From Vitis vinifera (lineage: Eukaryota; Streptophyta; Magnoliopsida; Vitales; Vitaceae): a stretch of 64,000 nt of DNA. Under the pieces are notes generated by a model that saw only the letters and a program-made list of their open reading frames with translations, did not search any database and was not told the origin of the DNA. Within the stretch, counting starts at the first letter, position 1. Every line of letters starts with the position of its first letter. Location of the stretch: positions 20,773,001-20,837,000 of the forward strand of contig NC_081820.1 in NCBI RefSeq assembly GCF_030704535.1. The letters are read 5' to 3'. Positions 1 to 64,000 of the stretch are shown here, one piece after another. Both the position numbers and the translations under genes were made by a program.

Positions 1-77
1 AATAATGAAATTGTTCTTTTTCCTTAATTTTTTTTACCTCTTCAGTGTTTATATGTTTGTATTCCTACTTTTAACAG

Positions 78-1314
78 ATATCCGAGGTTGTCAATAGTAT
101 GAAAGACTTGATTGACTTCTGCAGGGAGAACAAAGTTGGGCCAATTGGTAAGGTTCCTTTACTGTTGAGGGTGATCTAAAATTTGCCGTAGTCGTGTCTT
201 CTTGGTTCAGTTGTTAGATTTGCAACCAACAAAAAGGACTTTCATGGCAACAATTATCGAGTTATTGTTCTTCCTGTGTAGAGTGTAAATTGTTTAGTTT
301 TCCCTTTATTTTTTCCTTTGAGAATGAAGAAGAGGTCATACATTCTTGTTTACTTGAACCTGATACAACCACTCATCTGCAGATGGGTTGAAAAGTTATC
401 CTCGACATGCTAGTGCAGTGAAGCTTGAGATGCAAAAGATGCAGGAGATGGAACAGCTTGCAAATGTTCAGGGTCTGCCGACGGATCGCAATACCCTTAA
501 TAAGCTAATAGCATTGCATCCTGGTCTAAACAGCCATATGAGCAATAATCCTCACATGGTTAATCGTGGAGCTTTAAGTGGCTCGGCACAAGCTGCTTTA
601 GCACTGACCAACTACCAGAATCTGCTGATGAGACAAAACTCCATGAATTCAAACCCTAGCTCGCTTCAGCAAGAGGGGCCATCTTCATTTAATAGCTCTA
701 ACCAGAGTCCATCTTCAACATTTCAGGGCCCTGCTACTTTGATTTCGGGATCCATGCACAACTTACCTGGTAGTGGTTTTTCCAGTCCCCATCTACCTCC
801 TCAACAGCAGCAGCAGCAGCAGCAGCAACAGCAACAACAACAACAGCGCTCATTGAACCCTAGTAGCTTGCTCCAACAGAATCCTGGTCTATCCTCTCAA
901 AGCAGCCAGGCTCTACAACAGCAGATGATCCAGCAAATGTTGCAGGAGATGACAAATAATTGCGGGCCAGGGATGCAGCAGCAGTCCCTTTCTGGCCAGA
1001 ACGTAAATGGGAGCATGACGAGGAGTGGGATGGGGTTTGGGAACAACAGTGCAGCAGCCACTGTAGCCAGCCCCAACTTATCAGGAAGCATTGGGGGGCC
1101 ACCACTGAGCAAGAGTAACAGTTTCAAAGGGCCATTGAATAGTGACTCTTCGGCTGGGGGTGCTAATAGTGGATTCAACCAAAAAGCATCAGATTTGGCA
1201 CATAATCTGCATTTGTCGGATGAAATGGTTCAGGATATAGCCCGTGAATTTCCGGATAATGGGTTCTTTAACAGTGACCTTGAGGATAATATGAGCTATG
1301 GCTGGAAAGCATGA
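78..1314 (+). CDS. SLK: SEUSS-like transcriptional co-regulator, C-terminal part (3' end of gene)
   Basis: Two exons are visible: 78-147 (after an AG at 76-77, ending at a GT donor at 148) and 383-1314 (after an AG at 381-382). The junction splits a codon and gives an uninterrupted reading through ISEVVNSMKDLIDFC...GPIDGLKSYPRH. Together they encode the last 333 residues, ending YGWKA. SEUSS/SLK proteins are plant nuclear adaptors related to LIM-domain-binding proteins; they bridge LEUNIG-type corepressors to DNA-binding factors in flower, ovule and embryo development. The LDB-like dimerisation domain lies upstream of the window. What is seen here is the Ser/Asn/Gln-rich tail with a run of 15 Gln (802-846) and the acidic end FFNSDLEDNMSYGWKA typical of SLK members. 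The convergent F-box gene lies about 1.1 kb downstream. Assignment to SLK rather than SEUSS itself rests on the tail and is fairly secure. Confidence 0.9.
802..846 (+). repeat. CAG/CAA polyglutamine tract in SLK
   Basis: Fifteen consecutive Gln codons (mostly CAG, then mixed CAA) lie in the last exon of the SEUSS-like gene. Mixed codon use makes slippage less likely than in a pure CAG run. Length polymorphism between cultivars is plausible. Confidence 0.95.
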
Positions 1315-2200
1315 CTAACCTAGTTTGAAGTTTGAACTGGCAAATCCACCAGCATATATCTTTCTTTGTACAGGACATTTGAAATAGTTCCATTTTCTTT
1401 TCTTTGAAAGTATGGAGTTTGCTGTGACTTCACTTATGTGTACTTTTTTTACTAGGATATTTAGCAACTCTTTTTGAGGGTTTTCTGTTTTCAAGTCTTG
1501 CAAATGTAATCTATCTATTGGACAAAGTCTTTAAGAGTTTCCTATTAAACCTGATTATCATGTGTTCCATTCCCATGCCTTTTTGGACTCTCTTCTTTTC
1601 TTATCTTGTCTGATTTGTTTTTTCTCTTCTGGCATTTATTTTTCTTCCTGTGGGTTCGGGACATTCTTTTCATTCTACGTTCTCGCAGCTATTTTCCACT
1701 TATGCAAGAGGAAAATTGAAAAACATGCGATTTCACCATCACTTGGGGGATGTGGGAGGGGCCGGGGGCTGCATTAGCAGCATCCTCCTGCCCACCAATT
1801 AAGTGTTCCTTGCAGTCCACCCAAGGCAGAAGGATCACTAACGATGTTGTCATGCTGACTGTTGTGTATAGAAAAACAAAGGTAATATAACAAAGGCACT
1901 CCGAAAGGGAAGGCATCATACAACTGCAGAGAGGGCTTCCTCAAATTCTCTATCTGATGAGGGGTGGGAGAAAAGGCATGTTCAGAATGCAGCCGAATAT
2001 GATTAGGTCCATTCATCCTGAGACGCAATTTGGCAAGTTCTTTAAGCCATTCAAAAGGCAAAACCAAACATAGACAAGGTTGGACCAAAGTCAAACTGCT
2101 TTTCAACACTCTTGCCATACATGTTATGATCAGTTACTGGCCGGGGTTTTAAAACACTGATTTACGGTAAACAAATTGATTACAGATGAACAGTCTCAGT
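1315..2200. other. Intergenic / 3' UTR region between convergent SLK and F-box genes
   Basis: The first 250 bases are probably SLK 3' UTR. From about 1740 to 2120 the composition is less AT-rich than typical intergenic DNA, and a 114-codon open frame exists on the minus strand (1774-2118), but it matches no family I recognise. It may belong to a long 3' UTR of the F-box gene or to a degraded gene piece. Confidence 0.4.
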
Positions 2201-2204
2201 TCCA

Positions 2205-2526
2205 GATGAGACTTGGTCTATCCAAAAAGCAGGGAAATGACAAAGGAATATTAAAGTGGATCAACATTGCACAGACTAAAGAGTAGGCAAGTAGTCATCT
2301 GAATCGTCTTCAGCTGCAGCACCAAGAAACCTTTCCATTATCATTTGCTCAATACTCCTAGCACCACTTTGGTCTATATCCAAAAAGTAGCGAAATGACA
2401 AAGGACTATTAAAGTCCATCAACACTGTACAGACTAAAAAGTAGGCAAGTAGTCGTCGTCTGAATCGTCTTCAGCTGCAGCACCAAGAAACCTTTCAATT
2501 ATTTGCTCAATACTCCTAGCATCACT
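2205..2526 (-). repeat. Tandem duplication of the F-box gene 3' tail
   Basis: About 160 bp is present twice in tandem: roughly 2205-2368 and 2380-2526. The right copy is the real end of the coding sequence plus early 3' UTR. The left copy repeats the sequence for the Cys-terminal tail (GAAAEDDSDDYLP then stop) and lies downstream of the functional stop codon, so it is now 3' UTR. The copies differ by scattered substitutions and small indels, for example one Asp codon fewer in the left copy. Confidence 0.9.
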
Positions 2527-5063
2527 CTGCATCCATGACGCCGTGTCGGCACCCAACCCTTCTGGTGCTACTACAGGAGACTGGCACTGGTATCCTCTAT
2601 GAAAGTATTTCAAGGTGAACTTCCCTGAGGGATCATGTATTTCAACATCAAATGCCTCTGAGAGTGGTCGACCAACAACTTGAACATGGGAGACACTGCA
2701 ACATCAAAGCCGAGTCTAAGAAACTCACAATCTGCTAAGTAATTTACACAACTATAAAGCAAAGCAGGTCTCTTGAATCAGAAGACAGCAAAATCCCTGT
2801 CTTGTTTTATCACATTTTACATAATTTTTTTTTATCTCAGAAAATATAAAAAGAAAATAACCCCTCCTTTTGAGTTGTTCCTGCACCAATTTTGCAGCAC
2901 AAAAGTGACAGGAAATCATATAAAACTGATCTATTATTAGTAACTTCACTTGCCATCCTAAAAACTAAGAAACTAGTTGCGTCCCATCTCAGCACCATAG
3001 AGTGTCTCCTTATTAAAAAGTAAATTCAGCACAGCCTGATCGCATCCTCAATGCAATATATAATACTACAATCCAGAGCATCGCTTGAATCCATTCAATT
3101 TTAAAATCCTTTTAGCATAGATGAAGCTTAGAGGGAGGTCTTTCATTTAGTAGGTACATGGGAATGTGCAAATAGGAGAGTCAAAACTGACGGTTATAGA
3201 AAAGAAGTGCAGGGGCACTTTGCCAGGAACATACCATATATAGTATAAACCATCCATCTCTTGTTTCTGAACTCTACCCAACAGCTCGATTTGCAGAATT
3301 CCTCCAATGCAAAGAGCAGGTTCTGGTAGCTTGAACTTTTGCAAGCGGTTTTCCTGTTTCATCAATAAGTTGATTAAGCTTTAGGCTATTTAAATTCATA
3401 AGTCACGCAAGACAGAATTAATAGAGTAATTAAAATAAAATACCCGAGAACATTTTTAGAGAACTGTTAAAAATACTTCTTTCCTTGCATACCTCAGCAA
3501 ATTTCTAGGTCAACAAGCTATTTTGTTTGAAAAATTACCCCACCAAAACCAAACCGACTCTTTTCTCTCTCTCTCTCCCCTTTTCTTTTTTATTTTTTGG
3601 TAAGTGCCATCAAAGAAACAATCATAAAGGAGAATTAAGATTGATGGTTAAGTATGCTTGAACTTATAATGTATAATTAGGAACATCTTTGCAATAAAAA
3701 GGAAGAACTATGTGTTAATGAGCTAGTCTTGAATCACATGTGACAAATCATGAAAAATGAATAATTTTGTTACAAGAATGGACACTCATCCATCCAAAGT
3801 CCCATTATGTGTTTCAGTGGGTTAGGATGGCGTCCCAGATAAAAAATTGGATACTTGTTAAGTTCCTACACACTGTACAAAAAAAATAAAACAAAATAAA
3901 ATAAAACAATAAAAACCTCAATCTGGGAATATAAAACTTTACCTGAGCCATTGGGAACTCTGGTGAAGTATATGTCCATATGTACTGATCCTCAAGAGAA
4001 TCAAAACCAGCAGCAGGATCATTTGCTGCATCACCACCTCTCTCCATTGGATACATCTGATGGCCCATTCGAAACCGCACAGCCTTAGCTGAATATATAG
4101 GGTGACCAAACTGAAAATATGCTGATATGCAAACATAAAAACTGTCAGTAGGGGAAAAACAACACATAAAACAAGTTATTAGGCAAATCAGGATTGACCT
4201 TGAAATGGTTGCACATGGATCTCAGTAACAACACACAAATTGGCAATCAACTTATAAACCAAACTCTCGGGAATCGAAGGATCCATTTCTCCTTCACTTG
4301 ACCAGTATGAAGCGCTGTGTCTAATCCTATCCCTTGGATCCAAAGTATTATCAATGGTTTCTTCAGGGTAGTTATCAGTGCTGGATGCGCTAATGGCCCG
4401 TGCTATGCAAGCAGTTCTCATGGAAGAGGTAAGTCCTTGAGCCAAATAGGCATAAACTCTATGATTCTTCTCCAAAATCTTCCGCTCCATATTGTTAGAC
4501 TGGACTTCTTCAGTTTCTATCATGTTGTTTATTTCAATAGCACCAGCCAAACTGGACATTTCAGGTAACATTCTTAAACAAAGCTGCTTAGAAAGGCCAT
4601 TTTCAATCACTGCAGGGAACTTAAAGCCACATCAGAATCACTCAAAAGAAGACATAACATACAGCCATTACATTTTTCATTCAGTTTGATTATGAAATCA
4701 AGTTTGTAGTAAAAATATAAAGCTCTACATTCTTTGCCTGATATTATACCTGATATTATATGTAATCAAGGTGGAGATGAAAATATCAGGTGTCTGTTCT
4801 ACAAAAATTACCACCATCCAATTGCGCCAACACATTTACAAACATAACAATCATGATTCCAAATAATATGTACATAAACACCTCAAAAGATTATAATAAA
4901 GCCGGTATTTCAACTCCACTGACTTACCAAATTGACGCCACAACCTTGAAACCGTGCTAACCCGAACAAGATCAGATGGGTCCTCCAAACACATCAGGAT
5001 TTTGATTGACATGTCACGTCCAAGCCAACGTATGAAATCATTGCCATCCCCCATTACAGGCAT
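2434..5063 (-). CDS. F-box protein, At4g00755-like
   Basis: Five coding exons on the minus strand: 5063-4928, 4609-4199, 4121-3943, 3353-3235 and 2695-2434. All have GT-AG borders and compatible phases, giving 368 aa. The ATG at 5063 reads MPVMGDGNDFIRWLG and is the first in frame. Residues about 8-45 form the F-box (WLGRDMSIKILMCLEDPSDLVRVSTVSRLWRQF), the SKP1-binding part of SCF ubiquitin ligases. The remainder (KQLCLRMLPE..., RIRHSASYWSSEGEMDPSIPESLVYKL, FGHPIYSAKAVRFRMGH, LPEPALCIGGILQIELLGRVQKQEMDGLYYI, HVQVVGRPL) is the conserved body of the Arabidopsis At4g00755 family, whose target is unknown to me. The length matches the roughly 377 aa of that family as I recall it. A leader intron separates the ATG from the promoter. 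The acidic tail DDSDDDYLPTF ends at a TAG at 2434-2436. Confidence 0.93.
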
Positions 5064-5065
5064 AT

Positions 5066-5654
5066 CTACAAAAATTTAAGCCTCTCCTATCAACTTTATA
5101 ACCCAATTCATATTTCCAAAACAGAATAGAAATTGCTCTAACAATCTGAGCTACCAAACAAAATATTCTACAAATCCACCTACAAAAAATTTACAAAAAA
5201 CCCTTTTATTCACATAATCATTCTTTGTAACCTAACAGATATTGATATTTGTAATTCCACATGAATCACAGGCGGGCCAACCCAATTTTTCTGTGAACCC
5301 ATCATTTATCACACACCCAAACCCAAAATCATAATTTTCATTTTTTTTTAAAATTTTGAATTCTCCTTCACGCACATGTGTCGATCTTCAACCTCCAAGA
5401 ATTAAAAACAATTTTGTGAAAAAAGGAAATCAACCAATCTATCATTGATTAAAATCATACACAAATAATTAAACTACGCTCATTGATTCTTCAACTTCCA
5501 CCCGTTATAGCAATCCCAGGAATCACCCAATTTCATTACGAGGCAAAATTAACACAACCCAATTCAAGAACAACGCAATCAAAGCCAAGAAATATATAAA
5601 CACATATATGGAGACAAAAACAGAAATAGATTAAGGTTACGGAAAGGAATGTAC
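5066..5654 (-). other. 5' UTR intron of the At4g00755-like F-box gene
   Basis: Read on the minus strand, a GT donor at 5654 (context CCTAG|GTACATTCC) and a pyrimidine-rich AG acceptor at 5066-5067 lie two bases upstream of the ATG. This predicts a 589 bp leader intron. It is inferred from splice signals only. Confidence 0.6.
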
Positions 5655-5714
5655 CTAGGTGAGAGAAAACCAAAAACACCCTAGGAGAGTGAGAATTCTT
5701 AGAAAGAGAAGGAG

Positions 5715-5720
5715 TTTATA
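5715..5720 (-). promoter_or_regulatory. Probable TATA box of the F-box gene, beside a CT-rich tract
   Basis: TATAAA on the minus strand (context CTCTATAAACTCC) lies about 60 bp upstream of the predicted leader-intron donor, which leaves room for a short first exon. A CT-rich tract (on the minus strand) lies immediately upstream, to about 5765, as often seen in plant promoters. Confidence 0.5.
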
Positions 5721-5829
5721 GAGAGAGGAGAGGAGAAGGGAGGGGGGAGAGAGAGAGGGGGGGCGTGCATGTAACCGGGACAGCACACAGATACCGTATC
5801 AGGTGGCGTAGAGATGAGGGATGTGGGCC

Positions 5830-8330
5830 CACTTTTCAGATACAAAATTTTTTCTCATTCTTGCCTCCAATTTACATGTTATTATATTTTATACCCTGAT
5901 TTTACAAAACTTTATTTAAGACAAAAAATCTTTATTATATTTTTGGCTCCATCCCGACCTTTCAACTTCATCCACGAATTAATTTGCTTTACACGTGGAT
6001 GTTTTTAACTTATCTCAAATTATGAGCCTCCTTATCGTGTGATTTGAAAACATTATTTTGTTTTTAAAAATCAAAATTATTTTTTTAAATTTATAGGATT
6101 GCTTTATAGATGTCCTCTAAACAGCAATAGAAATTATTTTTACATGTTTTTTAAAAATTAAAAATAATTTAAAAAAATATTATAAAAAGCAAATAAAGTA
6201 AAGTATATATTTCTTTTTCCTATCGGTGGTATCTTTGCCAACCTATGTCAAAAGTATTTAAACTCTCTTGTAGGAAAGTTGAGGAATATATGGACATTAA
6301 AAAAAAAATAAAAAATTCATACATGGGTCAAAATATGGTTTTTTTAAAATATAAAAATAAAAAACTAACAAAATTAGCCACATATACATAAAAACAATTA
6401 AATGTTGATAATGCATTGAGTTATTTTATACCTCTTCATTTGTTTACTAAAGTATTAAAATGTTTAAATTCTATAAAATGGATAAAGTAATATTTTTCAA
6501 AAATATATTTTAATTTGTTTATTGGTTTTAAAATAAATTGGGAATATCATATGATTTGTTTGATTGGTAGGCAAGTGAATTTTATTTTTTTAATTAATTC
6601 AAATGACTTTGGAAGCTTTGGTGAACAAGGGATACGATAGCCAATAAGGGTTTTATTAGCATTTGGTATATATCATTATTGAAAACTATTCCACCTACAA
6701 ATTGAAGCTAACGGTATAGTGCAAGTTCCATTATTTGGACATAGTTTTATTGTGAGTAGACGAAAGTAATATTTTTGTTTGTGAAATTCTTTTAAATGCG
6801 AACTCATTATGCAAATTATATTATGTTGTTTTATTTTTAAATTAAAAGTGTTGAATTTTTAAAAGAAATTGAATTTAATTATTGAATTAAATGATTTTAC
6901 CTCGCCCAATTGATTTTTTGGCTAAAAAAAAAATGATAATGCCCAAAATTTAATTTTATAAGATATTATATTTTTATATAGAAGTTTTTATTTTAAAAAC
7001 AAAAAATGGGAAGTGTGTCTAAACAACACTAAGTGTCGGATACACTTCCTATTTTCTATTTTAAAAAATAGAAAACGAACAATAATTTCCATATAAAATA
7101 TCATAATTTTTATATAAAATATATCAACTAACCTTTTCTTTATTTATTTTCTTTTAAATAAACTTTAAAAGCTATTTTTTTTAAGTGTTAAAGAGTTTTT
7201 ATATTTTATATAGAAGTTACAATTATTTTTGTTTTTTTAAAAAAAAGAAATGCATCCAAAATATTAAATCTAATTAATACTAGAAAGTTATAATTTAAAA
7301 CCAATCTAATTAATATTAAAAAAAAAGTCACAAATCAAAACTCATTCTAAATGACTCTTAATTTCTTCTTTACGCATCACTATATTTTTTCAATTGTTTT
7401 GTTAGGAAAATAAATTTCAAATTAAATAAGATTTAATGTCCTAGATTCATTTAAAAAAATTTAGGAATAAAATATTGATCAATAATGCCCCTATTATTTC
7501 TCCATGACATAGAATCACATTTTTTTGAATTAGTCTAAATCAAGCTAAGATTAATGTGTTGGATAGCTAACAACTTTATTAATTTAAAAAATAATTTAAA
7601 CTCAAAAAATAACCCGTGACTAAAAATTCATGGACTAAAACTGGATTAAAATAACTTTACTGTTTTTGTGTCCATAATTATACTTTTATGAATTTTTTGT
7701 TTTTATTCTTTGAAAAATATTTTAAAAATAATTTGTCTAACATCTTTATTTTTAGAAAACATTCAAAATTTTTATTTATTTATATTACTTTAACATCAAT
7801 TTTTTAAAAAACATGGACCAACCAACCTTTGTAGTCTTGTAAAAGTTTATCAACAATTCTTATTCTAGCTTTATATTGATCCATTATGCCAAAAGTTCTC
7901 TAGGAAAGAATGTGTCATCCTTTTTGTAAACTCTTAAGAGTAACACAAGTAAACCTTCAAGGGTTTAGCTTCCAACTCAGAGTTGGTGATTTGATCTTTT
8001 CCACATCTAATTTTTTTTGGAAAGATTTTATTTTCAGGATCAAATGCCAAAGTTAGGCTTGAGATAAATTTGTTTCCTTCTCTATTGTATTGTTCATTTA
8101 GCTTTTGTTAATGCATACAGCTTGGACAAAATTTGTTCTCTTAAATAGTACTTATATTATTTTGTAAGATATCTTGTTTCCTTTAGATTGATGTTGTGCC
8201 TTTTCTCCTTTTCTCCTTTTCTCTTTTTCTCTTTTTTTCTCCTTTTGGTAGGATTTTTAACATGGTATATATATTCTTTGAAATTTCTTTTGACTTCCCT
8301 AAAAGGAAGACTATTATTTGAAAAGAAAGG
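5830..8330. other. AT-rich intergenic DNA, no gene seen
   Basis: Long A/T homopolymer runs with stops in all frames. At about 7009-7054 two 8-base inverted arms (GGAAGTGT / ACACTTCC) could fold, possibly as the edge of a degraded MITE. Nothing else can be supported. Confidence 0.6.
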
Positions 8331-11300
8331 GATTAAAGTTTGACAAAAGGAATGACTTTATCAATTTGCAAGCCTCCTATTAGTTTATTAGTCACTTTAC
8401 ATTTTATGCACTCAATGAACCATCTCAATGGCCTTGGTGGAGTTCAAAATCTACTCAAGAGCTATTTTGCCCAAATATATGCTAGTATTTCAAGATCTCC
8501 AAATTGCTCTTGGGGTATTCCCTTTGCACAAACAAAGCTTCTCTCACTTGTCTTCCCTTATTGTCTCATTAAAATAATAAGAAAGAGGTTATTTAGGGCT
8601 CATCTCTTGTTAGTTTTGGTGAGTTCTCCTTTGTTGAAGGACAATGAGAGTGGTTAGAAGATGTGCTTGGACAATATTCTTTTTATAAAATCTCATCTTT
8701 ACAACTTGATTTTGATTTAGCTCTCACATATAATCATGATAAGAACATTGTTTGAGTCTTTTTCAAGCTATGGTGCCCCTCCACAAACTCATGTCAAACA
8801 AGCTTAGGAGAGCTTTCTATTTCCTTGTAGGACTTATGCACATTAGGTACATGTTCTTCCTATGTGGGATTCCCTTTTAGTCTTTCTTTATATTGAAGGG
8901 TTGAATGTTGTTGATTAAGACAACAAACTAGTTCTTTCTCAAAGCATCTAAGATTTGTTCCTTGCATTTCATTAGCAAAGTCATAAAGTTAACTATAGAT
9001 TTTGGGTAACCATTGCAAATTAGGTGAATTTTTGGTAGACCAATCAAGTATTAGAAATCCTAGCTAGGATTAACAACACAAGGACAAATGAATCATCTAA
9101 GACTCTCCAACTTATGGGCTTCTTTGGTTAATCTTGTAGGAGATTTTAGAAGGAGAATTATCATTGATTTAGGAATTGGAGTAGACCTTAAGGAAGGAGT
9201 TTACTTGGCTACTTTCTTATCTTGTTAATTGTGTACTTTGTCTTTTCTAATAAGAATGTAGGTCTCATTCATCTAGGTGCCTTAAAGGTTACCAACATGA
9301 TGGCTCATGGACACTCTTTTTGCATTGTAATGCCAATGTTAACTAGTATATTCAATGGGCTAAGGGATATTTCGTTGTCTATCTCTTTAAGCATGTATGA
9401 TATACGTTTTCTCATCCTTTATGTCTATTGACACACCTTTTAGTCATCCAATCAAATATCTTATGCCTTTGATGGTTATAATTAGTGGAGAGAAAGTTGG
9501 AATTTGTGGATTAATCCTTTCTAAGCCATGGACCATTGGGGTATATGAAAAAAAATATTCTAAAGATCTAAATCTAAGCACAACAGAAGCTTTTAAATAT
9601 AAAACCTTAGATTTAGGGGTTTTGAAAACTTTACCTTTGATCTAGATGTTTTTCGATTGATTTCAGTAAGTGAAAAGAACATTGTAGATCTCAAATACCT
9701 CGCAATCTTTTACTCGATAACTCTCTTTCTTTTGATCTTAGCATTGGATGTTGTGGAAACCTCATAGAGGGATGATAACTAGGGATTTTGTCTATCTGGA
9801 ATGAATAGGAAGACTAAATTGAAACCTTAACCCTTAAGAGGGTTTATATATACTTCTAGGGAGTTTAGGTGACTTGAACTTATCTTGGGGTTGAGTTACT
9901 TAATGTAGCTCAATGTAGTCCACTTGGGTTCTAATTGATTCTAAAAAAAGAGTTGATAAATAATCATAGCATTTGGCTATAAATGACAGAAAAATTGAAG
10001 AGATTTTTTTTTTGTTTGTTTGTTGCAAAAGTAAGTTGCAATTAGAAGAGTACGATGTTGAGATTTCAGTCCTTCATAAGAAGATTAACAACTTAAGTGG
10101 ACTTAATCTATTGTGTGTTTGGCAAGTTATAGGAGTTCATCATTTTTTTAGTGATAATTGATTCAATGAGAAATCTTTCCTTCTTATAGAATTATCATAG
10201 TGGGTTCATGCATGCTATTTAGTGTATAAGGGTCTTGAAAGGATGTCGATTGTGTGAAGTTGACTTAGATAAGGTTAAAAGACCCAAATTGAATTGTGTA
10301 AGTAGGATAGGGAATTAATGGCTTTTGTACTCCTTTGGAAAGGCATCCGAAAGTTATTGATATGAAATTAAAAGTCATCACATCCTCTTTAAGATTGATT
10401 TTTATTTGACAAGCCAACTCCATGATCTTGTCTTTTAGCATAATGTGTTGTTTGATAGGAACACTAACTAGTTGATAGTAATTATAGTATTTTGGGTTAT
10501 GCACTCGATTGTTCTCATTGAGGTGATTCATTTTTGGAAGTTCATATTAAGGAGGTCTTCAAAAATTCTAGGGACATTAGAGTCATGGAATAAGTTTTTC
10601 TTTTCTTATATTTCTTTCAAAGTATGATGGTTATTTTTATCTTTGCCTTTTAGGGTATTAGTCACAACTTTCCTTTTCTTCATTGGTTGGAGTAGTGTTT
10701 GTGGTCATAGGTATTCTTGTACTATTTTTTTTAAAAACTTGTCTCATTTGGGAGTGTCTTTTCTCCTTTCTTTAGCTCCTAGGCAAGTGAGCTCATACTT
10801 CCATTAACAAAGATGCGGAGTTCCATATCATGTTACTAACTCTTCAAAAGCTTTTGGTTTTATTCCTTGAAAAACGTAGCATGATCCATGGCTAAAGTAG
10901 AAACACTTGTGTAAATTTACCACTAGACTCATCGTCTCCTCACTAAAACCGAATTTTAGAGTTACCTGTTATGATAAGAATGAGTGTGAATCAATTTATT
11001 TAATTATCCCTCAAAAATGTAAAAGAGATGTTTAGATTATTAAAGGAAGTTGCTTTAGAAACATGCTTATCTTGGGACAAGTACTTTCACCTTACTTCAA
11101 GTAATGAAGCTTGTTTTGAAAATGAGAGTAGCTTTAGTGGGATCGAATTCAATAAATTCGACTCCTTGATTATTGTGTATGTTTTTCTTAAAATCCATGT
11201 TGTGTAAATTTATTGTAAAGGAAAGATGAATAGTAGAGATCATCAAACCGAGTGTGCTAGAAATTTATACACATAAATTTCTTTTAAATACAAAAAATAT

Positions 11301-11580
11301 GAAATAGATTTTTTTATTGATTTGTAAAACTAAGATTATAATCTCTATGTCCTTTGATTCTCCTTTCTTACAATTGTTGACAATAAAGAAGCATAATTTG
11401 GATCGCTTAACTTGAGCCTATACGTTAGACTTAATTTGGCTTACGCCTCACCTTGAACTTAGGCTTAGACTTTGCCTTGGTTGGGCTTGGGCTTGAAACC
11501 TTTGCTTGATTTGAATCATGTTGATTGAGATGTAAAACCTAATTAAATTTCAAGTTAAAGATGCCTCAAACTTGTTTTCA
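8330..11580. other. Degraded repeat-like region, no intact gene
   Basis: The composition is moderately AT-rich, with short open frames (for example 8340-8657 and 9222-9645) that resemble no family I know. The part at about 9590-9960 is related to the LTR pair at 59.5-62.7 kb (described separately), so the surroundings may be the remains of a large LTR element lacking recognisable gag or pol. Confidence 0.4.
9590..9960 (-). mobile_element. Degraded relative of the 61 kb LTR family
   Basis: Several landmarks match the left LTR at about 59.6-60.1 kb in the same order: ATCTAGATGTTTTTCGATTG, an ACTCGAT motif after AATCTTTTACTCG, AAACCTTAACCCTTAAGAGGG followed by TTATATATACTTC (a TATA-like start region), then GGTGACTTGAACTTATC and TTGAGTTACTTAATGTAGCTC. 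Orientation follows the left (minus-strand) copy. Ends were not found. Confidence 0.5.
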
Positions 11581-11994
11581 AACCTTTGAACTTGTTTCAA
11601 TTTTCAAAATTTTTGTTTGAATCTTCAAACTTATTTCTCGAATATTTATATTTATTATTAAAATTTATTCTTTTAATCTTAAAATTCCTCCCTTCTTTGA
11701 ATTTGTTTTTCAAATATTTGAACTTGTTTTTTAAATCCTTGAACTCATTTGTTAAATCTTCAAACACTTGAAGCTCTTCTTGAATCATTGAGACAAATTC
11801 TCTTAAACTCTTCTCAAGTGTACAAGTGTGTTTTAAAAGTTAAAAAGACCTTATTTAAAATCCTTAATCTCAAGATACTAATTATTATTTCGATATTTAT
11901 CTTCATTGTAATATCCAAAATTAAAATTGATATTTATTTATTTTTAACTATCAAAATTATTTTTATTTATTTTCTATTTTATCATAAGATAATT

Positions 11995-12029
<35 letters not shown>

Positions 12030-12305
12030 TCTCATAGGATATAATTGACAATTGACAAAATTTCCTATGTTTTAAGTGCCATATTTTGAATTCATGATAT
12101 TATTTTATTTGAAATAACTAAATACGCTAATGTTTTATATTATAAATTTTGTGAGTATATGATGATTTTTCATTTGATTACAAATAGCTTTCCAAAGATG
12201 CTTTACTAATTTAGCTGCTAACATCTTTTTCATGGATAGATATCATATACACTAAATAAGAAAAGTCAATTTTGTCCATAAGTGTATTATTATCAATAGA
12301 AATAC
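11580..12305. repeat. Low-complexity TTCAAA-rich DNA with a (TA)n microsatellite
   Basis: About 11580-11800 is a degenerate array of TTCAAACTTG/TTCAAATTT-like words that creates open frames on both strands with Leu/Phe- or Lys/Asn-rich products; these are not credible proteins. A (TA)n microsatellite spans about 11998-12026. Confidence 0.7.
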
Positions 12306-14824
12306 TTGAATAGTCCACTAGCCCACGGGAGAAACAAAAGTGATGGTAACTTTAAAAGCGATATTTAAAAGCTAAAATAGAAATGATATTGTATTTTTTC
12401 TATATTTATTTTTCTATTTACTCATGTATATATAGTAAAGTAAGTGAGGAAATAAAAATTTTAAATTAAGTTTATTAATTTATTTTATTTTAATAATTTT
12501 ATCTCCCTTTTCAATAAAAAAATTTAAAAATTTAAGGCAATTTTGGTTGCACTTTTGTTTTTAAAATTAAAATTTTGAACATAATTCTAAAACTCATGTT
12601 TGATGGTTTGTTTTTATTTTTTGTTTTTCATTACTAAAAGAAGGTAAAAATTAATTTAAGATATTCCAAAACCCATCAAAGTTTAATCTATTTTGCCAAA
12701 CACAATAAAAACTTTTCTCATAATTTGATTAAAAAAAAGTTATTGAATTTATTTTCTATGATTTTCTTTGTTCGACGAAGAAGTTATAAACAAGTTTTTG
12801 AGCTACTTTTCTTTCATTCATTTATTTACAAATATAAATATATGAATAAAAATATTATGTTTATTTTATAGACTTTTTTTTTGTACCGGATACCTTGTTC
12901 ATAATCACATTATTTCTACTTATAAATTTTATTACTTAGAACTTTTTATGTTACTCACATTTTCATACTTCGATTACAATTTTTATATATTAATACTTTG
13001 CTTATATTTTTATTTCTGATTATATTCTTCATATCCTAATAACATTTTTTGAATCTTGGTCATACTTTTTCATACATACGTTGTACAAATTTGTTCTCTT
13101 AGACCTCGTGAAAATTTGGCAATTTTTGTGACACCAAACCATAAAACATTGGTAGCATGTCAAAAGAATTTTACACTATCTTTGTGGCACAATAACCCAT
13201 GGTCTTACTTTGAGTGCTTCATCCTCTCTCCATCCTCTCTTCATTTGTATTTTTCTTTTGGAGATAATTTGGTTTGTTGGTTTTCATACAAATAACGAAT
13301 TGTATCTCATAGTAATATGGAGTTAGAAAATCGAGCATTGGCTAATGTTATAGTTGAACTTTTATAGTTTCAATCTTTTTGCCGTTGCATCTTATTTTGC
13401 CTTCTACATTGGTCTAGTGTGATAATATTAGTGTTGATTAATTTGCTTCTAATCCCGAGTTTCATGCTAAAATGAAACACATTGAAATTGATTTTCATTT
13501 TATTTGGGATATGATTCTTCGTTAAGATTTAATGATACAATATGTTCCTTTTTCAAATCAACTTGTAGATATCTTGACAAATCATCTTCGTTCTTCTTGG
13601 TTTATAGAACTTGAGGGCAAATATTTGTTATTAATTCAACAAGATTCTAATCAATTAGAGATTGGTTAATTTATTAACTCTATTGTAAATAGAAGTTTCC
13701 CGAACCTTATCCCATCCTTTCAAGCCTTCCCAAAATATTTATATATTTCCTTTCTATTTTCTTAACTTTCACTATTATCATATATTTTTTCTATTCAAAC
13801 AAAAATGACAAGAGATATAAAAGGCATTTAATAAAATTTAATGATTAATGTTTGTGAGTTAAGACGAGTTAAAAAAAATCATATTTTTCTTTTTTCTTAA
13901 AATTTATTATTTAATTTGTTACTTTAAGTATTAAAGATATTTATTAAAATTAACTTAATATTTTTTTTACGTTATTAAATTTATATATTTAGCAAGTAAT
14001 AAATTTGTTTCCTCATACGAAGAAAACATATGTGCAATCAATGAAAAAGATATATAAAATTTGAAAAAAAAACTATTTATTTTGATCTATTAGTTTAAAT
14101 TATTGTAACACATGTATTTTTAATGTAACTAATAATTTAATTAAAACATTAAATTAAATTATCAAATATTTTCCAATTTTAATGTCGAAATCAATGCTAA
14201 GCTAATTTTAATGTTTTTCATTCTTTTGGTTTCTTCCTTTTTGTTTTTATTTTCATTCTTTTGATTTTATTTCTCATTTTAATTGAGTGTCTTTCAAGGA
14301 TTTATTCTGTCCACTACCCATCTCCATCATCCTATTCTGTCACTCAAGCAGTCCAATCCAAATCCACCAGTGATTCCTTCACATACCTCAATAGAGACAG
14401 TGTATTGTCTTCATTAGTGGACTAAGGGAACCTGCTCAATATTTTATATTTGATACATCTCCATTAGCCACCAAAATATCTGTTGCCAAAGGTTCTTATC
14501 TCCACATGCGTGAAAATTCAAATAATCAACTAATTAACTCATCCTAAATTTGATATGAATACGACTCCTTTAATAATAAGTTGGGTTAGATCTAACTTGA
14601 GTTAATATGATTAATCTTTATATTTTTGACTCGATTAACCTATTTCTTATATAATATAAGTTAATCTAAAAATAATATGTTTAATAAATAGGTTATATAA
14701 GTGGATACAAATCTAATCCAAACATGATTGTCCGATCCTAACTCACAAAAAACATATTCAATTCGAGTTATATTAATGTATTATATCAAATTTTACGATC
14801 TTTATGCTTTGATGTAATGATTTT
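12306..14824 (+). repeat. Segmental duplication copy 1 (2.5 kb, contains copia relic)
   Basis: This segment is repeated in the same orientation at 31480-35399, nearly identical base by base. It begins TTGAATAGTCCACTAGCCCA and ends GATGTAATGATTTT in both places. Copy 1 lacks the 1354 bp hAT-type insertion of copy 2 and so preserves the empty site: GCTAAAAT occurs once, near 12370. Flanks are unrelated. Copy 2 lies at the NRPB6 promoter and carries its TGGGCT (site II) motif. Confidence 0.92.
13254..13668 (+). pseudogene. Ty1/copia RNase H relic (copy 1)
   Basis: Translation in shifting frames with stops gives GDNLVCWFS.K, then ENRALANVIVELL.FQSLF, then NPEFHAKMKHIEIDFHFIWDMILR and SNQLVDILTNHLRSSWFIEL. 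These are the end of a copia pol polyprotein (the RNase H region with a degraded KHIEIDFHF box). The open frame is broken several times, so nothing is encoded. Sequence after about 13670 should be LTR remnant. The same relic is at 33788-34209. Confidence 0.85.
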
Positions 14825-14829
14825 CAAAT

Positions 14830-15145
14830 TATAACACATTCTCGACCAAGAGTCGAGGGTCACCGAAGTGCCACACCTCATCCTTTTTCTTTTTTCCTTT
14901 TCGACACTTTTATTTTACAATGATATCAAATTTAATAATCTCTAGGTTTTGGTTGAACAATTTTTATATTATAAATTTATAACACATTTCAACCAAGGGA
15001 CTAGGGTTGTTTAAGTGTCACATATCATCTTTTGTCTTTTTTCCTTTTTAATACTTGCTATTTTTAAAATCATATCACATTCTCAACTAAGGGATGATGA
15101 TGGTTAAAGAGTCGCACTCCATCCCTTTCCTTTTTGCTATTTGAT
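14830..15145. repeat. Three degenerate tandem units of about 110-170 bp
   Basis: Each unit has CACATT-TC-(A)ACCAAG..., then a purine-rich stretch, GTGYCACA..CATC, then CTTTTT-CTTTTTCC and a TTTAAAATCATATCA-like end. Units start near 14834, 14985 and 15078. The function is unknown; the array begins right at the edge of the segmental duplication. Confidence 0.6.
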
Positions 15146-15548
15146 TTAAGTTTTAAATTATATTTTATAAAATTAACATATACCTTAAGATTAATAGGCA
15201 TGCCCCAAACTCTTGAGACACTTTTTGTGCCCTAGGCCAGGCCTGCAGTATGAATGCATGCATGCCAAGGAATATATATATATATGTATGCATATATCAT
15301 TCATTCCCAAATTTACTGTACAGGAAGTCTGAGAGACTTATAGGGAGGAAGAACAACAAAAGCCCCACCAAACACCACTGAAAACTAATACACATATGAT
15401 ACAAAAGAATAACACAGATGACACAAAGTTGTCTTTGCTTTACTGCATTTGGAGACCACCCAAAATACCAACTTAATTATTTCCCTTATGGCATTAATTT
15501 CCACGGCTTCTATAAGTGAATAATATTACTAAAACGACTCACACAAGT

Positions 15549-17392
15549 TCATAAATTCTTGACCCTATCTCTATATTCGGCTGGGCATATGAACACTGAG
15601 TCAAGGCAGAGGCCACCTTTGGTGTGGGTGCAATCAATCTGGGTCATTGAAAACTTGACCTTCATGGATGTATTAGGCTTCTCCACCATGAAATCTCCCG
15701 CATGGTAATGGACCCACTTCCCTGGTTCACACAGATAACACTGCGACAAGGCATGCTGACCGTCCGATGTCGATAATTGAAACCGAACCGGCTTTATATC
15801 CCAGCCATGTACTCGCTCAATGTTGCAGACCTTCCTCCCAAGCCTTCTTGAGGTTTTGCCCAGCTGAATTCGGAAAAATATGCTATATGTTCCTGCTGGA
15901 AATTCAAACTCCAGCTCTCCTTCCACCTCAAACCACCATATTTGTTGAAGATATGCCATTGAGTGGAATCTACACATCAAAAAAAGACAACCCAAGTGTT
16001 GGTTTCTTCTTGAAGTGTTGTATTACAAATATGGGAATAGTTTAATTACTGTTCTTTGTGATGAATATTGAGTCACATCTCATGGCCAAAGGCATTTATA
16101 CCCACCAAGAGAACCCACACAAAAGTTGTCAAATAAAGATTACAAAGATAAATTATTTTTGAATTAGTAGCAAGTCGCTATAAAGTGGAATACAAGTTAG
16201 TCTTGTTTGATTTCACAAATGAGATGGAAATAAATGATATAGATATAATATTTTATATCATATAGATGACAAGAACTGTTATGAGAAAAGGATTACACAA
16301 GGCCAAAGTCCGAAAGGTGATAAGATTGCCAACAAGGACTGATAGCTACTCAAGAAAAATCAGTGACTTTTGAGGGGTATTCTTGTCTGATGAAACACCA
16401 CCAATCGCTTCTTTGCCACATGACACAGTAATTCTTGTGGCGCACCAACCCCATCATGTGATAATCTTTGGAGTCTATCCATTATTACTTCTAATTTCTG
16501 GTCAATTGATTCAGTTTTTGACTTAAAATTGAAAAAACAAAAACAGTGAACAACACATATTTCTAGGGAACACCATTGGTGGAGAGGAAAAGAGAACTAA
16601 ATTCTGGGTTTCTTCTGTTTGATCATCAAATGAATATAAAAGGGACGTCATTCTCACAGCATAGAAAAGCAGAACCACAAAATTGCTTTCGAAATGAATA
16701 ATTTGCAGAAAGAGAAAAAAAAATCTGGATTGATTCTTATGGTTGATCATCCATCAGAAAACACAGATGGGTCGTTCTCAAAGCCAAAACCCAACTACAA
16801 TCCGATCTGAAGAAAGAAGAATGATTTACATCAAACATTAATTTTAAATTGTCAGATCGAAATTAAAAGTCTCACCTTGATTCCTCAGCTGGCAAATGTT
16901 TCCAGTACCTCCTATCATCAATCCCTGTTATCCTCAAAGCCTTCCAAGAAACAGCAAAGCAAATTCCACCATAGCTTTTCTCCAACCAAACTTCCTATAA
17001 CCAGAACCCCCATAAAAAAATCCATTCAGATTAAAAAAAAGAGGAAAAGAAAAAAAAAAAAGAAAAAAGGAAAAAAAAAGGGGTCTGCCTACCTTGTTGG
17101 CACCATCAAAGCTGTTGGCTTGACACAGTCTAGCATAAATTTCCTTCTTGCTCAAATTTTCGGGGTCCTCAGCCAACAATTTCTTGACAAGAAACTTGTA
17201 ATTTGAGGGCAGCTTGGACTCCCAGACAAAATCAGCAGATGAAGCCATATGAAAGGTCTTGCTGAGCCGAGCCAAGTTGCAAATCTGGGGAGGGTCGAGG
17301 TACATCAGGACCTCAGCAACACAATTCTCAGGCACGTCACTGAGGCCGGTACTCGGTGGCTGGGCACAAGCAGCGGAGAAAACAGCCCCCAT
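15549..17392 (-). CDS. PP2-A13: F-box protein PP2-A13-like (F-box plus PP2 lectin-like domain)
   Basis: Three minus-strand exons with GT-AG borders and matching phases: 17392-17093, 16994-16876 and 15969-15549, giving 279 aa. The ATG at 17392 ([13 protein letters not shown]) has a good context and fits the MGA... start of the family; an in-frame ATG at 17434 would add a hydrophobic 14-residue stretch and is probably in the leader. Residues about 17-65 are the F-box ([31 protein letters not shown]...[10 protein letters not shown]). The rest is the phloem-protein-2 domain: EVWLEK..., [84 protein letters not shown]. Such proteins act as SCF ubiquitin-ligase receptors whose PP2 part is thought to bind glycans or proteins; PP2-A13 relatives in Arabidopsis interact with SKP1. 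Family length is about 290 aa, so the gene is complete. Confidence 0.94.
17000..17075. repeat. Purine-rich A/G low-complexity run in PP2-A13 intron 1
   Basis: A long A-rich and GA-rich run on the plus strand is the polypyrimidine tract of intron 1 on the gene strand, directly before the acceptor of exon 2 at 16995. Confidence 0.7.
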
Positions 17393-17469
17393 GGAAATCA
17401 AAGAGAGAAGGGGAATAATCAACACTAAGAACAAAGAATTGGATCAGAAAGAAGATGATTATCCTTCTA

Positions 17470-18100
17470 TCACAGTAGCTCATAGGTAGAGGAGAAGAAG
17501 GTGAGTGAGATGAGAGAAGGGAGGAGGGTTTGGAGATGGAGAAGGATCCATGGTTTTCCGGGGAGATGTGGAGAAGAAAGCCATCAGATTTTGGGGTGGA
17601 TTGAAGAATGAAAAAGGAAGAGTTCAAGAGTCATTAGAGAGAGATAAAAGTGGGTGGGTATAAAAGGAAGGAGGACGTGTTGGCGTGTCATGTGTGCATG
17701 GATTAGAAATGAACTTATCCTTACCTCACAGGCTTTGTTGACGCGTTCTAACCACGACCCAATCATAATCACTGGAATAATTTCGGAGTTACACCATTAC
17801 CATTCCAGCAAGCTTTAACCAACACAGGATGGATGGAATAAATAGTGCTTAGGATTTAGTGATAATGTTTTAAAAACTCATATCTGACCGAATCCTTTCC
17901 GATTCAACTCGGGCTTTTGTCAGAATCCGGATTTGTTTTTAAAACGTGAAAATAATAATAACACGAAAGTGTATGAAATGAACACCAATCATTTTATTAA
18001 ATTTTTGAAAAAAAAGTAAATAAGGTAGATTTTATGGATATTTGTCATTAATTTGTATATCATCTTAATTGAATGCATTTTTTTTCTTTTAAGCAAGGTT
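17470..18100. other. Upstream region of PP2-A13, no gene seen
   Basis: 17470-17600 is GA-rich (CT-rich on the gene strand), consistent with a plant 5' UTR and pyrimidine patch. An ACGTGT core occurs at 17675-17680. AT-rich DNA follows. No coding potential was recognised. Confidence 0.45.
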
Positions 18101-18119
18101 TGAGGTAGTAAAATTTCTT

Positions 18120-18425
18120 TTATGGTATATTTGATTTTGGGAAAAATTGAGGGAAAATGTGAGAGAAGGAAAATAAAAAAGAAAAACGGACACAAAAAGA
18201 AATGAAAAAAAAATAAAAAGTGGATTAAAAGTTAATGAATTATTTTTATATATTATTTTATATTTATTTTAATAAATTAAATAAATTAAAAATACGTAAA
18301 ATTTTAATTAATTTTAATTATATTTTATTTTTTAATAGGACAACCCAATATAAGTAAATCATTTTCTTTAATATTATTATTTTTTTTCTTTAATGCTTTT
18401 TGGAACCATACATATAACTTTAATA
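18120..18425. mobile_element. MITE (TTTGGTT-ended family), degraded copy
   Basis: It starts TATGGTATATTTGATTTTGG followed by GAGGGAAAATGTGAGAGAAGG, and ends with GCTTTTTGGAACCATACATATAACTT, which is roughly the inverse of the start. The same words recur at 29.1-30.4 kb. AT-rich, about 300 bp, non-coding. Confidence 0.6.
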
Positions 18426-18928
18426 TTTTAAAATTTTTAAACAATGTTAAAGAATCATTACATTTTTAATACAAGCGTCTAAGGCCCTAAGACCCTATTT
18501 GATCGATATCGGTTTTCAAATTTAATAAATGTTTATATGTTTGCTTGATCAATTTTGTTAAGAGAACTTATGAATTAAAAAAAGTTTAATTCGAAAGTTA
18601 GGAAAAATATTACTTTTTTTTATAAAAATCTTATTTTGATTAATACAAAATTACTTTTATTACATCAACATTATCCTTTAAAAATGATCAATTTAACTTC
18701 TATTTGAACTCTCATTTAAAACCAAAAATAAGATACCATTTCAAATGAGGTATGACTTTTTAAGATTTATTGTGTTTTATAAAAAAATTACCATTATTTT
18801 TTGTTTTCAAAAAGAAGAAATAAGAAATTAAAACATAAGAAAATAATAAATAATATATAATTTCTTTTCAAAATTTTTGAAAATCATATAAAGTTACTTG
18901 GATAATCCATTGACCCTTTAACAATTTT

Positions 18929-19310
18929 TGTTGGAATATTTATATAGGTTAATGAAAATTAGGACACATTTTTTCTTAATAGATGTTATTTATTTCAAAA
19001 GATGTATCTAGTATTGATGAATGAAAATTATGGCACATTTTTTTCTAATGGATACTACTTATTTGCAAGCATGTGTCTAGTATTTTAAAGACACATCTCT
19101 TTCTAATAAGTCACCGACAAATTTATAAATAGGAACCCTTGACATTTCTCATTCATTCATTCTCTCTAGTCTTTTTCTTTTTTTGTCATTTAAAACATTC
19201 AAGTCTTCTTTAGTTTTAACTCCAATAATTTCTCTGTTTTATCAAATATTTAATATTCAAAAAAGTATAAATCACTAAGTGATTCGTTATTTCTTGTGAT
19301 TTGAAGTGCT
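18929..19310 (+). mobile_element. Possible copia-type LTR
   Basis: It begins TGTTGGAATATTTATATAGG and carries an internal duplication of about 75 bp (GAAAATTAGGACACATTTTT... and GAAAATTATGGCACATTTTT...). TTTATAAATAGGAAC could be a TATA region near 19120, and a degenerate tRNA-Met primer-site-like TACTATCAGA lies just after. No partner LTR or coding region was found. Confidence 0.35.
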
Positions 19311-19399
19311 ACTATCAGAAGAAAGTGATCGTTGTATTTTAAAAGATAATTGTCAATAAATTATAAATACATGAATGAGACAAATTCATTTTAAGGACA

Positions 19400-22190
19400 T
19401 TACTTATTAAGGTTAAAAATAAATAAACAAATCAAAAGTCCATTAAATAAAATTAATATCCATGGAGCACTAAATATAAATACATTTTTTTTAAAAAATT
19501 TAGCTCTTATATTATCATAGTGGTCATCATCATCAAGGCAAAACATGAAGAAGAATAATTACCACAAAAATTAAAATATTTTATTATTTTCCTTCAAATA
19601 TATTTTTAATCACATCTCGAGTTCCCGTTGGACAAGAAAATTAAAATCAATGTCAAAACAATTGGTCTCATTGAATTGGATTGAATTGAGGTAACAGCTA
19701 ACAACCTTTTTAATTTGATTGGAGGACCATGCTTAAGCCCTATCAGATGGTTCTAGAAAAATACATGTGATGAAAATGTTATTTTCATTCTTTAATTCCC
19801 ATCAGGGATAACATACTCTTATAAAAAAAATTACATACAATGCTTTGATAATGATTTATTTCTACGTGGCTCCCATTTAATTGGTCAACTGCAATGAAAT
19901 TAAAAATTGCGTGTGTATTTATTATAAGCATGTGATCTCCTTGTCTTTAATATATTGCAACACATTTCATTTATTATGGTTAGGCATGGTTGGACTTTTG
20001 GACACCCTTTTTCACTTTGAGGATTGTGATTGCATTTACTAAGTAGAATTTCTAATAACCATATGATTTTTGGAATAATATTGATAATTGATGGTCCTAT
20101 TACTATCTAGTAATTTTTACTTCAGTTATTTTTTTTTTTAAAATTGATAAAATTAGAAAATTCATTGTTTGAGGTCGGTCTATAAACCTTTTTAAATATG
20201 TGGTTTTACATAAATTAGAAAATTAAAGAGAGATAGATAAACGATGTATAGACTTTTGAATAGAAAATAATTAAAAGAGCCCGAGTATATATTTTTAAAG
20301 TTTATTAATGAATTTGTTCTCCCATGAAGTTACACGAAGCTATATAAATATTTTATTCATATAAAATATTATATCTTTTTTATTTATTTAAATGTTTTAT
20401 ATTTTTATTTTATTTTTGTTATTATGAGATGTTTTTAATAATTTTTCTTATCGTGGCTATTGGCACGGAGTTAGTCGTGGCTTATCCCTTGAGACTTGTC
20501 ATGATCACAACAATAAAGCTTTACAAGCGGCATTGCCCTTCTTCACTCATGCGATATTATTGGATCGGGCTTTCGTCCATTGATCAAGATTCCCCATTGT
20601 TGCCTCTTGTGGGAGTCCAAGTCGTGTCTCAATCCCAATGTGGCTTATTATTTGAAAAGACCAGTTAAATATCATTGACTTTTATATTTTGATTTGATCT
20701 ATTATTGCGATGTTATTTATATATACCCTTATAAAAAAATTTATAATTCATCATGCGCTTTTAATAATATGTTATTTTTGATAAATATTCATTTCATCAA
20801 GTATATATATAGAAGCTTGCCCCATAAATTTTCATTTTTATTTTAATAAATTAAACAAATAGGGTTCCTTCACAATTCCTTTTGTTAAGTGAATTTTTCA
20901 TAGAATGTTAGTAGTAACTTCAAAGACAAAAATTCCATAATTGAACGTGAATTTGAGGGCAAGTGAGCGAGAAAGCCGGGGGACTAGACCCAAGAACAAG
21001 TCCAATTGGAGTACAATCCGCTTAAATTCATGACCTATATGAACAAATTTCTCTCTCCATTTCCGACTGTATCCAACTTGGACAGGATGTCTACGAACTG
21101 AACACGAGGTCCATACATTATGCTGACTCATTCCCACGTCTCTTCAAGGGCTGCTTCAAAATGATTCATACCAACATTTGTGGTCACTTTATTCTCTCCT
21201 TTTTCTTATATATTTTTTTAATATATAGTTTTATCCGAAGCTTGTGGTTCGTAGAAATTATAATTGAATCCTAGTGGAAGTGGGGCAGCTGTGGAACCCT
21301 AGAGGTCGCCAGCTTTAGCAAACCAAATTATAGCTGTGTTTATTATTTATTTCCACTCGCCGGTGGAGCCAGAAATGTAGGACGGGGAGGGCAAATAGAA
21401 AAAAAAATCTGTTTGAAGGGAAGATTACAAGATCAAGACGTAAATTTGATTTAATGTTAAGTTTTTTTATTCTTGAAAATTTTGTTTTTGGAAGGGGATG
21501 TGCCCCTTTTGGGCACATCCCACCTTCACTGATGGATCCACTCATGTCCAATCATATTTTATCTTAATATATTAATTATTGTGAAAATTATTATTATTAT
21601 TTTTTATTCACACTAATATCATAAATAGAAAATAGTTTTTTTTTGTTGTCTTTCCTTCACATCGAGAACAAAAAAACAACGTTCAATGATAATTCTAATA
21701 TATTTTAAAAATATAAATATGAGAGGCTCATGAATTTATTTTAATTAATCGAATTTTAAAATGATGGTTAGTTTTGTTTGGTACGATCTCCTAATATTAC
21801 ACTGTCCTAATTATAATGACATTTAGGTGTGAATGAGTAATTAAATAATAATAATTAAAAAAAATATTAAATCCGTAGTCTCATGGGGGTGCTTAGGAAG
21901 TGGGTGGTGCCTTTTTCTAAGTCTACATTTGCTGTCACTTTGAAATGATCAAATTCGGACAATTGATGAATCGAAACCTTAGTCAATCAAGAATCATCAT
22001 ACTTGAGTTGGATGTAGATCTAATAAATTTTTTAATCTATTTATTTGATTTTTATGATAAGAGGTCAAAAATCGAATTGTAAGGATTTTTTTAGAGCTTC
22101 TTAATGGTTTGATTACTTATAACTAGCCCACTATCTTACGTTTAATGCTCATATTTTAACTTTGATATTTAATGTAATTTTGGCATTTGG
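19400..22190. other. AT-rich intergenic DNA, no recognised gene
   Basis: A less AT-rich patch at 20440-20670 holds a 79-codon open frame and another lies at 20900-21140 (minus); neither resembles a protein family I know. A perfect 11 bp hairpin is present at 21495-21521. Confidence 0.5.
21495..21521. repeat. Perfect short hairpin (11 bp arms, 5 nt loop)
   Basis: GGGATGTGCCC, loop CTTTT, then GGGCACATCCC. GC-rich in an AT-rich context. It could be a palindromic remnant or a fold-back; no gene is adjacent. Confidence 0.8.
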
Positions 22191-22192
22191 CT

Positions 22193-23790
22193 TGTTGGAA
22201 AATATTACAAATTCTTGATCAGTATATGTCCCATTTTATAAAAATATCGTATGCATTTTTTCGATATTGATGCTATTTTAATATTAGATTTCCTAATAGA
22301 ATAAGGAATATAAATATTTTTAGTAAATATTTTAGATTATTAAAGAAAAATGTTATGAGATGAAAATAAATTTATAAATATTATACGTGAGATATAAATA
22401 TGATAGAGAGTGAGAGGCACTACACGGAGTATGGGGGTTCATATTTCATAATGTAAATATAAGAAGTAATAAAACATGAAATGTTTCAGAACCTAATAGT
22501 TGTCTATCATTTTTGTCTTTTATAATATTTTTTTATAATATAGTGGGATAATGATCTCTTTTATTTGTGGCTGTAGTTATGAATTATGATTGACCAAACC
22601 GTGTTAAAATCTTGTATAATTGTGCATGCGAATTATTTTATCTTTATGTTCTTATATTAACATATTTGCATTGAAGTTTCCACTTACACAAGAAGTGATA
22701 TCAGAGTTTTAGTTTAAGATTTTTGGAAGAACGAAAGAGAATAGAACATATAAAAGGATTACAAAAAGAATTTTAGGTGAATGTAGATTTAATTGTTCTC
22801 TCATTGAAAGTTGATTCAAGAAGCATGGTTTCCTTATTCAAAATAAGTGTAATGTTACGTATAAATTTATTATATCCTAAAGAGTCAAAATTGTAAAGTG
22901 TTTGAATGGTTTATATATATAGCACGCAAAAGGATCATGGGTCAAAATAGAGATGGAAGGGCATGGTGCACAAAGGAATTATGACACATGAGGAGAGCAT
23001 GGTGCATAAGGAAGTTATGATATAAAGTAAGGATACAGTTCAAACAAGTTTCTTGAAAGTATGTATCACATAGAGATGAAAGATTGATTTAATGGAATTT
23101 TATTCAAGGCAGAGATTGTTAAAAAATACCTCAAATTCCTAATTGATAAATATATTTTTATGTAAATAAAATTGTAAAAAATATTTCTTACATTGATATG
23201 TCATCATAATATTAGATTTCCTTATAAAATAAGAAAAGTTGTTAAGAATATTTCTATAAATATTTTGGTTCATGAAAGTAAAAGGTTATGAGATGAAAAT
23301 GGACTGGTAAATTTCATACGTGGTGGATAGAGATGTAAAGAAGAGTAGAAGACCCTTAGTGGAGTGAGGAGGTTCAATGTTCAACGTGCAGATACTATGA
23401 GTAGGAAACATAGGTGTTTTGAGACCAAATAGTTATATATAGTTTCTATGCTCTATAATACTTCAAGATAGAGGTGTAGGTACAATAAGTAGGAAATATG
23501 AGATATTTCAAGACCAAATAGTTATATCTACTTCCTATACTCTATAATATTTCGAGACCAAGTTGTAGATACGAGTAAGAAACATGGGATGTTTCAAGAC
23601 CAAATAGTTAAATTTAGTATATATGCTTTGTAATATTCTTTAGAATATTATGGGATGATTTTTTTCATCTATGTAGGTAGACATGATTGACCAAATCATG
23701 ATAAAACCTCATATACTTTTATGTGTGAATTATTTCATTTTTGCGTTCTTCCATTCACATATTTACATTAGAGCTTTTGCTTGTGTAACA
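22193..23790 (+). mobile_element. Short copia-type LTR element with two LTRs, no coding region
   Basis: The 5' LTR runs about 22193-22690 (starts TGTTGGAAAATATTAC, ends TTACACA). A primer-binding-site-like TGATATCAGAG follows at 22695-22705 (plant copia PBS for initiator tRNA-Met is TGGTATCAGAGC). Only about 410 bp of internal DNA follow, then a polypurine tract AAGGCAGAGAT at 23106-23116 and the 3' LTR about 23117-23790. The LTRs align along their length (GAGATGAAAAT, ACATGAAATGTTTC..., ATGATTGACCAAA, GAATTATTTTAT) but are diverged. The 3' LTR is longer because of a triplicated unit. With no gag or pol it is a TRIM-like or internally deleted element. Confidence 0.75.
23350..23640 (+). repeat. 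Triplicated unit of about 85-90 bp inside the 3' LTR
   Basis: Three tandem units each hold RTAG(A/G)TAC..GAGTAGGAAAYAT, then GAGACCAAATAGTTA, then TTCTATGCTCTATAATA. The 5' LTR has a single corresponding unit (near 22440-22530), which accounts for most of the length difference between the LTRs. Confidence 0.75.
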
Positions 23791-23799
23791 TAGTTTAGT

Positions 23800-26380
23800 T
23801 TCAATGATAAAATGAGCAAATAAGTGTAAGCAAAGTTTATGGAACCTTAAACAAGAGTGGAAGAAAGAGAAGATAAACTCAAAATTTTAAGTACAAAGTT
23901 GTGAATAGAATGCTCAAAATAGGAGAATGAAAGATCAATTGTTCTGTAAGGAACAATTAGTGACACTAAGCATCAACATGTGGTCATCCTAGCTAATGTC
24001 AAAACAATGATCACTTAAACAACGAAGCAATAGAAAGCTAAAGGAAAGGATGATGATGATGATGATTAATCATCTTAGAAGACCTTTGATCGTTTCGATT
24101 GATGGATTAAATAATTAATCATCTTGTACGCAAAACCTCTAATTGTTCAAGCACAAGAACATACAATGATCAATCCTTCAAGCTTGTTTCTTTAATTGTC
24201 CTATAAACTTTGATGAGCAAGTATAGAGTGATTATCAACCTAGATGAACAAGGATCTTTAGTGGTGTAGATTTTTGAAGCATTTAGTAGAATCTCACTCA
24301 ACCTTAGGTCAGAAGCAACTAGTTAAGGAAGAAGGATTATCGTCGAAGAATGGAAGATCTTAGTAGATTTAAGCTCTTGGTGAATTTATCAATTTATTAT
24401 ATTTGTCAAGAATTAACAAATTTCAACTACTAATTTTGAAATAATCTTCAAATCCATGACATTATTATTTTATTTCAACCATTTCTATTTTTACTTGTGA
24501 TTTGACACCTATACTCAAGGGATTACAATTTGAAATATTTGGACTTGAGGGCTTTGAAACTTATATAGCATACAATTCAACCGACCCAAATCTCATCTAT
24601 TAGCCCAAGGTTTCCCCATAGTGTATTTGATGATTATAAAACAAATGATATATATTTAGTTACATAATTGAGTGTTTATCATAGGTTTTAAAGTTAATAA
24701 GCTAATAAAATTCAACTCGAGCAAAGGATGTAAGATTATGCATTGTGGACGTTTCTTCAAGCTTAAAAATTAATGCTAAGTTGTTTTTAAATATAATGTT
24801 TAGGCACTCTAGGTTGAAATTGCATGAGAAATGGTTTAAGTAGCTCAATTTTTCTGCTTTAAATTGAAAACTCATCTGATTGAACCCTTAATTGTCATGA
24901 GTTTTTTTTTTTAAAAAATTGGATAAAATAAAATCAACTTTAAAATAAGGGCAATTCATTTTTAAAAGGTTTTCAAAAACCATAGAGAGTATTGTTATAG
25001 CCGGTTCCCAAACTTTTCAATGCTTAAAACTTCTAAAGATATTCAATTTTAGGAAATTTGAGAGAAACCAATTGATTGCCTAATTGACCGATTGAGTTTT
25101 AGTGAAGGGTGTTTTCAACATAGCTAATAGTCAAACATCGCTTGAGGAGGGAATCTTGACTAGTTAACTTGTTTGGCTCTAACAATCACCTGAAATTCCT
25201 CCAATGGCTAGTTTTTGTCCATTATCCAATCAATGGGTTAAACTAAAACCATACTTAATGAGTAGTTTTGCTCTCAAATTCTTATTTACAACCCTTTTAC
25301 TTTATTTATGAGTTTACCAAATCTTTAAATTTACTCTTACATCACATTAAAGAACTTTAGTAATTTTTTTAAGTTCACTATTCTATTCACTTGCTAATCC
25401 TAATTAGTGCACCTTAACCCCTATTTTATCTTTATACCTGAGTTTCAATTTGCAAATTAGGAAGAGACATTTAGAAATTTTTTTCACATATCATGTGAAA
25501 AGGTTATTTCAAGTGTGTGGGGTCGCTTGAGTGGTTATAAAGACCTATTGAAATCCTAAATTCAATTATATAAGATTTGAAGGCTTTAGTTGGAAGAATC
25601 CTTACATTAGTGGTTCAAACTTAAATTCAATTATTGAATCACTATACAAATTTTAGAACCCCATTTATGGATCACATTTTGAAATTAGATTAATATATAC
25701 ATTTTTTATCCAACAAATAGATTTTTGAAATAAGGATATTTTATAAAAGGGATAAAACAACAGTAAAAAAAAAAAAAATACCTTCACTTTCTGAAAAGCA
25801 TGGAATATGATCAAGTATGATCCTTCTTGAATAAGAATAGTCTCTATCAATTTTTTTTTTTTTTTATATATATACATATCGTGTCTAAACAAATTTTGAT
25901 TAAAAATCAATAAATTTGTTTTGACAAGTAGGAAGACCAAATGGTTATATTTCTCTAAAATATCTTTGAGGATCCCATAAGAAAATCTTCTAGGATGGAT
26001 GGATCATGATAGTGAACTCTGATTTGTCCATGCCCAAATCAATTAGCCATGTTAATGAACTGTGGTTTGCGGATATGCACCATAAGTCGCCTGAGTCTAA
26101 TTAAAAAATTATGGGTTGATCAACAAGTTGGTACGACCATATGAATGATAAATAAAACAAATGAATCCCAATTTTTCTATGCATTGAATGGGCTTATATA
26201 ATAATGCTCCTTTGACAATTCTAGCTGAACTGGTAGATGATTAAGGTTTTTTCTTAACACGAAATTTTTAATTAATTGTCTAAAGACATTGGTAGTACTA
26301 AAGAGTTCATGTGATTCATGTATACGTAACAAAATCACTTAGATGGTCCGAAGATCTTTACGCCATTGCTTGCTTAGTCT
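23800..26380. other. AT-rich intergenic DNA, nothing recognised
   Basis: No coding or RNA gene was recognised. Two A/T homopolymer-rich stretches at about 25760-25880 are simple sequence. Confidence 0.5.
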
Positions 26381-26404
26381 AACTAACACGTTTAAGAAAA
26401 ATAC

Positions 26405-26735
26405 GAGCCTTCTAAAAAATATGAGCTTGTTTGACAACTGGTTTTTGTTTTTTAATAACAGTTTTTTATTCTTAAAATCAAAAAATTGTTTTTTAAATTT
26501 GAAAACACATTTAATAAGTGCTTTTAAAAACATAAATTTATGAGAACTTATTCTAAACGCAAGTGTTTTATAATAACATATTTTAATTGATTTTTTGAAA
26601 TACACTTAAAAAAAAAGTAAAAATATAAAAAGAATTTAAAAATAAAACACTGTAAATAAAAATTATTTTTAATAAATATTTGGATATACATCATACAACT
26701 GATTTTAAAAACTGTTTTCGAAAACGTTCTCAATC
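26405..26735. mobile_element. Possible MITE
   Basis: The left end GAGCTTGTTTGACAACTGG followed by TTTTTGTTTTTTAATAACAG and the right end ACTGATTTTAAAAACTGTTTTCG are imperfect inverted repeats of a type common in plant MITEs. The interior is AT-rich and non-coding. Confidence 0.45.
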
Positions 26736-26759
26736 ATATTATGATTTGGATGAATATAA

Positions 26760-27535
26760 GAATTAGGCTATGAACATGCCCTTGTTTGCTTTGTGGGAAA
26801 TTCATGATTTCGCAAATAATGGAGAGGAGAGGAACCCTTTGTTTCACAAATGGTGATGATGATGGGATATGGATTCTTTGGGGTCTCAAATCACAGCTAC
26901 ATTGGAAATTTGGAAGCAAGCCAAGCGACAGTCTTGTGTGTCGGTTGGCAGGGGGAAAGAGACGTGGGGATTTAACCTGAAATAGCCTGTGCTAAGACTT
27001 TGCATTGCAAATGTTGGTAGAATAGCAGTTAGCCTTAAATTTGGGTTTCATTGTGGGGTCATTATCAAGGATGAACAATGAAAAATGTTTCCCTGAGCTA
27101 ATGGTCAGTATGCATATATGTATATATGACCTTAAAGCATTCTGAGATAAGCCATTGTTAATTTTTTGGTGCTAGAAACATTTTGTTTTGCCATTTTTGT
27201 TTCTATATTCAATTCCATTTCTAGAGTCCATTGGCGCAGGGACAAATCATTGAGGTCTGTAGTTTCATGGCAGGAGCCCATGACCCAGGTTGTGGGTGAC
27301 AAAATACCAGTGGAAGTAGTGTTAATCATTTCACACACAAAGACCTTCAACATTCTAGGTCTCCATAAAAATAAACTTGGAAGGATAGTAAGAGATTCAA
27401 CATTAATTTCACACACAATGTATTTGCAAATTATGTATTGTTGATCCTACTAATAGTGTCACTATCAGTGAGTTACAAAGCCACATCAAACAGGACTTCC
27501 AAGAGTCCATTTCCCCACAGCCCAACGTGGGTTAG
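26760..27535. other. Non-coding DNA downstream of NRPB6
   Basis: It is less AT-rich than its surroundings. The part nearest 27536 is probably NRPB6 3' UTR. Open frames on both strands at 27132-27444 overlap each other and resemble no protein family. Confidence 0.45.
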
Positions 27536-30500
27536 TCAATCACCTCCAACTTGCCTCTTCCATGAATCCTCTACAATCAATTCATCCACTCCCCAATCTT
27601 CATAACTGGAAAAACCCCCACAACCAATGATTAATGTAAAGAAAACGAGAACCAAACAGAAGCAACAATAAGACAATAGTAACTTTTCAAAATAAGAATG
27701 TTATTGTTACCTTCCATCAGGCAGGTAGCGGCGGATGGTGAAGGGTATCTTCCGCTCACGAAGTTCCTTCATTGCAATCTAAAACAATTAGACAAAGGAA
27801 TATCAGAGTCATGAAGCACAGAGGGGAAACTTGTGGAATTAGTGGTACAGCAGACGAAATGAATGAGTGCTTCCAATCTGTTGCGTAATCAACATAGATC
27901 AATAAAATCAAAACAGGAAATTGAAGAGGGTAAGAGGCAAGATAAAAAGATAGGGGAAGCTGCTACTACAAACTCAGAATTACCATCCTTCCTGCAATTG
28001 TGAGTTTTCTTTTCTCATTGTCGTATTTATTTGTTTATTTAAAAATGAGATAGTGAGAACAAGACAAGGTTTGCAATGTTGCAGATGAGTAATGTAGTAA
28101 GGAGCATGAGAATAGAAGGTAAAACCAAAAATGGCATGGCTGCAGTTATGGGAAAAGACACGTTAAATTAATTAAAAGGGAAAAAAAAGGGTGTGTTTAC
28201 AGTTCTAATAATGTAGAACACAAAGACAATAACAAATTCCCAACTTCAATTAGTTGAGATAACACTTCATTTAGCAGAGCTCACTCATGTAACAGGGGAA
28301 CTGCCACCAACTAAAATGATGAAATTCAAAAGACCAGCACAATTCTTAAAGAATCATACCTCAAGTGGATCTGTCTCACCCTCCAATTCAACCATCACAG
28401 GCGCATTCATGCTGCCCAACCCACATGAAAATTTGTTAAATCGTTAAGGCATCAACCAACTTGATTAAAAGGATTTTAGACTAAAAAGTTAAGAAAACCA
28501 AACCTGATCTGCAGAGCACGGGTACCCAAGATTCTTGCTCTCTCATATTTTGTCATATACTTTGAAGTCTTTCTGGGCCGTTCTACCGTCTCATGTACTT
28601 CTTTTTCTTGCTCTTCAAGAGCATCTGGAACATCTTCATTGTTATTATTTTCGGCTTCTTCCTCTGCACCCTCCTGTCAATTATTCCAGCAATATTTTAA
28701 TCAATTCATTTATAAGCAAATAATGTTAAAGTGCATCAGATGAATTCACGAAGCAAATCAAAATAATAGTTTCATACTTCAATCTCAGGCTCTGGCGGCT
28801 CATCCTCATATCTGCATCAACAAAATTCATCAAATATTTAAAATTCCACTATGCTATAATATTACAGATAGCCATTGTACATTCATATGGTACATTCTGT
28901 AATCTACATGAGAATGATGGGACTTATAAACTATGCCTTTAAGGCAAGGAACTGGAGGATAGCAGAGAATAAGGTCATGGAGCAATTCCTGTTATGACTC
29001 CAAAGTCAGTGTGACACGAATGATGAAATCAGACCCCTTAGCACAATTTGGATGAGAAAACAAGAAATAGCCAACAAACTTTGTGTAAATCACCATCAGG
29101 AAACAACTGAAAAGGGCTACATTCTTGACACACATGAGCCTTACCATACATTTAATGTTTGGAAAATTTGAGGGAAAATGCAAGGGAAAGCAAATAAAGA
29201 GGAAAAGAAGGTTAAGGAAAAGAAGAAATAGATTTAAATTTAATAAATTATTTTTTTTATGTCTCTTCAAACTCATTTCACTTAATTTTTTTTTTTTTTT
29301 TTTTCTGGTTGATTCCTGAAAATTTTGAGGGGAAACATAGATGGAAAGAAAAAGATAGGGGAAAAAAAAAAGATTCAAAGTTAATAAATTATTTTTATAT
29401 ACTTCTTTAAACTGGTTTCACTTAGGTTGTGTTTGGTTTTCGAAAAATACTATGGAAAGAAAAGAAATGTAAAAGAAAATGATTTTCTCATATTTGGTTG
29501 TCCTATAAAAAATATTAAAGAAAATCAAATATAATTAAAACTAGCTAAAAACTTATATATTTTTAAATTATTTAATATGTATATCGATAAATTAAAATAA
29601 GTAAAATGAGTTTGAAATAACAAATAAAAATAATTTATCAACTTTTAACCTACTTTTTTTTTCCTTCACTTTTTATTTCCTTCTACTTTTCTTTTATATT
29701 TTCTTTCCCTAACATTTTCCCTCAAATTTTATAGAAACCAAACATTATTTTTTCTTTTATAATAAAGAATAAATAATTTGAAAATACATAAAAAAATATG
29801 AGAAGATGAACCAAACATGTGATATCAATTTTTCTTAGCATTTTTTTTTCCTTTCCTTATGCTATATTTGGTTCTTGGAAAATTTAAAGGAAAATGCGAG
29901 AGAAAGGAAATAGAGAGGAAGAATAGAAGTAAAGACAAAATGAAAGAAAATAAAAAAAACAAATTTAAAGTTAATAAATTATTTTTATATATTTCTTTAA
30001 ACTCATTTCACTTATTTTCCTCTTCTGTATGAATATTAAATAATTTGAAAATACATAAGTTTCTAACTAATTTGAATTATATTTGATTTTATTTCATTTT
30101 TTCCATGGTAAACTAAATATGAGAAAATCATTTTCCTTAACATTTTTTTTTATCTTCCTTTAGTACTTTCCAGGAACCAAACATAGCCTTAGTACTTTTG
30201 GGAGCCAAACATAGCAATGAAACCCCCTAAAAGGGTATGACTATCTTGGGATTGTAGTTCAATTGGTCAAAGCCCCACCTTTAGGTAAACCAAATTTAAG
30301 AAAATCATTTTCCTGAGTATTTTTTTCCCTTTCCTTAGTACTTTCCATGAACGAAAAATAGCATTAATGTGTTGCAAATATGAGTCTAATATGCTACAAA
30401 CATAATGAAAAATGGGATCAATATTTATTTCACTGTCTCAAAGCTTATTTTATAGCTACGTTAGGAAATTGATCATATGCAACATATTATTTTACAGATT

Positions 30501-31418
30501 TAAGCAAACAGAGTTCCCTAGTCCTTTTGAGTGTAGGCATATGGTTCACTAGTCCTTCTGGTCCAGATATATCACATTGCAACCTGATACCTGGATGATT
30601 CATCGCTAATATTTGTTCTAAATTTCTATCCCAAATATATAAGGAGTTAGCTAGTTGAGTGAAGTGTATACCATGACTGTTCTGTCTCTCAATAAATACA
30701 TAAATTGCACAGGTAATGCAGGTTATTTCAGAGTTAAAGTTGTGCCTAATCCGATCGGGAAAACAATTTATCAGGCAATGAGCCATGGTATGATTCCAAT
30801 ATCAAAAACACAAAAGTAGGGAATCACAATATGGCATTGTTAGAAGCAAGGATTTGACCAATAAGAAAAGTTAGGCTCCCCGGACGGAATGGTGCCATTA
30901 AATAGCATAAAAAACTAAGCCTATAACCGTAGCCATTTCAATATAATTCATAAGGAAACATTTAAAGATCTCAAAACCCTGTGTTGCTTATTTAAAAAAA
31001 AAAATAAAAAATGGGAATTCACGATTTTCAATGGATTAAAACTGGGAGACCTATTTGCCACAACCATTACCCTACGATCATTCGTTTGGTTGCTGAGAAA
31101 GTTTTAAAACAATAACATTCACATGCAAGAAAGCATTATCAGAACCTATTTGTCTCCACCAAAGTTGAAAACGAAAAAATCCCAAAATTTTCCCCTCAAC
31201 CTCTGTTTAGGTGTGGAGAATTCCAGCCCAAACAATCAGAACTTAAAATTCGAAATTTTAATTTCCCCTCTTTTCGCCATCTTTTCTCGACAACCAACAG
31301 AAAATTACCAAGCCACAAACAGGATTGAAGGACAAAAGATAAAATCTAAAATTCTGAAAATGCGAGTAAAAGGAGGGACGAACCCCATATCCACGTCGTT
31401 GTACTCTTCGTCCGCCAT
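27536..31418 (-). CDS. NRPB6: RNA polymerases I, II, III (and IV/V) subunit RPABC2 / NRPB6
   Basis: Six minus-strand exons with GT-AG borders and consistent phases: 31418-31384, 28811-28778, 28673-28504, 28411-28360, 27778-27711 and 27605-27536, giving 142 aa. The N-terminus [23 protein letters not shown] is the acidic tail typical of plant RPB6. The core follows: [49 protein letters not shown], then [32 protein letters not shown]. This small subunit is shared by all nuclear RNA polymerases and stabilises the clamp and assembly. Arabidopsis NRPB6A, from memory, has about 144 aa, so the gene is complete. The first intron (28812-31383) is 2.6 kb and full of MITEs. The promoter side ends 62 bp upstream of the ATG against a duplicated transposon-bearing segment. 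Confidence 0.96.
29130..30370. mobile_element. Cluster of related MITEs in NRPB6 intron 1
   Basis: At least two full copies are visible: about 29424-29750 (TTGTGTTTGGTTTTCGAAAAA to ATAGAAACCAAACATTA, shown here in part) and about 29870-30188 (GCTATATTTGGTTCTTGG to CCAGGAACCAAACATAGC). Half copies lie at about 29130-29420 and 30280-30370. Ends are imperfect inverted repeats of TTTGGTTCYTGGAAA type, with AATAAATTATTTTTATATA inside. The family also occurs at 18.1 kb. Confidence 0.75.
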
Positions 31419-31461
31419 CGTCGATTGATGAAGGTGCCGTCTCTCTCTGCTTTCTACGCAA

Positions 31462-31499
31462 AAACCCTAGCTGGGTGCGTTGAATAGTCCACTAGCCCA
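31462..31499 (-). promoter_or_regulatory. NRPB6 proximal promoter: telo-box and site II motif
   Basis: AAACCCTA (telo-box) is at 31462-31469 and TGGGCT (site II, minus strand) at 31494-31499, 44 and 76 bases upstream of the ATG. In plants this pair is common in promoters of growth-linked genes such as those for ribosomal proteins. The telo-box lies outside and the site II motif inside the duplicated segment that begins at 31480. Confidence 0.55.
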
Positions 31500-31552
31500 C
31501 GGGAGAAACAAAAGTGATGGTAACTTTAAAAGCGATATTTAAAAGCTAAAAT

Positions 31553-32906
31553 CAGGGATTGAAAAATCGAAAAAATATCGCCGATATTTCGAAGAAATAT
31601 CGGATATCGGACGGCGCCGAAACGATAATCGTCACCGATTATCGATCGACGGAAAAATCGACAAAAAATCGGCAAATCGGCGAAATACCGATTTATCGGA
31701 AAATTTCCCGATATTTTCCTACCAGTCCAGCCCGCGCACAGGATACAAAATCTGGCTCAAAAATGTGGATTTAGGGTTCGTGAAATTTAAATCCAATGGC
31801 ACAACAACAAAGAGACCCTTAAAACAGATCCAGAAAACACAGGGAGCAAAAGAAAAGCAAATTTTTTGGTTTTCTTTGGGGGTTTTGAATGGATTTTCTC
31901 GGAAATCAAACGAGAATGAATTTTCCCGGAAATCAAATGGGGGATGGATTTTCTTGGGAATCAAACGGGGGTTGCAAAAAAAATAATATCAACGTGATTA
32001 GATTAGTACCTGCGAGGATTGAGAGTGGCAGAGGAAGATAGGTCTTTTTAGGAAGAGGAACTCTCTTGGCTGGAGGGCAGCTTCAGCGGTGGAGGGCAGC
32101 TTCAGAAAAGGGGAAAGGGGAATTCTCTCGGCTGGAGGGCAACTTCAGAAGTGGGTGGCCCTTTTAATTTTTAGATTTAGTAGAGGTAAAAAAAAAAAAA
32201 AAAACCAATCATGAGAGCAATTTTCCTCTACCCATATAAATAATTATAAATTATTGAATTTTATTTTGATTATTAAATAAATTAATATTAATAAAAAAAA
32301 GTTGTTACTATATGTTTTTAATAAAATTTTAAAAATTAAATCTCAAATAAAATATTTATATAAATTAATTTAATTTTCATTTAAAATATAATAAAACATG
32401 TTTTAATAAAAATATTTTAAAATTTTTTAAATAAACATTATCTTCAGCAAATTGGGTCATCTTCATCTAACAATATAATGAAATCACATCGATCTCTTCC
32501 TTAGTATAAGGACTATTGTAATATAATATGTATTATATTTTTGTATAAATTGTTTTTATTCAATAAAATCAAATATTTTTTAATTCAATTCTAACTCTAT
32601 ATACTTTCAAAATTCATATATATTATTTTTAAAATTCAAATATCAAATCTACCAATATATCTTTGTTTAAAATATCTTCTTAATTATATATATGTCAATT
32701 ACACTTACAAGATAACTTTAAAATGTGTATTTTTACTTATTTTATCATTTTTAAAAGTTTTTTCAAGCATTTCTATTATTTTTAAATAATTTTCACTTTA
32801 TCGATATTTGTGAAAAAAATATCCACCGATATTTCTCCGATATTTCCGATATATCCGTAAAATCGAAGTACCGATATATCCGTAAAAACCGATATTTCAA
32901 TCCTTG
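31553..32906. mobile_element. Non-autonomous hAT-type transposon (1354 bp)
   Basis: Terminal inverted repeats CAGGGATTGAAAAATCG and (inverted right end) CAAGGATTGAAATATCGG; perfect 8 bp target duplication GCTAAAAT at 31545-31552 and 32907-32914. Both fit the hAT superfamily. Subterminal regions carry many CGATAT words (ATATCGG, CCGATATTT, CCGATATATCCG), likely transposase-binding sites. The short open frames inside (31719-31986) are not recognisable and no transposase is encoded. A short repeat GGAGGGCAGCTTCAG occurs twice at about 32073-32105, with a variant near 32135. The paralogous segment at 12.3 kb provides the empty site. Confidence 0.93.
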
Positions 32907-33787
32907 GCTAAAATAGAAATGATATTGTATTTTTTCTATATTTATTTTTCTATTTACTCATGTATATATAGTAAAGAAAGTGAGGAAATAAAAATTTTAA
33001 ATTAAGTTTATAAATTTATTTTATTTTAATAATTTTATCTCCCTTTTCAATAAAAAAAATTAAAAATTTAAGGCAATTTTGGTTGCACTTTTGTTTTTAA
33101 AATTAAAATTTTGAACATAATTCTAAAACTCATGTTTGATGGTTTGTTTTTCATTACTAAAAGAAGGTAAAAATTAATTTAATATATTCCAAAACCTATC
33201 AAAGTTTAATCTATTTTGCCAAACACAATCAAAGCTTTTCTAATAATTTGATTAAAAAAAAGTTTTTGAATTTATTTTCTATGATTTTCTTTGTTCGACG
33301 AAGAAGTTTTAAACAAGTTTTTGAGCTAATTTTCTTTCATTTGTTTATTTACAAATATAAATATATGAATAAAAATATTATGTTTATTTTATAGACTTTT
33401 TTTTGTACCGAATACCTTGTTCATAATCACATTATTTCTACTTATAAATTTTATTACTTAGAACTTTTTATGTTACTCACATTTTCATACTTAGATTACA
33501 ATTTTTATATATTAATACTTTGCTTATATTTTTATTTTTGATTATATTCTTCATATCCTAATAACATTTTTTGAATCTTGGTCATACTTTTTCATACATA
33601 GGTTATACATACATAGGTTATACAAATTTGTTCTCTTAGACCTCGTGAAAATTTGGCAATTTTTGTGACACCAAACTATAAAACATTGGTAGCATGTCAA
33701 AAGAATTTTACACTATCTTTGTGGCACAATAACTCATGGTCTTACTTTCAGTGCTTCATCCTCTCTCCATCCTCTCTTCATTTGTAT

Positions 33788-34209
33788 TTTTCTTTTGGAG
33801 ATAATTTGGTTTGTTGGTTTTCATCCAAATAATGAATTGTATCTCATAGTAATATGGAGTTAGAAAATCAAGCATTGGCTAATGTTATAGTTGAACTTTT
33901 ATAGTTTCAATATTTTTGCCGTTGCATCTTATTTTGCCTTCTGCATTATTGGTCTAGTGTGATAATATTAGTGTTGATTAATTTGCTTCTAATCCCGAGT
34001 TTCATGCTAGAATGAAACACATTGAAATTGATTTTCATTTTATTTGGGATATGGTTCTTCGTTAGGATTTAATGATGCAATGTGTTCCTTCTTCAAATTA
34101 ATTTGTAGATATCTTGACAAATCATCTTCCTTCTTCTTGGTTTATAGAACTTGAGGGCAAATATTTGTTATTAATTCAACAAGATTCTAATTAATTAGAG
34201 ATTGGTTAA
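33788..34209 (+). pseudogene. Ty1/copia RNase H relic (copy 2)
   Basis: Counterpart of 13254-13668, with the same frame breaks: ENQALANVIVELL, NPEFHARMKHIEIDFHFIWDMVLR, then SSWFIELEGKYLLL. It is part of the duplicated segment and encodes nothing intact. Confidence 0.85.
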
Positions 34210-35399
34210 TTTATTAACTCTTTTGTAAATAGAAGTTTCCCGAACCTTATCCCATCCTTTCAAGCCTTCCCAAAATATCTATATATTTCCTTTCTAGTTT
34301 CTTAACTTTCACTATTATCATACATTTTTTCTATCCAAACAAAAATGACAAGAGATATTAAAGGCATTTAATAAAATTTAATGATTAATGTTTGTGAGTT
34401 AAGACGAGTTAAAAAAAAATCATGTTTTTCTTTTTTCTTAAAATTTATTATTTAATTTGTTACTTTAAGTATTAAAGATATTTATTAAAATTAATTTAAT
34501 ATTTTTTTTACATTATTAAATTTATATATTTAGCAAGTAATAAATTTGTTTCCCCATACGAAAAAAACAGATGTGCAATAAATGAAAAAGATACTTAAAA
34601 TTTGAAAAAAAAAACTATTTACTTTGATCTATCAGTTTAAATTATTGTAACACATGTATTTTTAATGTAACTAATAATTTAATTAAAACATTAAATTAAA
34701 TTATCAAATATTTTCCAATTTTAATGTCGAAATCAATGCTAAGCTAATTTTAATGTTTTTCATTCTTTTGGTTTCTTCCTCTTGAAAATATATACTATAC
34801 TACTCAAGTCAATACATACCTAACATACCCCCCTTGGTTTAATTTTTATTTTTATTTTCATTCTTTTGATTTTATTTCTCATTTTAATTGAGTGTCTTTC
34901 AAGGATTTATTCTGTCCACTACCCATCTCCATCATCCTATTCTGTCACTCAAGCAGTCCAATCCAAATCCATCAGTGATTCCTTCACATACCTCAATAGA
35001 GACAGTGTCTTGTCTTCATTAGTGGACTAAGGGAACCTGCTCAATATTTATATTTGATATATCTCCATTAGCCACCAAAATATCTGCTGCCAAAGGTTCT
35101 TATCTCCACATGCGTGAAAATTCAAATAATCAACTAATTAACTCATCCTAAATTTGATATGAATACGACTCCTTTAATAATAACTTGAGTTAATATGATT
35201 AATCTTTATATTTTTGACTCGATTAACCTATTTCTTATATAATATAAGTTAATCTAAAAAATTGGTTATATAAGTGGATACAAATCTAATCCAAACATGA
35301 TTAAGTTCAATCCTAACTCACAAAAAACATATTCAATTCGAGTTATATTAATGTATTATATCAAATTTTACGATCTTTATGCTTTGATGTAATGATTTT

Positions 35400-36025
35400 A
35401 AAAAAACACTTCAATTTTTTTGAAATATTCCAAAAATGCCCTCCAGTGATTCCCGATATCTTTCTTTCTTTTCATTCATACCTCTCTCCTTTATTATTAT
35501 TTTTAATTAGAAAAATCTTTTTTTTTTTAGAAATTAATAGGTGGTCATATATTGTTTTACTTTTAAAATTATCTTTTATTCAATATTATTTTATTTTATT
35601 TTATTGATTTAGATGTTTTTTGTAAATATTTTTTAAAATTTTAGTATAGTGATAAAAAAATTATTATTTTTAATTAGAAAAGTCTTTTTTTTTTTTATAG
35701 AAATTAATAGGTAATCATATATTGTTTTAATTTTAAAATTATCTTTTATTCAATGTTATTTTTTTTAGTGATTTAGATGTTTTTTCATTAATAAATTTTT
35801 TTTTTATTTATCATACCATTTTTTTTAATTAAAATTGTATGTCCTTTTTGGTAATTTATTAATATTAAAAGTGTTTTTATATTTATACAATATATTATAA
35901 AAAACACTTTAGAATCATTTTTTCTGATTATCATAAAAGTGTTTTTCACAAAAACACTATAACAGAAAACACTTCAAATAAAAACACTTTCACTAGAATC
36001 ACTACCAAACGGGCTCTAAGTATCA
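35400..36025. mobile_element. AT-rich MITE-like sequence with an internal tandem duplication
   Basis: The right end CACTACCAAACGGGCTC, preceded by repeated AAACACTT words, resembles MITE termini of the CGTTTGGTA type. Inside, about 150 bp is tandemly duplicated (about 35497-35640 and 35660-35800: TTTTTAATTAGAAAA-TCTTT, AGAAATTAATAGGT, TCATATATTGTTTTA). The left terminus is unclear and lies close to the duplication breakpoint at 35399. Confidence 0.5.
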
Positions 36026-36117
36026 GAAAACTCCTTGAGGTTTCTTATATATCAATGATTTCCCCTAAAGTTTCTGAACTATCAGTAATACATCAAATGC
36101 CTTTCTTGTATTACTAT

Positions 36118-36312
36118 TCCAGTCTTCCACCAGGTCCACAACTATGGCCCATAGCAGGCAACATCATCTTCTTGGCCGAAAGCCCACTTGGCTCAACTTG
36201 ACGGCCCAACTATCTCGTTGGAGGCTCGTAACTCAATCGATCGTCGTAGGCTCTTCTCCGGCGGCAGCCGCTGAAATTCTTAACACTCATGACACTGCAT
36301 TTTCTGGCATGT
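36118..36312 (+). pseudogene. P450 N-terminal relic
   Basis: The sequence reads PPGPQLWPIAGNI, then after a frame change LVTQSIVVGSSPAAAAEILNTHDTAFSGMYV. This matches PPGPYPWPIIGNLL and MVVASSPAAAMEVLKTHDRALSGRYV of the intact P450s downstream. About 80 bases between these blocks are lost or scrambled, and nothing of exon 2 follows. It is the 5'-most remnant of the array. Confidence 0.85.
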
Positions 36313-36631
36313 ATGTAACGGCCAGCTTCCTATTATTGTTCGGGTGTATTAGACCTTGTGAGATATGACTGGGACGTTGTATCTATAAAAGGTGATTATG
36401 GTATTTCATATTAGATGAGGAAAAAAAGTTCTTAATCTATACTACTATTGAAATATGACCTATTTGTTTACCATTTTCTCTCATAAGTCCCTTTGTTGAA
36501 TCAAACAATTTCCTGAATATCCTTACTCAATTACCCAAATATATCCGGCCCAAAGTTACCCAAAGCAATGGCCTATTAAAAAAGCCCAACTATGAGTGCC
36601 AATTCCTGTAATAAAGATGATAAGAGGTTAC

Positions 36632-36965
36632 TGTTGGCTTTTGTAACGTACACATGGGTAATTGGCATAGTGCAAAGCCAGGATGTTGAGTAACTCTCAG
36701 GCTCTTAGATTGACTTTCTTGTTGTTAAGTAACATTGTCTCCATCCATATAAGACTGTATAGAAACTGTTTCGTTTTGTAACTCCAATACATCTTGTATG
36801 CATATACAATCATAGATTGTATGATCATAATGTATAAATGCATTTTCTAAGGAGATGAGGGGGAGTCATGCTAAGCTTTTCTTGTATGTAGGGATTGGCA
36901 CATTAGCTTCAGTAGCAGGCCAACATACATCATTCTAATCCAGGGGTTCTCATGGTATGAGAGCC
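36632..36965 (+). mobile_element. Copia-type LTR with primer-binding site
   Basis: Starts TGTTGGCTTTTGTAACG, ends near TTCTCA at 36952, and is followed directly by TGGTATGAGAGCC (36953-36965), one base from the plant copia PBS TGGTATCAGAGC. No gag or pol follows. Confidence 0.55.
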
Positions 36966-37560
36966 TTTGATGGAGTGATTCTTATGTACTCTTTTTGATT
37001 TGATTGGTGTCTGATAAGAAGTTCTTATGTGAAGATGTATTTCCTTTTACTCAGTGAAGCTTAGGATCCAGTCTTTCAGGGTGCCAGAGCTCTTTATAGA
37101 GATTCCTGAAACTGCAACTGTTGGTTCCCTCAAGGTACACTGATATTTCTCATGATAACCAGATGGATGCTTTGGGATTTACCCTGGAGCTTAGCCCTTC
37201 ACAAGCTCCCCCAAGCTCTGTGTCCAGTAGATAATCCCTTTCTGCTGCCTTACAACGCACCTCAGTCTCTAAGCAAGAGCTTTGCACAGTCCTCATTGAA
37301 GCCAACAAGGGGAGATGACTAGATTAAGGTTAAAATGGACAGTTTGACACTAACATTAATTGATATTGAGTGAAGCCCATCTAGTGCTTTAGAGTTACAC
37401 TCCAAAGAGGGATATTGTCAATGGGCTGTCATGTTTGCACTTCACCTGTTAATTCATCTTTTTAGTTTTTAACAGTTTCATACTTCCTAAATTCAAGGAG
37501 GAGTCTCCTTCTATACATTTGTATTTTTGTCCAAAAAAAAAAAAAAAAAAAAAATCCAAA
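36966..37560 (+). other. Non-coding DNA ending in a poly(A) tract
   Basis: GC content is higher than the surroundings; no family was recognised. A run of about 22 A at 37536-37557 could mark a reverse-transcribed RNA 3' end. Upstream, CAAAGAGGGATATTGTCAATGGG near 37405 looks like a polypurine tract next to an LTR start, so an internally deleted LTR element is equally possible. Confidence 0.35.
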
Positions 37561-38100
37561 AAGAGATGCTGAAAGGTAGATATTAGGGTTGATGGTGGTG
37601 ATCTCCAACGTGGGAGAATTCATAAAGCTAAAAGCGACAAGTCACTGATGAATATGAACATAAATAGTGAGATTCGTATCACTTTGAAAAGACTTGACAA
37701 GTTGTCGTTGATTTCAAAATGCAATTATTGGAGTTAAAATTACATGAAGTCCGTGGATTTCATGATATTTCAAGTCCGAATATGAGAGACATTTTCTTGA
37801 CTTATTGTTAAGAAACATACTTCATATATTTTTTATTATCATTTAAATATTTAAAAAAAATTAAAACACTTAAATTTACTTTTAAAAATAATATATATAT
37901 ATATATTTTAAAAATATTTATCAAAGTAGTATGTTTGTCAACTTTTATTTTATTATTATTCTTATTATGGTTTTAAAAATCATTGTTGGTAATTATGCTT
38001 AATATTTTGAAAAATAATGTAGAAATGAGAATATTTTTTTGAGAAAGAATTATTTTTCCACCAAACTGAACAACCAAAGTGAATAGTTTGTATCAAATGG

Positions 38101-38130
38101 TAACCTTTTTCGCTCTTGCCAAACAAACTT
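38101..38130 (+). promoter_or_regulatory. Motif shared upstream of the three P450 genes (copy 1)
   Basis: CCTTTTTCGCTCTTGCCAAA about 100 bp upstream of the ATG. Counterparts lie at 48327-48350 and 53911-53934 (CCCTTTTTCTCTYTTGCCAA). A TATA-like CCATAAATAAG follows near 38155. Confidence 0.55.
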
Positions 38131-38205
38131 TTACTCAATGACATAATTAATTCTCCATAAATAAGTCCCAAAATTTGCAGCTTCAGTTTCATCATCACCA
38201 CCACG

Positions 38206-39792
38206 ATGGCTACATACACAATCATAGCAGATATCAGCCTCTTCTCCTTTTTGTACCCTCTTCTTCTGCTACCATTTTTGCTCATTTTCAAGCATATTTT
38301 CCTCAAATCTCCACCACTTCCACCAGGTCCATATCCATGGCCCATCATAGGAAACCTCCTCCAAATGGGGGGGAACCTTCATGTCAAACTTGCTAATCTC
38401 GCCAAACGCCATGGCCCACTCATGTCTCTCCGCCTCGGTACACAAATCATGGTGGTCGCATCGTCGTCTGCAGCAGCCATGGAAGTACTCAAGACCCATG
38501 ACCGGACGCTCTCCGGCCGCTATGTCAGTACCACAATTCCAGTTAACAGCCCTAAGCTCAACCATTTGGCAATGGCGTTTGCCAAGGTCTGTAACAGCGA
38601 CTGGAGGAATCTGAAAGCTATCTGCCGGATGGAGCTGTTTTCAGGCAAAGCAATGGAGTCTCGTGTGGAGTTGAGGGAGAGGAAGGTGATGGAATTGGTG
38701 GAGTTTTTGGAAAAAAAGGAAGGTGAAGTGGTGAAGGTTATGGATCTAGTGTATACTACTGTCTGTAATATACTTAGCAATAAGTTTTTTTCAATAGATT
38801 TTTCTGATTTTGAGGGTAGGGATGTCCGTGGAGTACTGTTGAAGGATCTCCTAAATGAAAATGCAGAGTTGGGGGCTACAAATATATTAGACTTCTATCC
38901 TATATTGGGTGGATTGGATATTCAGGGCATTCGGAAGAAATTGAAGGAGATCTTTAGGAGGATTCCCACTACTTGGGAGGACATTCTCAAAGAAAGAAGA
39001 AAGCAAAGGATTCATGGTTCCAGCCATGGAGACTTCTTGGATGCTTTGTTAGAAACTGGGTTTGAAGATGATCAGATCAACCATGTGATTATGGTCAGAC
39101 AAACACTATTATAGTTATAACTTATTAATTAATTTTCGTTCTGATCATAACTTTAATTTACCTCATCATCATCATCTCTGCAGGAGCTGTTCTTTGCTGG
39201 GCCAGAAACTAGTAGCTTGACAGTAGAATGGGCAATGGCGGAACTGATTAAAAATCAAGATGCCATGCATAAACTTTGCAACGAACTCACACAAATCATT
39301 GGTGAATCTCCAGTAAGAGAGTCCCATTTGCCTCATCTGCCCTATCTCCAAGCCTGTGTGAAAGAGACACTGAGATTGCACCCTACAGGACCACTGCTTC
39401 TTCCTCACCGAGCCACGGAGACATGCCAAATCATGGGCTACACAATTCCAAAGGACTCCATAATATTTGTGAACATGTGGGCAATGGGGAGAGACCCCGG
39501 GACTTGGGAGGATCCATTGAGCTTCAAACCAGAAAGGTTTCTGGATTCAAAGTTGGAATTCAAGGGAAACGATTTCGAGTATATACCATTCGGTGCAGGC
39601 AGGAGAATGTGTCCAGGAATGCCTCTGGCTGCTAGGCTAGTTCCCATGATTCTGGCAACGTTTGTCCGCCTGTTTGATTGGTCTACTCCGGGCGACATGG
39701 ACTTTGCCGAGATTGACATGGAGGAGCGGTTTGTTATAACATTGAGGAAGGAACAACCACTGCGTCTTGTTCCTAGGATTAGAAAATATTAG
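38206..39792 (+). CDS. Cytochrome P450, CYP71 clan (CYP80/CYP76-like), copy 1
   Basis: Two exons, 38206-39093 and 39184-39792, with a phase-0 GT-AG intron of 90 bp; 498 aa, normal for the family. Order of parts: N-terminal membrane anchor (residues about 8-32, Leu/Phe-rich), proline hinge PPLPPGPYPWPIIGN, I-helix AGPETSS (about 301-307), K-helix ETLR (357-360), PERF, and heme loop FGAGRRMCPG with the ligand Cys at about 439. All key residues are present, so the gene looks functional. It would act on the ER membrane with P450 reductase, hydroxylating a small specialised metabolite. The sequence resembles (S)-N-methylcoclaurine 3'-hydroxylase (CYP80B) and CYP76 terpene/phenolic oxidases; the substrate cannot be read from sequence. 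A copia LTR starts about 75 bp after the stop. Confidence 0.94.
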
Positions 39793-39867
39793 CGTGGCTT
39801 GTATGCGTGTTAAGTTTTGTTATTCTAGATGTTATGTTGTTTTGGTTTGTTACCATTAAGTCCCTAT

Positions 39868-41336
39868 TGTTAAGGGATGGTTGTTTGATTGATTTAGTCA
39901 TACCACATTATTAGGATCTGTTAGACGTAGGTTGTTATTTCTTGTTTCAGCTTGTTCTATAAGGCTATATAATAGCCAAGTTTGTTCTTCAACATTCAAG
40001 GTGAATCCTCCTAATTTCCTTATCTTTATATAAGTCTTTCTGGTTTTCTTAACATTTGGTATCAGAGCTCCATCACGGGGCCTGGTTAAAATTAGAAGTA
40101 GTAGTCTTCTACGTGTGTAGTAATCGAAGTATGATGACAGAGAATTCATTTGTGCAGCCAACAGTTTCGAAATTTGATGGGCACTATGATCATTGGGCGA
40201 TGCTCATGGAAAACTTTTTATGTTCAAAGGATTACTGGGGCTTGGTGGAGAATGGGATTCCTGCAGCAGCAGAAGGTGTTGTTCTCATAGATGCCCAAAG
40301 AAAGAACATTGATGATCAGAAGTTGAAAGATTTGAAAACAAAGAACTATCTATTTCAAGCATTAAATCGTTCAATCTTGGAGACAGTCCTCAACAAGGAT
40401 ACAACGAAGAACATATGAGATTCTTTGAAGTAGAAATATCAAGGTACAACATGAGTAAAGCATGCACACTTGCAAGCTCTTTGAAAGGAGTTTGAAATTC
40501 TTCACATGAAGGTAGGAGAATTTGTGAATGAGTATTTTGCTCGGACTCTTACCATAGCCAACAGGATGAAAGCAAATTGTGAGAACAAGGGAGATGTTGC
40601 TATAGTTGAAAAGATTTTGAGATCCATGACTCCCAAGTTTGATTATGTTGTGTGTTCCATTGAGGAGTCTAAGGATATAGACACCTTAACTATTGATGAG
40701 TTGCAAAGCAGCCTGCTTGTGCACGAACAATGCATGAGTTCTCATGTTGAAGAAGAACACGCTTTGAAAATTACTCATGGAGATCATTCTGGAGGAAGGA
40801 GTCGAGGTCATGGAAATATTAACAGAAGAGGAAGGGGACGAGGCAGACAAAGCTACAACAAGACCACTGTGGAGTGCTATAATTGTCACAAACTAGGGCA
40901 TTTTCAATGAGAATGTCCAAGCAAGGAGAATGAGACCAACTATGCAGAGACTCAAGAAGAGATGTTGTTGATGGCTTACATGGATATGAATAAGGCTGAT
41001 AGAGAAGATATGTGGTTCCTTGACTTAGGATCTAGCAATCATATGTGTGGGATGAAGGAATACTTCTTAGATTCTGATGAAAGTTTCAAAGATTCAGTGA
41101 ATCTGGCCAACAACTCAAGCATGGTTGTAATAGGAAAAGGTAATGTGCGACTGCAAGTGAATGGAATAGTACAGATCATCACAAGAGTATTTTATGTGTC
41201 AGAGCTGAAGAACAATTTATTGAGTATTGGGCAATTGCAAGAAAATGGGCTTACCATTCTATTTCAAAGTGGAAAGTGTAAAGTATTTCATCCTAAGAGA
41301 GGCTTAATCATGGAGATGAAAATGTCTTCAAATTGA
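39868..41336 (+). mobile_element. Truncated Ty1/copia element: 5' LTR, PBS, gag and protease
   Basis: The LTR is about 39868-40054 (TGTTAAGGGATGG to TTAACA), followed by a perfect PBS TGGTATCAGAGC at 40057-40068. Gag begins at the ATG at 40131 (MMTENSFVQPTVSKFDGHYDHW) and continues in fragments to 40910, with a frame break and stop at 40418-40500. It includes an RGRGRGRQ-rich basic stretch and a CCHC zinc knuckle (CYNCHKLGHFQ.EC, with a stop inside at 40908). The protease region (40962-41336) has WFLDLGSSNHM, where the family has DSG. Sequence similarity ends near 41340; integrase, RT, RNase H and the 3' LTR are missing. Confidence 0.88.
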
Positions 41337-41339
41337 ATG

Positions 41340-42300
41340 TTCATACTTCTGCTATCTCTTAGCCTATAGCATCTACTTGTTTAAAAAAATTAGGACTTTG
41401 ATAATCTAACCTTTGTTAACAGGGGAAAATGTTTTAACTTTCATTACCTTTGGTGGAGGTAATGATAATTTGTAAACCCAGTTAGTAGGGTAGTTACTGA
41501 CCTATTGTATATCATTAGATTGGTTCTACTTCTATCCACCATCATGTAAGGAACACATGAAGTGCATCTTGTAAGTCCCAATTTGATGGATATATATATA
41601 TTGGTAAAAAGGCTAGAGTTGTTCATTTAATATGTATATTTGCAAAATAATTTTATGCTTAAATTATTTTGAAAATGACACATGTAATATTAGTTGTTTT
41701 GTTATGTTTGAAAGCATACTACAAAGATTTCCTATTTCATTTTGGAAACAAGTATACTTGATCTTTATACCCCTTATTGGGCTTTAAGCTCACTATTTTT
41801 AGTAAAATATTTTCAGGTACACCTAATTTTGGCAATGAGTGATTCGGGTTGGAGGGGTATTTCAAAAGTCCATTTAGTTATTAGTTTTAAGTTTAATGTC
41901 ATAGTGACATTTTGTTATTAGTAGTTTAATTTTCCACTATTACTTTGGAACATTTGTTATATTTGGATTAAGGATTTCATGCGAAAGGATAATTTCTTTT
42001 AAGACATATAATCATTTTGGCAGTTTGCTTGTAAAATGACCTTGGTGCTTAGCTTGCGGGTCATATATATATATTAAAGAGTTGGGCTAAAATTTGCTTA
42101 GAGTTAAATTCCAAGGGTTGGCCCAATTGAGTGTAGCTAGCTAGGGACGGTCCAAGCTTGATTGAACCTAAATCAAGAGGGCCTATGCTTGACCTAAAAC
42201 CCAATCAAGAGGGTCCAAGCCCGACCCTGTCCCACCCATCTTTGTTCCATAAGCCAAGTTCACTCAATTTTGATATCTTTGTTCCATTGTTCCAAATGAA
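41340..42300. other. AT-rich filler, no gene seen
   Basis: No feature beyond degenerate AT-rich DNA, apart from a stretch at 42150-42235 with repeated TCAAGAGGG words. Confidence 0.5.
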
Positions 42301-42309
42301 GGGTCCTAC

Positions 42310-42395
42310 GTATCTAGATATAAATGAAAATTATGGAGTGACATTGAGGAAGGAACAACAGACTTTACAACTTGTCCCTAGGCATGTGAATGAGG
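42310..42395 (+). pseudogene. P450 C-terminal relic
   Basis: Reads LDINENYGVTLRKEQQTLQLVPRHVNE, homologous to the last residues of the neighbouring P450s (DMEEWLVITLRKEQPLRLVPRVRK). The heme loop and everything upstream are gone, so it marks a fourth or fifth array member reduced to about 80 bp. A TRIM array is inserted about 12 bp further on. Confidence 0.8.
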
Positions 42396-42406
42396 TAGGC
42401 CATGCT

Positions 42407-43048
42407 TGTAACGACCCGCTCCCAACCGTCTGTGTAGATATTGTTTGCTTTGGACCCAAAGGGGCCTTCACAGCTTTAAAACGCGTCTACTTGGTTAAGA
42501 GGAACCTCTACATATATAGCGTCAGGAACCTTCTCTCCTATCTGATGTGGGACATCACAAACACCCCCTTCCCCCATGTAGACACAACGTCCTCGTTGTA
42601 TCCCATGAGATTGCTAGGTCAAACAGACAAACACCCAACCCCCACACCGGGGTTGGGGATTGACTCTGATACCATTTGTATAACGACCCATTCCCAACTG
42701 TGTAGTTATTGTTCGCTTTGGACCCAAAGGGGCCCTCATGGTTTTAAAACGCGTCTACTTGGTTAAGAAGAGCCTCTACATATATAGCGTCAGAAACTTT
42801 CTCCCCTATCTAATGTGGGACATCACAAACACCCCCATGCAGACACAACGAGGATGTTGTGTCCCATGGGATTGCGAGGCCAAACAAACACCCTTACAGG
42901 ACCAAACAAACCCCACACCGAGGTCGAGGATCGGCTCTGATATCATTTGTATAATGACCCGCCTGTAGACGCATTTTAAAGCTGTGAGGGCCCCTTTGGG
43001 TCCAACGCGGACAATATCTACACGGATGGTTGGGAGCGGGTCGTTACA
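42407..43048 (-). mobile_element. TRIM array: LTR-internal-LTR-internal plus inverted partial LTR
   Basis: Read on the plus strand, LTR A is 42407-42559 (TGTAACGACCCGCTCCC to GGGACATCACA) and LTR B 42677-42827 (about 90% like A). Each is followed by about 120 bp of internal DNA ending GGCTCTGATACCA or a variant, the inverse of the tRNA-Met primer site, so the element points to the minus strand. After the second internal block a 15 bp piece of a third LTR abuts an inverted 86 bp LTR end (42963-43048). The whole is flanked by a perfect 5 bp duplication ATGCT at 42402-42406 and 43049-43053. No protein is encoded. TATATAG near the middle of each LTR is the likely TATA box. Confidence 0.85.
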
Positions 43049-43054
43049 ATGCTA

Positions 43055-43840
43055 GCCTGACCTAGCCCATACGTAAGCCTAAGGAGGGTTAGGCTTGGGC
43101 CGTTCTAGGAATTTAACTTTAGTTCAACTTCAGCCTTAGCCTAACAGTTTAGCAAACTTTATAAAACATTTTTTTTGGCTTTAATGCTTAAATCAAACTT
43201 TGGCTTAAAACATTGTGGCAGACTCAAACTAGGCTTTGGGCGTATAGACCCAATTCACATTCCTACTTATCCCAACACAAAAATCATAATCTTAAAGCTA
43301 CTTTGCTTTCTTGTTTGTGCGATAATTTTTCACACATTTTACTTCTGAATTCTTCCTTAAAAGATATCAATTGCTGATGATAATTGTTAAATGCTCTTTT
43401 GGCTCAGTTTACTAGTCTTTGGTATTTTTCTATTAGAAAAGGTCCTTGTAGGCTATTTTCTTATTATTATAAAGGAAGTATCTTATTGTGAAATGTTCAT
43501 ATAGGAATAGGTTTATTTTATAATCAATAATTAGTTTCCTATATTAAATATTTCTATGTAATTAAGAAAAATGCAAGAGGAAGTTTTGTTCAAAAGGGAG
43601 AGGCCTTTTGGATGTAATTAAGGCTTTGGGACTTGAGAGTTCTAGTATTGTAATTTTTTGAATAGTTGTAAAAGTTTTTCATCATCTTTGCTCATGGATG
43701 TAAGCTTTTAAGTACAAATTGTTGCATGTTTTATACGTTTTTTTTTTTAAAAAAATTATTTGTTTTTGTTCTTTGTAGTGGTTTTCACAATAAGTTTGTA
43801 TTAAAGCTAAGGTTATCAGGCCTGAAATTGTGACAGTTTA
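43055..43840. other. Degenerate flank of the Tnt1-like fossil, no gene seen
   Basis: 43055-43260 is rich in TTAGGCTT/AGCCTAAC words. The rest is AT-rich and may hold a degraded 5' LTR: a weak PBS-like TTATCAGGCC occurs near 43815, just before the gag relic. Confidence 0.4.
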
Positions 43841-46240
43841 TGGTTGAGAAATTTAATGGGAGAAACAATTTCATTTGATGACATATTTAGATGTGTGCCT
43901 TGTTGGTCCGATAGGGTTGTCCAAAGAATTGAAAGGTAGGGAAACTCTACCAATGATAATGTTTGATGAAGACAAAAATGAACTTATGGAGAAATCAAGG
44001 AGTGCTATTTTGTTGTGCTCAAGGTTCCTTGCAAGGTCATGGAAGAGGATACAACTAAATTAAAAGTTATGATTGAAATTGAAAATCGGATACAACTAAA
44101 TTAAAAGTTATGATTGAAATTGAAAATCACTAGATAAAGAAGTCCATTAAAAATCGTTGTATTTGGAAAAAGTGATGTTCACTCTCCAAGTGAAAGAAGA
44201 CATATTTATTAAAGTCCACCTTGATAAATTCAATAAACCTATAATGAAAACTAAAATTGATGTCTGAATGTCAAAATTAATAATAAAGTCATATTTTAAT
44301 ATATTCCTTAACAAATTATTATAAGCACTTTATGGATAACAAGATGTATGATATGGATACTTTCTCTATGAAGGATGTTGGGCCAATTTAATTTGAATTC
44401 AAAGGAGTTGAAGAAAAAGGCATTTAAGAGTATAAAAAATGCTTTCTCTATGAAGGATGATGGGGTAGCCTTGAATTCAAAGGAGTTAAAGAAAATGATC
44501 TCTAAGAGTATAAAACAAGGCTTTGTTGATGAATTGGTGGTTAAAGGAAGAATGGAAAAGAAAAACCATGATAGGAGAGGTTTGCCCAAATCAAAATTGA
44601 TATTAAAGGCAAATGACAAGTCTTTCAATTGCAAAAAGGAAAGACACTATATGAGTAATTATTTATAATGTAAAAAAGAGGAAAAAAGGAAATTAAGGTT
44701 CAACTTTAAGTAATGTAGTAGTTGCAAAGGAAAAAGTAGCTAGGTATTACAAATATCTTTTCGGTTCGTATTAGTAACTTAGGTTATATATGGATTCTTG
44801 AGGCAAAGTCTTTCATCATATGTCTTCTAATAGGAATTTGTTTAGTACCTACTAACCTATACATGCTAAGAAAGTTCTTATGGGGAATAATGTCACTTGT
44901 AATGTTTTAAGGTAGACACAATTCGAATTAAGATACATTATGACAATGTAAAGTCATTAATTGATGTAAGACATGTTTTAGCATTGAAAAACAATTTGAT
45001 TTCTTTAGATATATTTGACTCTACTAGGTGTTTAAAGGATGAAAATTCACCGAGATAGACAAAGCATGAAGATTTAGCTATCGCAAAAAAAATTATTTGA
45101 AGAAAATTTTACGTCGCTTCAACATGCATGATTATAAGCTAGTTTTTACTCTACTTCTTATGAATTACAAATTATTCTCGAGTATGAGTCCTAATAATGA
45201 AGCGAAGAGGATGAAACTATCTTGAACATCGTATGCATCAGCAGTGGGAAACTTAATGTTTGCAATGATTTGTATAAGACTAGACATTGCACAAGTAGTA
45301 GGAGCAGTAACTCGATTCATGAAAAATCTGGAGAGAGAACATTGGAATATAGTTAAGAGAATTCTTAGATACATCAAAGGGGTCTCAAATGTTGCATTAT
45401 GTTTTGGAGGATCAGAATTCATCGTCAAAGGCTATGTTGATTTAGACTTTGCAGGTAATCTTAATAAGAGGAAATGTACTATGGGTTATGTGTTTACCCT
45501 TATAGGAGGAGTTGTGAGTTGAGTTTCAAAATTTCAAACTATTGTGGTTTTATCTATGATAGAAGTAGAGTACATGGCAACTACATAGGCTTGTAAAGAT
45601 GTTATCTAGATTAAAAGGTTATTGGAGGAGCTTGGGCACAAACAATAGAAGATTTTCCTATTTTGTAATAGTCAAAGTGCCTTGCACATTGCAAGGAATC
45701 CAACCTTTCATTCTAGGACTAAGCACATAGGAGTTCAATATCACTTTTATGCGAGAAGTGCTGGAAGAAAGAATCGTAAATATGCAAAAGATCAATAAAA
45801 GACAACCTAGCATATGCCTTAACAAAACCAATTAATATTGATAAATTCAGTTGGTGTAGATCTTTTTATAGCTTGGCAATAACCTAAGCGACATGTGATG
45901 GGGCAAGACATAAAAAATGACTTCAAGTGGGAGAATGTTAAGGTTGAAGTCATCCTACATTGGAAAAAGACAAAAAGAGGAGCTTCCTTGTCCTATAAAA
46001 TGAGGTTTCTACCCTTTATACTATTTATCCCAAAAATACTTTCATTCTTTTGTGAGCTTTTATGTTTTCTCCTCTTAATTGAGAGATGTTATAATTTTGT
46101 TTTCATATAGTGAATATTTTTCGATCTTACCCTATGGAGGTTTTCCTATTGATTAAAAGGGTTTTACCACGTAAGTACTTCTAACCATTACTTTATTATT
46201 TTATTTTCAAATTATTGTTGTGGGTATTAAGATGATGACA
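43840..46240 (+). pseudogene. Tnt1/Tork-like copia fossil with a large internal deletion
   Basis: Pieces in order: gag start EKFNGRNNF..., about 43846-44060; zinc-knuckle remnant FNCKKERHYMSNY near 44640; a protease-like piece (WI.D..KVFHHMSSNRNLFSTY, about 44795-44870, the DSG position lost); ISLDIF-like spacer residues near 45000; then directly the late RT/RNase H region SAVGNLMFAMICIRLDIAQVVGAVTRFMKN at about 45238-45330, IKRLLEELGHKQ and [12 protein letters not shown] to about 45860. Integrase and most of RT are missing. A polypurine tract (CAAGTGGGAGA) and LTR start TGTTAAGG at 45936 follow, with CCTATAAAATG as TATA box near 45990; the LTR ends about 46240. Many stops. Confidence 0.8.
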
Positions 46241-46666
46241 ACTTGTCTTAAACTCGCTTTATTGCCATCATGGAAAGAGTCGTTGGAGAAGTAGTTGATA
46301 TTTCCTCGTGATGTGTATAATTTATATAAAATAAAAATTATATTAATAATTTTAAATTAAGATTATATTTATAATTTTTAAAAATAATTTTTCAAACCAA
46401 TATGCCTTTAACCACATAGAATAAGAGCATAGCCACAAACGAGTCATAGATTCTTAGTTCAAATCAAGGGTCTCCAACGGGCCGAGCCGGGCCACCCGAC
46501 CCAGAGGAGTAAGGCCTGTGGCCCAGCCCTAGCCGGGCCATTGAGCCCGTTGACTGGTCAACGGGCTGGGCCGGGCCCTTGATATATCTAAGGCCCGTGG
46601 GCCCTCAAGCTGGGCGGGCTTGGCGGGCTGGGCAGGGGTAAAAATTAAAATAATTTTTAATTTTGA

Positions 46667-46736
46667 AGGAAAAGGGATTTGAACCCCTTCCCTTATGGAA
46701 CCATAAGAAAGCTAGCCACCAACTGAGCTAGCCATC
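46667..46736 (-). other. tRNA-like sequence inside the hAT element
   Basis: On the minus strand GCTAGCTCAGTTGGTGG resembles the D-arm/A box of tRNA genes and GGGGTTCAAATCCC the T-arm/B box, spaced normally. Between them CTTAT..ATAAG could pair as an anticodon stem, but the loop is about 6 nt and the acceptor stem is poor. Probably a decayed tRNA gene or a tRNA-derived promoter, not a working tRNA. Confidence 0.55.
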
Positions 46737-47213
46737 TTTTGTGTAACTATTTTGCATTAATTATATATATATTAGAAATGTTGTATGATTTTTGAAAAAA
46801 AATAGAAGTGAGTTGGCTGTTCAACGGTTACATGACCGTTGAACATGCCACTCATAATTCAATTTCAAATATATGACCGTTGAACAGTCTTGAAATTTAA
46901 AAAAAAAATAAAATTAAATCCTAATATTTAAATCCCTATAAATATTAAATACCCTCAATTTTTTTTTATTCTCTCAACTCTTAAACTCTCTCCCATTCCA
47001 CAATATTTCTGATTATTGCATTTTGTCTCAAATTATTCAATATTATTGGTGGTGAAAAACAAGCATTGGTGGTTCAAAGAGTTCAAATTTGAAGGAATTT
47101 CTGCTTCGGTTCTCCAATTTAGTAACATACTTCACCTTTTCTTTTATTTATTTGTTACATTTTAATTTTACATTTATTATTTTTAACATAATATTTTATC
47201 AATAATTATAATT

Positions 47214-47600
47214 ATGGCAAGTGGTTCTTGTTCTTCATCTAATGCATGTGATAGCAAAAAATTTACTTCAAATATATGGAATTTTTTTTATAGAATAGAA
47301 ATAAATTTAGAAAATAATAAAAAAGAAATAAAAGCAAAATGTAAAATTTGTAACAAACTTCTTAGTGGTGGCTCAAATGCAGGTACAAGTCATTTAAAAA
47401 GGCATCATGAAAATTGTAAAACTAAAAATAATATAGATATTAGAAATTATATGCAATTAGATAAAGATGAAAGTGGAAATTTAAAAACATTTTCTTATGA
47501 TGAATCTTATTGTCGTGAAGAAATGATTGGTTATATAATAAGAGTAGAACAACCTTTCAATTTCACTAGTTCGCTATCACCTCCAAGAGATAATGATTAA
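47214..47600 (+). CDS. BED-type zinc finger protein, truncated hAT transposase (128 aa)
   Basis: An uninterrupted frame from an ATG (MASGSCSSSNACDSKKFTS). Residues about 16-70 form a BED finger: SNIWNFFYR, KAKCKICNKLL, GTSHLKRHHENC supply the two Cys and the His/Cys of the metal site. In hAT transposases this domain binds DNA and sits at the N-terminus. The following YDESYCREEMIGYIIRVEQPFNF matches the start of the linker before the dimerisation and RNase H-like catalytic domains, after which the product stops at SSLSPPRDND. Thus only DNA binding could remain. It may be a deletion product of an autonomous parent; expression is unknown. Confidence 0.75.
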   Translation: MASGSCSSSNACDSKKFTSNIWNFFYRIEINLENNKKEIKAKCKICNKLLSGGSNAGTSHLKRHHENCKTKNNIDIRNYMQLDKDESGNLKTFSYDESYCREEMIGYIIRVEQPFNFTSSLSPPRDND

Positions 47601-48175
47601 AATATTTTACTAAATGTATGTCATATTTTTATTTTTATTTTTATGGTTGAAAAGTACAAATGATTGACAAATAAGTAGGTGTCAACCTAGTTGGGATGTA
47701 TTTATTTTGTAGTAATGTAAACTTTTCCCACATTTTTAAATGTAATGTATATATTCAATAAATAAAATAGTAAACAATGAATATTTTTATTAATGTAACA
47801 TTTTCTATTTCTTGAATATTTTTTTTAATATATATATATATTTTTTAAAGTGGCGGGCCTACGGGCCGACCCGCTGGGTCGGGCCGGACCTAATTTGGGG
47901 CCAGTGGCCCGGCCCATCCAAAAATGGGCTCGGGCCTGTCGGGCTTGGGCCGGGCCGCGGGCCACGGGCTTTTTGGAGACCCTTTGTTCAAATATAAAAA
48001 CAAAATTAGAAGTGTTTACCAAGTCATGGGAGGTATGGTTGTTCGCCAACTTTGAAAGAAAAAAAGTAAATTTTTTTTCATATAAAAAATAATGATAAAT
48101 TAATATCAATTATTGAAGGCATCTGATTAAATTAATATCTTTTTACCTGCGCGAATCTCAATCATATCAGCGCAT

Positions 48176-48181
48176 CACGTG
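48176..48181. promoter_or_regulatory. G-box CACGTG upstream of P450 copy 2
   Basis: A CACGTG palindrome, a known bZIP/bHLH binding site, about 230 bp upstream of the ATG. It is a single short match, so chance is possible. Confidence 0.35.
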
Positions 48182-48326
48182 CAAGGCGTACAATTCGAAA
48201 CAAATTAATTTTAAAAATGTTCAAAGGGAGGTTTCTTGACAAATAAGACGGTATCATTTTGATGAAAAAAAGAAAAAAGAAAATTGCAGATACCAAATCC
48301 ACTTAATTATCATTTGGATTTAAATC

Positions 48327-48350
48327 CTTCCCTTTTTCTCTTTTGCCAAA
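48327..48350 (+). promoter_or_regulatory. Shared P450 upstream motif (copy 2)
   Basis: CCTTCCCTTTTTCTCTTTTG then CCAAAC, about 60-80 bp upstream of the ATG at 48409; followed by GAATCACTCACAGTATTGCG, also shared with copy 3. Confidence 0.55.
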
Positions 48351-48408
48351 CACTTTTTTAGAATCACTCACAGTATTGCGGTATCGAGGCATTATTTTCG
48401 TCAATACC

Positions 48409-50002
48409 ATGGATCCAGACACGGTCACAGCAGATATCAGTATCTTCTCCTTCTTGTACGCTCTTCTTTTGCTACCATTTTTGGTCATCCTCAAGCACAT
48501 TTTCCTCAAACCTCCACCACTTCCACCAGGTCCATATCCATGGCCTATTATCGGAAACCTCCTTCAAATGGGGAAGAACCCTCATGCCAAACTAGCCAAC
48601 CTCGCCAAACTCCATGGCCCACTCATGTCCCTCCGCCTCGGTACACAACTGATGGTGGTGGCGTCCTCGCCTGCAGCAGCAATGGAAGTACTCAAGACCC
48701 ATGACCGGGCCCTCTCTGGCCGGTACCTCAGTAGCTCAGTTCCAGTGAAGAACCCTAAACTCAACCATTTGTCAATAGTGTTTGCCAAGGACTGCAATAC
48801 AAACTGGAAGAATTTGAGAGCTATTTGCCGGATGGAGCTGTTTTCGGGCAAAGCAATGGAGTCTCAGGTGGAGTTGAGGGAGAGGAAGGTGACGGAGTTG
48901 GTGGAGTTTTTGGCAACAAAGGAAGGTGAAGTAGTGAAGGTTATGGATCTAGTGTTTACTACTATTTGTAATATACTAAGCAATAAATTTTTCTCAATGG
49001 ATCTTTGCGATTTTGAGGATGAGGGTAGAGTTGGGGGAGCATTGAAGGATCTCATACATAAGAATGCAGAATTCGGCGCTACTCCAAATTTATCAGATTA
49101 TTATCCTATATTGGGTGGATTGGATATCCAGGGTATTAACAGGAAAGCCAAGGAGATGTTTGAGAGGATTCCCACTACTTGGGAGGACATTCTCAAAGAA
49201 AGAAGAACGCAAAGGAGTAATAGATCCAGCCATCGAGACTTCTTGGAGGCTCTGTTAGAAATTGGGTTTGAAGATGATCAGATCAACCAAGTGATTCTGG
49301 TTAGAACAACCCTTCTTACACACACAAATTATTATAGTTATAAGTCGTTTCTCTTACTGGTTAAATCCTTGATTTACCTCTTCATCATCTCTGCAGGAGC
49401 TGTTCAGTGCTGGGGCAGAAACTAGTAGTTTGACGGTAGAATGGGCAATGGCAGAACTGATAAGAAACCAAGACGCCATGGATAAACTCCGCGGAGAACT
49501 CAGACAAATAGTCGGTGAATCTCCAGTAAGAGAATCCCATTTGCCTCGTCTGCCCTATCTCCAAGCCTGTGTGAAAGAGGCACTGAGATTACACCCTCCA
49601 GCACCACTACTCCTTCCTCACCTTGCCGCGGAAACATGCCAAGTCATGGGCTACACAATTCCGAAAGACTCGCAAATATTTGTGAACATTTGGGCGATGG
49701 CGAGAGACCCCAAGATTTGGGATGACCCATTGAGCTTTAAACCAGAAAGGTTTCTGGATTCAAAGTTGGACTTCAAGGGAAATGATTTCGAGTATATACC
49801 ATTTGGCGCAGGAAGGAGAATATGCCCAGGATTGGCTTTGGGTGGTAGGCAAGTTCCCCTGATCCTAGCGACGTTTGTCCACTTATTTGGTTGGTCCCTT
49901 CCGGGCAACATGGACTCTGCCCAGCTAGACATGGAGGAATGGTTGGTTATTACATTGAGGAAGGAACAGCCGCTACGCCTTGTTCCTAGGGTTAGAAAAT
50001 AG
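48409..50002 (+). CDS. Cytochrome P450, CYP71 clan (CYP80/CYP76-like), copy 2
   Basis: Exons 48409-49299 and 49397-50002, phase-0 intron of 97 bp at the same site as its neighbours; 498 aa. The start MDPDTVTADISIFSFLYALLLL is chosen because it aligns with copy 3; an in-frame ATG at 48343 would add 22 unconserved residues. Parts: membrane anchor (about 10-35), PPLPPGPYPWPIIGN hinge, I-helix AGAETSS, K-helix EALR, PERF, heme loop FGAGRRICPG (Cys about 440), tail LRLVPRVRK. No damage seen. A microsomal monooxygenase of specialised metabolism is expected; similarity to coclaurine-type CYP80B is only family level. It is closer to copy 3 than to copy 1 in the N-terminus (ADIS, PPPLPPG, LAKLHGPLMSLRLGTQLMVVASSP). 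Confidence 0.94.
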
Positions 50003-51569
50003 TTGTGTGCTGTGTGGCATGTATCTGAGGGTGGGTTAGTTTTCTGGGTTCTATGTAATTCGAATGTTTCTGAATATCAATAATAGGTCTAAGCTTCATA
50101 TCATTTTCATGTATAAAAGGATTTCTTGAGCCTGTTTGAATTGGCTTTTCGAAAGCCAAAAATCAGTTTTTAAAAATCTAAGTAAAATGTTTAATATAAG
50201 AATTTTATTTTAAAAATAAAAAATAAAAAATGTATGCAAAGTCAAAACTTCTTGTTTTTTTTTTAACAATTTATACATGTCTTATTAATTTTAATAATTT
50301 ACAAAAATCAATTTGTTAAAACTTTTTAAAAAGTTTTAAAATATTAGTCACATTTTTTATTTTTATGGAAAAAAATCGATAGTTTTAATAAAATAAATAT
50401 ATACAGTAAATTTTAGAAATTAAATAAGATTTTTTTTTATTATAAAAAAAAAACAAGAGTTTTACAAATAAAAGTTACAAATTCAATTAATTGGTTTCAC
50501 CAAAAGTTTTGAAAATATTTTCATAAAATGTTTAACAATTTAATTTTAAAAAAATTAAGTTTTCTTTCTCAAATAAAATAAAATTAGAAGAACGAAAGAT
50601 TTTTGTTATTTATGAATAGAACTGTACTAATTTTTTTGGGAAGATGTTTACTTTCTTTAAAGAACATCCCACGTGCTTTATACATCACTTAAAATGAAAG
50701 GACAAAGGCATCATTTGAAGGAATTAATTGAGTCTCTTCATTCTTCTTCCTATCTATTTGTGAGCCCTAAATTCCAATCACCCATAAACTCAATGCAAAC
50801 ATCGAAGGCCCTAAATCGATCAATGATATGGATTTCAACCTAAGAAGAAACATATCTTAATGATATGGATATTGTATCTATTACTTGTTATAATAACGTA
50901 CAGATCAAAGTAGGTCTTAATTTAATTTGTTTTGGATGCTTTTAATTAGAAACCTATAATTTTGAGCAACCCTTTTTCATATATTTGTTCAATTTGTTTT
51001 CAGTGCAGTCTGAGAACTAGTTCAATTGATGCTTTACGTAAACTGTGTGGTTGTTTATGAGTGGAGTTGCAAGTTTTTTCATTTATGTTATACTATATAA
51101 GGGCCGTAATTGTCACATGCTCTCTTATGTAATAAGCCAAAGAAGTTGGTGGTAGAGCATCCTTAACCCTTGGTAGTGACGTTTGTTTTTTGGTTAAATG
51201 AAAAGCGTCAAAATATTAACCAAGTACGTAACAAAAGTGAACTTGATTAATAAGTTCAGTTTAATTATGTTGTTTAATATTAAAATGTTACTTTTAGTTG
51301 AATAGAAAAATAAAATATCAATTTTTTTATTAAGTTAAAAAACAAACACCAACTTCCTTCCATTTCTTTCTCCTTCATTATTTTTGTCTTTTTTTTTTTA
51401 CTTGTTAGTTGATAGCAGTAGAGTTAATCTTCTTGAAAATTTGATGGTGTGAGTGATCGATCTTCATGGTTGGTCTTATTTGTCCCAATATGGCTTTGCC
51501 AATATTTCGCAAGGGGGCTTATTTGATTGGTCATTATAATCTTAGAGACATTATAAAGCAATTTGAGTA

Positions 51570-52055
51570 GAAAATCCTAAATGGTTGTTTGTAAAACTTG
51601 ATACTTATTCTTAATGACTTGAGTTGATTTCAATTTAAATTGTTTTTAAAATTTGAATTTAAAACTTATTATTATTATTATTATTTTACTTTATGTATTA
51701 TGGTTGTTTGGTAAAATTAAGTTAAAATTTATTCTAAATTATTAAATTGACATATTTCTTTTTATTAATTTATTCTCATTAACAGTAACTCATTTATTTT
51801 CATTAATTAAATTTATTTATAAAATATTCATATTAAAAATATTGTAAAATAGAAAAGATACCCATAAAATATTTATTATAAACTATGAGTAATAAAAGTA
51901 GAATCATAATTCTAAAATACACTCTTACCAAAGTAGGTAAATGGGGTGAAAATAATTTGAAATTAAGTATAAGATAACTATTTTGACTTAATGCTTAATG
52001 TTAAAAATAACTTTAAATTAAATTATTAAGTCATTTGATTAATCAAACACCCTAT
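51570..52055. mobile_element. MITE-like repeat A
   Basis: The left end (CTTGATACTTATTCTTAATG then ACTTGAGTTGATTT) and the inverted right end (AAATTATTAAGTCATTTGATT then AATCAAACACCC) are related. The interior is AT-rich. The words TTAATG(A)ACTTRA recur in the block at 52380-52820. Confidence 0.45.
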
Positions 52056-52379
52056 GTTTATAATGTGAGATAGACATCCAATGCTGATTTGACAAAAGAA
52101 TCATATTGAATCTGGGTTTATTTCCAATTTTGAAGAGGATTAAGAAACTTAAGGAATTTGGAAAGTTATTTCAATTTTACTTTATTCTAGTCTTTTTCCA
52201 ACACGAGTTTAGTTTGTCAATTTGGTTTCTAAAATGAGATTATGCCATCATATTTGTTGTCCTTATCCCTAGTAGAACCTTAAATAACAATAGATCTACA
52301 TATCATCAAATGATTAAATTACTCTTATGGACTCTAATATAGTGTGTATTTCAATCTAATTAGATTTCCAATTGTGATT

Positions 52380-52820
52380 TAAGGGGTATTTAGTAAAATT
52401 TAATACTTATTACTGAATGACTTAAATTGATTTTAAGTTAAATTATATAGAAGTTGATTTGAAATTTATTACTTAATTTTTACTTTTAAGTATTAAATTT
52501 GTTTGATAAAAATAACAAAAAGTTTATTCTAAATAATCAAATTGACATATTTATTTTCATAAATTCTAATTAGGGTAAAAAATGTTAAGTAACAATTGAA
52601 GTTATAGAACAGGAAAAGAGATCGTGAAGATAATTAAGATATATGGTGAAAAAAATTTTAAAATAAAGATATAAACTTAAAAATAATTTAATTATTTTTA
52701 TTTATTACTTAAAATTATTTTTAACTTTAAGTCATTCCATTAAATTATTTTATGAAACATATTTAATAACTTAAATTAAATTATTAAGTTACTAGTTATT
52801 AAGTTAGTTTACCTGACACA
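52380..52820. mobile_element. MITE-like repeat B, related to A
   Basis: It begins AAATTTAATACTTATTACTG then AATGACTTAAATTGATTT, and ends AATTAAATTATTAAGTTACT. Same family as 51570-52055 by shared words at both ends; non-coding. Confidence 0.45.
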
Positions 52821-53910
52821 TGGAAGTAGAATTTGTTTGTTTGTAATCTTTTGATATATAAACAATTAATTTATAGTAAAATTGTTAATATAGAGAGTGT
52901 AGATATTGTTACATTTTTAACAAGTATGACATTTGAACTTATTCAAAATAAAATTTATTATTTTAAACATACGCTAAAATACAAAATAGAATAAACACTG
53001 ATACAAGAAATAAAATAGAAAATAGAATAGACACTAATACAAGAAATAAAATAGAAAATTTTGTTTCTTTGTGTAACACGATAGGACAAAAATAAATATT
53101 AAATATGAGAAATAATTTTTATTTATTTTTATTATTTCCTTTTTATTTTTTAATTTAAATATAAAAAATATTTATTTATTTCATTTTGTAATGACCCAAA
53201 AGGAACTTGTTTCATTGACCACACTCACAAAATAAAATAATGATTAGTGCCCACTCAGTGGTTGTTAGATGTGATTCTTCACCAACATTGGGAAAAGACA
53301 TTTTTCAAGTAAAATCCAGAAAAAACTTATAAAATTTAGGTTTGGTATCGTGTATATAAAATAAGGATAAGTTAATATGAAAAATATATTGATATTATTT
53401 TGCTTAAAAAAATACCACTTGAAAGTGTTACCAACCAAAATATTTATTTAGAAAGAATTGTATTATATTGAAAACTTGTGATGGCAGCACCAAGAATCAA
53501 ACATGGAGACCACCCACCACGTTTACTTTGGCTTTTTTCAGTTTATTTATTTTACTTCCTGCGCAGATACCAATCACAAGTTGTTTATCCTGTAATTATA
53601 TTATATTAAAGTTATTTAAAAAAATAATTTAAGTATAAAATTTAAATTTTAAATTTAAATTTTTAAAAATAAATCCTTACATTAAAGTTTTCCCTTCAAA
53701 GGATAATTTTTTTATTCAACATCTCAGAAAGTATAACAAATTTGGAAATAATTTTAATCATAATATTTAATTTAAAAATATATATATATATTTTTATTTT
53801 TTCAGAATCCCCTTTAAAAGATGGACTTGGAAGCATAAAAACGGTGGACACAAACTCAACCCTCTTCATTCCAACTCAAATCTATTTCAACAATTTCATC
53901 GATTCAAACT

Positions 53911-53934
53911 TTCCCTTTTTCTCTCTTGCCAAAC
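53911..53934 (+). promoter_or_regulatory. Shared P450 upstream motif (copy 3)
   Basis: TTCCCTTTTTCTCTCTTGCC then AAAC, about 50-70 bp upstream of the ATG at 53984; followed by GATTCACTGACAGTATTGC shared with copy 2. Confidence 0.55.
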
Positions 53935-53983
53935 GCACTTACAGATTCACTGACAGTATTGCAGCTTCATTTTCATCAACACT

Positions 53984-55558
53984 ATGGATTCAGACACAGT
54001 CACAGCAGATATCAGCCTCTCCTCTTTCGTATACGCTCTTCTTCTGCTACCATTTTTGCTCATTCTCAAGCATATTTTCTTGAAACCTCCACCACTTCCA
54101 CCGGGTCCATATCCATGGCCTATCATCGGAAACCTCCTCCAACTGGGGAAGAACCCTCATGTCAAACTCGCCAGCCTCGCCAAACTCCATGGCCCACTCA
54201 TGTCTCTACGCCTCGGTACACAGCTGATGGTGGTGGCATCCTCGCCTGCAGCAGCACTTGAAGTACTCAAGACCCATGACCGGACACTCTCTGGCCGGTA
54301 CGTAAGTAGTTCACTATCAGTCAAGGACCCTAAACTTAACCATTTGTCACTAGCGTTTGCCAAGGAGTGCACCAACAACTGGAAGAATCTAAGAACCATT
54401 TGCCGGACGGAGATGTTTTCAGGCAAAGCAATGGAGTCTCATGTGGAGTTGAGGGAGAGGAAGGTGATGGAGTTGGTGGAGTTTTTGGCAACAAAGGAAG
54501 GTGAAGTGGTCAAGGTTATGGATCTAGTGTTTACTACTATTTGTAATATACTGAGCAATACGTTTTTTTCAATGGACCTTTGTGATTTTGAGCGTGAGGG
54601 TTTGAAGGATTTCATCTATAGAGCTGCAGAGTTGGGGGCTACTCCAAATCTATCAGACTTTTATCCTATATTGGACGGATTGAATCTGCACGGTTCTAAG
54701 AAGAAATCCAAGGAGGCGCTGGGGAGGATTCTCGCTACTTGGGAGGGGACTCTCAAAGAAAGAAGGAAGCAAAAGAATCCTGGTTCCAGCCATCGAGACC
54801 TCTTGGAGGCTTTTTTAGAAATTAGGTTTGAAGATGATCAGATCAACCAAGTGATTCTGGTTAGAGAAACTCTCTTCCACACACAAATTATTAGTCATAA
54901 CTGGTTTCACTTCTAGTTATTATGACTTGAATTTACTTCTTCATCTCTGCAGGAGCTCTTCAGTGCCGGGGCAGACACTAGCACATTGACAATAGAATGG
55001 GCAATTACACAGCTGATTAGAAACCCAGATGTCATGTATAAACTTCGAGATGAACTCACAAAAATAATCGGTGAATCTCCAGTAAGAGAGTCCCATTTGC
55101 CTCATCTGCCCTATCTCCAAGCCTGTGTGAAAGAGACCCTGAGATTGCATCCTCCAGCACCACTACTCCTTCCTCACCGAGCCATGGAGACATGCCAAGT
55201 CATGGGCTACACAATTCCAAAAGACTCCCAAGTATTTGTGAACATTTGGGCTATGGGGAGAGACCCCAAGGTTTGGGATGACCCATTGAGCTTCACACCA
55301 GAAAGGTTTCTGGATTCAAAGTTGGAATTCAAGGGAAATGATTTCGAATATATACCATTTGGGGCAGGGAGGAGAATCTGTCCAGGAATGGCTTTGGGTG
55401 CTAGGCAAGTTCCCTTGGTTCTTGCAACGTTGGTCCACTTGTTTGATTGGTCTCTTCCGGACAATATGGACTCCGCCCAAATAGACATGGAGGAGTGGTT
55501 GGTTATTACATTGAGGAAGGAAAATCCACTGCGCCTTGTTCCTAAGGTTAGAAAATAA
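53984..55558 (+). CDS. Cytochrome P450, CYP71 clan (CYP80/CYP76-like), copy 3
   Basis: Exons 53984-54859 and 54953-55558, phase-0 intron of 93 bp; 493 aa. The start MDSDTVTADISLSSFVYALLLL aligns with copy 2. Membrane anchor (about 10-35), hinge PPPLPPGPYPWPIIGN, I-helix AGADTST, K-helix ETLR, PERF, heme loop FGAGRRICPGMALG (Cys about 435), tail LRLVPKVRK. It lacks about five residues after the SMDLCDFE stretch compared with copy 2, in a variable loop before GATPNLSDFYPIL, so fold damage is not expected. The I-helix acid is Asp where copies 1 and 2 have Glu. That and changed residues around it (TIEWAITQL versus TVEWAMAEL) could shift substrate or coupling. Otherwise intact. Confidence 0.94.
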
Positions 55559-55599
55559 TTGTGGGGGCATGTATGAGGGGGTTACTAGTTTCCTGGATC

Positions 55600-56310
55600 T
55601 CTTAATTTCAATGTTGTTTTATGTAAGATCAATCTTATGGCATCCTTATAACCAGCTCATTTTGTGTCTTATATTAGTACTTCATCAAGAATTATGGCCT
55701 CTGTGATCATGAGGATGTCGCTCAAACATCAACTTATTTTACTGATTTGAAATAGTTCCATGACTTCATATATCTCTAGCGGGTTTTTCTAAGTGTTGAA
55801 TAGTTAATATTAAAGAGTCAGTCAGAAGACCGTTAACTTTTTATCATTTTTGTTTGTATTATACTCGTTTTTGTCATATTAATTAGATGGTTACGTCTTG
55901 CTTAATTATTGTTAGAACTTAAATATTCTACAAATGACTATATTTCCTATTTAGTAATGCATAAAAGTCAATTTACAATAAACTTTGATATGGAATGAGA
56001 TTTAGGTTGAGAGTTTCCCAGAGTTCTCAAATATTTCTCTTTGATGTTTTTTATAATCCTTATATTTGGTTGGGAATATTTTAAAAAATAATTTTTTAAA
56101 ATCAATTTTTGAGAATGATTCTTAAAAATAATAGAGATGGGAAGGGTTTAAGATTAGGATTAGGCTTCAGGTTAGACAAGTTTTTAATTATCTTCCATTC
56201 TCTAAAAAGAAACCCTAGTCATTATTCCCTAAAGGAAGAGAAGAGACCACATTTCTTTTGTGCCTAGATTTGGAGAGAGCCGTCCGGTATATGGAAGACT
56301 CAGCTTGCTC
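55600..56310. other. Region downstream of P450 copy 3, no gene seen
   Basis: Probable 3' UTR to about 55650, then AT-rich DNA. A TTGGTTGGGAATATTTTAAA stretch near 56068 resembles a MITE edge. Confidence 0.4.
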
Positions 56311-56317
56311 TTATATA

Positions 56318-56625
56318 TATATATATATATAAGCGCTTTAGTGTTGTATGTAAAACATGTTAAATCATTTTTGAGGATGTGCTAACTTGGTTTTATATAT
56401 ATATAGGAGCTCTAGTGTTGTATGTAAAACATGTTAGATCATTTTTGAGGATGTGCTAACTTGGTTTTATAGGGTTTCAAATTTCTCCACACTAGTGCCC
56501 ACTCGGTCATATATATATATAAGAGTTCTAGTGTTGTAAGTAAAACATGTTAGATCATTTTTGAGGATGTGCTAACTTGGTTTTATGGGGCTTCAAATTT
56601 CTCCACACGCTTGCCCACTCAGTCA
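56318..56625. repeat. Minisatellite of three units with TA runs
   Basis: Three tandem copies of a unit containing CTAGTGTTGTATGTAAAACA, then TGTTAGATCATTTTTGAGGA, then TGTGCTAACTTGGTTTTAT. The first is cut short (about 75 bp). The second and third (about 115 bp) continue through GGGTTTCAAATTTCTCCACA to GCCCACTCGGTCAT. A (TA)n run starts the array and also the second and third units. Confidence 0.9.
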
Positions 56626-56639
56626 TTTTTGCTCAATGA

Positions 56640-59400
56640 TTCATTTGGTTGCTAAGAAACTATAGGAAAAGGAAAAGGAAAACTTCAAACTTGATAATAG
56701 TCCAAATTTTCTTTTATTTTCAACCAAATAGACCATAAATATAATAAGGTGATTGGGGATGTTCATAATAGGAATTAGTCTACCTCTTCTGTTTATACTT
56801 CTAAGTTCATACAATTTGATCAATACTTATTCCATTCTTTCTAATATTAACTACTATAATTTGGTTTAATGAGTTAAGTTTTATCTTGTTTCTTCTTCTT
56901 TTTCTTTTTATCATTTTTTTTTTCTCTAAGAAGGATGTATGACAGTTTCCCCATTTATTAAAAATGAAAATTCAATCTTATTAGAAGAGATGTTGGTCTA
57001 TAGGTTATATTTGCACATGGAAGCGCATGGTTCAAAGTTGGGAAGCTTTTGTACGAAATGGATGAGTGTTGTTCAAAGCATTCAGGTTTTGTTTGAAGTG
57101 CATATGGGTTTTTTGAAATCTAGGGTTTATAAATAAAACTTCTACCATTTTGATTGATGTCACATTTTGCATGGTAATGAGGACAACAATCATATCTTAA
57201 GCTTGATTCTAATGTTAAATGTATCACTTAACTAGTCAATTATATGCTAGCTTGCATGTGTTCGGTTTACTCATATTTTCCATTAATTGTTGATGTAAGT
57301 TATTTTCATAAATAATGATGGTCTTGGAAACCTTTTGGGATATCTAGAATGCAAGAATAATTAAGGTATGAGGTGGAGTTGAAGAATCAAAGTCCCATGA
57401 ATATTATTGTAGTCTTATTTCAACCAATAAAAAGTTTTACGCTTGTTGAGAGGGTTAGAGATGTCGAAATAAGCTCAAGTAAATTTTATTAAATTTTAGA
57501 TTCACCAATTTTAAGAAATTGGGACATTGTTTGCATATGTGAAAGAAATCAGAAAATAATGATAAAAAAAAAAAAAAGGAAAAGTGCTGAAGGAGCTGAG
57601 ATGTATTCTGCCAAAAATGGCACCACAGTGATGCTTACCTCATATCCTGGACCTGTTTCTAAGTTCTACTGCCATTTTGAGCAGAAACGTTCCCTCTACT
57701 ATTAAAAATTAAAACAGCATCACCCTATTACTTAATGTCATTTTCTCCAACATTGCTGTCATTTTTGTTCTAGAACCTTGAGAACATACATGACCCACAA
57801 TTTTTTGGACTTTTCTTAAGACAACATTGAATCTCTCACTTTATTTTTTGATATGTCCATATGGTATCTGACTTAGGGCATCAATGGAGCACTCATAAAA
57901 AACCATTTTGCAACTTGTCTTCTTCTTCCTTTTCTTTTGGAAAGCTCTAGGGAAAGGAGACATTTTCCACAGTACTCTTTTGCCTGATGTCTTTCACATT
58001 TTATTGCTTTGTAATATCTGAAACTTCTTTCCTTTTATTAGACTTGGATGTACTTACTTCTAAACTTTGATTTAATGCAATATTGAAGTTAAATCTTGGA
58101 TTTTAATGATGATTTTCTTATGTTTTGTTTTTTATCTTGATGTTGACTTCATTTTCATGTCTTTTGAGTATAGATAGATTAAGCTAAGGAGAAGGCGGTT
58201 TTTAGGGCCTCCCTTGCATCTATGAAATGACCCTAAAATTTTAGATGATTAATGACTTATTCATCTTAATTATAAATTGTATTTGTCTATTCTTAATTAG
58301 AATGTCATGCCTTAATTCACATGAAAATTGGAGTTTAGGGACACCTTTAAAAGTTCTCAAGTGTTTAATGGTAAAAGCCATTTTAACTTAAGAAGACCAT
58401 TATTGAGCACTAATGTTATAATTTGGCAAGTAAATGAGTTGTGGGGCCTTTAAGGATTTTACAAGAAGGTCCAACTCACAAGTTTGAAGTATTAGGTTTA
58501 ATTAAAATGTACTTGTGTTAAAAATTCTCCAATTGAGACCTATAGATAATCTCGGTTGTGTTAGTTTTAATTGAGGGGTTTTTATGAAAAAAAGTTTTTT
58601 CCTTAATCCTAAAAGTATCAAATTCTTAATTATTTGACTACTGTGGGGAAATATGTTGTGTTACTATGCCTTCTTGAATGATAATGTTTGATTTTCTTTA
58701 CTACCTTATTTACTTGAGACTAGAAAAGTTTAGGCTGACGGTGGCGATTGGTACCTAAGTATGCGCATTTAGAGAGGATAAATAATGTGTATTATATAAG
58801 ACATGAAACACTAATCAGTTTCTTTAGCTTGAATTTATGCTAGTACCAAATCTTGAGGACTAATGTGCTATTTAAGTAAAAAGGCATAAACGGGAGAATA
58901 AAGGTGAAATTGGAGCAAACTGCAGATGCAAGATGAAATGAGGTTGAAACCATGCTAAAAATATGAGACTCCACACTTGTGAAGAGGAATGGAAGCAAGG
59001 AAAGGTATGAAAATCAAGTCAAATTGATGAAAAAAAGCAAGAAGAGGCTAAATATGAGAGAATCATGAATACCAGTGCATTATTTTGAAATTTCAAATTG
59101 GAGACATGTAAAAAATGAAGAAAAATGCAAATGAATGAAAAACAATACATCACTTTGAAATTTTGAAGTGGGGAATATCCATTTAAAAGTAGGAAGAAAT
59201 GACAAAAAGCTATCACAAAAGATGAATTTGAAAATTTTGAATTGAGCAAGGCCAATTCGAAATTATCACTCCTAGTTCAAAATCATTAAACTCAACTCAA
59301 AATCAAGGAAGCTTAGTTTGAAATTACTTTAGATATTTTAACATTTGACAATTTCTATGTACTTTCTGGATAATATTTCTCATTTATTTTGAAAAAAGTG
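56640..59400. other. Intergenic DNA, no gene recognised
   Basis: Short open frames only (for example 56939-57136) without family resemblance. From 58860 the sequence becomes A/G-rich with repeated TTTGAAATTT words, as in degraded LTR elements of uncertain type. Confidence 0.45.
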
Positions 59401-59499
59401 ACCAATACAAGGGTGTCATATTTCATTTTAGGTTTGCGGTATATATGCTTGTAAGGAATGCTAGATTACTTCATTCCTCATCCTAAATCTAGGTTAGTT

Positions 59500-61235
59500 A
59501 CATGTAATTCTCCCTAGACTTATCTAGATTCTGCGTACAATGGAAAACATGCATTTAAAACAATTATAGGATCTAGAACATGGGATTAAAGAACCTACCT
59601 AGATTTGGATGTTTCTAGATCTAATGCTTGCGATGAAGAATAAATCTGAAGTTGTTTGAGATATCGTAGACCCTAAATCTTTCACTCGATGACTTAACTC
59701 AAAGCTTGACACTCAAATGATGAAAGTCTAGAAGGTGAAGGCTAGGTCTCTCTCTTTGGAATGTAGGGAGAATGGAGGTGGATGACTAAAACCCTAACCT
59801 TGTAAGGGGTATTTATAGATGCATGAAGAACAAATTCGAAGTCATTTGAGATCTTGTAAACCTTGAATCTTTTACTCGATGACTCAACCTTAGAGCTTAA
59901 CACTCAAATAGTGGAAGTCTAGAATGAGGAAGCTAAGTTTCTCTCTTTGGAATGCAAGGAGAATGAAAGTGGAAGACAAATCCTAATCTTATAAGTGTAT
60001 TCATAGGGTTCCTACTAGGCTTAAGTAACTTGAGCCCATTTTAGGCTTGAGTTACTTAATTTAGCTAAAAAAAGGTCTTAATTGATTAACTAACTTAATA
60101 AGACTCAAATTAATCAATTAATCAATTTCAGAGATACCGTTTACTAACATTTGTGCAATCTTGCTTGATTACCAAAATGTCCTTATACACATAAATGAAC
60201 AAAGAACTAATCTAACCCTCATAAATCATGTCATTGAGCTTTATGAACTCAAATAGAACCATTGGGACCCATAGGACATTATTGGCTCTCTTAGAATCCA
60301 ATTCTAAAGTTCACTCTTCATCTTAGTATAATGAGTTAGCTACATTTCATTACCCTATGTGTATTATAATAAGACATTAAGTGCTCGGGTTTGTGACCTA
60401 CTATATGCTATATACAGTCTCCTCATTAATTAGTGTTCATAATTTAACAAAATGCAAACTGTCAACATTTCAAGATTACCTTTACTGTCTTTGAATTACA
60501 AATCTTCTTATTGTATGATCATTTGACATGTCCTAACTCACAAAGAGCTTACGTAAAGTTCCACTTAAGGAACTAATTTGACCATGGTTTACTTGAAAAC
60601 TCGTCCTCAAGATCATCAAAAGGGATACACTCTCTCAAAGTCCATGAGATATCATGATGCCTTTATTGAGAATACTTGTTGATACCAACTTCCATTAGCA
60701 GTGACTTAATCCATATGGAATATATGATCACTTTAAGATCCCATCCATAGGTTAAGGCAATTGCTAACTTCTACACAAGTTTAATATTCTCTCAAGGTTG
60801 AAACACAATATAATATGGCAACTTGGTGAAGTCATGATGACAGCCTGATAATCTTATGTCATGACTCATTGTAGGTCATATCCAATGTGTAACCATACAT
60901 ACTAGTGTAATCACCATGAGAAACCCATCTTGATGGTCAAGACAAATCATCCCTCCAATTAAGAGGTAGTGTACTATAGCTTCAAATGAATTGTCGAAGT
61001 CCACAAACTAGTTATGAACAAATCATCTACTTGTAAGGAACCCATGACTTGGATTTTTTGTGCAACTCCTAATGCATTCAAGTCATGTACAATGTAAGAA
61101 ATAAATGTCAAAATGTATGCTCATAAGGTATAATGCATAGAATAAGGATAGATTAAAGTATAACTAAAACTTTATTAAATAAATAATAAACTCTAAATTT
61201 CTTACATCATGTTATACAAGGGCTCTATCCTAACA
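59500..61235 (-). mobile_element. LTR, left arm of the inverted pair
   Basis: Reading the minus strand from 61235 it begins TGTTAGGATAGAGCCCTTG and runs about 1.7 kb; the far end near 59.5 kb is not exactly defined. It aligns throughout with the right LTR, in inverted orientation, at roughly 70-80% by eye. TTATAAGTGTATTCATAGG and GGTATTTATAGATGC lie in a duplicated block at 59634-60010. No coding region. Confidence 0.75.
59634..60010 (-). repeat. About 190 bp tandem duplication within the left LTR
   Basis: GAAGAATAAATCTGAAGTTG through CTTTGGAATGTAGGGAGAATG to GGGTATTTATAGATGCAT, then a second version from GAAGAACAAATTCGAAGTCA to AAGTGTATTCATAGG. The right LTR has one copy of this block. Confidence 0.85.
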
Positions 61236-61263
61236 ATGTTTTTTTTTTCTTGGTTGATGTTTG

Positions 61264-62708
61264 TGTTATGATAAAGCCCTTGAAAACATAACATGATGTA
61301 ACAAAATAAGATTTCACTAATGTATTTATATATTATGATTTTTGGTCTTTCTTTTATCCTTGATTGCATTATTTTTTGTTTAAGTATTCACACATGTATC
61401 ACTCGCATTGTACATGGTTTGGGTGCATTAGGAGTTACATAGAAGATCCAAGTCATAAGTTTCTTGCAAGTCGATAAGTTTATAATTGGTTCATAGAATT
61501 AGGTAATCCATTTAAGATTGTAGTGCATTACTTCTTAAATGAAGTGATGACTTGTCTTTATCATTAAGATGGATTTCTTATGATAAGCGCACTAGTGTGT
61601 ATGGTTACCCCTTAGACATGACCTATGATGAGTCATAACATAAAATTATTAAACTATGATGACTTCACTAAGCTACTATATTGCATAAACTCTCAACCTT
61701 GAAAGGGTGTTAAACTAGTGTTAAAGTCTTCAGTGGCTTTAATCTATGAGTGAGACCCTAAGGTAGTTATATATTCCATACTAATTAAGCCACTATTGAT
61801 CAAAACAGGTGACAATAAATATTCTCAAGATAGACACCATAATATCTCCTCATAGGATTGAGACATGTCCTCTTGGGTGATTTTAAAAATATGTGATCAT
61901 GAAATATATGGTTACAATAATGCATTATGTAGAATTTGACATATGCTCTTAGAATCATATTATGTCAGTTGATCACATAATAGAAAGATTTGAGACTCAA
62001 GAACTATAGATATAATCTTAAGAGGTTGATGACATTTATCCAATTAAATTATGAATATCAATTCATGAGGAGTTTGCATGTAGTGGATAATAGGTTACGA
62101 ACTTGAAAAATTGATTGACTTGGGTTTAATTAGTTTGTATCTTGGATTCTTTGTTGACACAAAGTCTTGAGGTTACATGAAGAATTAATCATTTATATGC
62201 ATAAGGGCATTTTAGTAAAAATGTAAGGTTATCTATGATTTTATGATTAATCAATTTTAGCTTCTAAATTGGATTAATTAATTAATTAGGTCCCAATAGG
62301 ACCTAATGGGCTAGATTAAGTGACTTAAGCCTAAAATGGGCTTAAGTGACTTGAATCCATGAGGAAGACTATAAACCCCTCTTAAGGGTTTAGGTTTTAA
62401 CATTCCATATCATTGTCTTCTAGAGAACCTTCATCACTTTCTTAAGAAGATTTGGAGCCATTCTACACAAGTGCTAAGGGCCAAAGAATGAGTGATTCGG
62501 TGGAAGATTACTAGGTAGTTGAGACCATCTTCTTCAAGGGGAGTTTTGATCTAGGAACATCTAGATCAAAAGGTAGTTGTTTAAGCTCTAAATCTAAAGT
62601 TTTTTGTTTTTGTATTTCATTGTAATTAGATCTAGTATCCTTAGGTTGTCATATGTATGCAGCTATGATCAAGTAATCAAGTTTGTAAAAGATGATATCA
62701 TATTAACA
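61264..62708 (+). mobile_element. Solo LTR, right arm of the inverted pair (1445 bp)
   Basis: Begins TGTTATGATAAAGCCC and ends ATATTAACA, with TGTTA...TAACA ends typical of LTRs. It is flanked by a perfect 5 bp duplication GTTTG at 61259-61263 and 62709-62713, which shows a single LTR left by recombination after insertion. It lies 28 bp from the left arm, head to head. GGAAGACTATAAACCCCTC near 62365 may be its TATA region. Confidence 0.88.
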
Positions 62709-62771
62709 GTTTGCTTATGATAATGTTAAGGGTAAGAAATAAGTTTCATTACAAAAATTATGGTATTATTG

Positions 62772-64000
62772 TCACGCCCCAAAACCCACTCCAAGGGCGT
62801 GATGGTCATTTCACACTTCAAACCTGAAGACTTAAAGTGTAACTTGACCCATACAATTATCTTGTAGTTGGAAGTTACCAATTACCAAATACCTGTTCAA
62901 AGTAGCGGAACAAAAATTCTAAAATCTTCAAAACTTAACTTTAAAACTAAGCATCCATCAACCAAAATCCATTATCCAAATATATTGCAAACTCAAACAA
63001 TTCAAGTGCTAACAAAACTTTCATAATCTTCAAATCTCAACTTCAAACTATCATAAAAAAAAAATTAAAAAAAAATCAAAGTTCAATATCTAAATAGCTT
63101 CCAAAAACCAAATAATCCAAATGAACATAAACTTATAAGCTAACAATGTCCAAAAATAACATCCTAAGCAAAATCCTAATGGTGACAATTCCCCGACCTA
63201 GCCATCACTCTTCGCTCGAACTAAGGGTACCTAAAAAGTAATCAACAAATAGGAATGAGCTCAAAGCCCAATAAGGAACATTAATGCAGTTCAAGTTCAC
63301 TTGCAAAATAAAAGATATTATAACTAATTATTTTTATAAACCTTTGAGTCAGTTGCCAATACATTCAAAACTTTTAGTTGTACACATTCATTTTTTATTC
63401 AAACATTTTCATATCAAATTTAGTCAAAACATTCAAATCATTTATTTACTCTAATCATCAAACATCAAATGGTGCTCAGTTAGGTGAGACTTTTCAAATA
63501 GGTGGCTAACCTCAAATTGTTCCTTTAAGGTGGACGGAACCAAACACTACTAGTATTAGTAACCTCTAATCAAACCCCTAAAGGTTGGGGTCCAAATCAA
63601 TTACATTCCCCACTAAGAAATGTAAAGGTCAACTATTATATCCCGTTGACAAGAGCCAAAAAGTCAAAAGTCAACTATTATATCTCGTTGACAAGAGCTA
63701 AACAAAGCAGAGTCAAACACTTATTTCAATTATTCAAATTTTCAAAACATAATATCTCCACATTTCTCTATTGTAAAAAAAAAAAAAGGTTTTAACATAC
63801 ATTTTCATGTAAAACATATTTGATTCATGCATAAAACGAATAATAACTCAAAACGTTTCCAAATGATGTATATAAAAATTTGTTTCTAAAAAAAAATGCA
63901 TTAATTTCCCTTACTTTAAAAGCACTTAGAAACCTTGAAGAGTTTAGCCCCAAGAATCTGACTCCTACCTAACATCACAAAAAGATATTATTATCACAAA
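62772..64000. mobile_element. Start of another repeat, running off the window
   Basis: TGTCACGCCCCAAAACCCAC, closely followed by GGGCGTGATGG, gives a TCACGCCC/GGGCGTGA inverted pair as at the edges of some plant transposable elements. The rest is non-coding. At 63627-63700 a 40 bp block (GGTCAACTATTATATCCCGT then TGACAAGAGC) is duplicated in tandem. Element class unknown. Confidence 0.4.

Follow-up and report, generated by a model that had tools for sequence, protein, structure and literature searches.

The closest described counterpart of the grapevine element analyzed here is the maize Zma-SMART TA-TRIM, presented as "two inverted TRIMs" with the target-site duplication CTTCA and checked by PCR and sequencing (Gao et al. 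2016, PMC4717578). Both are TRIM arrays with several LTRs, and in both an inverted pair lies inside one target-site duplication; polarity, joint, and mechanism, however, are not given in the text of PMC4717578, whereas the grapevine arrangement is recurrent, carries U5 outermost, and has joints that can be read. An inverted TRIM with a duplication is already in print for maize, and the U5/U5 recurrence and the joints go beyond the text there. Complex LTR elements inside one target-site duplication have been ascribed to abnormal template switching during reverse transcription (Sabot and Schulman 2007, PMC1950507), but in those complexes two parent sequences are fused, and the word "inverted" is absent from the text available for that paper. 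Long Cassandra arrays, for which an origin by template switching or recombination is given (Kalendar et al. 2020, PMC7215508), are also tandem TRIM arrays but, in the text available, direct ones, with "inverted" there referring to primers. DIRS-1, like the window copy, has inverted LTRs, but is described with a tyrosine recombinase and circular intermediates (PMC5633606, in the text available). Across the literature covered, which includes few subscription journals, inverted TRIMs within an array appear only in the text of Gao et al. 2016, and U5/U5 polarity and joints of the present kind are undescribed.

Layout of the window element

The window, by which we mean the whole 64-kb stretch of DNA that was analyzed, harbors a 642-bp element that reads on the minus strand (42407-43048, ATGCT flanks excluded; Table 1). 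The initial annotation had described it as a TRIM array with an inverted terminal LTR inside one perfect target-site duplication, and this description holds: both outer ends, TGTAACG and CGTTACA, are the LTR U5 end and lie directly against an exact 5-bp pair of ATGCT, a motif found 61 times among the 63,996 positions of the window. The two direct LTRs (89.3% identical) and the two internal blocks with primer sites are likewise as it had them, and the inverted LTR end is present, although it measures 84 bp and not the 86 bp first given. This inverted half equals LTR-A at 77 of 84 sites (91.7%; BLAST E 5e-29), with transitions making up six of the seven differences, and is 85.0% identical to LTR-B. 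The minus-strand reading, the 15-nt third LTR, and the CT at the joint are additions to that description. By eye, the arms meet there with no overlap and with two extra bases.

Table 1. Features of the window element, from left to right along the plus strand; the possible TATA box lies inside LTR-A
Feature	Position	Strand	Remark
Left target-site duplication, ATGCT	42402-42406		Adjoins TGTAACG (from 42407)
LTR-A, complete, 153 bp	42407-42559	-	Left outer end formed by U5 end TGTAACG
TATATAT at LTR position 42, possible TATA box (putative function)	42512-42518	-	Coordinates converted from LTR-A
Internal block 1, 117 bp	42560-42676	-	Primer site CTCTGATACCA (reverse complement), 42664-42674
LTR-B, 151 bp	42677-42827	-	Direct repeat of LTR-A
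Internal block 2, 120 bp	42828-42947	-	Primer site CTCTGATATCA (reverse complement), 42935-42945
Third direct LTR, 15-nt U5 end only, TGTATAA type as in LTR-B	42948-42962	-	Read directly
Joint bases CT, belonging to neither side	42963-42964		Read directly
Inverted LTR half, LTR positions 70-153, probably R-U5	42965-43048	+	Right outer end formed by U5 end CGTTACA
Right target-site duplication, ATGCT	43049-43053		Adjoins CGTTACA (to 43048)

In size, with LTRs of 151-153 bp, internal blocks of 117-120 bp, and 642 bp in all, the element falls within the TRIM limit of under 1,000 bp (Gao et al. 2016, PMC4717578). It also has the target-site duplication of 4-6 bp that is characteristic of TRIMs (ATGCT, 5 of 5 bases) and the primer-binding site beside the LTR, which begins both internal blocks, but the terminal direct repeats of the class are found in other family members and not in the window copy, whose outer repeats are inverted. 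The two complete LTRs, two internal blocks, 15-nt third LTR, and inverted half LTR within ATGCT place it among the TA-TRIMs. Cassandra LTRs carry 5S RNA sequence (per the text of PMC4717578), and 18 relatives gave no 5S match at the Rfam gathering score. The family shows ordinary LTR-internal-LTR copies as well, and in the 28 measured the identity of the LTR pair averages 94.4% and reaches 100% in six, which indicates that the family moved recently.

Both window primer sites, we assume, fit tRNA-iMet. From the TATATAT at LTR position 42, the start of the RNA is expected at about position 70, which is where the inverted arm begins, so that the size of this arm would match that of a strong-stop cDNA. 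No further family copies were found within the 64-kb window at E 1e-3. Elsewhere in the window, a 41-bp unit is present in two perfect head-to-tail copies at 44047-44128, ≈1 kb to the right of the element, and the 32001-36000 interval has a G+C content of 23%, the minimum among sixteen 4-kb stretches.

Inverted arrays across the grapevine assembly

The window structure is not singular within its family. We searched one 495.6-Mb assembly of 21 contigs with the window element itself as query, a choice that biases the sample toward its own polarity, and scored 40 of 1,230 first-look candidates; all 40 were mapped, the window locus among them. By unit order, these 40 loci comprise 11 in which plus units follow minus units from left to right, so that each outer edge is formed by an LTR U5 end (U5/U5 arrays), two with the opposite order (L014 and L018), and 27 direct ones. 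A less biased sample was drawn with a 24-nt string composed of the LTR end, AA, and the primer site, which has 301 matches with one mismatch or less. The 100 matches listed of these 301, all exact and located on contigs C1-C15, were clustered by hand into 87 loci, and 67 of the 87 were read, 15 of them from the first sample and 52 new. Among these 67 loci, in a sample that over-represents arrays with many primer sites, are eight U5/U5 arrays (L009, L012, L019, L052, L055, L071, L075, and L079), one mixed-strand array (L090), and no opposite-order arrays.

Together with one locus found via its joint (L100/L101), which belongs to the remaining 20 of the 87 loci, the U5/U5 arrays in 16 of the 92 mapped loci bring the known total to 17. 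L025, with a right arm of 43 bp and no duplication, is retained in this number; L058, for the script a ninth U5/U5 array of the less biased sample, was dropped, as this call rested on a 44-bp stretch, 77% alike and 773 bp away. Neighboring matches show the same polarity by eye: among the 100 listed of the 301 primer-string matches, pairs within 1 kb are minus-then-plus in three cases and plus-then-minus in none, and among the 100 listed of 405 matches to a U3-end string, pairs within 1.3 kb have U5/U5 polarity in five cases and the opposite in none, several of these pairs being loci already in the U5/U5 count. The initial annotation had proposed a search of the genome for inverted copies with duplications of their own, and such copies exist: 12 of the 17 U5/U5 arrays have an exact 5-bp duplication at TG/CA ends. 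The other five comprise L010 and L055, which match at 4 of 5 bases, and L013, L015, and L025, with no duplication at their termini.

In the less biased sample, seven of the eight U5/U5 arrays are flanked by an exact duplication and L055 by 4 of 5 bases, with the 52 new loci contributing four more U5/U5 arrays that carry an exact duplication. These 52 also include 45 one-strand loci, 34 of which retain both termini, with an exact duplication in 21 of the 34 and a 4-of-5 match in four. L100/L101 has GGACC at both ends, exact by eye. When right flanks were shuffled among family loci, a 5-of-5 match arose at a rate of 0.0026. Compared by polarity, the arrays with exact duplications number 11 U5/U5 versus 0 opposite (two-sided P 0.001, subject to the query bias of the first sample; L100, having been found by a U3:U3 query, is excluded), and 7 versus 0 in the less biased sample. 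Neither of the two opposite-order loci, L014 and L018, has two readable LTR termini, and the left outer end of L014 runs into another LTR.

Several loci contain further structures. One arm of the inverted array L017 holds nine plus-strand LTRs that are 96.6-100% alike (723-3207). A longer, different LTR ending in GGGGCGTGAC(A/T) precedes the same TRIM primer site at five places (L014:1-478, L022:1-515, L030:1-619, L038 to the right of 1559, and L017:636-722); these loci are possibly chimeras with another LTR retrotransposon, a partner that may move the TRIM.

Joints and arms of the inverted arrays

Exact U3:U3 joints, with 14 bp or less between the LTR ends, are found at two loci (L052 and L100/L101) and exact U5:U5 joints at none; the exact pattern misses the opposite-order L014, where two slightly shortened U5 ends face each other across 3 bp in a nearly complete U5:U5 joint. 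L100/L101 consists, by eye, of a minus array, one base, and a plus array. At the joint of L079, two U3 ends meet as CATCACA-AA directly followed by TT-TGTAATG, with AA and TT retained, and the joint of L052 is the same, AA and TT included, plus one extra C. Unintegrated cDNA carries two bases beyond each LTR end, which integrase removes, and these two joints seem to record the U3 ends of finished cDNA with the two extra bases in place. Other joints differ when inspected by eye: the arms of L010 meet in the palindrome ACGCGT, L013 has a short mirror copy at its center, and bases are shared between the arms of L009 (TGGTT), L016 (AAA), and L015 (CAT). Across the 14 loci whose joints could be read, a set without L019, L025, and L100, the U3 terminus accounts for 10 of 28 arm ends versus 0.7 expected for a uniform spread, a category picked post hoc and with L013 judged by eye. 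Clustering of arm ends near the predicted RNA start, 5 of 14 versus 2.0 expected (P 0.037), is weak, and we give it no weight.

The joint of L055 contains an antisense U6 snRNA (RF00026, E 1.4e-22), with its 3' UUUUU abutting the U3 end and the AA that follows it. The first part of the U6 match fits poorly, so the copy looks 5'-cut. The stretch between the arms (L055:1211-1359) comprises this antisense U6 and a second segment ending in TTTTTT that by eye resembles the 3' portion of a Pol III transcript. The simplest reading of this joint is that reverse transcriptase moved onto a small RNA. ARAGORN found no tRNA in L055, and no U6 was found in 18 other family loci; a tRNA detected in L071 was discounted, as it sits in the flank, ≈1.2 kb from the insertion.

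Comparison of the arms bears on whether one cDNA or two contributed to an array. In L079, the LTR pairs are 99.3% identical within the left arm and 98.7% within the right, versus 94.6-95.3% across the arms, and the internal blocks measure 113 and 128 bp; this pattern of high identity within and lower identity between arms means that the array was assembled from two distinct cDNAs before it integrated. L052 leans in the same direction but less clearly, with LTR identities of 99.3 and 95.3% within arms and 93.3-94.6% between them and internal blocks of 115 and 128 bp. The variants that distinguish L052 from L079 are repeated in the two LTRs of an arm (by eye), and the two loci therefore look like separate events. 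Within-arm and between-arm identities are about equal in L055 and L075, the full LTRs of L011 all share 98.7-100% identity, and the best-matching LTR pairs of L009 and L016 are found across the joint or inside one arm. The window arms, 91.7% alike, are too old to tell one source from two.

Origin of the U5/U5 arrays

We consider it likely that the window element is a non-autonomous TRIM insertion whose two constituent cDNAs had been linked back to back by the time they integrated. The recurring U5/U5 polarity, the exact duplications, and the different joints together indicate that an already rearranged cDNA integrated, a possibility raised in the initial annotation that is now well supported by 11 more loci with the same polarity, exact duplications, and differing joints. 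Minus-strand cDNA of LTR retrotransposons starts at the tRNA primer, and its first base is the U5 end. Each of the two minus-strand cDNAs would begin at its tRNA primer and hence at a U5 end, and joining of their far ends would then yield a linear molecule that terminates in U5 on either side. The joints of L079 and L052 have the look of end joining between finished double-stranded cDNAs; a second possible route, in which reverse transcriptase jumps or the cDNAs prime each other, has L055 with its U6 snRNA and L010 with its palindromic center as candidates. The two U5 ends would be the only integrase-ready ends left, and the integrase of a partner element could insert the product with the usual 5-bp duplication. 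For the window copy, a strong-stop cDNA (R-U5) probably supplied the short arm and was joined to a longer cDNA of a tandem TRIM RNA. A back-to-back cDNA dimer is the best reading in that it explains the polarity together with the duplication, the variety of joints, and arms that stem from two sources. With somewhat less assurance, we favor the broader view that U5/U5 dimers, present in 8 of the 67 primer-site loci, which were read blind, are a regular, integration-competent by-product of this family, that the integrase serving the family accepts two U5 ends, and that different cDNAs become linked into dimers either through end joining or when reverse transcriptase jumps, also onto U6 RNA.

A fold-back of one molecule, in which a minus-strand cDNA looped back, used its own 5' part as template as far as the U5 end, and integrated as a hairpin-derived product, is unlikely to be the explanation, but it has several observations on its side. 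The inverted arm of the window copy is closer to LTR-A, its would-be template, than to LTR-B; the arms of L011 are nearly identical; and the central mirror copy of L013 and the palindrome of L010 are of the kind expected. The two-source arms of L079, with L052 leaning likewise, and the frequently unequal unit order and length of the two arms argue against it. The self-primed cDNA suggested in the initial annotation is possible for the window copy, L009, L011, and L016, but fails as a general rule since the L079 arms have different source copies.

That a direct array inserted first and its right end was later flipped by inversion, gene conversion, or replication error is improbable. Local changes do happen in arrays, as in L090, a mixed-strand array of three parts (plus, minus, plus; 840-2081) with an exact GAAAA duplication and thus more than one joint in a single insertion. 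However, the right outer end of the window element abuts the duplication with its exact U5 terminus, a precision that no random inversion would produce, and the same configuration with exact duplications characterizes 12 U5/U5 arrays. In the first sample, both LTR termini are present in 10 of the 11 inverted U5/U5 loci, with exact duplications in 7 of these 10 (ATGCT in the window, CCACC, ATACC, CTTCC, AGTCA, TGGTG, and TTTTA) and 4 of 5 bases in L010, versus both termini in 18 of the 27 direct loci and exact duplications in 10 of those 18, with one further 4-of-5 match; inverted and direct arrays thus retain exact duplications at a similar frequency. A later internal rearrangement that kept both ends, the other origin offered in the initial annotation, is disfavored by this comparison.

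Two adjacent insertions in opposite directions, mimicking one, are very improbable even in an abundant family with 301 sites of one 24-nt string (one mismatch or less), since each would carry its own duplication and the window has one exact pair around the whole, with a shuffled rate as low as that given above. An element with inverted termini by design, either a DNA transposon with terminal inverted repeats, which the inverted termini and short duplication resemble, or a DIRS-like element, given the inverted LTRs described for DIRS-1 (PMC5633606), can be practically dismissed: ordinary LTR-internal-LTR copies with a primer site (28 measured) form a large part of the sample, direct-LTR copies of the family have 5-bp duplications, and the inverted copies use the same parts. 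The window element is itself too short to encode a tyrosine recombinase.

That similar mirror-image copies recur in this genome points to a joining of two DNA copies, back to back, ahead of insertion. The fate of retrotransposon cDNA before integration is seldom readable in genomes, and the joints described here seem to be such a record, one that seems to hold finished cDNA ends still bearing their two extra bases, a U6 RNA captured at a joint, and a one-sided preference in which ends are used. If the dimer reading is true, the absence, among the loci read, of U3/U3 products flanked by exact duplications would imply that it is the minus-strand end set by the tRNA that survives. U5/U5 copies could be misfiled as inverted-repeat DNA transposons. 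Finally, the use of two U5 ends by a plant integrase and the origin of tandem and inverted TRIM arrays become testable from sequence.
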